64,000 nucleotides of DNA from Deroplatys truncata (lineage: Eukaryota > Arthropoda > Insecta > Mantodea > Mantidae), in the NCBI GenBank assembly GCA_030765065.1, contig CM060990.1, forward strand, positions 459,504,321 to 459,568,320, read 5' to 3'. The position numbers and the translations under genes were made by a program. Under the pieces are notes generated by a model, which worked only from the letters and a program-made list of their open reading frames with translations, had not been told where the DNA came from and searched no databases. Below are positions 1-64,000 of the stretch, piece by piece; positions within the stretch are counted from its first letter, which is position 1; the number at the start of each line of letters is the position of its first letter.

Positions 1-165
1 GACCTTTTTCTAAAAAGGATTTTGCATTCAGGGGGCCTCAGAGTGTGTATTCCCGATGAAATCTCGATATCGAATTTTTGGGTTGAATGCAATACCTTCT
101 CTACCTACTATGTATGTGGTAAGGAGAGTAAAAACAATGTGTTTAGTTATTGATAGTGTGCAATA
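1..165 (+). repeat. Fragment of dispersed repeat R (120-bp unit)
   Basis: The stretch carries the phrases 'ttcagggggcctca', 'gaatttttgggt' and 'gcaatacctt..ctctacctact'. These recur in order in the 120-bp tandem units at 19.9-20.7 kb and, reversed, near 24.5 kb. It is a little over one unit and is cut by the window start. No coding potential is visible. Confidence 0.7.
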
Positions 166-1135
166 AAGTTATCTCATGATTTAATTTGGGCATTAGATAA
201 TATACAGATATCTGAGTTACATTTTCGCTTCTTTTACATCGAAAGTTGTATGTTTTTAAAAGCAATATCTGCTCTTATTAGCATATGTCAAGATCCTCGA
301 ACAATTCTGATCAGTAGTTTGGAGCCGAGCAGGTTGAAAGTCCACTTTCGTCATTGTTCCTTTCTAATAAAGTCACATGATGCCTGTGTTTCAATGTATT
401 AAAAGTTGTTTAACATGATGTTTTAAACGTCATTTGAGCTCTAATGTTACATCGGATGATTTTGTCATTTGTGCTGAAGTGTCCTATGTCAAATTCAGCT
501 ACAAACGATGGTTAATGTGATGATGTTTTTGATGTATGAGCTCTTCTTTACTTTAGACATATTACCACAGTTCTCCACTGGTCTATAATTATATGCATCA
601 AATAAATGGAACAGTTGCAACGAAGCCGTCTGTTGGGTTGGGGAGGAGAATGCCTCTCACAATACCAAACGTCACCTACACTCGGTGCGGTAACATGAAT
701 GCTCTGTTTACTTACTAAACCCCTCTGTCTGGTCATAACAATCAAATTGTTGTTTCTGTTGGTAATTCATCCTTCGCGTGCGTTACCAGGATTTCGGATC
801 AACTAAACAGAATTGCCAGGTTCCTCCTATTTCTCGGATTTTCTTTATCTCTCCTCAATTTTTATAAGTCTACCAGCTCACGTATTTAGAAGTGTTTATC
901 CCTGTAATTTAGTATTTTATTTGTCATGTGTTATTATTTTGGAATTTGAAGAAAAAGAACGCGTAATTCCTTTTAGCCATTTCAAGTCGCACATATTTTC
1001 TTTTGAAATATTTGCAGTATTAAAATTCACAATTAGGAAGTCTTCATTTAGTGATTTCAGGCTTTTGAAGAACCACAAATCAAACTAAAAATGTGCATGC
1101 AAACTGTGTGGTATAGCAGATAAACACTTTCAAAC
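166..1135. other. No gene recognised
   Basis: AT-rich sequence with only short ORFs lacking recognisable motifs or splice context. I see no transposon ends here. Confidence 0.4.
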
Positions 1136-1142
1136 ACGCGCG

Positions 1143-1182
<40 letters not shown>
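1136..1182 (+). repeat. (CG)n/(CA)n microsatellite
   Basis: A run of alternating CG followed by CA dinucleotides. A similar CG-to-CA tract lies at 19,862-19,908 inside the fullest copy of repeat R. Confidence 0.95.
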
Positions 1183-1186
<4 letters not shown>

Positions 1187-1261
1187 AGAAAACCATAAAA
1201 TGGAACAGCATGGACAGTTAATACTCGGTTGCTAAAACCTGGCTCCTGCAATCCGTTTTAC

Positions 1262-1690
1262 TTTCTCTACCATGTATCCGGTAGTTAGAGGAAGTATTGC
1301 ATTTTAACAAAAAATTCTGTTGAGATTTCTTATGAAATACATGTTTTGAGACTCCTTGAAGAGCCGGAAAATACTAAACTTGTTTTTTAATTTCCGTGTC
1401 TTCCGAAGATGCGACACGAACATTTTCAAGGAAGTCCTCCACCGCAATCTACTGTTTACATGGAAACAATTTCGAGACTTTTTAATTTTCTCAAAAATGG
1501 CTCTAATGATTTTTATTAAAATACCATTTATTTAAGATACTTACATGACAAATAATATGTATATCTGCAGTTTTCTGGGATTAGTCTGTGAAATCCTCTT
1601 CCTTCGGAAGAAATTTTGTATAATTTTGTACAATGTGTAAACCATTAGAGATAGATAAAAACCACAAAAACTATAGATATTTATAAAACA
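1262..1690 (-). repeat. Dispersed repeat R, reverse copy
   Basis: Read on the minus strand this matches the copies at 18.0-18.4 kb and 19.5-19.9 kb. Shared phrases in + orientation include 'gaaatacatgttttgagac', 'catgacaaata' and 'ggaagaaattttgtataatt'. The copy at 24,460-24,990 has the same orientation. No ORF is conserved among copies, so it is non-coding repeat sequence of unknown class. Confidence 0.65.
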
Positions 1691-1732
1691 CGTATTTATT
1701 TCAAATAACTTTCAGTTAAACTTATAGTGTTT

Positions 1733-2125
1733 AACAGCCGTTCTTAATACATAGAACACCACAGGTGGTGGTCACTAATGATACATGCAATGAAATGATA
1801 TTTGGTAAAGGAATTTTGGGAAGGAAACATTCCAGGCCTAAATTTAAGGTACCTCCCCAGCATTCCTACTGACACGGGTAGACGAAGTCATTAAGACACG
1901 GACTCGTGAACGGGAATGTCTGCGGTTCAAATCCCACTAGGACCGTCCTTCCTGACTGAGGCTTTTCCCAGGTATTCCTCAGTCCTCGTAACTGGTGAAT
2001 GCCGGGGAGGTACCCTATAAGGCCTTGCACATTTCCTTCCAAAAATTCCTTTTCAAATATCATTTCATTACATGTAACATCAGTGTCCACCGCCTGTGAT
2101 GCCGTATGTAGTAAGAACGGGTGTT
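1733..2125. repeat. Inverted repeat flanking a tRNA-like head (SINE foldback)
   Basis: Bases 1733-1865 are a diverged reverse complement of 1997-2125; both contain 'aatgaaatgatattt' in opposite senses. Between them, on the + strand, lies a tRNA-like stretch (about 1875-1945) with a B-box-like 'ggttcaaatcccact' and then 'cttttcccaggtattcctca', similar to the element at 17.6 kb. Either two tails of one SINE family lie head to head or this is a ~390-bp foldback element. Arm similarity is about 80 percent by eye. Confidence 0.65.
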
Positions 2126-2895
2126 AGATACTATTCAAAAAATTATCTTATTGAATTATTCTGTGGTTGATTATTCCACTGCAAGTGGTTCCAAGCAATT
2201 ACTACATCAAGTGACTAAAATAAAACAGACAAAAATGTACACGTTTAAACTATTATTCTTTGCGCAAGTTTTTGACTTGTGTGTGCTTGTGTAAATATGT
2301 AACTTTATGAGTGTTTGTCTCGTTTGAAGACCAATAGGCATTTTAGTTCGCCGAACGTGTTTTCCATTATACCCTTGAAGGTCTTATGCTACAGAGTTTC
2401 ATAACATTAAAAGAATAAAAGACCAGCAATTGCGTAGGAGGAATCCTAAAGAAATAAGTAACGCAGAACCAGAAGGCATTAAAATTTCCTGGGAGTTGTC
2501 TTTGTAGCTTCTCTCTCCCACGCATAGAAGGTGAGTAGAGTACTAAGCATTCTTTTGATTTTAAAATGCTGAAAAGTGTATGATGATTCTACTTCAACAA
2601 GTCAAAAACCTCAGTGTAGAGGACTGCTCAAAACTGAGATGGAACTTTCCCGTTCACCTCTCACGTGGTTGAAGTTAACTGAACTAAATGTAAATTATAC
2701 CAATTATAAGATTAGGTAAATGAAGAATAGATACTTAGAACTTCATAAAATTCATTGTAATCTCCTTTTTTCCCAGGCATAACAAATTGACTATATGAAA
2801 CATTGTGCCATTAGCTGGGATAACATTGATTACATGTCCAAACACTGTGGTTTGTGCTTAATGGAAGTAAAAACTTAGTAGTGAATTACATTTTA
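2126..2895. other. No gene recognised
   Basis: AT-rich spacer without convincing ORF, repeat pair or RNA gene. Confidence 0.4.
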
Positions 2896-4401
2896 TGAGG
2901 CACGCCCAATAAATAATCCCACATTTTTTCAGCTATAACCAATGTTAGGAATACGTGCAAACTATTTGTGTGTATGCACATTTTCAGTGTATTCCTACAG
3001 ACACCACAACTGCAGGAAGCCCTTTAAATGGTGTATGTGAGTGATACACTTCACAAACAACATGCAGTCATTGAATTTCTCATTGTGGATATAGAAACGG
3101 TGGGGAATATTCACAAACGTTTGTGTAAAGTGTATGGAACATGTGCAGTCGACGGGAGTTCAGCAAGTCGTTGGGCATAGAGAGTGAGAGCATCAGAAGA
3201 CGGTTTCTACGGAGTTCCAACGTTGGCCGCGGAAGGTAGACTCTCCACTGCGTGCAGATTTTCTCAATCGAGAGGATCGACGCATTACCGCACTCTAGAA
3301 GCGCTTCCAGCAACTTGGGTGCCATAACAGCCCAGAATAAGGATTGTAGATTTTGGCGGTACAGTGCCGCATTAAAGACCTTTCTTCTGCGTTCCGCCTA
3401 AATGCCTAGCGGGATTAATATATGCCCCGCTTCTGTGCCATATTTATGTTTTTTTATATTTAAACTTTTAAACACAAAGAGGCTGTCTGTTACAAGATAT
3501 GTAACGCTGTTGATTCGTCCACTGTTGAATGGGCTAAGGACTTTTAGTAATTTAAACGCTCTGGTTTGAAATACCCTTTTGTTACGCCATCCTGCAGTGC
3601 ACGACACACTTGCATGGTTACCAGTAGCCTGCTGTGTTACGCTTAATTTGCAATAGTGGTGGCTCCTCCTGAAAGAAGCGTGTAGGTATTTAAAACGTGA
3701 ATTTCCATTTCTCGTTTGCGAAAAATGTGGTGTTGACAGATTGAGATGTATCATGTGTAAGGTGTTTTTTCTACAAGTGAATGTGATAGAAATAACACAC
3801 TGAAGCATACAAAATGGTGAGACACCTCTTCAGATCCATGGTTAAATACAACTAGCCCCAATATTTCGAAAAAAATTACTTTAATAGACGCCGTTGCATA
3901 AACAGGTTCGTCTCTTAAGTTTAAGGTACGGTTCTATAGGCCTATCTATATTTTGTAATTATTCGCTCTTGAGCACATGTTCCGCTTTTTCACTTCGAAA
4001 CTTGGGATCCCCAGCCCAGGAGAAGTTTTGATTCAATACGATTATGCTCGTTCTGAACATACCACAAACTGCGTTGGACAATGTCCCCATTCATTCTATA
4101 GCTCTGACCTGGCTCTCTCGCACTTTCACTTGTTTGGGGCACTAACGGGAGATATTTTGACGAGGAAGTGATTTGAGCAGTGAAAGCCTGACCCCGCAAG
4201 TAAAGCAAGAACTGGTATCGACAGGGTATACACGCCTTGTGTCTCGTGGAGGAAGACCATACAACTATGAAGGGGTGGTGTGAGAAAATAGAGTATGCAT
4301 ATAAAATTTCACCGCTTCATATGTGTAAATTACATTTTTGTGAAATATATATTTTTGAGAAAGGAAATGCGGGGCGTTTCTTATTGGGCGACCCTGGTTC
4401 A
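2896..4401 (+). mobile_element. Degraded mariner-family transposon
   Basis: Imperfect terminal inverted repeats (left 'tgaggcacgcccaataaata', right end reading inward '..tcgcccaataagaaac..') are bounded by TA on both sides (2894-2895 and 4402-4403), the normal mariner target. On the + strand, 3062-3310 encodes a decayed helix-turn-helix region resembling the HTH_48 N-terminus of mariner transposases (VIEFL, then a KRLCKVYG-like stretch), and 3970-4290 resembles the DDE C-terminus (a SFYSSDLALSHFHLFGAL stretch matching the family's SPDLAPSDxHLF block). Stops and frameshifts interrupt both parts. The total of ~1.5 kb is near the family's usual 1.3 kb. It is inactive. Confidence 0.8.
3062..4290 (+). 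pseudogene. Mariner transposase pseudogene
   Basis: This is the remnant of the transposase of the surrounding element, which would cut and paste the transposon at TA sites in the nucleus. The N-terminal DNA-binding part (3062-3310) and the catalytic C-terminal block (3970-4290) are recognisable in translation. The middle (about 3310-3970) is too decayed to align by eye, and the first catalytic aspartates cannot be placed. A long minus-strand ORF at 3398-3808 overlaps this decayed middle and has no family resemblance. I saw no other copy of this element in the window. Confidence 0.65.
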
Positions 4402-6211
4402 TAAAAACAAATGTTTGAAGAAAAACTGGGTCAATTTACTCCTACTTGTGCTAACTTGTTATAAACATGAACAGCAGGCTATAAAATGAGTTGATCCAAT
4501 GTTGAATCAACAAAAAGAGCCTTAATGTTTTATATCGTAGTACTGAAGTGTATTTAAAACATGTATTCCCAAGAAGTAACAAACTAATAAATAAAATAAA
4601 CGAAAATGAGCATTAAACTATTTGAACCAAAAATATTGCAGTTCTGAAATTATAGCCACCTACACAAGGTTGTCAAAGTCTGTCTCAGCTTCTGGAACAA
4701 GAAATTTGCTTCTTTTGTGTATATTCTAGGTTGATTAATCTTTCAATCCTTAAATATTGCTGCAAAATACCAGCATTATTATTCTGGTATATACAGGTTT
4801 ATGAGGTTTGTTTTCGGTCCTTGTGGACCAAATGAGATCAATCTAGTAGAACAGCCTCTAAACATTCCTTCAAATTTTCAGGGTTACAATTTCCAAATGA
4901 CTCATACCAGGTTTTTGCTTGAGTATGTCGTAAGCCTTTGATAAAGCCTGTCATTTCGCGGTGATCCTATGCAGACCCGGAAGAATTAGCATACATTTAA
5001 AAATGTGGAAGTGCAAGTTCAAGTGACGAAGTTTTTTATGCATAGGTATAGTGTTATTTCATTCTCTACTCTATACCATCTGCTGGGACTTAGCCGGCAG
5101 ATAGCATAAAGTAAAACAGCAGGTTATCGAACCATAATTTAGTGTAGTTTTGTTTTTTTAGCATTTTGAAACAACTTATTGTACCTATTTTCTCTAAACT
5201 GTTGGAATGGAAGAACCAATTACTTCGGAAGAACAGTTGCTAGATGAGAAAATATTGAGATATTAAGGAAATCTTGATAAAAAGCCATGGTTACAAGAAG
5301 AATTGAATAAAATAGGTTAATTACATGAAGAGATTGTACTTAAACAAATTTAAAATTTCATTGTAGCGATTCATTGTTAAGTTCATTAAATACAATAATA
5401 TTGTTTAATGAATAAATAAAAGTTACCAACTGCCCCAAATGAGCCAATATTACAAAAATCATAATCATAAATCGCAGCTGCTTCTACCCTTTAATACTAT
5501 GCTTAAGTAAAAATTATAATTTTACTGTAGCAATTCACTCTTAAGCGTATACATATTTAAATAAAATGAAGTTATCAGTGGTTTCAAAGGGACAAACATA
5601 CCAAAAATTATAAACCACAAACAGCATTTGCATAGTCTAAATCTATTTATATGTATTTCCCATTAACAAAATTGTTCATTATAATTTCATTTCATCCTTA
5701 AGATACAAACTAAGTTGCCAAAGTATTACACATTACAGCAAAACAAACATAAATTGAATGGGTATTCGCAAAAGTGGGTTAACCATCTTTTTATCAGAAC
5801 AAAGACAAGTCAGCATTTGAAAATGCCAATAAAACTAATCCGATTTTTTCTTCTTCCCTATTATAAAATAGCCCGTTATTTTACATATTTTGGTATGGAA
5901 AATGCGTTGTCAGCACAGTTTTCTATATCTACATTATGGCGGACAATATATAGGACTGACATGTCAGTACCCTAATAGTTTCCGTAATCTTCCGGTGTTT
6001 AGAAGTCCTGTCATATGGCGTATAGCAGTTACTCCTAGGGCTGTGGGCCCCTTTTTATTTTTAAGGCAGGCTAAGAACCATTCATCTTAAAGCTTTGGTA
6101 TTTGCATAGAAGTAGTTATTGTGAGCTGGATATCAGTACTAACAACATTAAATTAGCAAAAATTATTTTTGTTATAAGCGTATGACATACAGTATAGACC
6201 AGAATTTAGAT
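4402..6211. other. No gene recognised; AT-rich
   Basis: Strongly AT-rich DNA with short motif-free ORFs, and no transposon ends or conserved repeat found by eye. Confidence 0.4.
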
Positions 6212-6403
6212 ACAAAAAATTCAATTACGTTTTATTTATGGACGCTCTTTAAGTAATATGGTCCATAGCATCCCGTTTTATATTGGGCGTGAAAGACCGG
6301 GAATTTTGCTCAGAGGCCTCTTCATCAGGCTTGAGGTTCTTTTATGTGCTGTAAATCTACAACACGGGACCACCGGCTTTACTTCCCTTCCGAAGGAAGA
6401 AGG
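6212..6403 (-). mobile_element. tRNA-derived SINE (family S1), 5'-truncated
   Basis: The 192-bp insert matches the 3' two-thirds of the full-length S1 copies at 15.35 kb and 27.71 kb: shared 'gttttatttatggacgctct', 'attgggcgtgaaagaccggg' and 'gaggcctctt'. It is flanked by an 11-bp duplication, agaatttagat (6201-6211 and 6404-6414). Truncation with an intact TSD is the usual signature of incomplete reverse transcription by a LINE machinery. Confidence 0.9.
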
Positions 6404-6489
6404 AGAATTTAGATGCCCTGGGAAAAATTATACCCAATTTTGTTTCGGACAACTCTTTCCCCATCTGGTTCAATATTTGCTACTTTTAG

Positions 6490-7190
6490 TCTTAATTATA
6501 GTTTAAAATCGTGGTGATTACTGTGTTTGTTTTTCAGGAAACTAAGCATTGAAAATATGTGCTCGCAAAGATATGCGCTACAAATTAGAGGTAGGTGTTC
6601 CAATGGCTTTTTCATTTGCTTCCTTATACTCATAAAATATTCTTCTTCCAAACTCATCAATTGTACGCACTTTTTCTTTTTTTTAAATGAGCCATTACAA
6701 GCAACACCAAGACATCCAGCATGCTTCTCCTCAGATAAAGTTTTTAATCGCACCACACCCTACGCGAAAGAATTTCTTATCCATGAGCTTTCAGAATCGC
6801 AAACTATCTCTGAAGTATAGTCGCCAAATCATTCATGCTCAACGATGACATGTTGAGCTTCAGTGAACTCCAGAAATTACTTCAATATTGAGAAAGTATT
6901 GACACCTACCTTCAACTGGACTTACCAACAGCCGCACTTCTATGACTGCTGTCTCAATCCTGTCACCATTATCATAAATATTCATAACACTACCTTGAAG
7001 GCTCATACAGGTATGTTCAAGTATGCAAAAATATCTGCTAAATAGGCTGCCATGGACAACCAAGTTCATTTGGTAATTTAATATCAAACATACGTAGTCG
7101 TACTTACTCATGTAATTCAAAGAATCATTGTAAAATGTTTCCTCTGGATAGCCAGTGCAAAAGTAATTGAGTAGGTATATCTGCTTCCAA
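6490..7190 (-). pseudogene. hAT-family transposase fragment
   Basis: On the minus strand, 6496-6756 encodes an open stretch ending in a block (around SAYLCEHIFSMLSFLKNKH) that resembles the C-terminal dimerisation region of hAT proteins of the GTF2IRD2/ZBED type, where STYLCE.LFS..K..K.K is typical. Upstream, to ~7190, other frames give an ALK..V-like stretch in keeping with the same family, broken by stops. No terminal inverted repeats or 8-bp TSD were found. It is a relic, and the assignment rests on the short C-terminal block. Confidence 0.5.
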
Positions 7191-8867
7191 TTTCTTCACA
7201 TAATCTTGAGTTGATTCTGGAATTCGAGGGACGAGGCTTGATTGCATTTATAATATTAATATCTTGTTAAGTACTTTCTTTAATAATTGCTGCATCTTCT
7301 TGTAACCAAGGTTTCCTGATGAATACTCGGCATCCTTTCGCCTGTACAATCAAAGAACTTATAAAATGCTGGTTTTGCAAAACTGAGTGTTTTTTTTTTT
7401 TAAATTATTGGGTCCGACTCTTCCAGTTTGTACAACGGACACCCTGAGGTCCGCCGACCACTAAATATTCACTGCTGTATGGAATGAAATTCCCCTGAAC
7501 GACTAACATTATCTGTCACTCCATGAAGATCCGTGGCAAAGCGTGTAACGAAGGGCCCTCCCTCCCAAGGATGTGCCTGTTCTTCGTGATCTGTCTAGGT
7601 TCTTCGTAAAGTGACGGGTTTCTTAAAAATCCTACAACATATACATACGACATTTTCAAGAAACAAGAAAAAATTGTTGCATTTCAGGAGACATCTAATA
7701 TCCTTGTGAGGGGGTTATCAGTGCTGTCATAAGGCATAATATAACTTTTATTTCAGATCAAAGCCAGAGAATTCAAATTTCCTGTTATTAGTTGATATCT
7801 ATAAAGCAATAACAAATGTTAGTCAACATTCAAACTACTTCTACGACTGTTGAGTAGCTGGAAGTTGGAGCAGAAATACTTCACCGATTAGGTAATCCAT
7901 TTTATGCATGGTTCTGCTACAAACTATATGCAGTGTCCCAACATTTTAACCTTTCATCATAGGCGAAATAGGATTTCTGGAAGAGTGATGCGAACAGAAG
8001 TTACAATATTAATAATAAGAAAATAATATTGCTACTTCAAAATGTTAAACAAAATGATTGACAACTGTACTTGCGCTGGTTACCCTAATATATAAACTTA
8101 TATATTTATTTTCATCTCATATTTTTTAAATTCAAACAGCTTTCTCATCCACATAAAAACGTCAAGTTTTGTAACATTTATGAAACTAATTTAGCCACCA
8201 CATTATTTATGTTCTGGGGCACGTAGAGCTGTTCATCTGGTGTAAGCTGACGCTTGCTTCGCTGTGCTCAGGACTGGCAGGAAATCAATCATTCATGAAA
8301 GTACGAGACATGACTGGAAATGTTAATCTTCATCCCATGTTAAAAAATGCTTCCGGTAGATGAACTTGCCAATACAATAAATACGTTTGTAAAAGGTATT
8401 TTTAGAACAGCTAGGCGTCTGTAATACCACTATGAAGAAGCAGTATATTCGCTAGCCAGGGTTTTGCGTGGACCTTTTTGTGTAGTTGGACATTCACCGT
8501 AGGTATTGAGTGAACATTTTATTACCTGTACTTTAAGCAATGACAAATGTTAAGTAAGTACAAAATAGCGTCAACTTATCTTTGGTGTGTAAATCACTAA
8601 CACCAAAATGGGAAATCCTGCACTATATTTAGGGGCAAAACATTCGTTAAGGCTGTAACGCACAGCCTTCCTAAAATTCTCAATATGAAATTGCTTTTTA
8701 AGATGTTTATAGTTTTCGTTTCTTCGAGAAATATACTCAAAATTTAGTTTAATTCATGATACCCAGTTTATTGTTTGTATTCACTTTCTCATTCTCCTAA
8801 ATTGCATGGCAAAGCAAAACTCACTAGGCAGCCTTTGATTGAGGATGCTAGTTTCATCTTCCCACCA
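7191..8867. other. No gene recognised
   Basis: AT-rich spacer. The patch at about 7400-7620 is more G+C-balanced and may be an old repeat, but I cannot name it. Confidence 0.35.
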
Positions 8868-9560
8868 CATGACCGAGCGATATGGCTCTATGGTAACGCG
8901 TGAGGCTTGCATTTGGGAGCCCCAGGTTCGATTCCCGTGGCCGACCAATGTGAGCATATTTTTTTTCGTGGTTTCCCCGGTTCGGTAGGCGAATGCTCGA
9001 GCAGTTCCCCTTCAACAACGAATTTTCTGTCCATTATTTCCTGTCCCAATCACTTCCTTTCATCTGTTTCAGGGTTGTAGGACCAGGCGACGGCAGTTGG
9101 TGTGTTGCGGCAGAACGGCGGAATTTGCACCCTGGAAAGATTTTCCCTAGCGCTTGGCGGGAGTGGTGGGGTCCCTTCCTTTCTGGGAGTGTCTCTATTC
9201 CCGGGACCTCCAGGCTGGGGTGGCTAAGGCTGGACTAGGCGGCGCAGGATTGATGACATATTGGAATCGTTAGAAACCCCTTTCTAGCTTGGGCATATCG
9301 GATCTGGTCACCCTTCGGGTCTCCCCTTCATCCCTTCCTCCCAGGGGGCACTTTGGAAGCACAAAGGGCTCACTATGGCCTAAAGCGGTGCTGTGCTCCA
9401 ATTACTGGAGGCTCCTCGATCTGACTACTTTTAACTCGGCACATGATAATTTGCTGTCGAAGTCTTTAAGCTGGGTTTCACTACCCTTAAAGGGATTTTC
9501 ACCAAGAGCTGTTGCGGCCGTGATTTTGGCTCAAGCCAAGTGTAGGTATATATTTATCGT
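8868..9560 (+). mobile_element. tRNA-headed SINE-like element (family S2 group)
   Basis: It begins with a tRNA-like head: an A-box-like 'tggctctatggtaacgcg' at about 8882 and a B-box 'ggttcgattcccgtgg' at about 8926. The phrases 'gtggtttccccggt..cggtaggcgaatgct' follow and are shared with the S2 copies at 16.6, 18.6, 36.6, 59.0 and 63.1 kb. The body after ~9050 is only partly alike ('cccttcatcccttcctcccag'). The 3' end is uncertain. Confidence 0.7.
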
Positions 9561-10964
9561 TAGTATCTTTTTCCTAAATTTCGATTTTTTTTAATTTTTT
9601 TTATTATTTGTAAATATATCTTAACCTCCGAAAATTCAGTTTACCTTGAAGTATATACCCGAAAACTTTCAAATATTACCTGCAATAATTCTTCATCGCG
9701 ATTAATGTAAATGAAAAGTTCAGCTGGTAAGAGTATCGAAAATCGTTGACTTATTTAAAATAAACTAATCACGGCATATATTAGTACGAAATATCGCCTG
9801 TTCATTATTGATAAATCTGATTTCATAATAATTGTTCTTTCACATTAACCGCGTGTAGGTATTAAGTTGGGAACTTGAATCAGACTTGAAAAATTCGAAT
9901 CCACTACTGGGACCCGAAACATGTATCTTTGGTTTTCCGCGTCTATGCTCTTGCCGTTTGTGCTACTATGGCTAGATACACGTATACGAGTCAAACTACG
10001 CCCAATTCATATATTAATATATTATATCAAAGGCGACTTGCATTGCTACTAGTGCTTTAAATTTCCGAGCCTACTAGTTAACTACCGCTATGATAATATG
10101 TTTTGATAATAATTGTTCTTCCAAACTAGCCATGTGTAGACACTGAATTGTAAAGCTGAAACAGTTATGGCACAGAGAGCCAAAGATCTGTGGTTTGAGT
10201 TCCGTTCCGGCATTGTATTTTTAAAATCTGATTCAACTTTCGAATTTGGCCGTTCTGTTTAGATGCATTATTTTCACATACATTAACCAGCCCTATTCAC
10301 CTAGTCACAGATTGATCATATTTTAGTAAACTTTCGTTTTCATCAGATGAGAACGTTTGCTTCTTTCTCAGCGAGAAAAAGTATCCACCTTTCCCTGAGG
10401 ATAAGTCTTGGCTCACACTGATGTCTGCACTAACCACTATAGGCGTGATGGTGAAGAATCTATGGCTGCTACATGCATAACCCAGAGTATTTTTTGTCAC
10501 ATTCACACGTTACAGAAGAAATATTTACGAATACACGCATTTCAAAAGTTCACACTTCGCATTATAAAACCCTAGCTTTGCCCAAGTATACTGTAAAAGG
10601 CTCTGTTTCGCTGAGATCAGCTGCACACAGTTGTTAACTCGAGGAAAACTTGTATTTATGGACAAGTAAAATAATGATCATTTCGTGCTTTCATTTGCCA
10701 TTCGGATACATATACTTCATATTATGATATTCAATAAGCGATGATGATTGCAGTTTACATGCCGACAACACCAACAAGGAAGCTTCTACCAATGTCCATA
10801 TCAGTAGTTTGCTCTCTACAACTGTTTGTGCTAGAAATGTTTTCCTAGTTGCAGATATCGCAGTTCTGTCTCATTAGCGGTAACATAGATGATCTTATAT
10901 TTAAGGTAAACTTATATAACATAATACATTAGGTATAACTTTAAGACAGCTTATAAAAATAACA
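9561..10964. other. No gene; weak ~280-bp-spaced direct repeat
   Basis: AT-rich. The phrase 'ataataattgttct' recurs at about 9827 and 10107, each followed by a related 'gtgtag' stretch, which suggests an old duplicated repeat. No coding feature. Confidence 0.4.
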
Positions 10965-11179
10965 CGAGGGGTGATCAGAAACTAAGCTTACAAAGTGTAG
11001 CGGGGTTTTGGTAATTATGACGTTTTCTGGTGTGCAGGAACTTGGCTTAGGGTTTCGGGTACGGAAAGATTATTGCCGACTACTCAGGTAGAGGATAAGT
11101 GATAGTGGGATTCTTATCTCAGGGATTGTGTGGATGGGAGATGAATTATACTCACAGCTCCTCTCAGTGGCCCATTTAT

Positions 11180-12060
11180 TCTGAAGATCCACACTTGTTG
11201 TCGTACCGAAGACCCTTTACACAAGACGCGCTCCTATCTGTTTTCCCCGTTACAGTTTCCGTGCATCCACCCTAGATTTAATTCTCTTTCTAAATTATAC
11301 ACAATATGACTTTTGTCATTCCTAGCTACTCACTGTTATACTATGACGATTTCCTATCGTATATCTCTTTCCCTGTTGTAATCTAAAATGTTACACGTTG
11401 CTAGTTTCCCTATCTTTTACTACACGAAATATTTCATCTTCCCTCCCTTGCTCTACACGATACAAAGTTTTTACATCCTCTCTCTAGCTATTCACGACAC
11501 AAAGTGTTCCATGTTTCGCGTGTCGAAAACTTGCTCCAGCTCCTAGACAAAAATCTATTTCACGCTTCTTTTCTAGTTTCATTCCCTTGCGTTACTATTC
11601 ACGTGACTTTTATTATTCCTCATTGGCTATTTAGCTACTTTGCGCTTTTCCTACAATTGGTTAAATTTCAGCCCCCTTATGCTCTGCGAGCGTCTCTTCT
11701 GTTTCACGTTATTAACGGCTGATTTGATTTTCTGTCCGCATGAGTGCCTAGCGCATCCGTTTCATTGTTCCGCTTTCCAGCGAGTCTCCGACGATTTTAA
11801 TAGAACCTAACTGTTTCTCCTGCTCGGCTTTCCTGTATTACTTAGTGTTTTGCCTTTTTGGCAGATTTCCTTGTGTCCTTTCTTTTCCTGCGTTTCCTTT
11901 CACATTCTGATTTATTTATACGTGTCTCTACTTTATTTTATTTCATCCGTAATAATGTTTATTCCCCCCTTTTCTTAATCTTTAATATTCTCTTTTATCT
12001 CCTTATTATTCTTATTTCCTTCCTTATTTTGTTTTATTAGCGGATTAGTGTTAAGCTTTT
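11180..12060 (+). repeat. Pyrimidine-rich degenerate repeat inside mariner element
   Basis: C+T-rich on the + strand. It contains loosely repeated phrases such as 'ctattcacgacacaaag', 'ctctacacgatacaaag' and 'cttttactacacgaaat' about 50-60 bp apart. It does not belong to a standard mariner and is probably an insertion into the 3' untranslated part of the element. Its origin is unknown. Confidence 0.5.
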
Positions 12061-12172
12061 ATTCTGGCTGTGATTATTATTGTACTCGCGGATCTTATCA
12101 CTTCAAAAGCCTACAGTGAAACGCGTATATTTTATTTCATACCATCAATACATCCAACTGATAGTACACAAT

Positions 12173-13240
12173 TTAGGTTATTTTTCGACAGTCTCCATAT
12201 CGGTTTGTGCACTTGTCGCTTCGTGGGATGAGTTTGAATATTTCCTGCGGGTAAAAATCCTGTCCTTGCGTGTTCAGCCACGTTGTCGCGAAGTGTTTCA
12301 GCTCCTCGCCTGAAGCGAATCGTCGGTCTTCTAGGTGCGCTTTCAAGTGAGGAAAGAGGTGAAAGTCGCTTGGAACGAGGTCCGGGCTGCGCGAAGAGTG
12401 GTCGATGATGTCCAAGCGAAACTGCTTCAACAGCGTGGTCTTCTGGGCTGTATGAGGTCGTGCGTTGTCGTGGAGGAAGATGGCGCCCTCGGTGAGAAGT
12501 CCTGGCCGTTTCCTCCTGATTGCTTCGCGCAATCGTGTCAAGGTCTCGCAGTATTGGTCAGTGGTCACTGTGTGCCCTCCTTCCAAAAGCTCCACGAGTA
12601 TGATACCGGCGCTGTCCCAAAACACTGTGGCCATCACCTTCCTGGCAGATGGCGTCACATTAAACTTCTTTCTCTTTGGAAAGGAGGGGTGTTTCCACAA
12701 CATTAACGACCGCTTACTGCTGGAGTGTAGTGGTGGATCCATGTTTCATCACCCGTGACAATGTGGTGAAGAAAACTGTTCCCTTCCGTGGAGAACCGTT
12801 GTAAAAGTTGCAGACTTGTCCGCATGCGCTTCTCCTTGTGTTGGTTGGACAGATTTCGTGGAACCCATCGGGAACAATCTTTCCGGTACTGCAGAATATC
12901 GTGAACAATGTGACGAACGCTTCCGAACGACATTCCCAATTCTACCGTCATATGCCGTAACGTGATCTCCCTGTTGTCCTGAATCAGCTCATTTACATGT
13001 GCTGGGCTCAAATCTGTTGATGCCGTGCTGGGTCGGTCACTGCCATCCTCGTCGGTGACGTTTTCTCTACCGGCCGCAAACTTTCGACACATTCTGCGAC
13101 ATGCTGACGGGACGTTACAGCCTCTTCATAAACTCTACCAGCTGCCGGTGAATTTCAGCCGCGGTTACATGTTTCGCCTACAGAAATCAAATAACGGAGA
13201 GGATTTCTTCGCGAGACCACTTTTCCAAATAAATCGCCAT
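12173..13240 (-). pseudogene. Mariner transposase pseudogene (DDD)
   Basis: Transposase of the mariner family, which excises and inserts the element at TA. Read on the minus strand, the start lies near 13,240 (MAIYLEKW). Two in-frame stops and a frameshift follow in the N-terminal helix-turn-helix part. A good reading frame runs 13,092-12,703, through the linker to the first catalytic block (HHIVTGDETWIHHY). A frameshift at about 12,703-12,742 moves to the second frame, which ends at 12,173. That frame carries HDNARPHTA (second Asp) and SPDLVPSDFHLFP (third Asp) about 34 residues apart, as in mariner. The C-terminus is intact. The gene cannot encode a full protein but is younger than the 2.9-kb relic. 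Confidence 0.92.
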
Positions 13241-13828
13241 TTGTGTTTACCTACAACTAGCGCTGTAAGTAGCGAGTGGCCGAAACTCTGCACAGTTGCC
13301 AACCGCGTGTTTGAGAATTACCGAACACTACAAATTTCTCTACAACGGACGAAACTCCAGTAATATCGGCCTCGTAACCTTAGTTTCTGATCACCCCTCG
13401 TACATCAAAATAATCACCCACAAAAAGTTGGAACGACAAACTTATTATAAATTCTGATATGATGTATTCCTTTCATACTTTGTCTTCAAGGGGTGACGGA
13501 GTCCAGTTCTGTCTATTATCTCTTAAGAATATTTTAGAGTCAAAAGGAATTATCTCCCTTCTTTTAAAATTGTAAGATGGACACTCTCAATACGTTAAGT
13601 AAACCTCTGACTCATTTCGACGCAGAAAGACCATATGCTACTTTGAGAAAAAAAATGAATGCTAAGATTTTAATTTCTTGTTAAAGCCAGTGCACTGATT
13701 GAAAAGGAAGAAGAAAGTGTGCGTTATATTACTGAAAATAATGAAAATATGCTCCTTTCGGTAGTTTTTTGTTTCCATATTTGAACCGAGATATCGATAT
13801 GCACAGTATGCTCTAGATACATATAGCT

Positions 13829-14091
13829 CAGTTAGTTGTGTTGCCTAAAGAAATAGGCGCTTTGGAGAATAATATTTGCTATATATATCCTTAATATGTC
13901 AACTTTTCCGCTTCAACTGTGCAGAGGGCGGTCTACTGCAATAATGACACTATCACACCTATCGCCATCTATGATCTTTAGTAGATGTCACACTACACAG
14001 CTGAAACGAAGAATTTGCCTGTACATCGCGGGTGTAAATTACAAATACGATTTTCTAAAGCACTTATTACTTTAGGCAACGCAACTAACTG
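13829..14091. mobile_element. 263-bp MITE with ~38-bp TIRs
   Basis: Both ends begin cagttagttg(t/c)gttgcctaaag and stay similar for about 38 bp as an inverted repeat. The interior is non-coding. No clear TSD is visible, so the superfamily is open; the CAG start would suit hAT. Confidence 0.65.
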
Positions 14092-14416
14092 ATGTGTAGG
14101 TTTCAATGCTACGATTGCAAATAATTGTAGACTAGGTTTATTATTAAACAGCGCTGTAAACAGTTCTTCGCTATTTTCTCAAAATTGAATGTTTTCAGCT
14201 CTAGGAACATAAATCTCAAATGACTCACAGTAGAGAGGTACATTTTTGTGCAGTTGTTTCATTGTATAAATAACTGTTACCATAAACACAAAAATTTGCT
14301 GCTCTTAAACGAAAACAAAGTATTATTTAAACTATTATGTAAATGATAATCAGCTAGAATATGCCCTACATAAACACACGATAAGATAATTCTAATCTTT
14401 GGCGACTGTGCTATTA
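14092..14416. other. No gene recognised
   Basis: AT-rich spacer between the MITE and the DDE transposon relic. Confidence 0.4.
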
Positions 14417-15800
14417 TACAGACGAGTTTGAAGTCCACCGAGAAACTTCAGGGTGTGATTCCTGACTGGAAATGGAGCACAAAAGTTCTTATCACCCTGT
14501 GTCCGGAAATGCATAGTTTCCACGGTAGATGGCACTGAAGAACAACATCAAACAAAGAGCCCTGGTACACAGTACATGGCCTGAATCCCATCCATGTCAC
14601 AACAGATGTTCAAAGTGGCCTCCATGGGACGCAATGCACGCGTTCACACGTCGCATCATGGACTGCCTCACTCGTTCGAATGTTCCTGGCTGTGTCCGAA
14701 TATCGTCACAGGCTACGTGGACACGCTGTTGAAGGATCTGAACATCAGGATCAGGTCACCGTACACAATGCTTTTCTGATGCCCCCACAAGTAAAATTCC
14801 AGGGAGTTTAAGTCTGGTGATGGAGCAGACCGTACAATAGGGCCTTCACGTCCTATCCAACGTCTGGGGAAGATGTTGAGGTGTCGGCGAACATTAATGC
14901 GGAAGCGGTCTGGTGCTCAATCGTGCTGCAGCCACATTGCCTGTCGTATTGCCAAAAGCATATTCTTCGGCACTAGAGGCAGAGTGTTTTGCAGGAAGTC
15001 CAGATACGTTTCTCCATTCAGGCATTGTGGGGGAATAGCTGGTCCAAGTAGGCGATCGCCAATAATCCCTTACCAAACACTGATGCTGAACCGCTGATGG
15101 TGAGACGCTTCAACCATTCCGTGAGGATCTTCTGTAGCCCACAAATGACGACTATGCGGGTTAATGATGTCACCTCTAGTAAAGGTCACTTCATCGGTGA
15201 AGAGGATTGAAGACAGAAATCCCATAATGGTGATGGTTGTTGCACAAAGAAGCAACATAATCTTCCCATGGAGGAAAATCCGCACACGCTGGAGGTGATA
15301 GGGATAATAACGGTTGTCATACAGATAACCGTCCTTTGGCTCCCGTTGTCGTCCTCCGTGGACTAGTGGTACCGTGCTAGCCTCTAGTTCCCAAGGTCGC
15401 GGGTTCAAACCCGGCGGAGGGCGATGGATTTTTTCGGGCGTAAAAATCGTTAGCACGGCTTCCTTCGGAAGGGAAGTAAAGCCGGTGGTCCCGTGTCGTA
15501 GATTTACGGCACGTAAAAGAACCTCAAGCCTGATAAAGAGGCCTCTGAGCAAAATTACAGGTGTTTCACGCCCAATATAGAATGGGACGCTAAGAACCAT
15601 AGTAGTTAAAGAGCGTCCATAAATAAAACTCAATTTTGGCTCCCGTTGGTGGGCCAATTGCCTGGAGCTTGTACAGAAGGCTCCAAATGTTTTCCGAAGG
15701 GCCAGGGGGTTTAGAGGAAGAGAGGGAAGGAATGTCTTCTCGACTAGGCATGCCTGGGTATAGCAGACAGTAAGTGCCAGCTCAAAGGTCACATTTACTT
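14417..15800 (-). pseudogene. DUF4817/DDE_3-type transposase relic, split by a SINE
   Basis: On the minus strand, 15,340-15,070 encodes the first catalytic block (ILFTDEVTFTRGDIINPHS), followed by a DPHGMVEASHHQ stretch matching the DENPHAI..RHQ region of these insect Tc1/mariner-like proteins. Continuing through frameshifts, 15,070-14,760 carries the HDxAP second block and the SPDLNSLEFYLWGHQKS third block; then a C-terminal tail and 3' region run to 14,417. The N-terminal part, beyond 15,650, is separated by the S1 SINE at 15,349-15,634. A piece of the same 3' region recurs inverted at 21,886-22,001. Confidence 0.8.
15335..15648 (+). mobile_element. Full-length tRNA-derived SINE (family S1) with 14-bp TSD
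   Basis: The body at 15,349-15,634 (286 bp) starts with a tRNA-like head: A-box 'tggactagtggtaccgtg', then B-box 'gggttcaaacccggcgg'. A conserved body follows (shared with 6.2 and 27.7 kb), and it ends 'ccataaataaaactcaat'. The flanking duplication tttggctcccgttg (15,335-15,348 and 15,635-15,648) is perfect, indicating recent insertion into the DDE transposase. Pol III transcription from the internal boxes and mobilisation by a partner LINE are expected from family knowledge. Confidence 0.95.
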
Positions 15801-16050
15801 TTGTGTATGGTCGTATAATTCAGCGGTCTGGCTCTAAGAGGAAAGAAGACGAAAATAAATACTTTTCTCTTTACTAGATTTATCCAAGCGAAATAAATTA
15901 ACATGTTCTTTACATAGTATGTTGTTTAAAAATCAAATATTGCACTGTTAATGGGGGTGCTTCAGAAGTTTAAGATGCATTATTCAGTAATTTTCTTGAG
16001 AAACAAGGTGCACATATGTATATCTTGTTTTTAACGTTTGTTGCTGCTGC

Positions 16051-16083
<33 letters not shown>

Positions 16084-16639
16084 CGCTTCATAATTACCAT
16101 TAATAATATTAATGTCAAACTGTTGAAGCAACTTGAGCACAATTAAGTGCAACATTCAGTTTTCTTCAAAATGAGATAGGTATATTTTGCGTTTTTTACT
16201 GAAAAACGAATATAGATTCTTTTATTTCAAATAGAATTCCTCCTTCACAGACTCACGAGACAAAGGAAGAAAAAAGGTGGCAACAATATAGTGGACATAG
16301 AGTTAAAACAGCTATTGTATCCAAAAGGAGAAAATGTTGATAGATACGAGAAAAAAACGTTTAGCGCAAAATATGCAGTTTCTATATAGTTGTTTTATTG
16401 CTTAAGGTAAGATATAAGCTACATTTTAAAAATAGTGATCCGAAAGTGTAAATGCAGAACGGTCGATGTGCTTTTATTGCAACTGGTTCATTTGAAAGCA
16501 TTCTATTCTGAAAATTAAATTGCTTTCAAAAGTAAACTCGCTTTCAAATTACAAGTCTGATGAAGAAAACAAAAAATAAAAAAGATTTAGATACTTTGTA
16601 CTACGATTCACGTTCTGAATTCTTAAAATGCTTCTCTTC
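15801..16639. other. No gene; (ATA)n tract
   Basis: AT-rich DNA with an (ATA)n microsatellite at about 16,051-16,083. Nothing else recognisable. Confidence 0.45.
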
Positions 16640-17235
16640 CCTGGTCTAGAATGGAATGGGATGTGTAACGGAGGGGACTCGGCCCCGATCCAGTGAATGA
16701 GGATATTGTGCTTGTGCCTCTCGAGGGGGTACCCCCGGGAGAGAGGGAGGGAGGTAGGAAGGGAGGGAGGGACACCGGGCGGCCGGAACCAGGAGTGACG
16801 CACAGCAATGACAAGGTTCCTAAAGTTTCCAGATTGAGACGCCCCAACAGTCGGGCAGGCAAACCGGAAACCCCACTCCACAAGGAGGGTCCAACGCCCA
16901 GAGGGGGTCAGTATACGCCGGCAACCAGCCGAAGATCGAGAGACGCATGAGGTTCCACAGAGATCATCCTTTTTCCCTGCCACGCTGCTCCGGAACACCA
17001 TCGCCGACCCTTCCCACCCTGAAACAGACCTAACGGGGTTAAGGATGAATGAAATGAGGAATGGAACGATATACGGGGACTGAGAGAAACCGCATCAGCA
17101 TTCGCCTGACGACCCAGGAAAACTCCCGAAAAAATCCATGGGTCAGAGTGGGCGGTCGCCGGGAAGCAAACTAGGGATCTTCCGAATGCGAGTCGCGCGC
17201 GTTATCGCAGCGCCACCTGGACGGAAACTGTAAGA
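16640..17235 (-). mobile_element. tRNA-headed S2a element, minus strand
   Basis: The head at 17,140-17,220 has a decayed B-box and an A-box reading on the minus strand. The body matches the 18.6-19.1 kb copy in order: 'gaggggactcggc', 'gatattgtgc', 'gacaccgggcggccggaac', 'aggagtgacgc', 'agccgaa'. G+C content is much higher than the surroundings. ORFs on both strands here (for example 16,549-17,001) are chance frames in the element. Confidence 0.8.
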
Positions 17236-17239
17236 TCGG

Positions 17240-17815
17240 TAGTTCAAATCTCGGCTGTGACTGAATTTTTCAATCTGATCCTATCTTTCCAACCTTGTCC
17301 TGCACACGGCTTGAGTGAAAGTCTTCTTGTTAATTGAGATGAACTGGCATTGCAAACTTCGTTGTAACCATAAGAAGAATGCAATAGCTCAACCGATAGT
17401 CAGATTTTTATGTGGTGCCTTTGAAACTCCATGCTCTTTACATTATCACGAGAAAAATCTTACGTGTTGCATTCACATAACTTTCTCTTCTCGTCGTTCT
17501 ACAAATTCTTTTTACTAAATCTTATTTTGAGGTCTACTTCTTATAATCCACATAAACTTCCAATTCACATTTAGCCCATCTCTGTGGTGTGGGGTTCTGC
17601 CTCACATTCAAAAGATCCCGAGTTCAATCTAGGTTAGAGTGAGTTACCCGGATAAAGTTTTTTCCAGGGTTTCCTCTTATCCTGAGAAGATGAATGTCAG
17701 ATAACTCTAAGCTCTAGGGACCTCGGGCCCATTTGAACATCATTTTAACCATTTCGTTCATTCACCGTCCGTAATGCCCCACCCGGTTAAAAGACTTTAA
17801 TTAAATACCAAAAGA
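17240..17815 (+). mobile_element. tRNA-headed SINE fragments (two families)
   Basis: About 17,245-17,330 has a B-box-like 'gtagttcaaatctcggc' followed by 'tctttccaaccttgtcctgcacacggcttg', which recurs at about 60,010. About 17,578-17,800 has a separate tRNA-like head ('tctgtggtgtggggttctgcc', 'gagttcaatctagg') and a body with 'ccagggtttcctcttatcctgag', similar in layout to the 1.9-kb element. Ends are not sharply defined. Confidence 0.55.
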
Positions 17816-17819
17816 AAAA

Positions 17820-18610
17820 GTTCACATTTACACATTTCGTTGTAGTATACGTAGATAAAGCGATAGTCACATTTTCAAAAAGCATGTCACTACGTGATGC
17901 TTTGAAATTCCATGCTGTTTTATGACCGCGACAAAAACAAAACGAATAGCAACTTCTCAGTTACAAAAGGATTCAAACCAATACAAAAAATATCTGGGAA
18001 ATAGTTAATCTCATAAAATATATGTATGACAAACCGCATGCTCTTCTTGTGTAGCAAAACGTTGTCCATATTTTACGTTTACCAGTTATACAAAAGTCAT
18101 TCAGAACGAAGAAGACTTGAGAGGCTCTTCTCAGAAAATTCAAAATACATATTTCCTTTTTGTCATGAAACTATCTTAAACAGAGAGTATTTTAATCAAA
18201 CTCGTTAGGGCCATTTTTGAGAAAATAACAAATTTCGAACATTTTTCCATGTAAAGAGTTGTTCGGGGTGGGGGAGATTTTCTTGAAAATCTTTGTGTCA
18301 CATATTTGAAAGATGGTGAACTTAAATATCAAGTTTGGTATATAATCGACTTTTCGTTCTGGAGTTATGTTGTTTACAGAACATACAAGCATATGGAGCT
18401 TTTGCTATAAAATATGTATTGCATTCACATGACTTTCTCTAATCACTCTTCCGCAAACTATTCTTACAAAGCTTATTCTTGCATCTATTTCATGTTAATA
18501 CACATAAGCCTTCATCACTTATTTACGCAATTCGTTGTAGGTATAAGTAGAACATGTTAAACTAAATCGATAGTCAAACCCCTTAAAGCTGATCGCTATG
18601 TGATAGCTTT
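17820..18610 (+). repeat. Dispersed repeat R, forward copy
   Basis: It carries the R body: 'aaaagtcattcagaacgaag', 'ttttgtcatgaaact', 'gggccatttttgagaa', 'gaacttaaatatcaagtttg', 'gagttatgttgtttacagaa'. This matches 19,560-19,850 in order. Internal similarity between 17,460-17,560 and 18,420-18,520 suggests a partial tandem duplication. Confidence 0.65.
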
Positions 18611-18611
18611 G

Positions 18612-19140
18612 GATTGGTTGGCTACGGAGGGGACTCGGCACTGATCTACATAGTGGATATTGTGCCTGCACCTCACAAGGGGCAGTCTCCGGGAGGAAGG
18701 GTGGGGCGAGAGGAGACACCGGGCGGCCGGAACTAGGAGTGACGCCACAGGAATGGCAGGGTCCCTAAGTTTTCAGATAGAGACTCCACGTCAGACAGAC
18801 AGGCAGACCGGGGAACCCACCCCGCACAGAGGGGATCCAAAGCCCCTCAAGTGGGTTAGGATACCCCGATAGCCAGCCGAAAGCAGAGGGACGGAGACAG
18901 TCACAAAGAGCATCCTTTTCCCCTGCCAAACTGCACCGAAACACCATCGCTGACACTTCCAACCCTGAAAGAATCCAATGGATGAAAGATGAAGGGAAAT
19001 GAGAATGGAGATGAAATGGAGGGACAGGAAATTCGGGGATGTGAGAATCCTTCCGAGCATTCGCCTGGCTACCAGGAAAAAAAATGGATCAGAAGGTCGA
19101 CCACAGCAATCGAACCCACGACCTCCCAAATGCGAGCCAC
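18612..19140 (-). mobile_element. tRNA-headed S2a element, minus strand
   Basis: A second copy of the body seen at 16.64 kb. The tRNA-like head lies at about 19,080-19,135 ('aatcgaacccacgacctccc' is the B-box end on the minus strand). G+C-rich relative to its flanks. Confidence 0.8.
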
Positions 19141-19187
19141 AGACGTGATAGCTTTGAGATTCTGTTCTCTTTGTAATAACACGATAA

Positions 19188-19362
19188 AGAAGGAAAGAAA
19201 GAAAGAAAGAAAGAAAGAAAGGAGGAAAGAAGGAATGAGGGGAAGAACGAAAGAAACAAAGAAGTAAGGGAAGGAGGAAAGGCAGTAGGGAAGTAAGGGA
19301 AGTAAGGAAGTAAGTAAGGAAGGAAGGAAAGAAAGAAGTAAGGAAGGAAGCAAGGAAAGAAA
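19188..19362 (+). repeat. Purine-rich (GAAA)n/(GGAA)n tract
   Basis: A long low-complexity GAAAG/GGAAGTAA tract. The ORFs read from it are poly-K/E or poly-L/F/S artefacts. Confidence 0.95.
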
Positions 19363-19489
19363 AACAATAGCTATTTGCAGTTCAGAGAAGTATAAAGTAT
19401 TTGAAAATTAAAACTAATAACAAAGAAATTTCAGAATAGGTAAAATATAAAAATGTTATTTGACATAAAAATACAAACGTTATTTAATA

Positions 19490-19858
19490 TAAATTGTGTG
19501 CTTTATCAAGATCTACATTTATTGTGCAATAAGATTTTTCTCTCTTAGGATTTACTAGTTATCAAAAGCCATTCACAATAAAGACGAATTTAGGGACTAT
19601 TCCTAGAAAATTAAAGATATACATTTTATTTATCATTAAAATTAGCTTAAACATATGTTTTTTAATCTAAATCCTTAGAACCATTTTTGAAGGAACAAAA
19701 AGTTACGATAAATGCCCAATGTAAAGGGTAGTTTGGAGTGGGCGGTTTTCTTTAAAATCTCCGTGTCGTATTCTTGGAAGAAGTTGAACTTAAACACTAA
19801 GTTTGGTTGTTAACTAACTTTTGTTTTTGAGTTATGCTGTTCGCGGATACACAAACAA

Positions 19859-19861
<3 letters not shown>
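19490..19861 (+). repeat. Repeat R body, fullest copy
   Basis: The non-coding unit precedes the (CA)n tract and the 120-bp tandem array and shares ordered phrases with 17.8-18.4 kb (+), 1.26-1.69 kb (-) and 24.46-24.99 kb (-). This copy shows the composite order R body, (CA)n, tandem array. Confidence 0.7.

Positions 19862-19908
<47 letters not shown>
19862..19908 (+). repeat. (CG)n/(CA)n microsatellite
   Basis: Dinucleotide tract joining the repeat R body to its tandem array. Confidence 0.95.
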
Positions 19909-19911
<3 letters not shown>

Positions 19912-20715
19912 GACCTTTTCTAAAAAAATAAATTCATTGGATTCAGGGAGTGCAGACGTGATTTCTGGTGAATTACGACATTGAATTTCTAGGTGGAACA
20001 CAATACTTTTCTACTTACTGTAGCTACGTGGTAATGCTAAAAAATACTTACTTTGGATTCAGGGGGTCTCAAAACATGTATTTTCGGTGAATCTCGTTAT
20101 TCAATTTTTCGGTGGAACACAATACTTTCCCTACTTACTGTAGCTACGAAGTACAGAAAGTAAAAATGCTTACTTTGGATTCAGAGGGTCTCAAAACATG
20201 TATTTCCGGTGTATCTCATTCAATTTTTTGGTGGAATGCAATACTTTCCCTACTTACTGTAGCTACGTAGTAGAGAAGGTAAAAACGCTTACTTTGTTTT
20301 CAGGGAGTCTCAAAATATGTATTTCCGGTGAATCCCTTTATTGAATTTTTGGGTGAAACACAATACTTTGTCTACTTATTGCAGCTACGCAGTAGGAAAA
20401 ATAAAGACGCTTTCTATGGTTTCCGGGGTCTCAAAGGTATATTTCCGGTAAATCTCGTTTTTCAATTTTTCGGTGGAACACAATACTTTCCCTACTTACT
20501 GTAGCTACGTAGTAGAGAAAGTAAAAATGCTTAGTTTGGATTCAGGGGCCTCAAAACATGTATTTCCGGTGAATCTCGTTATTCAATGTTTGTGTGAAAC
20601 ACAATACTTTCTCTATTTACTGTAGCTACGTAGTAGAGAAAGTAAAAAGATTTACTTTGGATTCGGGGGGTCTCAAAACGTGTATTTCCGATGAATCCCG
20701 TTATTCAACATTCTC
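19912..20715 (+). repeat. ~120-bp tandem array (about 7 units)
   Basis: Each unit runs 'tttggattcagggggtctc', 'aaaacatgtatttccggtgaa', 'caatttttcggtggaacaca', 'atactttccctacttactgt', 'agctacgtagtagagaaagt'. Units are diverged but co-linear. One-unit pieces at 1-165 and about 24,480-24,620 show the unit also disperses. Confidence 0.9.
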
Positions 20716-21376
20716 GTCAGAAAGCGGGCACTCCGTAAAACATCCGCAGATAATGATATTCCTTTACTAAATGCAAATTACTCTTTTGTTATAATTGACT
20801 GATCATGTTTAGAAACTAGAGATAAATATGTATATCTATATGGGTTACCGAATATGACATACATATTATGGCAATAAAATTGGGTTATATTTTTGTCTAT
20901 AATCATGTTGGATTCCTATGATCAGCAATATGTTAGTAAAGGCATATTAACCAATTATAGTTTGAATTAGAGGGAAAACATGCTCCTTTATTTATTTATT
21001 ATTTAGTTATGTTTGCTTCTATGCAGCAACAAGCTTTGATACCACTGTGAGAACACAGTTCTGCCTTACTATGTATTCAATAAATACCATTCAAGCTTTA
21101 ATTTGCACCCCCTGAAAATCTTCTCACACTACACATTTTACATTTCGCTAATCTGAGCAGTCGTAAAGTTTTCCCCTTAACTATTAACCCTTTCAAAGCC
21201 GTGTCCTGCACTAGCCGATAAGGTATGGGCTACCAATCATGATAAGAGGTCTGTATGACAAACTGAATGCACTCACTCCTCCTCTTTCTCTTTTAGTCAA
21301 TACGATCGAGAGCGTAAACGTATATTTCGTTTCTACGCCATTTTCTAACCTTTGTTGTGGTTATCTGTGTAACTAT
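20716..21376. other. No gene recognised
   Basis: AT-rich spacer with no motif-bearing ORF. Confidence 0.4.
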
Positions 21377-21792
21377 TTAGCAGGACTGGCGCATCCTTGC
21401 ACCGTGGCCTAAAGCAACCAATGAAATGGCCATGGCTTCGCAAGGCGACGTACAGTGATAAATAATGTGACATAGACGCGAGGTGCAGTGAGATTTCCTT
21501 TGGCGCTCTTTGTACGTGCTCTGGGTTGCCAACTCCTCCATCAGCTGAACTGTGTCACGCAAATAGAGGACAGCTACAAACACTTCACAAAACGCGCTAC
21601 AAAACCTAAATACTAAATGCCGCAAAACGTTAAAATCTGTGTCGCTTTCTAATACATGAATAATAACCATAAATTTTCTCGCAATTGAAGAACTATGAGT
21701 ATGGCAACTAAGGAAGGCTTCAAAACAGCTTATTGGTGAGGGAATGTGCGGGATGCAGTGCAACACCAGACTGCTGATTGGCGGAAGCGTTG

Positions 21793-21806
21793 GTTGCCAT
21801 GGCAAC
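21793..21806. promoter_or_regulatory. Perfect palindromic X-box (RFX-type site)
   Basis: The sequence gttgccatggcaac is a perfect 14-bp palindrome and fits the RFX-factor X-box consensus. Inverted CCAAT (attgg) lies ~15 bp upstream and another CCAAT motif at about 21,417. The 21,377-21,810 block is less AT-rich than its surroundings. It may be a promoter-like patch of unknown target, or chance. Confidence 0.35.
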
Positions 21807-21885
21807 TCTTTCAAGCGCCCGTCTGCACCTAGCTGTCAGAATTGACTAGTTGTTTTAATGGAACTGTATGAGAGAATGTCGTCGT

Positions 21886-22001
21886 GCCATCTACGTGGAA
21901 ACTATGCATTTCCGGACACAAGGTGATATGAATTTTTGTGCTCCATTTCCAGTCAGGAATCACTTCCTGAAGTTTGTCGGTGGACTTAAAACTCATTCTG
22001 T
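21886..22001 (+). mobile_element. 3' fragment of the DUF4817-type DDE transposon
   Basis: This is the reverse complement of 14,417-14,533 with few differences: 'gtggaaactatgcatttccg', 'tgctccatttccagtcagg', 'ggtggactt'. Only the 3' region of the transposon is present. Confidence 0.8.
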
Positions 22002-23158
22002 AATATGTGAACAAAATTTGACCACCTCTGAATGGAACATGTTTAGATGTATTTCTGAAGTTTAGAAAACTAATCTTGCTTGCATAGGGAGATTTTTCTC
22101 CCTTTTGCAGTGTTACAAACGAAGCAAACAGGAGACAAAGAAGCTACACTACAACCATACTTAGACAAGTCTCGGCTCTTTCAAAGCTCCATAAACACGA
22201 GCTTTTGAACACTAAAATTAGTTACCAAACTAAATTATGCTCCTTCAGAGAAATCTACTTCCCATATTTTAGCTCCAATCAGCCAAATAGTCGTTCGAAG
22301 AACTGTCGATTATTGCCATAATTTTAAGCTTTAACAGCAAAAATATTGTATAACAGATGCAATTAGTTAATACAATTTGCCACCATTCCCCACTTATACG
22401 AATTTAGACTCGTAAACGAAATAAGTAATTACATCCAAATGATATTCAATCCTAATGATGTGAGGTAAGGCAGACATTCTATGCATTTAATTTTAACTGC
22501 AACACTCCCAATTTTATACGTATTGCCCCAGTGTCCCTTCCGAATCCATTTGGAATACTAAATATACCATTTTTCATTAAGGAACCAAAGGTGCGTTTTG
22601 TTTTTTTCGTTTGCACTGTTTACACCACTCTGTTCGATAGATTCGTTGCACCTGCGTACATATACACTAGCTGTTTCCAACTAGAAATACATACTGCACG
22701 GATTTTCGGGAAGTTTGTTTAAGAAGTAATTTACACAGATAAAACATACATCAGTCACTGTATTAAGACAACGTGGCCGAACTAAATAGTATTCATGTTT
22801 GTTGTAATTATGGGTGTCAGCAACCGTATTAATCTCAAAATGCTACCAATACTTGTTATGTACTTGTGCCGCGCATCCTCTTTGTTAGTGGTGTGATGAT
22901 CTGGTGAGACACGTACCTGAAGATCTAGCGGTGCACGTTGTTCATCTCTGTAGTGATAACTCTGGGATAATCTTCTCATTCCAGCTTGTGTGTGTAACTT
23001 ATTGTTGGTAACTTGTATTGTCGTTGTGGTTGTGGAGTATTATAGTGTATGTAATTGTTTTAATATGCTCCGGTAGCTCAGGGAGGCACTTTGTTCTTGC
23101 AGGGAGTGGGAAGACATAGGAGTTATGTTGAATAATTAGTACACTGTTCTTTAGTTTT

Positions 23159-23192
<34 letters not shown>

Positions 23193-24459
23193 ACACTAAT
23201 ATATTAAAAACATTTCTTGTTGTTTACACACGAAAGATGAATACATTATACCTGTGATCAGCCTAATGAAGCTTGCTTGCGAGTCGTAACAAACTTTAAC
23301 GTGTATGTCTATAGTTAAGGTGTAACTTAAAATTTGTGTGTTTTATAAGTTTAATATGCGGATACTAACGTCCGTGTATTATTCTGAAGCCTTTTTAATT
23401 GTTGCAAAATGTTTGTACCACATCTTAAGAATTCACCTTTCACAGCACTATTTACACACGTCTCCACTGAGAGTAACACGCCACGAACTGAATTGTTGTA
23501 GCGTCGTTTCTATATTTGAATCCAAACCTATAGCTAAACTAGGATTGGCTCCATGGATGACGTGTCCATCTACATAACCAATAACAGCAATGTTCTTCCA
23601 GCACCTTCAAATTTTCTTCGGTTGACTAAACTGTCACCCAGCTTTGTCGAGAGGAAAGCTTATTGTTAAAGTTAGCCGTAAGACCTTGAATTGTTCTTTG
23701 TACTTAGGTTTCTCTCTCTCAACATTGTGTTTTTGTGACAATCAAGTATCGTGTATCGCCCTCATGACTCACATGGGCTTACTTCTATGACATCTTAAAT
23801 TTATACAACAATGTAGCATTGCATATATATTACATTGTTAGTTACAATGCACTAACCATGCTAGGTCGGCTTTGTTAATTAAAATTTTATTAACACCTAA
23901 TACTAAATAAATATTTTATATACATATATATATATATCATATATCATAATTCCCATTACACTTCATAATTTTTTGTAAAATTAAATTTAAAGTACATTTA
24001 TCTTTAAGGAATGTTTCCCATATTAAATAAAACTATTAAAAGAAAGGAAATTATCTTTCACGTAGAATTTATTTCATGCAAGCCTAACCAAAATGAATAA
24101 CATTTCGAAATTCTCAAAATTTAACAATTGTTGGATCGGACATTATTCCGTATCCGGGTAGAAGGTATTACATTTTATGAAACTTACGGAATCGGTGTTT
24201 TTTATATGTACACTCTATTGTGTAGTGCGCTGAGTTCTTAAAGAACGCAGGAACTGTTAATTTATTCATAATATTGGACCGCTCAGCGATGGCTGACATC
24301 TTGTAAGGTGATAGTGCCAACGTGATAAAAAAAAAATGTGGCTAACGGAATGTCGTGAAGCAATGTAAAAGGTATCTAAAGTGAGGTGATACGGGCATAT
24401 TGTATAAGATTTGCGGAAATATCAAATCACGTAAACAGTGAGGAATAACATGACGTGCA
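22002..24459. other. No gene; (AT)n tract
   Basis: AT-rich DNA with an (AT)n microsatellite at about 23,161-23,191 and an AT run near 23,915-23,950. A tRNA A-box-like 'ctccggtagctcagggaggc' at about 23,068 lacks a matching B-box. No exon recognised. Confidence 0.4.
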
Positions 24460-24990
24460 ACGAATGTCAATTCAGATCCTCGACTTTTTTACTTTCTCTA
24501 TCACGCACACAGGTAGAGAAGGTATTGCATTCCACCCAAATATTGGATACCAAGATTTCAATGGAAATACATGTTTTGAAGCACCCTGAATCCAAAGAGG
24601 GCATTTTTAGAAAAAGGTCCGAGAGTGAACACCATAACTCAAAAACAAAATGTCGGATAAATACCAAACCTGGAATTTAGGTTAGTATCCTTGAAAGGTG
24701 CGACTCAAAGATTTTCAAGTAAATCCCCCACCCCAAACTACCCTTTACTTGGAACATTTTTAGATTTTTTTATTTTCTAAACCATGATTCTAACGATTTC
24801 GATTAAATTACTATATATTAAAGCTTTTTACATGACAAATAAAATATATATCTTGAATTTTTTGGAAATAACATGTGAACTCCTCTTTATTCGGAAGCAA
24901 TTTTGTATAATTTTTGTAACTGGTAAACGATAAGCGAGAGACGAAAACGCACTACACACAAAACAAAATGTGGATCTCTTTAAAACACAC
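24460..24990 (-). repeat. Dispersed repeat R, reverse copy
   Basis: The minus strand carries one 120-bp array unit (about 24,480-24,620) joined to the R body (24,640-24,990), the same order as at 19.5-20.0 kb but without the (CA)n tract. A matching phrase in + orientation is 'ccccaccccaaactaccctt'. Confidence 0.7.
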
Positions 24991-25967
24991 AATTTATTTC
25001 AAATAACTTTTTTGTGGCATCATCCGTTTGCGAAATATATGTTATTAATGGTTGGAGTTGTTCAATACTTTATCTTCTTTAAGTTCCGCCGATTTTCAGA
25101 CCTTAAAACGTTAAGAATAGCTGCATTAAAATGCATTCTCTGTATTAGTACCATTAAACAAATAAATTTACTTTGTAAGTCCGTGTTCTCCATCTTCATT
25201 GCGAAAGTGTTCCTGTATCCTCACCTTCTAAAAACAAAAAAATCATCCCTCGGCTACGCTTTGCCACTTAGGGCGCTAAATAAGTGGCAACCGCCAAGTT
25301 CGTTGTTTGTAACCCATTTCCCTTTCAGATGCTGGCACCACATATTACCTTCCGCTAATTTTTCACTGCAATGTTGGCAGCAGAATCACGACAGTAACGC
25401 CACCATGATTGCCTCGTTTGAGATGCGTGTTCCGCTAAAAATATGTTGCTTGTGAAAACTGAATAAAACTCGCAATATATTTCATAAATGCCCTGAAAAT
25501 GTTAAGCAATTGGCGCATTACGAATTAGTCTGTGCTTCTATGGCATTGAGAAAGGACAAGTCACTTCTTAAAGGCGTATATGACGTTCCGTAAGTTTCGT
25601 AACATTTCATAGCTGCTATCCAGATACGGAATAATGTCCGGTGGATCAATTAGAGGTACTAGTATTTCTTCATAAATGTGACAAAGCGTGCCCTCCTTTT
25701 CATACGAAAATTTGTAATCCTTAATCATGCACCCATTCCTAAGCCTAATTTCGCCAATCCCACCAACGCATTCCTGGCCTGCGTTCCCAGGGGGGCAATT
25801 TTAATTGACTTGCTAAGATTTCAACAGCTGGTATGATGTTAGTCTATGAAAAGAAAAAAAGATTTCCTTGTAGCTACAAAGACTTTAGGGTTTAAATTGT
25901 GCTAGTTACTAATCGCAATACTAAAGTCATAATTAATATTTACAATATCCTTGTTTGTGATTTACAG
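24991..25967. other. Presumed intron upstream of the FTP exon
   Basis: A 161-codon ORF at 24,970-25,455 has no recognisable domain and begins inside repeat R. The 3' end of this stretch is a good acceptor (pyrimidine-rich, 'gtttgtgatttacag') for the exon at 25,968. Confidence 0.45.
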
Positions 25968-26189
25968 ACTCATATCAGGAATTCACCGTATTCGTGATTC
26001 AACTGCTGTCCAAAAGCGAAGCCCTATACAAGCCATGTGATACCTTCAAGGGCCGCTTTCAAAATCCTAGAATTCTCTTCATCTGCAACAAGGGCCTTGG
26101 TCACCGTGGACGTTATGTGTATATCAGAGATGACCGTCGAGATGTGGACCGTTTTATTCTTTGTGAAGTTGAAGTCTTTGCTCACAGAG
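25968..26189 (+). CDS. Internal exon: fucolectin/FTP-type lectin domain, C-terminal half
   Basis: The 222-bp exon lies between a 'tttacag' acceptor and a 'gtaaga' donor, phase 1 at both ends, with 73 whole codons. The translation includes QEFTVFVIQLLS, then LYKPCDTFKG, FICNKGLGHRGRYVYIRDD and the ending LCEVEVFA. The GRYVxI...LCEVEVF pattern is the signature end of the fucolectin-tachylectin-4-pentraxin (F5/8C-like, sugar-binding) fold. The first half of the domain must be on an exon upstream, which I could not find. The next recognisable exon, at 33,717, is Sushi and is phase-compatible. FTP followed by CCP modules is known from the insect selectin-like protein furrowed (fw) and its relative CG9095, cell-surface adhesion proteins. 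Orthology is inferred; other FTP-CCP lectins are possible. Confidence 0.85.
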
Positions 26190-27700
26190 GTAAGATTAAG
26201 TGTTGCTAGTACCTATTGGATAACTAATTTTTAACACACATTGAAATATCTCTTAATAATATTGATAGCAAGGAAACTGTATGACAGTATTTGCCAAATA
26301 ATAATAATACTTTCAGCACAGCATATCATAGGCTTCTGGCAAAACCCACTAACTCCAACAAAGTTATTTGAAGCTGTGGAAAAATCAAAAAATTAGAACA
26401 TGTTAGTTTCTCTCTAGTAATACATTTTACAAATATGATACATTGTCAATAAGCACATTTATCAAATGTATGTGCACACTGGATTTTAATACAGTGTGTG
26501 CAAAACAACTGTTTTTCATTGGCAAGAATGTTTCTCTTATTAGGCCATTATTTTACGCTTTTCAGTGAAAAACCCATGTTGAAAAACTACAGAGACTTTA
26601 TTTAGATGCGTGGCCGGCCTAACGAAATTTTCTTGGCACTGGGAAGCATGATGTTTGCCGGTAGAGACAGATATTCATAATCCCTTAAATCCAAGCGCGT
26701 AGATTTCTCATGTAAATTATAATTACAATAACCAAATACCTACGTCTAGAAGCTGTTGGAAGTGAGGTCCTTGTGCCGTCAACTTCTCTCACAGCTTTTA
26801 AGAAAATGTGCATTAACACTTATTAATTCTTCATGGCCATGTAAATAAAACCATGCTTCAATGATTAAAAAATAAGTAAAAATAAACGCGTTTCTTAGAG
26901 CGACTATCAACATATCCAACACCCCATTGCAGAAATTATCTCTATTCACATTCTCGCATGGTTCTAATTCCTGAAGTACAGTTAATTTATGGGATTTTAG
27001 TCATAAAGTTTTAGTAGTATTCCCAGCCGAGATTTGCAAAATTTCTGATTCCTATACAACCTTTCTCAGAAATTTCTTTGGACATCGTTGTAACATCTTT
27101 ACGATATCACTACCTCTGTAAGAACATGGCGATTGCTTTAGGTTTTTATCAAGATTCCATTTCCCTAAATCCACTCACAAGTTTTATGAGGCATTTCTCT
27201 GTGAGGTGCACGAACAGCATGGAATCTGTTTATAAATCGACGGCTCACTTCTCTACAAGAGTTTATTGTCTGGTAGGAAACACACATGAAGATTCTGTGT
27301 ACTAAAGTATACGAAACGTTTGGCATTATAACAGCACTAACAGACTATATTTACACTGAAACACGTGGTCTCATAGTGTATCAACCTCTGTACAAAGGCT
27401 TAGTGTCAACTGGTTAACCGGCACACGGAGAGGAGATAAGTGGAGGGGGGACAGAACCGGTTAGAAACAGCGCAGTGCAGGGCAAGCAATTCGCCGTAAT
27501 ACGGCCACGCATCGAAACGAAAGTGTACAGTCATGAAAAGAACTGGCCGTTTATCTGAATCGTGATGGATGGCTTTTATGTAAGTTTTACAAGTTGTATC
27601 TGCCCCTCCATATACAGTTATACAAACCATGAATTTCTTCTGGAATAACTGCATTGTGGCACAACCTTCGCATTGTTTGTTTCTTCAATATGCTCATTGC

Positions 27701-28020
27701 AGATATCTAGAAAATTAAATTGAGTTTTATTTATGGACGCTCTTTAACTGCTGTGGTCCTTAGCGTCCCATTCTATATTGGGCGTGAAAGACCGGAAATG
27801 TTGCTCAGAGGCCTCTTTATCAGACTTGAGGTTCTTTTACGTGCCGTAAATCTATGACACGGGACCACCAGCTTTACTTCCCTTCCGAAGGAAGCCATGC
27901 TAATGATTTTTACGCCGAAAAAAATCCATTGCTCTCCGCCGGGGTTGAACCTACGACCTCGGGAACTAAGGGGCTAGCATGGTAACCACTACACCACGGA
28001 GAACGACAAGATATCTAGAA
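27701..28020 (-). mobile_element. Full-length tRNA-derived SINE (family S1) with 12-bp TSD
   Basis: The body at 27,713-28,008 is in minus orientation: the 3' tail 'gttttatttatggacgctct' comes first on the + strand and the tRNA-like head last ('ggttgaacctacgacctc', 'ggtaaccactacaccacgga'). A perfect duplication, agatatctagaa, flanks it (27,701-27,712 and 28,009-28,020). It lies in the intron of the FTP-Sushi gene, opposite to its transcription. Confidence 0.95.
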
Positions 28021-29474
28021 GGTGTGATACTGAAAGTTATAAGGAATTGCATACAAGGGATTTATAAATTTATTTTCGCCAAAAAACAAATGTAATAGAA
28101 TTCAGAGATCAGCTCATGGACCATGATCGATCGGATTAACCATGTTCTCCTGAAGGTTTGCCAGTGGCTCCAACGACATCTTAAGATGACACTTTTGCAC
28201 TGACGAAACGGCAGAATAAAATTGTTCATTGATAGGCCTACAAGCCTGGTGACTACTTCTATGGGATCAACGTCAGACCTAAGTTCCTAAATGTATTAAT
28301 AGTTTAGTGAGTGCCACAAATCAAATGCATTTACATATTCAATGTAATTTTTCTTTCTTGTCCACATTTACTGACTTCAAGAGGCTTATCTATCGTCTTG
28401 AGTAGGACCCGGAAAGGAAATAATTTATTTTCATTTCGCATTGCCTAAAGACGCTTATGCAGCGCTGGTTCAAAGTATCTCAACATTTCTGTCCATATCA
28501 ACCCCATAATTACTGTTTTGTTTCCTGAACATCAACACTATGCTTTTAATTTACTAAACATTCCGATTCTCTGTCATAAACGTTTTCCAAAATGATTCCG
28601 TTGTTGTAAATAGAATCCTCAGGAAGTCCACATTTTCTTTCTTAAATTTCGAGATCATCGTTTGTATTTCCTTGGAAGTAGGAAGTTCTTCCATTTATAA
28701 TTAAGGTAACTTGAGAAAACACCATCAGAACATGTTTGTCCATGACGCATAAGGAGTTCATTAAGCCAAAAGTGTCAACATTTTCATTATTTTATTTACT
28801 CTTGCTCTTTGGAGTATGATGATGAAAATTATATTTAACATCTAATATGTTTCGCTTCACTTAATGTTGTATTTTCCTTTTTAAAAGTATGCTGCTTCTG
28901 TCAAAATAACAGTGATCTGACAGAAAAAAAAATTGAAACCTTTTAACGCTGTGTCTTCTTTGTGATGCAACCCGATGTAAATATTTGAAAGCAAAGGAAG
29001 ACGACAAAGAGTACAAGGTGTTAGTGGTGTGAGAGCACAAACTTAAAGGGCAGCTTCTTAATACTAAACTGAAGCATTAGTTCCTCTTCCATTTTTCTCT
29101 CTAGCTAATTGTTTTATAAATAAAATATAAAATTTGGCGACCGTTTGATTGCCACTATGTCAATACCCCTTTATCTTTTACTACTGAAATTAGCATAGTT
29201 AGGTAGGGCTTAAAAAGATGAACCATTAAAGTCTGTACCGTTTACTGCTAAAATGAGTCGTTTAGCCACAAATTTATATTACATAATTGGTTTTTCGTGT
29301 GTCTGCTGAAATAAATTCGTGGGGTTACGCTTGGTAACTGCGCGACAGTGGGGTATGTTTAGAGAGGAAGGTCAGGCATTTTGACATAACTACCTACCTG
29401 CTCGCTACCTGCACCAAGTGCCAGGTCTGTCAGTGTTTCAGATGCGTTGAATACATAACAGATCATTCAGAGCT
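28021..29474. other. Intronic DNA, no feature recognised
   Basis: AT-rich, with no motif-bearing ORF and no repeat pair found by eye. Confidence 0.4.
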
Positions 29475-29984
29475 ATGACAGCGTTTTCAGATCAAGAGTA
29501 TTTGAATACGCTGCTTGCGTATGACAAAGCTGAGTGCAACGCGCGTGAAGCCCAACGCTTGTATAGGGATAAGTTTCCTAATAGGATAATTACAAATCCA
29601 GGACCATTTACTGCAGTAGCTCAGGGAGTACGAGAGTCGGGAAGTGTGATTCTGCACCCTGAAAACCGAGGTCCACAGCCCTCGAATGCGGTACTGCAGG
29701 AGGAGGAAACAATTTTGTATCTGATAGAAGAGGATCCAGGTGCTTATTCAAAGAGGCATCTAAGTGAAAATGATTATCCGCCTAGAGTAGCATTCTGCCA
29801 ATGGCTGAAAGAGCAGTGTCTGAGTAATGCTAATGTTTCGTCACAGGTGCTGGTGGCTGATGAAGCGTGTTTCACACGTAATGGTGTTTTGAATTTTCAC
29901 AACAATCATTCGTGGGCTTTTGAAAATCCGCATACTGTGTGACAAGGTCATTTCCAGCACCAGTTTTCGCTTATTTGAACTCGC

Positions 29985-30036
29985 GATCTCGGGATCAAGA
30001 GGAGTATGGTGCCCCTAGACCACGGAGAAAATTTTC
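29985..30036 (-). mobile_element. Truncated tRNA-like SINE head
   Basis: On the minus strand this reads 'ctccgtggtctaggggcacc' followed by a B-box-like 'cgcgagttca', the head of the S1 family, with no S1 body. It sits exactly at the junction between the interrupted DDE transposase and the hAT relic. Confidence 0.55.
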
Positions 30037-31420
30037 AGTGCAAGGTATGCCATGTAGAAATCAAGGGTACTAAACGTAAATGACTCAGACAGTACTGCAA
30101 CACTAAAAAGCATAAATCAAAGATTGTAACAAGAACGCAGAGTGAAGCACAAGTGGGCTCATGTTTAACTTCCCCCTCTCAGTCCTAGTTCTTCCAGGAC
30201 TTCTGTAAATTATGGTATGTGCAAATATACCGATGTACACAGTAGAAAATCCACATTTTAAACAGCTCATACAAAAGTACACAAAACGAGATCCTCCTTT
30301 CCAAACAACGTTACTTAAGCGCCAGTTACCACAATGTTTTAATGATGTTTTATCTCAAATAATAAAAAGAATGGGCGAGAATAAAATGTGGATTTCTATT
30401 GACGAAACCGAAGATGCTGTTGGTAGGCGTGTTACAAATGTCGTAGTGGGAACACCTTTGCCAGACAAACCCGGCGAAGCATTTTTGTAAACCTCGGAAG
30501 TTATTACAGAGGTGAACCATGTAACAATTGCAGACGTATTTCACAAAAGCATGAGTCTATTGTACCCAGGAGGAATAAATGCAGATAATGTACTCCTGTT
30601 CATCATCGATGCTGCAAGTTACATGATAAAAACAGGCAAGGAGCTTCAGAACACACGTCCTGACATGCTTCATTTAACCTGTCTGGCGCAGGGGCTCCAC
30701 CGTATAGTCGAGACAATTCGCAGCAGTTATAGTGATGTAGATAGTTTCATAGCAAACGTAAAAATGATACTTTTGAAAGCACCAAGGAATAAACGGAAAT
30801 TTAAAGAAATGGCACCTAACATTCCTTTAGCCCCTTAACCTGTTACAACTCGATGGGAAACCTGGCTAAATGCTGCTGAATATTATGCAGATCATTACAA
30901 GATAGTTACCAAAATTCTTTGTGCTTTGGACAACGACCATAGTTCTGCCTTACGATCCGCGCGGTCCTTCATTTCAAACACATTACACGAAGATTTGCTG
31001 TTCATTAAAAACAATTTTCTAGACCTGTCCAAAACCATAGTACTTTTAGAAATGTCAGGTAATAAAATGCCTGATGTCATAAGGCTCGTAGAAAAACTAG
31101 CTCAAAAGATTGATAAATCAGCTGCGGGAGTTGTTATACATAAAGTAAACCAGAAAATTTAAACCGTGCATGAGAAAAATCAAGGTCATTTGAAGATGGT
31201 AAATATTACAAATAATTTAGAAGAGCATCATGAAATAGCGCGCACAACGCAATATCATCTGCAACAATATATGTTTGCTCCTGTGACATCATGTGATGTG
31301 GAGAGAAGTTTTTCAAATACAAACATTGCTTAAATAACAGAAGGAGAAGCTTCATATTCGAAAAGTTTAAAATGTATGTTGTTATACATTGTAATAAGTT
31401 GGAAAATTGAATAGATATTG
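30030..31420 (+). pseudogene. hAT-family transposase (CGGBP1-like), nested
   Basis: Consecutive frames on the + strand read as one hAT protein. A C2H2/BED-like finger comes first (FQCKVCHVEIKG ... KKHKSK, about 30,035-30,120). Then 30,212-30,490 carries WISIDET; 30,512-30,838 carries MLHLTCLAQGLHR; 30,840-31,160 carries TTRWETWLNAAEYYADHY; and 31,255-31,330 ends with the dimerisation signature TSCDVERSFS. Stops and frameshifts separate the pieces. The layout matches the CGGBP1-like hAT proteins common in arthropod genomes. It interrupts the DDE transposon, so it is the younger of the pair. I could not define its inverted repeats or 8-bp duplication. Confidence 0.85.
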
Positions 31421-32130
31421 AACATGTAGATATATAGTTTTGTGCTGCATAAGTTAAGTTTGTCAACATTTTTGTAAAATGTTAATCTTGTTATACCCCC
31501 CAGTTCTACACAATGACTCTCAACGGTTACATAATTTATATATTGTATTACAACAGTTTGTGCGTTTGTATACCCCTATGCCGGCAGGCCTTGTTTATTG
31601 CAGGAGTTAGCCCACGCTCCACTTGCTATGCTCACAGCCTGCACACATTGTAAACCAGGCCCTAAAAGACCTAGCTCTGTACATTACCCACAAGATGGAC
31701 TGGAACAGCTTATAAGCAGTTTCTTACAAAAATACTGCCCACTCATTTGGAGGATGCACGTCTTCAAACAAGGCAAAATATGTGGTTTATGCATGACGGG
31801 GCGCCCTCTCACATCAGTACAGTTGTTCGACCACATTTAAAACGCACGTTTCCTGATCGCGGGATAGGACGATTTAGACCAGTACCTTGGTCTGTAAAAT
31901 TCTCGGATACCTATTAATCCTTTGGATTTTTATTTCTGGGGACATTTGAAGAGCAAGCTGTACCATGATGAGGTTGCTACCGTTGATGATCTTTTTGAAG
32001 CAGCCCTAGACATTTGGCAGAACGCAGAAGCTCTAGCAAGGACAGGACAAAATTTTTTTTAAAAGATGTGATGCTTGCATAGATTATAACGCCGCACATT
32101 TTGTGCATATTCTCTAAATAAAAATACCAT

Positions 32131-33716
32131 AATGCTCATGTTGCACAGCAGTTCTTCGTAATAAATTTATTAAAACTTAAGGATGTTTTCTTTGTTTTAA
32201 TATTAACGTTACACCCCCATATGTTACTTACAACTCGCATTTGAGTATTATTTATTTCTGATCTTGAAACTAAATGCTATTCTTGCGCATAGATCGTTTC
32301 ACGTAACCCGCTCGCGCACGTATTACCTCAGCTTTCGGGAACACTAAAAGGTAAGGGAAAAGGTACGTATCATGGAGGGGCCCCCTTCGGGAACACTGCA
32401 CGGATAGTGTGAAAGAAAGTCACCCCTCCCCTTCCCTTCTTACCTGCAGTAGCTTACAAGATGAGAACAGACACGTGGCCAATCGTGTCGCAGACTAGTC
32501 TTACTAGTAAACAGTCGTAGGTGTGAACGCATGTATGGTAACGGAAGCAACATTAGTAAACAAAGCATTCTCTCTTTAGTGCTACTCTGTTGCCATGTTG
32601 TGCAGATTATGTAATTTTTTCTAAAGTCCCCTTGTTTACCCAGTTTATGATTATTGTGTTTCACTATTTACTTTACCGCTTATTACCGCAATTACACATA
32701 CAACACACACACAAACGCACATGGGGGGACTCGAACCCACGACCCTCAGCTTGGCGTAGCGCCGAAGCTACACGCTCCAGCGACGAGAGCCGGCAGTATT
32801 CGATAATGTTCATTTATCTCGTTTACCTTTCATGTTAGCTGCATTTTTATGTGGGCATTTTTATTCGTCATATTTGAATCTATCAGCACGCGAAATGTGT
32901 GCACTCATACCCCTAACACCCTGTATAACCACAAAGAAAGTTTTGATCTTCCTTCTCCCTGTATCGGTGAGATGAAATCAATATTCAAAGATTTTGCTGA
33001 CCCAGAACTAAATGTCTTCGCGGTGGAACAAAAAAAAAAAAACTCTAACAAATTACTGCATAATGCAATTTGGACCTGCCTTACGAAAATATATTTATTG
33101 GGATGGACACAACACATTTTGGGGTTTATCATTTAACAGTAGAAACCTGTTAAATGCCAAGTAATGAAGTTGCTGGAAATGAAAAGTGCTTTTAATTGTA
33201 TTTCTGCGATGAAAACCTTCGACCAAATAAGAATCAGCAAAGCAGATAAGGTGTTAGAAGAAATTAATATTTTAACTTATTTTTATTAGTCCTAATCCGC
33301 TAAAACAATAAATTGTAACATTACTCAAGCAAGAAACAAACAAACACTCGGAGACATAAGAATTTGATCGAGGTACCTTATGAATTACAGGCAGATGCAT
33401 TAACTGTTCACCTACCAAAGGAAATGTGAAGTTTGCATTAATGCGCATGCGTATCTTGACATTCTATTACCAGTCAAAATATAGAGAAGTTTAGGAATAT
33501 TATGTGTATAGGATTCTCTCAAAGTAGATCTAAGTGTCAGCATTATTGTTTGTTTTTTTCACATAGTGCACATATAGCGGATTTGAAAAATAAAATTATC
33601 GTAATTCACTGATGATGTTATACTGCCCAGCAATATGTTTTTGACACACTTAATCTGAGCTAAGAAATATTTTGCTTAGACATTTTCTATATTAATAATC
33701 TTAATTTTCTGCCTAG
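32131..33716. other. Intronic DNA with one tRNA-like piece
   Basis: At 32,719-32,790 the minus strand has a B-box 'gtgggttcgagtcccccc' and a weak A-box, but the would-be acceptor stem does not pair, so it is a SINE head or tRNA pseudogene. The rest is AT-rich without recognised features, ending in the acceptor 'ttttctgcctag'. Confidence 0.5.
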
Positions 33717-33884
33717 ATGAGAACATATGTGGTGAACCAGAAGAGCCGGTGGCAGGGCACGTTACTGTCGGTTTGGATGCTACAGCTATTTATACCTGTG
33801 ATCCTGGGTATCGCCTATTATCTGAGCCAAATCGAACATGTGAAAGAGATGGCCATTGGACTGGACATGCTCCACAATGTGAAG
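33717..33884 (+). CDS. Internal exon: one Sushi/CCP module
   Basis: The 168-bp exon has acceptor 'ttctgcctag' and donor 'gtagaa', phase 1 at both ends, the classic symmetric layout of CCP exons. The 56-residue module shows all hallmarks: CGEP near the start, YTCDPGYRLL in the middle, C before a GHWTG tryptophan block, and PQC at the end, giving the four cysteines in register. Joined to the exon at 25,968-26,189 the frame continues and the split codon becomes Asp. The protein should be an extracellular, probably membrane-bound, lectin/CCP adhesion molecule of the furrowed/CG9095 type. Later CCP and membrane exons are not seen and may lie beyond the window. Confidence 0.92.
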
Positions 33885-34920
33885 GTAGAAATCATATGTA
33901 CTTATAGAATTCATTATAATGTTAAGTTTTTTTATTACATCCAGCTACAATCGAAAACATTCCAAAATCCGTTGTAAAATTATATACACCAGTTTCGTAT
34001 CTTATTTAGAAATTCAAGAATAACAGATTGAGGGCCAGTTTCACCAACAGCGATAATTTTGTCGTCTTATTTTGGTTTATGTAATCCCAGTTATACGTGT
34101 TTATCGCTGGAACATAGAAGCACGTTTCATCCTGAGTTTGGAAACCCAGGTAAAGAAGTCGTAGCTTTGGTTTATGTGTGTTATACGAGCCAGCAATTTC
34201 TCATACACAATAGGCGAGAATCGCTCTCCGCTGGTGCCTTTTCCTGTGCATGTCCAAGATCAAAACTGCGTTTGATTGAGGCACAGACAGACGTATTCTG
34301 CTTATGAAGCTCTGCCGTTTGCAAACCACTGTGCACTCGTTAGAATAAAATATGTTTCGGTCTAAAATTGAAGCCTATGACATGCGAATGATTGATACGC
34401 TTAATTGCACGGTCACACAGATGCTTCATGACGACGATATAAATATCCAGGCTGTAGGAAGGAAGGAAGAGAGGAGGTGTAACCCGAAAGCTCGCTTATA
34501 TTTTATTGCGCCATAAAATGTGTCTAGAATGAAACAATATACAAACATTTGTGGCTTGTAAAGAGCTGTGGAACATGTACCAGGAGTGACAATAGACGAT
34601 GCTGTGGAGAAATAGAGGTTAAGTGTGTTGACACAAAAAATGATAATTATTAATCCTGCAGTGCACAAATCATTAATTTATTTCTGAAATTTCAATTCCT
34701 TAACTGTTTACACATTGGATAGGAATTCCAATTCTTGCTCCTTTTGTTTTAAAATAGAGTAAAATATTTTTAGTTTAATTTTTATAGGCCCCTATAATTT
34801 TTATAGTCATATCGGGAGCATTGATGCGAGAAACACTCATTGACTGTAGGTTATTTAAGTTTAGGTTTTAATAATTTCTATCTTGAAACTTTCTTACATT
34901 CACACCTATATGCATACCTC
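33885..34920. other. Presumed intron, no feature recognised
   Basis: No second Sushi-like pattern in any frame by eye. Short ORFs lack motifs. Confidence 0.4.
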
Positions 34921-34924
34921 CAGG

Positions 34925-35045
34925 CTCTGAGGAGGTTAGGGAGAAATTCAAATAAAACAAAGTGCCCCTACCTCCGCCGGGATTCGAACCTGTGATCTCC
35001 AGACTGTGAAGCCAAAATGCTGATCACCCGACCACAGAGACAGCG
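34925..35045 (-). mobile_element. tRNA-headed SINE piece
   Basis: The minus strand has a tRNA-like head (35,045 downwards) ending in the B-box 'caggttcgaatcccggcgga'. It is followed by a short body 'gtaggggcactttgttttat' that differs from S1. Confidence 0.65.
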
Positions 35046-36589
35046 GAGTGATTTATACTTTGTTATGTAGACCAAACCAGGACACAAAATCTGCTTTATA
35101 ATACAGATAGGTACATTGCAATAATAATTCCTTCGTTCTCTACTGCATCGTGGTCGCCTTCTATTTCTCCCGTACTGTACACCTTCATATCCGTTGTTCT
35201 CCATAACCAAAATATGTATTACTCGTTGCGCGCCATCTTTCTTTTTGCTTCGCTAACTCCGATTTCGATCTGTAAACGGTAGAAAATGGCCGGTAAAGGT
35301 TTAACCGGGTTTGCAAGCCACGGCAACCATTAGGCTGGTTGGTGAAACAACTTTTTTACTAATCGCGGTTTTAACATCTTTTTCCCGAGTTAAATAGGAT
35401 TATTGTTGTGGTGAAACCGACCCTGAAACCTGAGTAGGCCAAGAGAAGAAAGTACGCCTAATATTTAAATTTTTTGTAAACAATAGCTTTTATCTTCTTT
35501 CTCTTGAAATACCTAAAATAAAACAATGAACATGACATCAGGGAAATATAGTTACAGAATTCAATCTCAATAAAAGACTAGTTTACTGCTTGTGAATTAT
35601 ATTTAAAAATTGCAAAAATGAGCAAATTTTCTACTTAACCTCTCTTATAGAATTGTTTAAGCTGAAAGGAAGGCTATTAATTAAATTCATGAATGTTTCA
35701 AGTAGAAAAATACCATGTTTCAGTTGGATCAAAATTACATAAATAAACTGCATCTTAGTTTTAAAATATAATGTAATAAATATTACTTGGAATTAACTAA
35801 AAAGGTAAGATAATATTAAAGCGTATCATAACTTGGTACCTACACCTACTGAATGTGCATGATTTCTTAAATACTAGATAGGTTGGATGCCCTTTTCACT
35901 AATCAATGTATCGATCTGTTAGAGAACCACGGTTTAACGCAACACAAAGATTTTTAGAAAAACTGTGGGCAGGCCGTTCTCATTTTTTTTACACAGCTCT
36001 GCTTCAATGAAAAATACCTTCAAATAGTTCTAACAATGCCTTTATACAGCTTATGTAAAACGTTTGGACTCTCCCAAGCCAAGAAAACCTGTTTCAGCTG
36101 AATAAATTGAAGCAGTATAGTCACACATATTCAGAAGCACGTTAGAGAGAATACAGTGAGACTGGAGCTAGGCTAGACTTACTGCATAGCAGACTTGCAC
36201 TGGGCTACTGTTGTTGCACTGTTGCTGCGAGTTTATGCAATTGTCGCACTCACCATTACACATGCATTACACTCACCTGCATTACAATGGGTGTTGAAAA
36301 TGATGGCTTGATAGAAAAACATCCATTGTTTTGTCAACAATTGTTTGGTTTACTTGTTGTTGATTCACTGTGTCTATTTCTCTGTTGATATTATGCTATC
36401 TTCACAGCATTATAGACAACTACTCCACTAGTAGCCGCAATGAGTAGAAGTTTAGAACGGAATTTTGTTCAACAGTTTCTTGCAGAAGAGTATTTCACAC
36501 ATACGTTATACAGAAAAATATGTTGTTGTAAGGCATAATGAATAACCTACCAACGCACAATGTAATATTACTGTTAGTGAACTGCTAAA
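35046..36589. other. No gene recognised
   Basis: AT-rich DNA, with no ORF carrying a motif. Confidence 0.4.
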
Positions 36590-37122
36590 ACTCAATTCAT
36601 ATAGGTATAGGTTATACGACGGAGAGAGACACGTCGCACACCGCGACCTACATAGATCTATTGTGACTACCACCAGCCAGCAGGAAGGGATGAAGTAAAG
36701 GAACCATAGGAGACTACAGGCAGATAGGCACAGAGACGCGCGGAAATTCCTAACAGTTCCGGGCTTCAAGATCCGTTCCACTGCTGGAGCTGCCTAAAAA
36801 GGGTCATGAACGATCCGTCAACCAAGCAGCCCTCTAGTGTTCACAGGGAGTACTCTTTACTTTGAGCAAACATCAGCACCATCTTTCCGGCATCGCCATG
36901 CGCCAACGAAACCCAGAATACACCTGAAAAATTGGAAGGAATCGAAATGAAAGCGAAATGATGGAAAGGAAGTCTGGTAGATGAGAAACGACTTCAGCAT
37001 TCGCCTACTGACCAGGGAAAACCACAAAAACATAAGGTCAGAGTGAGCGGTCGACGGGAATCGAACCCATGACCTCCTGAATGCGAGCTTCATACGTTAC
37101 CGCGGAGCCATCTCACTCGCTC
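36590..37122 (-). mobile_element. tRNA-headed S2b element, minus strand
   Basis: The tRNA-like head is at 37,045-37,122 (minus-strand B-box 'gggttcgattcccgtcgacc'). The body is shared with 58,955-59,490 and 63,083-63,620: 'cattcgcctactgaccaggg', 'gcagccctctagtg', 'gagactacaggc', 'ataggttatacgac'. This copy stands alone, whereas the other two sit in the arms of an inverted repeat. Confidence 0.85.
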
Positions 37123-39542
37123 AAATTACAAGCACATGTGCCCATTTCTGTGAGGTTGAGAACAGGTGCAACAACTGCCACTCACTCCAAGGTTGCTACC
37201 CTATAGTTATATTCTAACTCCAGATCAGTGTATTTTGCTTCCCTGCGAGTGCCTAGTTTGCCTGTGCTAAGCCTCCTAATTTTAGTGCCACTTCTTCTTC
37301 TTGCTGGATATTATAAATTTATATGTGGGCTAAATCAGAAATATTCATTCTATAAATGCCATAGCAAAGAGTTTCCTGTTATTAAAAAATATTTATCCTC
37401 TGAAACTTAGTGCCAATGCTTTAGTCAAATGACTTTGAAGCCAACAGAAGAAAATGTTAATGCGCAGTTCATTAAGCTCTTTCCATGCTCTTCTGCAATA
37501 TTCTGTATATACCAACATGACTTATCTCAATATTTTAGGCATATTCTTTTTCGCTGAATATACATGTTTGCAAACAAACAAAAACTCCTTAAAAAGGTAC
37601 AATCAGAATGACAAATTCATTGCCATAGCCGGAATTTGAAGCATGGAGCGTCCGTTTCCAGTGCCGTTGTTTTAACCAATTGAGCTACCGTGGCAACATA
37701 CTTGGACGACGTTAAATTCCGCAAATGGCTCGCATTTTTTTTTGGTAAACCATAATTCTGAATTTCATTTTAGAATAACATACATCAACTACAACTTGCA
37801 ATATCGCAAGTACTACAAGTCCCAGGCTTCATATTTAACAATCAATAGGTCAATCAATGACTCTTTACTTATTATAGATGGCTAGGCTGTTAAAGCAACT
37901 CACATGTCATTTGGTCTTAAGTTTTGAGAGTTTGGGATATGCCAACTACTCTGATTCCTCTAGTGCAAAGAAAGTCTAAGATACAGGTAAGTAATTTTAT
38001 CCTTTGTTGTACTGCTTTATATAACATTTCTATCTGCGAATGTTCAGTTTGATCACTGCACATAACAGAGGTGTACCACTTAACGTTTCACTTGCTCAAG
38101 CCTGACTAGAAAGCGGGCAGACTCTTACTCTGCTGGTCAGATCAAGCCAAACCCTATCTGAACAAGATGTGCCTGTTATACAGCGTTCAGTTCAAACATT
38201 CTGGCAAGGAGTATGAGTAGGAAAGAATGGGCGAATTTGGATCCGATATGCATACTAATGAGTTACGCGTGACGTCACGGCACACTCCCGCAAGTCCGCG
38301 GCAATTATATTACTTCCCGTGACTGCTCCTCGAAAGCCCAAGTGCTTTTAGCTATCAAGACGTTAGATAAGCAAGTACACATTAAGCCCCCCAGGCTCAC
38401 TCTCAATGCTGGGGAAAAATTGAAGGTCTTACACAACTAGCGTAATTAGATTGCCCGCGGATCATTTTTATCGAAAAGGTTAATCGACGTATGAATCAAA
38501 TTGCTTAATGCCCAAGAACACGAGCAAAGTGTCAATTCCATCTGATTTTTTCCGCTGAATCTAATGATGTTAACAGGTTTGTTCTAGCATTACCGCATTC
38601 CAATTTGGTAATATAATGTTAGTATTACCCGTCTCTGGCGTGCTTTAAAGGTTAGTGGCAATAAATTTGGATGCCATTGAATCGGTTAGCATAATTAAAT
38701 GATTAATAATAATCAATTTCGATACCTTCCACCGCCACAAGCTGGACGGTATTGATTGGAACTGCATATATGCATTTATATGTCGACAAGAGAAAAAAGC
38801 CGAGACGTTCAACCTGGTGTTATTTTATTTGTTTTGTTGGTACCCCTTTCCAATTTGGTAATAAAATGTAACAATTGCGTGTCTCTGGCGGACTTTTCAG
38901 GTTACTGACAATGAAATTCGAGTGCCGTTGAATCGACTAAAAAAGCTAAGTAATTAATAATCGAGTTCAATACATGCCACTGCCGCAAGCCGGACAGTAT
39001 TGATTGGAACTGTATAACATTCATATTTCATGTAAAGATATTACATATTTCGAAGCTTTGTAATTGTTGAAGAGGCTGATTCATGATTGCGTATTTTATT
39101 ACAATGTACATACTGTAAAATATTATTATACAAGAGTCAATTCTACAAGAGATGTTATAGCGTGTATATTTCTAATTTATTCCGCATCGTTTTAAATGGA
39201 TCTTGCGTGCGGTGCCTTTAATGACCTATTCATTTCCAAGACCTTCAACACTGCGTTTTAAGCAATAACCTTCACACGTGCATACTTACATATATACACA
39301 TAACATTTACACATGCATATACATACATTAACACATGCATACACATGCAGACATACAACTACATACACACAGACAGACATACAAACGCATGCATGCATAC
39401 ATACACGCATACATACATCCATACAGATATACATACATACAGATCTTCTCTTTCCATAATACTAATATAGATAACACAATATGGCGGTAAAAGTTGTGTA
39501 TATTTTCCTCATCATCGGAGTGAGAACATTGCTTTGCATGAT
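37123..39542. other. No gene; tRNA-like piece, direct repeat, ACATAC tract
   Basis: At 37,620-37,696 the minus strand has a tRNA-like head ('cacggtagctcaattggtta', then 'ttcaaattccgg'). Two diverged direct copies lie at about 38,595-38,770 and 38,850-39,020, sharing 'ccaatttggtaata', 'tctctggcg' and 'gtattgattggaactg'. An (ACATAC)n-like tract runs at about 39,275-39,440. No exon recognised. Confidence 0.6.
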
Positions 39543-39548
39543 CATATA
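39543..39548. repeat. 6-bp target-site duplication, left
   Basis: CATATA directly precedes the AG terminus of the palindromic element. The same six bases directly follow its CT terminus at 55,556-55,561. Confidence 0.75.
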
Positions 39549-39615
39549 AGTAGAAATATAATACCGGTTTGAGCGCACAGAGAGATGCCGAAAAACTGAT
39601 AAGCTTCTTTGATCT

Positions 39616-39765
39616 ATGCCGACAAGTCCGCCCCCTCCCTTTGTGTGCTCACATGCCGCCAGGTCTCGTGTCGTTAGGCCCCGCCCCCTCTCGCTTTGTG
39701 TGCTCACCTAATGCCGGCAGTATCTGTGCTAACAGGTTCTACCCCCTCTCCCATGCGTTCTACTG
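39616..39765 (+). repeat. Subterminal G+C-rich repeats (3 units), left arm
   Basis: Three diverged units begin atgcc at 39,616, 39,653 and 39,711 and share 'ccccctc' and 'tttgtgtgctcac'. They lie 70-215 bp inside the element's end, where transposase or integrase binding repeats would be expected. Confidence 0.65.
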
Positions 39766-40274
39766 TGGCGTCATGACTTGATGGAATTGTTTTCTCGAGT
39801 CCTGCCGCCCCTCGGCAAATTAATTAGGTAATGTTCGTCAAACATTTTTTTTATGACTACTAAGCCCTGCACATTGCATCCTCGAGCAATTAAGTTTTTT
39901 GATTAATGAATTGTTGACTGGAGCTTGAGTATAAGTAGTCTGCTCACGGGAACAGTCTGTCATGTAATGAAACACTGCAGCCTTCTTGTATCTGGGGAAA
40001 TCGCTTGTCCATTAGCTGAACATGTTAGACGCTTTCAACACATTAATAGGCTTTTAAGTTTACATTCTGGATCTGTTTACATACATTAGCGATCAACGAC
40101 ATACTTCCGTCTGGAGGTAACGGTGACCCACATTAGCTACCCGTTAGACGCTTTCACCACATTAGCGAACATTGTCAGTAATTGTTTTCCTAAGTGCTCT
40201 GCCCAACACTCAACACTTTAGATTTTAGCGATGGAAATGATATAAAAAGCAGCAGCTTCTCCAACGAGTTCCAA

Positions 40275-42162
40275 GTTGACCAGGATGGCCGGGTTCGAAT
40301 TACAAATTCAGCTTCTAATAACTCAGAGACTAATTACGATAAAGACATCAAATAAAGTTTATTACATTAATGTCATTAGATAGTTTCTTGTGAATGTATA
40401 TTTGGGTACATGGTGTCCAGGGTTCGAATACCGATAAAATGTAATTTAATTATAAATTTAATAACTCCTAAACTAATTAAGATAAAGACGCCAAATAAAC
40501 TTTATTGTCTTTATGTTATTAGGTAGTATCTTGTGGAGGTGTAATTAGATACCTGACGTTCTGGGTTCGAGCCTAATGTTTAAATCGTCATTATCTCAGA
40601 AACTAAGAGAGGTAGAGGAGTTGACCAAAGCATGATTGATAGCTCCTATGATGGGTAATTAATACGGTATATAATTTTCAATCAGTTGTCCTTACTTCGA
40701 ATCCCGATCTTTCAATCACTTACTTATTTTTTCTCTATACTCTAGAATATGTCACTTAGATTGATGCTGTAACTGCATACACAACCTTTAAACATATCAA
40801 ACTAATATTGTAAATAATTTTGTTTCTGGTGTCCAGGGTTCGAATACCGATAAAATGTAATTTAATTATAAATTTAATAACTTCTAAACTAATTAAGATA
40901 AAGACGCCAAATAAACTTTATTGTCTTTATATTATTAGGTACTATCTTGTGGATGTGTAATTAGATACCTGACGTTCTGGGTTCGATCCTAATTTTAAAT
41001 CGTCATTATCTCAGAAACTAAGAGAGGTAGACGAGTGAACCAAAGCATGATTGATAGCTCCTATAAGGGGTAATTAATACTGTATATAATTTTCAATCAG
41101 TTGTCCTTACTTCGAATCCCGATCTTTCAATCACATACTTATTTTTCTCTATACTCTAGAATATATCACTTAGATTGATGCTGTAACTGTATACAGCACC
41201 TTTAAACATATCAAACTAATATTGTAAATAATTTTGTTTCTGGTGTCCAGGGTTCGAATACCGATAAAATGTAGTTTAATTATAAATTTAATAACTTCTA
41301 AACTAATTAAGATAAAGACGCCAAATAAACTTTATTGCCTTTATGTTATTAGGTATTATCTTGTGGATGTGTAATTAGATACCTGACGTTCTGGGTTCGA
41401 GCCTAATTTTAAATCGTCATTATCTCAGAAACTAAGAGAGGTAGACGAGTGAACCAAAGCATGATTGATAGCTCCTATGAGGGGTAATTAATACTGTATA
41501 TAATTTTCAATCAGTTGTCCTTACTTCGAATCCCGATCTTTCAATCACTTACTTATTTTTCTCTATACTCTAGAATATATCACTTAGATTGATGCTGTAA
41601 CTGCATACAGCACCTTTAAACATATCAAACTAATATTGTAAATAATTTTGTTTCTGGTGTCCAGGGTTCGAATACCGATAAAATGTAATTTAATTATAAA
41701 TTTAATAACTCCTAAACTAATTAAGATAAAGACGCCAAATAAACTTTATTGCGTTTATGTTACTAGGTAGTATCTTGTGGATGTGTAATTAGATACCTGA
41801 CGTTCTGGGTTCGAGCCTAATGTTTAAATCGTCATTATCTCAGAAACTAAGAGAGGTAGAGGAATTGACCAAAGCATGATTGATAGCTCCTATGAGGGGC
41901 AATTAATACTGTATATAATTTTCAATCAGCTGTCCTTACTTCGAATCCCGATCTTTCAATCACTTACTTATTTTTCTCTATACTCTAGAATATATCACTT
42001 AGATTGATGCTGTAAATGCATACAGCACCCTTAAACATATCAAACTAATATTGTAAATAATATTGGTTCTGGTGTCCAGGGTTCGAATACCGATAAAATG
42101 TAATTTAATTATAAATTTAATAACTCCTAAACTAATTAAGATAAAGACACCAAATAAACTTT
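40275..42162 (+). repeat. 415-bp higher-order satellite, left arm
   Basis: Units start 'ggtgtccagggttcgaatac' at 40,412, 40,829, 41,242, 41,656 and 42,071 (spacing 413-417). Each unit divides into three diverged ~138-bp submonomers, each opening with a ttcga(a) motif ('ggttcgaataccg', 'gggttcgagcc', 'acttcgaatcccg') and a following 'aataactc..aaactaa'-type stretch. One extra submonomer precedes the array at 40,275. No ORF. Confidence 0.9.
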
Positions 42163-42790
42163 TATAGGGGAAAGGATGCTCTCCTGAAACATTAGGTCTC
42201 TAGATAGAAGTATTTATAGGGGAGAGATAGGGAATACCAGGGCTGATGCTAGGCTAGTCAGATGCTAAAGGAGGGAGGGATATGCTTTATACGAGAGAGA
42301 TAGGGAACACAAGGAAAGATGCTATACTAAACAGGGCTTGAAGGGTAGAATATGAGCGATATAGCAAACCGAGGAGAGGTATTAGGATAGGAGTTTTGAA
42401 TGATGGAGTAGGCGTTTATATGCGAGAGATAGGGAATACGAGGGTCGATGCTAGGCTAGACGGTGTTGAATGAGGGAATGCATCTTATATGAGAGAGGTA
42501 GGGGAATATGAGGAGAAGTGCTAGGCTAGTCGGGAAGGTCTGAATGAGAGAGTATACGTCTATATGGGAAAATATAGGGAAAACGAAGGTAGGTGCTAGG
42601 TTGAGAGAGTCTTCAAGGAGGAAAATGCATTTATATGAGAGCCGTAGGGTATACGAGGAGAGGTGCTAGTCTAGACATGGTTTGAGGATTAGAGTATACG
42701 TTTATATGGGAGAAATATGGAAAACAGGAGAGATACAAGGATAGACAGAGATTGAAGGAGGAGGAATGTAGGTTTATACTGTAATATAGA
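42163..42790 (+). repeat. Degenerate ~60-bp tandem array, left arm
   Basis: About ten imperfect units of the form 'tttatatgggagagataggg', 'aatacgaggagaggtgctag', 'gctagac' and 'gaaggaggga'. It starts with the boundary motif 'aaaggatgctctcctgaaac' at 42,171. Confidence 0.8.
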
Positions 42791-42987
42791 GAGTAATTCG
42801 ATTATAAAACTTTTCTCATCCAGCCTTACAACACTTTTTATATACTTAATTTCTAAACCTTACAAACTTTATATTTGTTAAACAGCAGTGCGCGAGACGG
42901 AGAGGGACAAACAGTATATCGGTTTACAGTGAAGTATACGTCCTAACCTATTCCCACCTTGTTTGTTCTGGATCTTCTCATTGTCTG

Positions 42988-43200
42988 TCATCTAACGTAA
43001 CCACGTAACAAGACGTGACACAGGAAATCATACATATGGCACATTAAAAAAAATAAAGGTATATATAATGAAACATAAACAAGTAGACAGAGGGTCGTCG
43101 ATACATAGAAAACCAGGAGTTGTATGTACTGAGACCATAGATTAGTATAGGCAAACAACAAAGAAGTGAATTTATAGTGTAAATAGCCTAATATTTTCAA
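42988..43200 (-). CDS. Hydrophobic 70-aa ORF, left arm (doubtful)
   Basis: The 70-codon ORF has long hydrophobic stretches rich in Leu, Tyr and Phe, compatible with one or two membrane helices. There is no homology I can name. Its presence in both arms is explained by arm identity and is not evidence of selection. It may be chance. Confidence 0.2.
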   Translation of the reverse strand: MKILGYLHYKFTSLLFAYTNLWSQYIQLLVFYVSTTLCLLVYVSLYIPLFFLMCHMYDFLCHVLLRGYVR

Positions 43201-43315
43201 ATATTATTATAGTCTAAAAGTATATAACTTAATTATGTATCGAGTATTGAGAAATAAACGTTATTCATTATTCACTAATCTCAGATCACTGCAATTGTAT
43301 TGAATCAATTCACAA

Positions 43316-43603
43316 TTGCTAATGCCATACTTTCATTTGTCTCTGATACATAAACAAATTGCAAAATGGAGAAGGACGAAAGTAATAAAAAAACTCAGGC
43401 AGCAAATTTTAAGAAAGAAGAGAAAGATATATGACCGACATTGTTTTAGAACACAAATTAGTGTTGAAAATAAAATGACTGATAGCTCTGCTAAGCGTAA
43501 GGAAGAGACATGGAAATAAATTGCAAATGAATACAATTCTAGGTTAGAAAAAGAAGATAAACAACATTCATGTAAACCAATTTTTAAAAATCAGTTTAAC
43601 TGA
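43316..43603 (+). pseudogene. Zeste-type Myb/SANT-like domain fragment, left arm
   Basis: A 67-codon ORF (43,316-43,519) ends in KMTDSSAKRKEETWK. After a TAA the same frame goes on with IANEYNSRLEKEDKQ to 43,603. In insect zeste/apontic-type Myb/SANT-like domains the order is a basic helix, an acidic helix ending in NKxTD, then K..xW..I..EFNS, and this matches the second half. The N-terminal half of the domain appears in the other two frames around 43,395-43,475, so frameshifts have occurred. It is a decayed DNA-binding domain, convergent to the zinc-finger ORF pair. Confidence 0.55.
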
Positions 43604-43708
43604 ATACATGTAAAAAAACATATCACTTTACAAAACGTAATGCAGACAACATTTATTTTTATAAACATTATACTATTACATTCCTTTACAAAAAACCATA
43701 CATATTTC

Positions 43709-43918
43709 CTAAAGGCAAAGGTGATAGTCTAGACATTCTAAACACTCAGTTATATAATCATATACATCACACAGAAAGAGACCATCATTATCAGTAAAAA
43801 AACTAAACATCTCAACAATGTCTGAATGATGTATTTTATAAGTACAAGTCTTTTGATATTTCAAAGTTCCTGTTAACCATGGCAGTAATTGATTAACACA
43901 ATTTCTCGATCCTGTCAT
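43709..43918 (-). CDS. 69-aa ORF overlapping the zinc-finger ORF, left arm
   Basis: Identical to the right-arm ORF 51,187-51,396. It starts at the ATG of an ATGA overlap with the stop of the 155-aa ORF. Cys-rich C-terminus (CLECLDYHLCL). No recognised domain. Confidence 0.45.
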   Translation of the reverse strand: MTGSRNCVNQLLPWLTGTLKYQKTCTYKIHHSDIVEMFSFFTDNDGLFLCDVYDYITECLECLDYHLCL

Positions 43919-44382
43919 GCTATAACTTTAGATGCTTTCAGCTTACTTATAATTTCCTCAATCTCTTGTGTGTGTCTATTATTACCAGCATCCCTCGACG
44001 CAATTAGTAACCTCAATATATTTACTAGTCTATTCGGATTTTCAAGCGTTGATATCACTGAATCATCATCATATGAAGATTTCATATTCTCGCAACTTCC
44101 GATGTATCCAGATTTTTCACCAACAGTAGTCTCCAGTGAAGGACAGAGGCTTGATACGGTATAACATTCCCCTCTATACATCTTCGGATCTTCAAGTGCA
44201 GGTGAGAGAGTCGATTCAGTATAACATGTTGCTCTATGAAACTTAAATCTTGACAAAGAACGATTCTTAAAAATCCGCCCGCATACACAGCATCTAATAA
44301 CGCGTTTTCCTCCATGTGTAATGTATGAAAAATCGAGTTTCTCATTCGTCAGTTGCACAGATTTTCTCGGGCAGTAGCTCAT
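43915..44382 (-). CDS. 155-aa C2HC zinc-finger ORF, left arm
   Basis: Identical in translation to the right-arm copy at 50,723-51,190; see that entry for the domain layout. Transcription would run outward from the central minisatellite toward the element's left end. A pyrimidine tract with 'cttttag' (minus strand) lies just before the ATG, so an upstream non-coding exon is possible. Confidence 0.6.
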   Translation of the reverse strand: MSYCPRKSVQLTNEKLDFSYITHGGKRVIRCCVCGRIFKNRSLSRFKFHRATCYTESTLSPALEDPKMYRGECYTVSSLCPSLETTVGEKSGYIGSCENMKSSYDDDSVISTLENPNRLVNILRLLIASRDAGNNRHTQEIEEIISKLKASKVIA

Positions 44383-44519
44383 GCTAAAACTAAAAGAAAT
44401 TAAATGAATACGTGAATGCTAACGCTCGAAGGAATTAAAAGCGAATGAATGAATTCATAACACGCACCTATGTATATATCCAGGATGAGGACGACGGAGG
44501 GAATTGCGATCAATGCATA

Positions 44520-44800
44520 GCAGGGAGAAAGGATACTCTCTTGAAACATTAGTCATCTAGACAACTATTGTTCACGGAGCCTGTAGACGTCAGGTTGAAT
44601 GGGACAGACCTCAGGTTCAAATCTTTAAGGGCACGGACCCAGCCTTTTGCCTGTCATGTATACTAAACCATCCTAACAGCGTAACATTACGTTACAACGA
44701 CACGTAACCAGAACATGGCGAGTGCGAGCATGGAAAAAAGGATGCTCTCTGGGAACATTACTGGAAAAGGATGCTCTCTGGAAACACTAGTCATCCACAC
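44520..44800 (+). repeat. Boundary motif cluster, left arm
   Basis: Three copies of 'aaaggatgctctct.gaaaca', followed in two of them by 'ctagtcatc', begin near 44,528, 44,738 and 44,766. A fourth opens the ~60-bp array at 42,171. The copies sit at transitions between modules of the arm. Confidence 0.75.
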
Positions 44801-44933
44801 AACGGGTTGTCCCTAACATTTCCAGATTTCGGGTCGTTCAACATCGTGACGCGCCCCTGTCATCTACATTTCGACGAAATTTTACCTCCTGAATTAAAGT
44901 TTGGTGATCTGTATAGACCTGTACAACATGCAT

Positions 44934-47007
44934 TACGCTATGTAACAGACTCATCACGTTATGTAACAACACGATCACGCTAGGTAACAACATGTTCACG
45001 CTATGTAACAACATGATCACGCTATGTAACAACATGATCACGCTATGTAACAACATGATCACGCCATGTAACAACATGATCACGCTATGTAACAACATGA
45101 TCACGCTATGTAACAACATGATCACGCTATGTAACAACATGACCACGCTATGTAACAAAACGATCAAGCTATGTAACGACTGATCACGCTATGTAACAAC
45201 ATGATCATGCTATGTAACAACCTGAGCACGCTATGTAACAACATGATCACGCTATGTAACAAACTGAGTACGCTATGTAACAACATGATCACGCCATGTA
45301 ACAACTGATCACGCTATGTAACAACATGCTCAAGCTATGTAACAACTGATCACGCTATGTAACAACATGATCACGCTATGTAACAACCTGAGCACGCTAT
45401 GTAACAATCTGATCACGTTATGTAACAACTGATCACGCTATGTAACAACATGATCACGCTATGTAACAACATGATCTCGCTATGTAACAACATGTTCACG
45501 CTATGTAACAACATGACCACGCTATGTAACAAAACGACCACGCTATGTAACAACACGATCACGCTATGTAACAACACGATCACGCAATGTAACAACTGAT
45601 CACGCTATGTAACAACCTGATCAAGCTATGTAACAACTGATCACGCTATGTAACAACATGATCACGCTATGTAACAACCTGAGCACGCTATGTAACAACA
45701 TGATCACGCTATGTAACAACCTGAGTATGCTATGTAACAACATGATCACTCCATGTAACAACTGATCACGCTATGTAACAACATGCTCAAGCTATGTAAC
45801 AACTGATCACGCTATGTAACAACACGATCACGCTATGTAACAACCTGATCAAGCTATGTAACAACATGATCACGCTATGTAACAACCTGAGTACGCTATG
45901 TAACAACATGATCACGCCATGTAACAACTGATCACGCTATGTAACAACATGCTCAAGCTATGTAACAACATGTTCACGCTATGTAACAACATGATCACGC
46001 TATGTAACAACATGTTCACGCTATGTAACAACATGATCACGCTATGTAACAACATGACCACACTATGTAACAACATGATCACGCTATGTAACAAAACGAT
46101 CAAGCTATGTAACAACACGATCACGCTATGTAACAACCTGATCAAGCTATGTAACAACTGATCACGCTATGTAACAACCTGAGCACGCTATGTAACAACC
46201 TGATCACGCTATGTAACAACTGATCACGCTATGTAACAACTGATCACGCTATGTAACAACATGCTCAAGCTATGTAACAACATGATCACGCTATGTAACA
46301 ACATGTTCACGCTATGTAACAACATGATCACGCTATGTAACAACATGTTCACGCTATGTAACAACATGATCACGCTATGTAACAAAACGATCAAGCTATG
46401 TAACAACACGATCACGCTATGTAACAACCTGATCAAGCTATGTAACAACTGATCACGCTATGTAACAACCTGAGCACGCTATGTAACAACCTGATCACGC
46501 TATGTAACAACTGATCACGCTATGTAACAACATGATCAAGCTATGTAACAACATGATCACACTATGTAACAACATGTTCACGCTATGTAACAACATGTTC
46601 ACGCTATGTAACAACATGTTCACGCTATGTAACAACATGATCACGCTATGTAACAACATGACCACACTATGTAACAACATGATCATGCTATGTAACAAAA
46701 CGATCAAGCTATGTAACAACATGATCACGCTATGTAACAAAACGATCAAGCTATGTAACAACCTGAGCACGCTATGTAACAACATGTTCACGCTATGTAA
46801 CAACATGATCACGTTATGTAACAACATGATCACGCTATGTAACAACATGATCACTCTATGTAACAAAACGATCAAGCTATGTAACAACCTGAGCACGCTA
46901 TGTAACAACATGTTCACGCTATGTAACAACATGAACACGCTATGTAACAATACGATCACGCTATGTAACAATCTGATTACGCTATGTAACAACTGATCAC
47001 GCTATGT
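44934..47007 (+). repeat. 20-21-bp minisatellite, left array (~100 units)
   Basis: Tandem units of 'tgtaacaacatgatcacgcta', with variants (ctgagcac, atgttcac, aacgatcaag) and frequent one-base-shorter units. Because 21 is divisible by 3, both strands show long repetitive ORFs (LLHSVIM and NNMITLC heptads), which are not genes. Confidence 0.97.
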
Positions 47008-47206
47008 AAATGGGACCCTAATTGTAGGTTCCCATTTCAAAAAATAAATTGACCCAAAATGACCCTCATAACGGCCTCCAAACGAAATACGACTAGCAGC
47101 ATTTACTTTCGCCATAATATCAATCAAGTTTATTAAAGACATTCCTTTCTACAACGCTTAGTTTTGGATATATTGTATAGCATCAACTTAACTGGTCCAC
47201 CCTATT
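47008..47206. other. Unique centre of the palindrome with a hairpin
   Basis: The only non-repeated stretch between the two inverted arrays. It opens with an 11-bp stem (47,008-47,018 with 47,027-47,037; aaatgggaccc against ggttcccattt, one mismatch) and an 8-base loop. The remainder is AT-rich with no ORF. Confidence 0.8.
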
Positions 47207-50171
47207 TACATAGCGTGATCATGTTGGTACATAGCGTGATCATGTTACATATCGTGATTAGGTTGTTACATAGCGTGATCATGTTGTTACATAGCATGCT
47301 CAGGTTGTTACATAGAGAGTTCATGTTGTTACCTAGCGTGATCATGTTGTTACATAGCGTGCTCAGGTTGTTACATAGCTTGATCGTATTGTTACATAGC
47401 GTGTTCATGTTGTTACATAGCGTGTCCATGTTGTTACATAGCGTGATCGTGTTGTTACATAGCGTGATCGTGTTGTTACATAGCGTGAACATGTTGTTAC
47501 ATAGCGTGATCATGTTGTTACATAGCGTGCTCAGGTTGTTACATAGCGTGATCATGTTGTTACATAGCGTGATCAGTTGTTACATAGCGTGAGCATGTTG
47601 TTACATAGCGTGATCAGGTTGTTACATAGCGTGATCATGATGTTACATAGCGTGCTCAGGTTGTTACATAGCGTGATCATGTTGTTACATAGCGTGATCC
47701 GTTGTTACATAGTATTCAGATTGTTACATAGCGTGATCGTATTGTTACATAGCGTGTTCATGTTGTTACATAGCGTGATCATGTTACATAGCGTGCTCAG
47801 GTTGTTACATGGCGTGATCATGTTGTTACATAGCGTGATCAGCTGTTACATAGCGTAATCAGGTTGTTACATAGCGTGATCAGGTTGTTACATAGCATGA
47901 TCGTATTGTTACATAGCGTGCTCAGGTTGTTACATAGCGTGCTCAGGTTGTTACATAGCGTGATCAGTTGTTACATAGCGTGATCGTTTTGTTACATAGC
48001 GTGGTCATGTTGTTACATAGCGTGCTCAGGTTGTTACATAGCGTGATCAGTTGTTACATAGCGTGATCGTTTTGTTACATAGCGTAGTCATGTTGTTACA
48101 TAACGTGCTCAGGTTGTTACATAGCGTGATCATGTTGTTACATAGCGTGATCAGTTGTTACATAGCGTAATCAGATTGTTACATAGCGTGATCGTATTGT
48201 TACATAGCGTGTTCATGTTGTTACATAGCGTGAACATGTTGTTACATAGCGTGCTCAGGTTGTTACATAGCTTGATCGTTTTGTTACATAGAGTGATCAT
48301 GTTGTTACATAGCGTGATCATGTTGTTACATAACGTGATCATGTTGTTACATAGCGTGAACATGTTGTTACATAGCGTGCTCAGGTTGTTACATAGCTTG
48401 ATCGTTTTGTTACATAGCGTGATCATGTTGTTACATAGCTTGATCGTTTTGTTACATAGCATGATCATGTTGTTACATAGTGTGGTCATGTTGTTACATA
48501 GCGTGATCATGTTGTTACATAGCGTGAACATGTTGTTACATAGCGTGAACATGTTGTTACATAGCGTGAACATGTTGTTACATAGTGTGATCATGTTGTT
48601 ACATAGCTTGATCATGTTGTTACATAGCGTGATCAGCTGTTACATAGCGTGATCAGGTTGTTACATAGCGTGCTCAGGTTGTTACATAGCGTGATCAGTT
48701 GTTACATAGCTTGATCAGGTTGTTACATAGCGTGATCGTGTTGTTACATAGCTTGATCGTTTTGTTACATAGCGTGATCATGTTGTTACATAGCGTGAAC
48801 ATGTTGTTACATAGCGTGATCATGTTGTTACATAGCGTGAACATGTTGTTACATAGCGTGATCATGTTGTTACATAGCTTGAGCATGTTGTTACATAGCG
48901 TGATCAGTTGTTACATAGCGTGATCAGTTGTTACATAGCGTGATCAGGTTGTTACATAGCGTGCTCAGGTTGTTACATAGCGTGATCAGTTGTTACATAG
49001 CTTGATCAGGTTGTTACATAGCGTGATCGTGTTGTTACATAGCTTGATCGTTTTGTTACATAGCGTGATCATGTTGTTACATAGTGTGGTCATGTTGTTA
49101 CATAGCGTGATCATGTTGTTACATAGCGTGAACATGTTGTTACATAGCGTGATCATGTTGTTACATAGCGTGAACATGTTGTTACATAGCTTGAGCATGT
49201 TGTTACATAGCGTGATCAGTTGTTACATGGCGTGATCATGTTGTTACATAGCGTACTCAGGTTGTTACATAGCGTGATCATGTTGTTACATAGCTTGATC
49301 AGGTTGTTACATAGCGTGATCGTGTTGTTACATAGCGTGATCAGTTGTTACATAGCTTGAGCATGTTGTTACATAGCGTGATCAGTTGTTACATGGAGTG
49401 ATCATGTTGTTACATAGCATACTCAGGTTGTTACATAGCGTGATCATGTTGTTACATAGCGTGCTCAGGTTGTTACATAGCGTGATCATGTTGTTACATA
49501 GCGTGATCAGTTGTTACATAGCTTGATCAGGTTGTTACATAGCGTGATCAGTTGTTACATTGCGTGATCGTGTTGTTACATAGCGTGATCGTGTTGTTAC
49601 ATAGCGTGGTCGTTTTGTTACATAGCGTGGTCATGTTGTTACATAGCGTGAACATGTTGTTACATAGCGTGATCATGTTGTTACATAGCGTGATCATGTT
49701 GTTACATAGCGTGATCAGTTGTTACATAACGTGATCAGATTGTTACATAGCGTGCTCAGGTTGTTACATAGCGTGATCATGTTGTTACATAGCGTGATCA
49801 GTTGTTACATAGCTTGAGCATGTTGTTACATAGCGTGATCAGTTGTTACATGGCGTGATCATGTTGTTACATAGCGTGCTCAGGTTGTTACATAGCATGA
49901 TCATGTTGTTACATAGCGTGATCAGTTGTTACATAGCTTGATCGTTTTGTTACATAGCGTGGTCATGTTGTTACATAGCGTGATCATGTTGTTACATAGC
50001 GTGATCATGTTGTTACATAGCGTGATCATGTTGTTACATGGCGTGATCATGTTGTTACATAGCGTGATCATGTTGTTACATAGCGTGATCATGTTGTTAC
50101 ATAGCGTGAACATGTTGTTACCTAGCGTGATCGTGTTGTTACATAACGTGATGAGTCTGTTACATAGCGTA
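47207..50171 (-). repeat. 20-21-bp minisatellite, right array (~143 units)
   Basis: The same units as the left array, in opposite orientation. From 48,140 outward it matches the left array variant for variant, with one 42-bp (two-unit) length difference. The innermost ~930 bp (47,207-48,140) have no partner on the left. Confidence 0.97.
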
Positions 50172-50299
50172 ATGCATGTTGTACAGGTCTATACAGATCA
50201 CCAAACTTTAATTCAGGAGGTAAAATTTCGTCGAAATGTAGATGACAGGGGCGCGTCACGATGTTGAACGACCCGAAATCTGGAAATGTTAGGGACAAC

Positions 50300-50585
50300 C
50301 CGTTGTGTGGATGACTAGTGTTTCCAGAGAGCATCCTTTTCCAGTAATGTTCCCAGAGAGCATCCTTTTTTCCATGCTCGCACTCGCCATGTTCTGGTTA
50401 CGTGTCGTTGTAACGTAATGTTACGCTGTTAGGATGGTTTAGTATACATGACAGGCAAAAGGCTGGGTCCGTGCCCTTAAAGATTTGAACCTGAGGTCTG
50501 TCCCATTCAACCTGACGTCTACAGGCTCCGTGAACAATAGTTGTCTAGATGACTAATGTTTCAAGAGAGTATCCTTTCTCCCTGC
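50300..50585 (-). repeat. Boundary motif cluster, right arm
   Basis: Mirror copy of 44,520-44,800; the motif reads 'agagagcatccttt' on the + strand. Confidence 0.75.
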
Positions 50586-50722
50586 TATGCATTGATCGCA
50601 ATTCCCTCCGTCGTCCTCATCCTGGATATATACATAGGTGCGTGTTATGAATTCATTCATTCGCTTTTAATTCCTTCGAGCGTTAGCATTCACGTATTCA
50701 TTTAATTTCTTTTAGTTTTAGC

Positions 50723-51190
50723 ATGAGCTACTGCCCGAGAAAATCTGTGCAACTGACGAATGAGAAACTCGATTTTTCATACATTACACATGGAGGAAAA
50801 CGCGTTATTAGATGCTGTGTATGCGGGCGGATTTTTAAGAATCGTTCTTTGTCAAGATTTAAGTTTCATAGAGCAACATGTTATACTGAATCGACTCTCT
50901 CACCTGCACTTGAAGATCCGAAGATGTATAGAGGGGAATGTTATACCGTATCAAGCCTCTGTCCTTCACTGGAGACTACTGTTGGTGAAAAATCTGGATA
51001 CATCGGAAGTTGCGAGAATATGAAATCTTCATATGATGATGATTCAGTGATATCAACGCTTGAAAATCCGAATAGACTAGTAAATATATTGAGGTTACTA
51101 ATTGCGTCGAGGGATGCTGGTAATAATAGACACACACAAGAGATTGAGGAAATTATAAGTAAGCTGAAAGCATCTAAAGTTATAGCATGA
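50723..51190 (+). CDS. 155-aa C2HC zinc-finger ORF, right arm
   Basis: Residues 31-53 carry C31-x2-C34, H49 and C53 (CVCGRIF ... FHRATC), a C2HC zinc finger of the classical or BED-like kind, suggesting nucleic-acid binding. The middle is rich in Ser, Glu and Tyr, and the last ~40 residues look like an amphipathic helix (VNILRLLIAS ... EIEEIISKLKASK). I do not recognise the family. A TATA-like 'gatatatacatag' lies ~90 bp upstream and 'atttcttttag' just before the ATG could be a 3' splice site. The stop overlaps the next ORF's start (ATGA). An 87-codon ORF in the +1 frame (50,760-51,023) lies wholly inside. Function is unknown; a transposition or regulatory protein of the element is possible. 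Confidence 0.6.
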   Translation: MSYCPRKSVQLTNEKLDFSYITHGGKRVIRCCVCGRIFKNRSLSRFKFHRATCYTESTLSPALEDPKMYRGECYTVSSLCPSLETTVGEKSGYIGSCENMKSSYDDDSVISTLENPNRLVNILRLLIASRDAGNNRHTQEIEEIISKLKASKVIA

Positions 51191-51396
51191 CAGGATCGAG
51201 AAATTGTGTTAATCAATTACTGCCATGGTTAACAGGAACTTTGAAATATCAAAAGACTTGTACTTATAAAATACATCATTCAGACATTGTTGAGATGTTT
51301 AGTTTTTTTACTGATAATGATGGTCTCTTTCTGTGTGATGTATATGATTATATAACTGAGTGTTTAGAATGTCTAGACTATCACCTTTGCCTTTAG
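51187..51396 (+). CDS. 69-aa ORF, ATGA-overlapping, right arm
   Basis: It starts inside the stop codon of the zinc-finger ORF (shared ATGA) and ends 50 bp before an AATAAA signal at 51,448. The sequence includes YKIHHSDIVEMFSFF and a Cys-rich end. No known domain. It could be translated by re-initiation, by splicing, or be the former C-terminus of the upstream protein after a frameshift. Confidence 0.45.
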   Translation: MTGSRNCVNQLLPWLTGTLKYQKTCTYKIHHSDIVEMFSFFTDNDGLFLCDVYDYITECLECLDYHLCL

Positions 51397-51501
51397 GAAA
51401 TATGTATGGTTTTTTGTAAAGGAATGTAATAGTATAATGTTTATAAAAATAAATGTTGTCTGCATTACGTTTTGTAAAGTGATATGTTTTTTTACATGTA
51501 T

Positions 51502-51789
51502 TCAGTTAAACTGATTTTTAAAAATTGGTTTACATGAATGTTGTTTATCTTCTTTTTCTAACCTAGAATTGTATTCATTTGCAATTTATTTCCATGTCTC
51601 TTCCTTACGCTTAGCAGAGCTATCAGTCATTTTATTTTCAACACTAATTTGTGTTCTAAAACAATGTCGGTCATATATCTTTCTCTTCTTTCTTAAAATT
51701 TGCTGCCTGAGTTTTTTTATTACTTTCGTCCTTCTCCATTTTGCAATTTGTTTATGTATCAGAGACAAATGAAAGTATGGCATTAGCAA
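51502..51789 (-). pseudogene. Zeste-type Myb/SANT-like domain fragment, right arm
   Basis: Mirror copy of 43,316-43,603, with the same internal stop and frameshifts, so the damage predates the duplication or has been spread by gene conversion. It is convergent with the zinc-finger ORF pair. Confidence 0.55.
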
Positions 51790-51904
51790 TTGTGAATTGA
51801 TTCAATACAATTGCAGTGATCTGAGATTAGTGAATAATGAATAACGTTTATTTCTCAATACTCGATACATAATTAAGTTATATACTTTTAGACTATAATA
51901 ATAT

Positions 51905-52117
51905 TTGAAAATATTAGGCTATTTACACTATAAATTCACTTCTTTGTTGTTTGCCTATACTAATCTATGGTCTCAGTACATACAACTCCTGGTTTTCTAT
52001 GTATCGACGACCCTCTGTCTACTTGTTTATGTTTCATTATATATACCTTTATTTTTTTTAATGTGCCATATGTATGATTTCCTGTGTCACGTCTTGTTAC
52101 GTGGTTACGTTAGATGA
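51905..52117 (+). CDS. Hydrophobic 70-aa ORF, right arm (doubtful)
   Basis: Mirror copy of 42,988-43,200. It has hydrophobic segments and no recognised family; it may be chance. Confidence 0.2.
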   Translation: MKILGYLHYKFTSLLFAYTNLWSQYIQLLVFYVSTTLCLLVYVSLYIPLFFLMCHMYDFLCHVLLRGYVR

Positions 52118-52313
52118 CAGACAATGAGAAGATCCAGAACAAACAAGGTGGGAATAGGTTAGGACGTATACTTCACTGTAAACCGATATACTGTTTGTCC
52201 CTCTCCGTCTCGCGCACTGCTGTTTAACAAATATAAAGTTTGTAAGGTTTAGAAATTAAGTATATAAAAAGTGTTGTAAGGCTGGATGAGAAAAGTTTTA
52301 TAATCGAATTACT

Positions 52314-52941
52314 CTCTATATTACAGTATAAACCTACATTCCTCCTCCTTCAATCTCTGTCTATCCTTGTATCTCTCCTGTTTTCCATATTTCTCCCATA
52401 TAAACGTATACTCTAATCCTCAAACCATGTCTAGACTAGCACCTCTCCTCGTATACCCTACGGCTCTCATATAAATGCATTTTCCTCCTTGAAGACTCTC
52501 TCAACCTAGCACCTACCTTCGTTTTCCCTATATTTTCCCATATAGACGTATACTCTCTCATTCAGACCTTCCCGACTAGCCTAGCACTTCTCCTCATATT
52601 CCCCTACCTCTCTCATATAAGATGCATTCCCTCATTCAACACCGTCTAGCCTAGCATCGACCCTCGTATTCCCTATCTCTCGCATATAAACGCCTACTCC
52701 ATCATTCAAAACTCCTATCCTAATACCTCTCCTCGGTTTGCTATATCGCTCATATTCTACCCTTCAAGCCCTGTTTAGTATAGCATCTTTCCTTGTGTTC
52801 CCTATCTCTCTCGTATAAAGCATATCCCTCCCTCCTTTAGCATCTGACTAGCCTAGCATCAGCCCTGGTATTCCCTATCTCTCCCCTATAAATACTTCTA
52901 TCTAGAGACCTAATGTTTCAGGAGAGCATCCTTTCCCCTAT
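52314..52941 (-). repeat. Degenerate ~60-bp tandem array, right arm
   Basis: Mirror copy of 42,163-42,790. Confidence 0.8.
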
Positions 52942-54829
52942 AAAAGTTTATTTGGTGTCTTTATCTTAATTAGTTTAGGAGTTATTAAATTTATAATTAA
53001 ATTACATTTTATCGGTATTCGAACCCTGGACACCAGAACCAATATTATTTACAATATTAGTTTGATATGTTTAAGGGTGCTGTATGCATTTACAGCATCA
53101 ATCTAAGTGATATATTCTAGAGTATAGAGAAAAATAAGTAAGTGATTGAAAGATCGGGATTCGAAGTAAGGACAGCTGATTGAAAATTATATACAGTATT
53201 AATTGCCCCTCATAGGAGCTATCAATCATGCTTTGGTCAATTCCTCTACCTCTCTTAGTTTCTGAGATAATGACGATTTAAACATTAGGCTCGAACCCAG
53301 AACGTCAGGTATCTAATTACACATCCACAAGATACTACCTAGTAACATAAACGCAATAAAGTTTATTTGGCGTCTTTATCTTAATTAGTTTAGGAGTTAT
53401 TAAATTTATAATTAAATTACATTTTATCGGTATTCGAACCCTGGACACCAGAAACAAAATTATTTACAATATTAGTTTGATATGTTTAAAGGTGCTGTAT
53501 GCAGTTACAGCATCAATCTAAGTGATATATTCTAGAGTATAGAGAAAAATAAGTAAGTGATTGAAAGATCGGGATTCGAAGTAAGGACAACTGATTGAAA
53601 ATTATATACAGTATTAATTACCCCTCATAGGAGCTATCAATCATGCTTTGGTTCACTCGTCTACCTCTCTTAGTTTCTGAGATAATGACGATTTAAAATT
53701 AGGCTCGAACCCAGAACGTCAGGTATCTAATTACACATCCACAAGATAATACCTAATAACATAAAGGCAATAAAGTTTATTTGGCGTCTTTATCTTAATT
53801 AGTTTAGAAGTTATTAAATTTATAATTAAACTACATTTTATCGGTATTCGAACCCTGGACACCAGAAACAAAATTATTTACAATATTAGTTTGATATGTT
53901 TAAAGGTGCTGTATACAGTTACAGCATCAATCTAAGTGATATATTCTAGAGTATAGAGAAAAATAAGTATGTGATTGAAAGATCGGGATTCGAAGTAAGG
54001 ACAACTGATTGAAAATTATATACAGTATTAATTACCCCTTATAGGAGCTATCAATCATGCTTTGGTTCACTCGTCTACCTCTCTTAGTTTCTGAGATAAT
54101 GACGATTTAAAATTAGGATCGAACCCAGAACGTCAGGTATCTAATTACACATCCACAAGATAGTACCTAATAATATAAAGACAATAAGGTTTATTTGGCG
54201 TCTTTATCTTAATTAGTTTAGAAGTTATTAAATTTATAATTAAATTACATTTTATCGGTATTCGAACCCTGGACACCAGAAACAAAATTATTTACAATAT
54301 TAGTTTGATATGTTTAAAGGTTGTGTATGCAGTTACAGCATCAATCTAAGTGACATATTCTAGAGTATAGAGAAAAAATAAGTAAGTGATTGAAAGATCG
54401 GGATTCGAAGTAAGGACAACTGATTGAAAATTATATACCGTATTAATTACCCATCATAGGAGCTATCAATCATGCTTTGGTCAACTCCTCTACCTCTCTT
54501 AGTTTCTGAGATAATGGCGATTTAAACATTAGGCTCGAACCCAGAACGTCAGGTATCTAATTACACCTCCACAAGATACTACCTAATAACATAAAGACAA
54601 TAAAGTTTATTTGGCGTCTTTATCTTAATTAGTTTAGGAGTTATTAAATTTATAATTAAATTACATTTTATCGGTATTCGAACCCTGGACACCATGTACC
54701 CAAATATACATTCACAAGAAACTATCTAATGACATTAATGTAATAAACTTTATTTGATGTCTTTATCGTAATTAGTCTCTGAGTTATTAGAAGCTGAATT
54801 TGTAATTCGAACCCGGCCATCCTGGTCAA
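52942..54829 (-). repeat. 415-bp higher-order satellite, right arm
   Basis: Mirror copy of 40,275-42,162 with the same number of units and a few private substitutions (for example near 54,189 and 54,514). Confidence 0.9.
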
Positions 54830-55338
54830 CTTGGAACTCGTTGGAGAAGCTGCTGCTTTTTATATCATTTCCATCGCTAAAATCTAAAGTGTTGAGTGTT
54901 GGGCAGAGCACTTAGGAAAACAATTACTGACAATGTTCGCTAATGTGGTGAAAGCGTCTAACGGGTAGCTAATGTGGGTCACCGTTACCTCCAGACGGAA
55001 GTATGTCGTTGATCGCTAATGTATGTAAACAGATCCAGAATGTAAACTTAAAAGCCTATTAATGTGTTGAAAGCGTCTAACATGTTCAGCTAATGGACAA
55101 GCGATTTCCCCAGATACAAGAAGGCTGCAGTGTTTCATTACATGACAGACTGTTCCCGTGAGCAGACTACTTATACTCAAGCTCCAGTCAACAATTCATT
55201 AATCAAAAAACTTAATTGCTCGAGGATGCAATGTGCAGGGCTTAGTAGTCATAAAAAAATGTTTGACGAACATTACCTAATTAATTTGCCGAGGGGCGGC
55301 AGGACTCGAGAAAACAATTCCATCAAGTCATGACGCCA

Positions 55339-55488
55339 CAGTAGAACGCATGGGAGAGGGGGTAGAACCTGTTAGCACAGATACTGCCGGCATTAGGTGA
55401 GCACACAAAGCGAGAGGGGGCGGGGCCTAACGACACGAGACCTGGCGGCATGTGAGCACACAAAGGGAGGGGGCGGACTTGTCGGCAT
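55339..55488 (-). repeat. Subterminal G+C-rich repeats, right arm
   Basis: Mirror copy of 39,616-39,765. Confidence 0.65.
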
Positions 55489-55555
55489 AGATCAAAGAAG
55501 CTTATCAGTTTTTCGGCATCTCTCTGTGCGCTCAAACCGGTATTATATCTCTACT

Positions 55556-55561
55556 CATATA
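55556..55561. repeat. 6-bp target-site duplication, right
   Basis: CATATA directly after the CT terminus, identical to 39,543-39,548. Confidence 0.75.
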
Positions 55562-58500
55562 TCGAAAACAACTGAATGTATTGATATTTTCTTCAAAGTA
55601 TATTACATGAAAGAGCAAGTGTAAGAATTTACGATATCAGTGTAGTGTTGGGATACAGTACAGTGTCTGTCCAATGTAGGCAACTCATAGTTGATCGAAT
55701 ATTCAGTACATGCAAACGAGCTATTTGGTACATATTAACTCCAGTACAATTCTATAAAATCCAAACATATTTGGTACAAAACATTTACCATAACTTAGTA
55801 ACATAAATAAAAGTTTTAGGACGCAACTTTGCCTAACGTTTTAGTAATCTAAATGTAAAAGATGTGCTTAAGTTTATGCAATTTGGTGTGAAAAGTGCTG
55901 TAAACTACTGTACAGTGATTCAATAAAAGGCTTTATATTACTAAGAATTTTATCTTAAAGTTAAACTCTCATTTGAAATCCTGGCATCATTTTCAGCACT
56001 ACTTATTGTTCTGGCTGCATCCATTTATAAAATATTATTACTGTAATTGAAAGGTAACATGAACTGAGTGATGGTTGAGACTTTATCTGTGAGCCAGCAA
56101 GAAGCAAGTCTCGAAATTCGTATGTTTTCGGTTTACCAAGGGCTTTAAAGCGAGAACGCAAAGAAAATAAAAGCAATGTCCTTGTAGAGGGAATACACAT
56201 TGCAGTCTGCACACGTGCATCGAGAAAACGTGCATCTGTTAACGTTAATATATTTGAGAAGATGGGCAACAGTAGGTGAAGCTTGAGACCCTCACAGGTG
56301 TCATCCTGGTTTGAGTTAGCATACATCTAGCTATTAAGAATTAAGCTCTGAGAGAACATTTCAAATAGATCACTATGACTTTATTGTTAAATCAGAAAGG
56401 ACCAATATACATAGAAGTTGCATTTTATCACATTTTTGTATTTCGTGAACTAAAATGATTGTTCCGAGGTGATTTTTAAGTGTATTTCAATTTTAAAAGT
56501 GTAAATAAGAAACATCCAGTCATTTTGCCTCATTCTTTCCTGTTTTTGCATGTTACTCAATGTGCTGCAAAATATTTAAAGCTAACCTGCACATTGCACG
56601 TAATACAGCAGCCAGAAATAAACTAAAAATAACGCTGCATTGTAATTGTGAAGTAACGGCCACGGATGTCTTATCACGGTAGCTCAGCGGCTGAGCATTT
56701 CTATGGCGTTTGTCCGCATTTTGCGTTTAGCACAGTATTGTTCAGTAAAAATGAATCACGCGGTTGGTGTGTAAGAGGTGAAATACTGTTGAATACTAAC
56801 CAGGGAGAAGTTGAAGTCTTCTTTGTAAGTAATATTACCTATGGCAGATATATGAATACACGGGATAGTAACAATTTGAGTAAAACCTTAACATTCTACA
56901 ATTTAGTTTAATATGTAATCATATGGCTATAAGATATATGGCTCAAATACCCGTCCCGAAAGAAAGAATCTATAGCACCAGAGACCGAAATAAGCGAAAA
57001 AATATACATCTATATTCATATAATCATTCTAGAAACGTACTGTTCCACCACACATTCATATTCATGTACAGACGAGATACAGGAGGCTAAAAGGAGAGTT
57101 ATATAGACTGATCACAGAAAAATACACCGACATGTGCTTCCTGGACGGTAAAAACGTATTCAACATTTTTTTTTCAGTGGTGTGGTTTGTTTCTAGTCAC
57201 TATCACATTATTTCTAGTCAATATTATTACATAAAATAAGAACTATACCAGGTGTAAAACTTAAGTTATGTTACCAGTAGCAACAATAAACCAGCTTTAA
57301 TAGCATTCATGTAAACGCTAACTTCAAGACCTATGTGACTGAAGCCTAGCCACTCTAACGAAGCAGTTAAATTAATCTCGTACTAAAAATGACATTGTTA
57401 CCTGATAAGGCACCTGGCATATCATGATAAGCCAATTTCATGCATCGCGCAAAAGTCAGAAGGGTATCTGGCATTTACTAAAAAGTACAGCTACATTCAG
57501 TTCAAGTTTCTGGATTACATCAGCGTGTTTATGAAGCGAAATACTCAATTGACCTATACATTGCAGAGATAGAAAGTCGTGTTGGATGGAAAATCAGCCC
57601 AGCATTCGTGTACCGACGAGGTAAAAGCACGAAAATCTCGTGTCAAATTGAACGAGTTGACGGGAATCGAACACGAGACCTCCGGAATGCTTCCTGAAGT
57701 ACGTGGAATACAGACAGAATCGTTTGGCTTGATCGTAATATGCAATCATGTGACTATAAAAGCTAACATTGGGCGCATATACAGCTTGATATACTTATAA
57801 TACATGTTATAGCGTAATACATAATTACACTTCAAAAGGAGCTATAACCAAGAGAATGTCCAATGTGAAGACAGCAATATTAGATGTTACTCCACAGAAT
57901 ATGCATGTAAAATAAGAAAATAAATTGCCGCGGATATTTCATTCCAAGCAATAGGTATACGTTTATGTAGATGGTTCGATTGAGTAAATATGGCACAGTA
58001 AAACACAAGAGAATACAATCCGTTTATAACGCTATGATACATATACGATACCAATGTCAAAATATTTTAATTATTTAATAACTATTCGAATAATTTAATA
58101 AGAAAGATTTGCTTTATTTTCTTTTCACTTAAGATCTAGAAAAAACGAAATGCCTATTTTGGTTATAATATAAATAATTATAATCTCTCCCTCTATCGCT
58201 TATCAGTGAGTAAACAAATTATTGTTGCGAAACTCCCAAGGAACCATAGTCGACTGTATGCGTAAAATCGGTCACTAAGCGTGCGACAGACTGTGTTTGT
58301 AAAAGCCCTAAGAGCCATTCCCACAAATCCTCATGTGTACCAGCTGTAGCACATGAGCAGGGCGTATCCTAATTTGAATATCATATTTGAGTTCCAGTAC
58401 ATCACAATAGAAGTCCCTGTAGCGACCAGGGATTTGTATTTATACGAGCCAACCAGTATAATATAAATTTCATCCAGTAAATTACAAAACAAGTAATAAT

Positions 58501-58715
58501 AATAATAATAATAATAATAATGTTGTAATTCTCTAGGTCGAAATGTTAGGCCACTGAGCGAAAGACGCATAACATTCTTATGAGAAACTAAAACTCACTT
58601 TTTCAAAACCAGCAACATAACTTTAATGACTATTTCAAGGATTATTCCAATCAATACTTATAGTTAATAAAAGAATAGTGTAAGGCAGTAATATAAACAA
58701 TAACCGAGTATTTTT
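55562..58715. other. No gene recognised
   Basis: AT-rich flank. A 107-codon minus ORF at 56,003-56,326 has no motif. A tRNA A-box-like 'cacggtagctcagcggctga' at about 56,678 lacks a clear B-box. An (ATA)n tract lies at 58,497-58,520. Confidence 0.4.
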
Positions 58716-58954
58716 GGTACAGCCACACCTCATTGCATAAAAGTTGCCCCATTTAGGATCAAAGTGGGTTGAGTTGGTATTAAAGTGATTAACTCCGCCC
58801 GCACACTTTTATTCCTCTCTTACACACTTCTAGCCACTTGGATGACAAGTTGCATACGTCATCCTAAAATATAGGTGGAGTGTAACAGTACTGTAGCCGT
58901 TATCTATAATCTTGACGGTCGTGTACCGTTAAGATAATAGTAATAATCAGGATA

Positions 58955-59490
58955 ATATAAATAAAGCTCACAATATAGGTTATGTATTATACAAGAGAGG
59001 GAGCACTTCGCACACTGCGACCTACACACATCTATTATGACTGTGGAGGAAGGAGGAAGGAATGGGGTGAAGAAACCAGAGGCGACTACAGGTCGCATGC
59101 AGACAGGTCAAAACGACGAGCGGAATTCCCTAACAATCGGAGGATCGAATACTCGTCCCACTGCTAGAATTACCTAGAAAGGTCTATCTACGACCCGTCG
59201 ACCAAGCAGCCCTCTAGTGTCTGGCGTCTTTCCTTTGAGCAACCATCCGTATCATCTGCCTGACACCGCCATATGCTGCAAAACCTAGATGTTCACCTGA
59301 AAGATGAGAATGGAATGGAATGGAAGGGAAACTATGGAAAGGAAATCAGGGTAGATGTTAAACCACAGAGCATTCGCCTACTGACCAAGAAAAACTCAAG
59401 ATCAGGGTAAACGGTCGACGGGAATTGAACCCGGGAACCTGCCGAAAGCGAGCCTCGTACGTTACGTGCAGCCAACTCGCTTGGTAAGCT
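58955..59490 (-). mobile_element. S2b tRNA-headed element in the left arm
   Basis: The head at about 59,410-59,488 has a minus-strand B-box 'gggttcaattcccgtcgacc'. The body is co-linear with 36.6 kb and with the partner in the right arm. Confidence 0.85.
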
Positions 59491-59616
59491 GACAATAATA
59501 ATTTACTTAACGAAGTTCTAAATTACTGTTGGTAACATCAGTATTATTATGCAGCGACAATAATAGAAAAAAATGAATATGAGTATTAACTTATTCTAAA
59601 TTAAATGAAATTTCTC

Positions 59617-59705
59617 TCCTCCTCCTCCCCCTCCTCCTCCTCCTCCTCCCCCTCCTCCTCCTCCTCCTCATTATCATCATCATCATCATCATCCATCATC
59701 ATCAA
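59617..59705 (+). repeat. (CTC)n/(ATC)n microsatellite
   Basis: Triplet tract. The partner arm has only short remnants of it at about 62,900-62,935. Confidence 0.9.
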
Positions 59706-59944
59706 CACACTGGTAGCTATGAGCTTGCTGGCCAAAATATGCGGGTAATCGAGGAAGTAACGAACATTTATGCATTTGTAGCGGGAAAAGGTTGTTGGGC
59801 GCCATTTGTAGCGGGAAATCGTTGATCAGTACCATCTGGAAAGCGTCGTTCCTCTAGTTGATGCGCTCTGCTGCAGTGTTCTTGTCCTCGACTATGGATG
59901 CTCGTCGGCTGCTGTGTTTACCATTCCTAATCTTTACCTATATA

Positions 59945-60003
59945 ATCAGATGACTGAAAAACTCAATACCATAGCCGGGATTTGAATTTTTCAGTCATCT
60001 GAT
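59945..60003. repeat. 22-bp inverted repeat hairpin
   Basis: Bases 59,945-59,966 and 59,982-60,003 are complementary except at one position (atcagatgactgaaaa... and ...ttttcagtcatctgat), with a 15-base spacer. It lies in the segment unique to the left arm. Confidence 0.8.
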
Positions 60004-61094
60004 TCTACCTTTCCAACCCTGTCCAACACACGGCTTGTGTGAAAAAACAATTAATTCCATTTACCTATATAGCTAATTCTTAGGTCTCAGGTTTATCGTA
60101 GGTGAGGCAAATTAAAATATACTGCAATTCCCTTAATAAATGTGGTTTATTATCAAATTAAAATATTTATGGGCAGCTAGCTTTTCCCATTATAAGAATT
60201 CCCACCATTTGAATAAATCAGGAGCCTAAACTAACTGCACACGTCTTCCCACCCATATGCACACACGTGCATTTGTCGTCCAGAGAGTAGCACTTTGTCT
60301 CGACGAGATTCTTGAAGAGAGCGAAAATCTGGGGCTTTGTTCCCCTTTATGTACCTGAGCCTAGTGACGCTTACCTCCGCGCCTCAAAATGTAACGACAT
60401 TTCTAATTGGTCCTCAGACCACATTACCTTAACATGTATGGGAATATTCTACACCAAAGTTTTGCGCCTACGCGTCCCCATGACGCGTCAGGAAGCGGAT
60501 TCAATATCTCCGTCTCTTTCTTTTCTCTATCTGTCTCTTTCTATTTCTCCTTACCGCTACCGGCTCCCTGTTCATTAGCTTGTTGAAAGATGGGCTCGAC
60601 CTAGAATTATCTTTTACCTGGAATTTGCTAGCTCACCCGTCTCTTACAATATGCTTTGTACAATTCTTGGTTGTTAAATATTTTAACGCCTTTCTTGGTG
60701 AATTATATATAAGAATTGTACATAGTAATAATATATGTGTGTGTGTTATATCCCCTTTCGCATTCCTGTTGCGCACGTGGTCCTCGTATTCATGAAGATG
60801 CCCCAATATTCGCCATCAGAAAATTGAGAATCGGTTCCTCATGCTTGATGACATTGATATATAGTTCTCCCATAGCGGAAACATCAACATATAATACGAC
60901 TTCCTCTTTCCTTTACATAAAGTATAAATGTCGTGATGTATTTTTACCATGTGTTATAAAATTAGCCTGGGACATAATATCTGAAACCACTCCCCTGATT
61001 GGAGTTTTGTAGAATAATTGCTAAACCTACATTCATCATTAGAACGATATATAAGCATCTCAGAATTATCGCAAAATTTGCATAGATTAGGTAA

Positions 61095-61180
61095 GACGAT
61101 TGTAAAGCAGCTGCTGGGGATCGAACCCAGCACCTCCCGAATGTGAGTCACACACGTTATGGCTGTGCCGCCTCGCTTCG
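61095..61180 (-). mobile_element. tRNA-like SINE head
   Basis: The minus strand reads an S2-type head with B-box 'ctgggttcgatccccagcag'. No body was recognised downstream. Confidence 0.65.
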
Positions 61181-61339
61181 TTTTGGTTACGAATGCTTAC
61201 GTTTGCCCACAATGGTTCGTTAAGCGTTGTGTATGGAGTCTGAAGGTTTAATTGTTTAATTCTAACATTGAAGAATATGATGTATCGCGAGTTTTTCTTT
61301 TTGGTATAAGATCGTTACAAATTGCAATGATACTTTTCA

Positions 61340-61733
61340 TTCAACTATCCACATGGAGCCTAATGAAGTGAAAAAAAAAACATCTGACCGTGTATAACTA
61401 TAATCAAGATCGAGGGGAGAAGAGGGGTGCAAGGAAGTTTAGTATTGGTGATTATGTCAGGATATCTAAACATAACGGACATTTTGAAAAGGATTTTGAA
61501 TCTAATAGGAGTGTTTGAATCTTTCAAGTTAGTCGTGTGAAGCATAGCAATCCATCTAGATACATACTAAGGGACCTGGATTGTGAGTTGATAAAGGATG
61601 CTTCTATGGAAATGATTTAAAAAAGGATAATTTTTCTAACACTATTTAATAGAAAAAGTACTACGTAGACGAGGAAACAGAGTTCTGGTAAAATGATATG
61701 GCTTTGCAGGTACACAATGGATCCATAAAGACG
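61340..61733 (+). pseudogene. Polinton/Maverick-type integrase, C-terminal remnant
   Basis: The + frames give the post-catalytic part of an F54H12.3-like (Maverick/Polinton) integrase. It begins with an FHSTIHMEPNEV block (end of the rve domain), then FSIGDYVRISKHNG and FEKDFESN (SH3-like region), YILRDLDCELIK, and finally a chromodomain-like end with WIHKDDLL. Several stops and at least two frameshifts interrupt it, and the catalytic DDE part is missing upstream. An AATAAA follows at about 61,763. The protein would join element ends to host DNA. Its place between two long inverted arms marks the surrounding unit as a Polinton remnant. Confidence 0.75.
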
Positions 61734-62070
61734 ATTTGCTGTAGTGTGTGAAGAAAGTATCAATAAAAACACACATTTTCTGGCTGCAAACCATTGGAGT
61801 TTTATTAATGTTATTAATAAAATCCTTCCGTAACTTTGTTCATTCTGTTAGCATGATGGAAAAATAATAGTAATACAGTGCTTTAAATCCTAGCTAATGA
61901 AGTATATATACATTACTAAAGTGTACTTTGGGGGACGGAAAATAATACTTTGAGGGAAGAAATAATAATATGAAGAGATATATAGAACTTAAAGCATAAT
62001 TTTAGATATAGAGTAAATATAATACGTTCATTTTAAATTCTCATATATACATTACTTACAAGTCAATCGG

Positions 62071-62280
62071 TTAGACGCCACCAATCATCAGGTCATTACT
62101 CACGTCCGAAGTAATGACCCGACAGGCCAGTGTTTTATACAACCCTTCCAGCCTCTTCCTCTTAACATCTCCCCCTTGCAATGCCAATTTATTTGTTTCG
62201 ATAGTTGAAATTTTATGTCTCTTTACTTCGAGAGGTTTTCTATATTGTAAAGCATCTGAAGCTGAGACTCCTTCAAACAT
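62071..62280 (-). pseudogene. Possible Polinton DNA polymerase B tail
   Basis: The 69-codon minus ORF is convergent to the integrase remnant. Its middle (TNKLALQGGDVKRKRLEG, then KTLA) resembles the K-x-A-L..xD-x-K-R...TLA pattern that I associate with the C-terminus of protein-primed polymerase B of Polintons. The match is short and from memory of the pattern only. It could be another Polinton gene or chance. Confidence 0.3.
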
Positions 62281-62577
62281 TCAAAAGTACTCCTCGAAAT
62301 CTAATAATTAAATAACCTGCTCTGGTGATGGCCTATGTTGTATCCTTTTTTCACTGTCTGTCATAATACTTGTAAAAATATTTTTTAGATTACAGCCGAT
62401 ATATTCCTCTATAATCATGCCACCCAATTCGTATTTGAACAAGACAGCCCTTTTTCTTATTGACTTTTCATTTCATACATGCATGTTTATATAATCATGT
62501 AATGTCTTTAAACATTGATGTAGGAAATCTAAAGCGTGTATTGCCGTATATTGAAATACACTTCAATAATTTAAACG

Positions 62578-64000
62578 AATTCTACAAATATCCAATAAGG
62601 GGAGTGCTTTCGGATATTGTCCGAGGATACTTTTATAATATATAGTCAAAATGAGTCACTACATTCAGAATTTATGTAAAGGGGAGGGGAAGTCGTATTA
62701 TAGATTGTTTCCGCTATGGGAGAGCTATATATCAATGTCATCAAGCCTGAGGAATCAATTCTCCATTCTCTGATGGCGAATGTTGGACCATCTTCGATGG
62801 ATACAGGACCACGTTGCGCAACAGGAATGCGTAAGTGTTCGTTACTTCCTGGATTAACCTCATACTTTGGCCAGCAAGCCCATAGCTACCAGTGTGTTGA
62901 TGATGATGCTGGTGGTGGTAATAATGAGGAGTAGGAGAGAAATTTTTCTATGATCTAGAATAAATTAATATATTTAATTTTATTGTTCCTATTATTGTTC
63001 TGCATAATGCTGTTACAAACTGCAACTGATGTTACCAACGGTAATTTACAACTTCGTTAACTGCACTATTATTGTCAGTTTACAGAGCGAGTTGACTCCG
63101 CGGTAACGTGTGAAGCTCGCATTCAGCAGATTCCCGGGTTCAACCCCGTAGACTGTTCGCCCTGACCTTGGGCTTTCCGCGGTTTTCCATGGACGGTAGG
63201 CGAATACCGGGTGGTTTAACGTCTACCCCGATTTCCTTTCCATAATTTCCCTTTCATTCCGCTTCCTTATCATCTTTTAGGTAAACTTCTAGTTTCGCAG
63301 CATTTGGCGGTGTCGGACAGATAACGCAGGTGCTTACTCAAAGGAAAGAGTACTCGCCATAGACACTAGAGGGCTGCTTGGGCGATGGGTCGTTGATCGG
63401 CCTCTCTAGGTAGCTCCAGCAGTGGGACGGGTATTCGATCCTGAAATTGTTAAGAGACTCCCGCGCGTCTCTGACCTGTCTACCTGCGAGATGTAACCGC
63501 CTCTAGTTTCTTCACTTCATCCCTTCCTCCTGGGGGTGATAGTCATAATAGGTGTGCGTAGGACGCAGTGTGCGAAGTGCCCCAACACTTGTATAACATA
63601 TAACCTATATGTGAGCTTTATTAATATTGTCCTGATTATCACTAACTTAACGGTACATGTCCGTCAATATTATAGATAACTGATATAGCAGTGTTAAACT
63701 CCACCTATATTTTAAGTTGACGCATGCAACCTGTCATTCAAATGGCTATAATTGTGAAGGAGAGCCTGATTATTATTAACTTTAAGGTACATGACCGTCA
63801 GGATTACCGAAAACTGAAAAAGTACTGTTACACTGCACCTATATTTCAGGATGACGTATGCAACTTGTCATTCAAGTGGCTAGAAGTATGCAAGAGAGGA
63901 AGTAAAACGGTGCGAACGGAGTTAAACATTTTAATACAAACTCAAGGAACCTGGATCCTAATTGGGGGTCACTTCTATGTAATGAAGTATACCTGTACCA
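62578..64000 (-). repeat. Right arm of the second inverted repeat (cut by window end)
   Basis: Reverse-complement partner of 58,716-61,015. It holds an S2b element at 63,083-63,620 (+) and a ~137-bp tandem duplication at 63,631-63,900 ('cctgattat', 'ggtacatg.ccgtca', 'caacctgtcattcaa') that the left arm has once. Confidence 0.8.
63083..63620 (+). mobile_element. S2b tRNA-headed element in the right arm
   Basis: The head has A-box-like 'gagttgactccgcggtaacg' and B-box 'cgggttcaaccccg'. The body is co-linear with the copies at 36.6 and 59.0 kb and ends near 'gtataacatataacctatat'. Confidence 0.85.

Follow-up and report, generated by a model that had tools for sequence, protein, structure and literature searches.

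A high-copy palindromic element with Polinton-like ends in the genome of the mantis Deroplatys truncata

How does a near-perfect palindrome of about 16 kb come to lie in an insect chromosome as a sharply bounded unit, and what keeps its two arms alike? Near-perfect palindromes of 16-18 kb are normally expected to be unstable. The palindrome considered here lies in a window of 64,000 nucleotides from Deroplatys truncata (assembly GCA_030765065.1, contig CM060990.1, positions 459,504,321 to 459,568,320), to which the coordinates below refer. The original prediction described a near-perfect palindrome with AG...CT ends flanked by CATATA on either side, and both points are borne out: the left arm (39549-47009, plus strand) and the right arm, its mirror (48138-55555, minus strand), align over about 7.4 kb, and this alignment, together with the exact target-site duplications (TSDs) of 16/16 copies described below, rules out a chance or misread palindrome. 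The element proper spans 39549-55555 (16,007 bp) with AGTAG...CTACT termini, the interval 39543-55561 first given for it having taken in both copies of the CATATA duplication (39543-39548 and 55556-55561). Within the element the aligned arms differ by six substitutions, one 1-bp indel and one 42-bp indel. A seventh mismatch of the arm alignment falls in the flank, outside the element.

The arms are rich in tandem repeats. These include a 414-bp repeat of 4.2 copies in the left (40411-42162) and right (52943-54694) arms, a degenerate repeat of about 145 bp (42397-42725 in the left arm, mirrored at 52380-52710), and a 21-bp minisatellite with about 100 copies on the left (44923-47009) and about 143 on the right (47206-50182). 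At the centre is a 30-bp hairpin tip (47008-47037). The centre is slightly asymmetrical, as the right arm is about 0.9 kb longer in the minisatellite and holds the sole half-spacer left in this copy, side A (47038-47205, minus strand), while the left arm is without the side B half-spacer and the inner minisatellite.

The absence of Polinton core genes, also predicted at the outset, holds for long unspliced frames: none suited to PolB, integrase, protease, ATPase or capsid was found in the window copy, a search that spliced genes would escape. Apart from minisatellite frames there is only a frame of 155 aa, the longest outside the minisatellite, at 43915-44382 (minus strand) with an identical mirror copy at 50723-51190 (plus strand). 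The predicted protein, which may play a role in the propagation of the element, has an N-terminal CxxC...HxxxC spacing and a conserved C-terminal motif common to proteins labelled PF26634, and relatives of the frame exist elsewhere. A Pfam scan of the frame gave nothing above cut-off, and a Pfam name was rejected, PF26634 being a precomputed label on homologues only; the label is not named in the part of the open-licence PMC literature consulted. The closest sequence in the PDB belongs to a zinc-finger chain (E 0.00065), no single stretch passing by itself, and the structure modelled by AlphaFold is of poor quality (mean pLDDT 61.9). Searches of viral contigs with the protein gave no lead, and neither the protein nor its relatives gave a tblastn match in the Polinton stretches examined. 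Among the copies in the host genome a hand count, leaving out the frame-shifted C3 copy, gave 11 replacing versus 4 silent substitutions, with no sign of purifying selection. An RNA gene or tRNA origin was ruled out: no Rfam family passed the gathering score in the window, and ARAGORN reported nothing there.

The palindrome belongs to a large, high-copy family in the host genome. The 30-bp central hairpin has 565 matches with at most one mismatch in the 4.29-Gb genome. Sixteen copies were examined, chosen as the best matches to the left end of the window element, so that older copies are under-sampled. All 16 have AGTAG termini on both sides and an exact 6-bp duplication that differs from copy to copy, as had been expected of further family members (at C15:68705380 the motif is doubled on the right, so the anchor there was set by hand 6 bp further in). 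For one copy a related repeat elsewhere provides an empty-site homologue: with one TSD copy kept, the joined flanks align to it with no junction gap and a score of 201, versus 193 with two, which fits a 6-bp duplication. Fold-back artefacts of long-read sequencing are described in excerpts of one report (PMC12870357), yet hundreds of tips and paired ends across the genome, sharp ends with exact TSDs in all 16 copies and flanks that are unlike one another in the 11 copies compared leave an assembly or sequencing artefact, such as a fold-back read chimera, with a negligible probability. No such element appeared among the open-licence PMC papers listed by literature searches, which does not prove that none is described.

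The ends of the palindromes lead to the resident Polintons, of which the host genome carries many. One of these, a 20.6-kb element (G000:C2:55398875), has the TSD TGCAAT, its terminal inverted repeats reach 555 bp or more at 98.9% identity, and it is not palindromic in the pieces compared. It carries a C-terminal piece of PolB, named from labelled relatives and with no polymerase match in Pfam-A, a putative integrase end that matches, at 37% over 151 aa, a frame lying downstream of PolB in two other elements, an Adeno_PX match (5.8e-8) and a protease-like frame weakly matching adenain/S273R. Of 16 palindromes, that at C3:153651540 is identical to the right end of this Polinton over the first 100 alignment columns, and that at C9:45717400 has one difference from it there. 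In columns 100-150 identity to all palindromes is down to 62-64%, and beyond about 210 bp no match was found in about 10.2 of the 20.6 kb of this Polinton and parts of other copies. The window copy is about 83% identical over the terminal 200 bp: its left terminus (39549-39748, plus strand), in which the outermost 100 bp or so are the variable part, shows 82.7% identity to the Polinton's left end, and its right terminus (55356-55555, minus strand) 82.2% identity to that same end.

Mavericks of vertebrates, according to excerpts of PMC8097293, combine 6-bp TSDs with (AGT)2 or (AG)3 ends; the palindromes resemble them in their 6-bp TSDs and AG...CT ends and share the terminal sequence of a Polinton of the same genome, but their AGTAG is not exactly either of the vertebrate motifs given there, and they are nearly all inverted repeat, have no core-gene frame and are unlike the compared Polinton stretches in their interior. 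The suggestion of a giant foldback element, perhaps non-autonomous and derived from a Polinton, thus stands as to foldback form, Polinton ends and TSDs, while derivation from a Polinton is supported for the ends only. As regards these ends, it is well supported that the palindromes are non-autonomous users of Polintons, and the sharing of terminal sequence suggests that ends have been exchanged between passengers and Polintons.

Other foldback elements, such as FB and Galileo, have TSDs longer than 6 bp. Long arms with inner tandem repeats are also features of Tetris, an element with very long inverted repeats and without a transposase (PMC4079207, in part), and could point to a foldback of a cut-and-paste transposase (e.g., Mutator-like or P-like) resembling Polintons at its ends by chance. 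This reading is most improbable, as Tetris has TSDs of 8-10 bp in the same excerpts, against 6 bp in 16/16 copies here, and one palindrome is identical to a Polinton end over 100 bp; copy-by-copy homogenisation of the arms and a conserved central hairpin further set the palindromes apart from FB, Galileo and Tetris.

The arms of each copy are far more alike than copies are to one another. Over the first 480 bp of 16 copies the arms differ by 0.10% within copies, versus 3.5% between copies, and in 10,000 random re-pairings of arms none was as close as the true pairs. Six segments along the arm, with the 414- and 21-bp arrays left out, gave 0.05-0.13% within copies (9-11 copies). The outermost 50 columns differ by 18% between copies, versus 1/533 sites and two gap columns within copies; variant ends sit on both arms of a copy together. 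This difference of about 0.1% against 3.5%, the paired variant ends and the un-homogenised centre described below are the observations new to this study.

Arm likeness of this kind has a familiar cause. The arms of Y-chromosome palindromes are kept alike by gene conversion, a well-known process between close inverted repeats, and a Polinton integrase moving palindromes whose arms are maintained by ordinary conversion in the chromosome would account for like arms in all 16 copies. Conversion should fade near non-homologous flanks, yet the first 62 columns are identical in both arms of 13 of the 16 copies (in three they are not), the outer 852 bp (0.085% difference) are no less alike than most inner segments, and variant ends occur on both arms at once; we regard this explanation as rather doubtful.

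Our preferred reading, to which we assign a probability of about 0.62, is that the palindrome is a high-copy non-autonomous mobile element that uses the machinery of resident Polintons and has its arms re-copied by snap-back in each round. Since the palindrome ends are Polinton ends, we propose that the Polinton integrase would insert the element, giving the 6-bp duplication, and that the protein-primed polymerase B would copy it. Since nearly the whole element is palindromic, a single strand, once displaced, would fold back on itself at the central hairpin to form a stem of about 8 kb. If a strand ended prematurely within one arm, the other arm could then serve as template for its completion to the very end, so that the arms, terminal bases included, would become copies of each other in each round, and a terminal sequence gained from another element would reach both ends together. 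Sequence adjoining the hairpin would alone escape homogenisation.

Such a stretch is found at the centre. In the seven copies that could be compared, the only un-homogenised part between the arms is that adjoining the central hairpin, where the half-spacers flanking the tip differ between the two sides at 87/1134 sites (7.7%); two half-spacer versions, judged by eye, recur in these copies. A hairpin kept in hundreds of copies, with two recurring sides in the seven compared, argues for a kept function. It also weighs against an internal-deletion relic, i.e., a Polinton whose inverted repeats were unusually long, whose coding middle has been lost and which is mobilised in trans with no special copying. 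Polinton ends and 6-bp TSDs speak for such a relic, but the arms are homogenised copy by copy, and the interior is unlike the Polinton stretches compared (about half of one copy); we consider it unlikely.

Snap-back or symmetric defective genomes are known in protein-primed viruses: SYREC adenovirus, for example, is a head-to-head palindrome with viral ends that is copied by the helper polymerase. The palindromes share its head-to-head form and viral-type ends, but are chromosomal, number in the hundreds and have an ORF of their own. If the use of Polinton enzymes proposed above is right, they would share helper-dependent replication with satellite viruses and virophage-like parasites, but differ in their palindromic architecture. 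A more far-reaching version, offered tentatively, is a satellite replicon: the palindromes would parasitise Polintons, multiply extrachromosomally as hairpins of about 8 kb that the Polinton polymerase copies, exchange ends with whatever Polinton serves them, retain an asymmetrical hairpin as their fold-back origin, carry a small zinc-finger-like gene and perhaps travel in Polinton particles.

Polinton replication and transposition have so far been inferred mainly from sequence, and a palindromic passenger without Polinton genes in hundreds of copies would be a natural record of that replication, with the copy-by-copy identity of its arms bearing on how arms are formed. The family also suggests that near-perfect palindromes of 16-18 kb can spread and persist in chromosomes.

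Pairs of ends give a wider view of the elements involved. Among the PolB places listed, one or more lie inside 9/40 end pairs of the first end type and 1/45 of the second, and the exact central tip lies inside 22/45 pairs of the second type, at 0.44-0.61 of the span. Against the preferred reading, no listed PolB lies in 31/40 pairs of the first type, and neither exact tip nor listed PolB in 22/45 of the second, so many paired elements are unclassified. An exact first-type end occurs within 22 kb of 9/47 listed PolB places on C1-C6. Ends predicted for further PolB copies were present in only 2/6 stretches, one missed end lying at C2:79075875 instead, and a PolB element edge at C3:71461108 is not an AG end.

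Divergence between arms may also serve as an insertion clock, as with LTRs. Weighing against re-copying in each round, whole arms with their arrays included differ by 0.19-2.23% in nine copies, and the difference lies mostly in the minisatellite. It is highest at C12:30388190 (165 of 7400) and C16:593485190 (102 of 7513), and in the C12 copy the order of minisatellite units has an arm-to-arm likeness of 0.62, hardly above the between-copy mean of 0.59.

The palindromic element (positions 39549-55555) is 16,007 bp long, begins with AGTAG, ends with CTACT and is bordered on either side by CATATA, which bears out the original prediction of a near-perfect palindrome of about 16 kb with AG...CT ends and a 6-bp target-site duplication (TSD). 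The left arm (39549-47009) and right arm (48138-55555) are mirror images of each other, differing over approximately 7.4 kb by six substitutions, one 1-bp indel, and one 42-bp indel. From the outside inwards, each arm of the window copy comprises approximately 860 bp without listed repeats, a 414-bp repeat in 4.2 copies, a degenerate repeat of approximately 145 bp, approximately 2 kb containing an outwardly directed 155-aa open reading frame, and a 21-bp minisatellite (approximately 100 units on the left versus 143 on the right). The centre of this copy holds a 30-bp hairpin (the tip, 47008-47037) and only one of the two half-spacers, A and B, that can flank it. By eye, the unit of the left 414-bp array (40411-42162) contains two GGGTTCGA motifs and one CTTCGAATCC motif, reminiscent of tRNA B boxes; ARAGORN found no tRNA in this unit, and the window as a whole gave neither a tRNA nor an Rfam family.

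A search of the host assembly (4.29 Gb, 818 contigs) with the left 1 kb of the element returned 40 scored places, each about 1 kb long, and 35 short array matches. The scored places form 16 plus/minus pairs, which span about 8-19 kb, and leave 8 singles, at least two of which have a partner among the places listed for the second of two subterminal motifs (described below). All 16 pairs were sampled, 11 at full length (the window copy included) and five at both ends only. Further copies with these ends and TSDs are present: AGTAG and CTACT terminate 16/16 copies, and each has an exact 6-bp duplication, different in every case (at C15:68705380, where the right-end motif is doubled, the anchor was shifted 6 bp by hand). 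The fully read copies range from 8.0 to 18.1 kb and lie at different loci, with dispersed repeats common to some flanks. A dispersed repeat also supplies an empty-site homologue compatible with a 6-bp duplication. With a single TSD copy retained, the joined flanks of the copy at C9:45717400 align to it without a gap at the junction and score 201, versus 193 with two; identity is modest, and gaps occur away from the junction. At 1-134, 19961-20708, and 24486-24609 the window holds a dispersed repeat arranged as a 122-bp tandem array, and similar sequence adjoins two other palindrome copies (by eye).

Within a copy the two arms are nearly identical. Over the first 480 bp of the 16 copies, arms differ by a mean of 0.10% within copies versus 3.5% between copies, and the nearest relative is the partner arm for 31 of 32 arms, the exception (C9:45717400, left) failing by one column. 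Random re-pairing of arms (10,000 trials) was never as close as the true pairing, and a tree of arms places 15 of 16 pairs together, the remaining pair being unresolved. Six segments along the arm, chosen to exclude the 414-bp and 21-bp arrays, differ by 0.05-0.13% within copies versus 0.33-2.3% between them (9-11 copies). This contrast is strongest towards the termini: in columns 1-50 divergence between copies is 18%, against 1/533 sites plus two gap columns within them; in columns 51-100 it is 7.3%, against 0/535 sites; and beyond column 100 the between-copy difference falls to 0.5-2%. The first 62 columns are identical on both arms in 13/16 copies, versus 3/120 pairs of different copies. 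Since the outermost columns diverge between copies and are near-identical within them, variation at the ends resembles exchange, with the two termini of a copy changing jointly. The copy at C8:143216380 has no substitutions in its outer 7 kb; whole arms with arrays included differ by 0.19-2.23% (n = 9 copies). The order of minisatellite units generally agrees better within copies (likeness 0.62-0.98, n = 9) than between them (mean 0.59, maximum 0.93).

In the seven copies with both half-spacers alignable, the two sides differ at 87/1134 sites (7.7%), the figure for all pairs between copies being 4.9%. By eye, the copies share two versions, A and B, which occur either way round, and the differences between them fall within approximately 100 bp of the tip. 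Half-spacers that stay different near the tip are what snap-back copying would predict. In such a process a strand would fold at the central hairpin and be extended along the opposite arm by a protein-primed polymerase; extension would rewrite everything outside the break point and leave the stretch beside the fold untouched. The main rival explanation is that the arms are kept alike by gene conversion in place. Snap-back regeneration of the arms fits best, since identity extends to the last bases, both ends switch jointly, and the centre is untouched.

Polintons are abundant in this host. A PF03175 search yielded 152 matches, drawn from 76 scored candidates, with open frames often exceeding 1,250 aa. 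The element used for comparison (20.6 kb, C2:55398875; pieces L051-L054 read) has TGCAAT as TSD on both sides and inverted repeats, 98.9% identical, that extend for at least 555 bp; no palindrome was found within the pieces compared. One frame represents the C-terminal part of DNA polymerase B (PolB), with 6213 relatives at E <= 1e-5; among the 120 listed, several bear PF03175 or are named DNA polymerase. Many insect names occur among the best matches, which, with the mariner-type and DUF4817 frames of the window, would point to an arthropod. Pfam-A gave no polymerase match for this piece. Another frame, which we read as a putative integrase end and which has no family or PDB match, shares 37% identity across 151 aa with a frame lying downstream of PolB in two other elements. 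An Adeno_PX frame (5.8e-8) and a protease-like frame with weak PDB matches to S273R (0.046) and adenain (0.54) are also present, and from these four frames together the element is, in our judgement, a Polinton. With very many polymerase genes in long open frames, and at least 118 places matching this PolB piece at 98-100% identity, Polintons seem to have been recently active in Deroplatys truncata.

In the first 100 alignment columns, the palindrome at C3:153651540 matches the right end of this Polinton exactly, and that at C9:45717400 differs from it once. The window copy matches this right end at 94% and 90% in the two halves of these columns, and most other palindromes are less alike. Over 200 bp, the left end of the window copy is 82.7% identical to the Polinton. 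Identity is 62-64% for every palindrome in columns 100-150, 80-86% in columns 150-200, and about 45% in columns 200-250. Ends vary among Polintons too, since two further Polinton ends (L055, L058) are yet other variants of the common end and differ in the outermost ~60 bp despite nearly the same PolB piece. No predicted Polinton ends were seen in four other stretches fetched, one having its end elsewhere (C2:79075875). The element appears to act like a non-autonomous Polinton passenger, with TSD and ends of Polinton type. The suggested derivation from a Polinton is supported for the ends; the interior has no match beyond ~210 bp to the Polinton stretches read. Core genes of Polinton/Maverick elements were not seen in the palindrome, which is therefore not an autonomous Polinton, and an FB-type foldback does not fit in TSD length.

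Genome-wide, the hairpin has 309 + 256 = 565 matches (up to 1 mismatch; reversed control 0), a rough count given that 2/11 fully read copies lack it and one carries a variant. The first subterminal motif has 209 + 211 matches (up to 2 mismatches) and the second 630 + 612 (up to 1 mismatch), with controls of 0. The first 100 places listed per motif yield 40 and 45 plus/minus pairs, respectively. Among second-motif pairs, 22/45 enclose an exact hairpin positioned 0.44-0.61 of the way across, 1/45 encloses a PolB place among the at least 118 matches listed, and 22/45 enclose neither. First-motif pairs, which include the Polinton at C2:55398875, enclose a listed PolB place in 9/40 cases, and 12/40 span 20.2-20.55 kb. 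Hairpins in these pairs were noted at four positions rather than counted systematically (C2:36313705, C3:153660962, C3:172252579, and C4:96802698), all in pairs other than those holding PolB.

The 155-aa frame is open in 18/20 arm copies found, being frame-shifted in both arms of C3:153651540. A 156-aa protein is a relative (38% identity over 92%), and the last ~41 residues of the frame match a wider protein set at 46-78%, most members of which are labelled PF26634. CxxC and HxxxC spacing is present in its N-terminal part (by eye). The protein might, as a guess, bind DNA near the ends or hairpin. Elsewhere in the window lie a mariner-type Transposase_1 frame (12173-12742, minus strand; PF01359, 3.7e-18) and a DUF4817 helix-turn-helix frame (29475-29942, plus strand; 3.1e-6).
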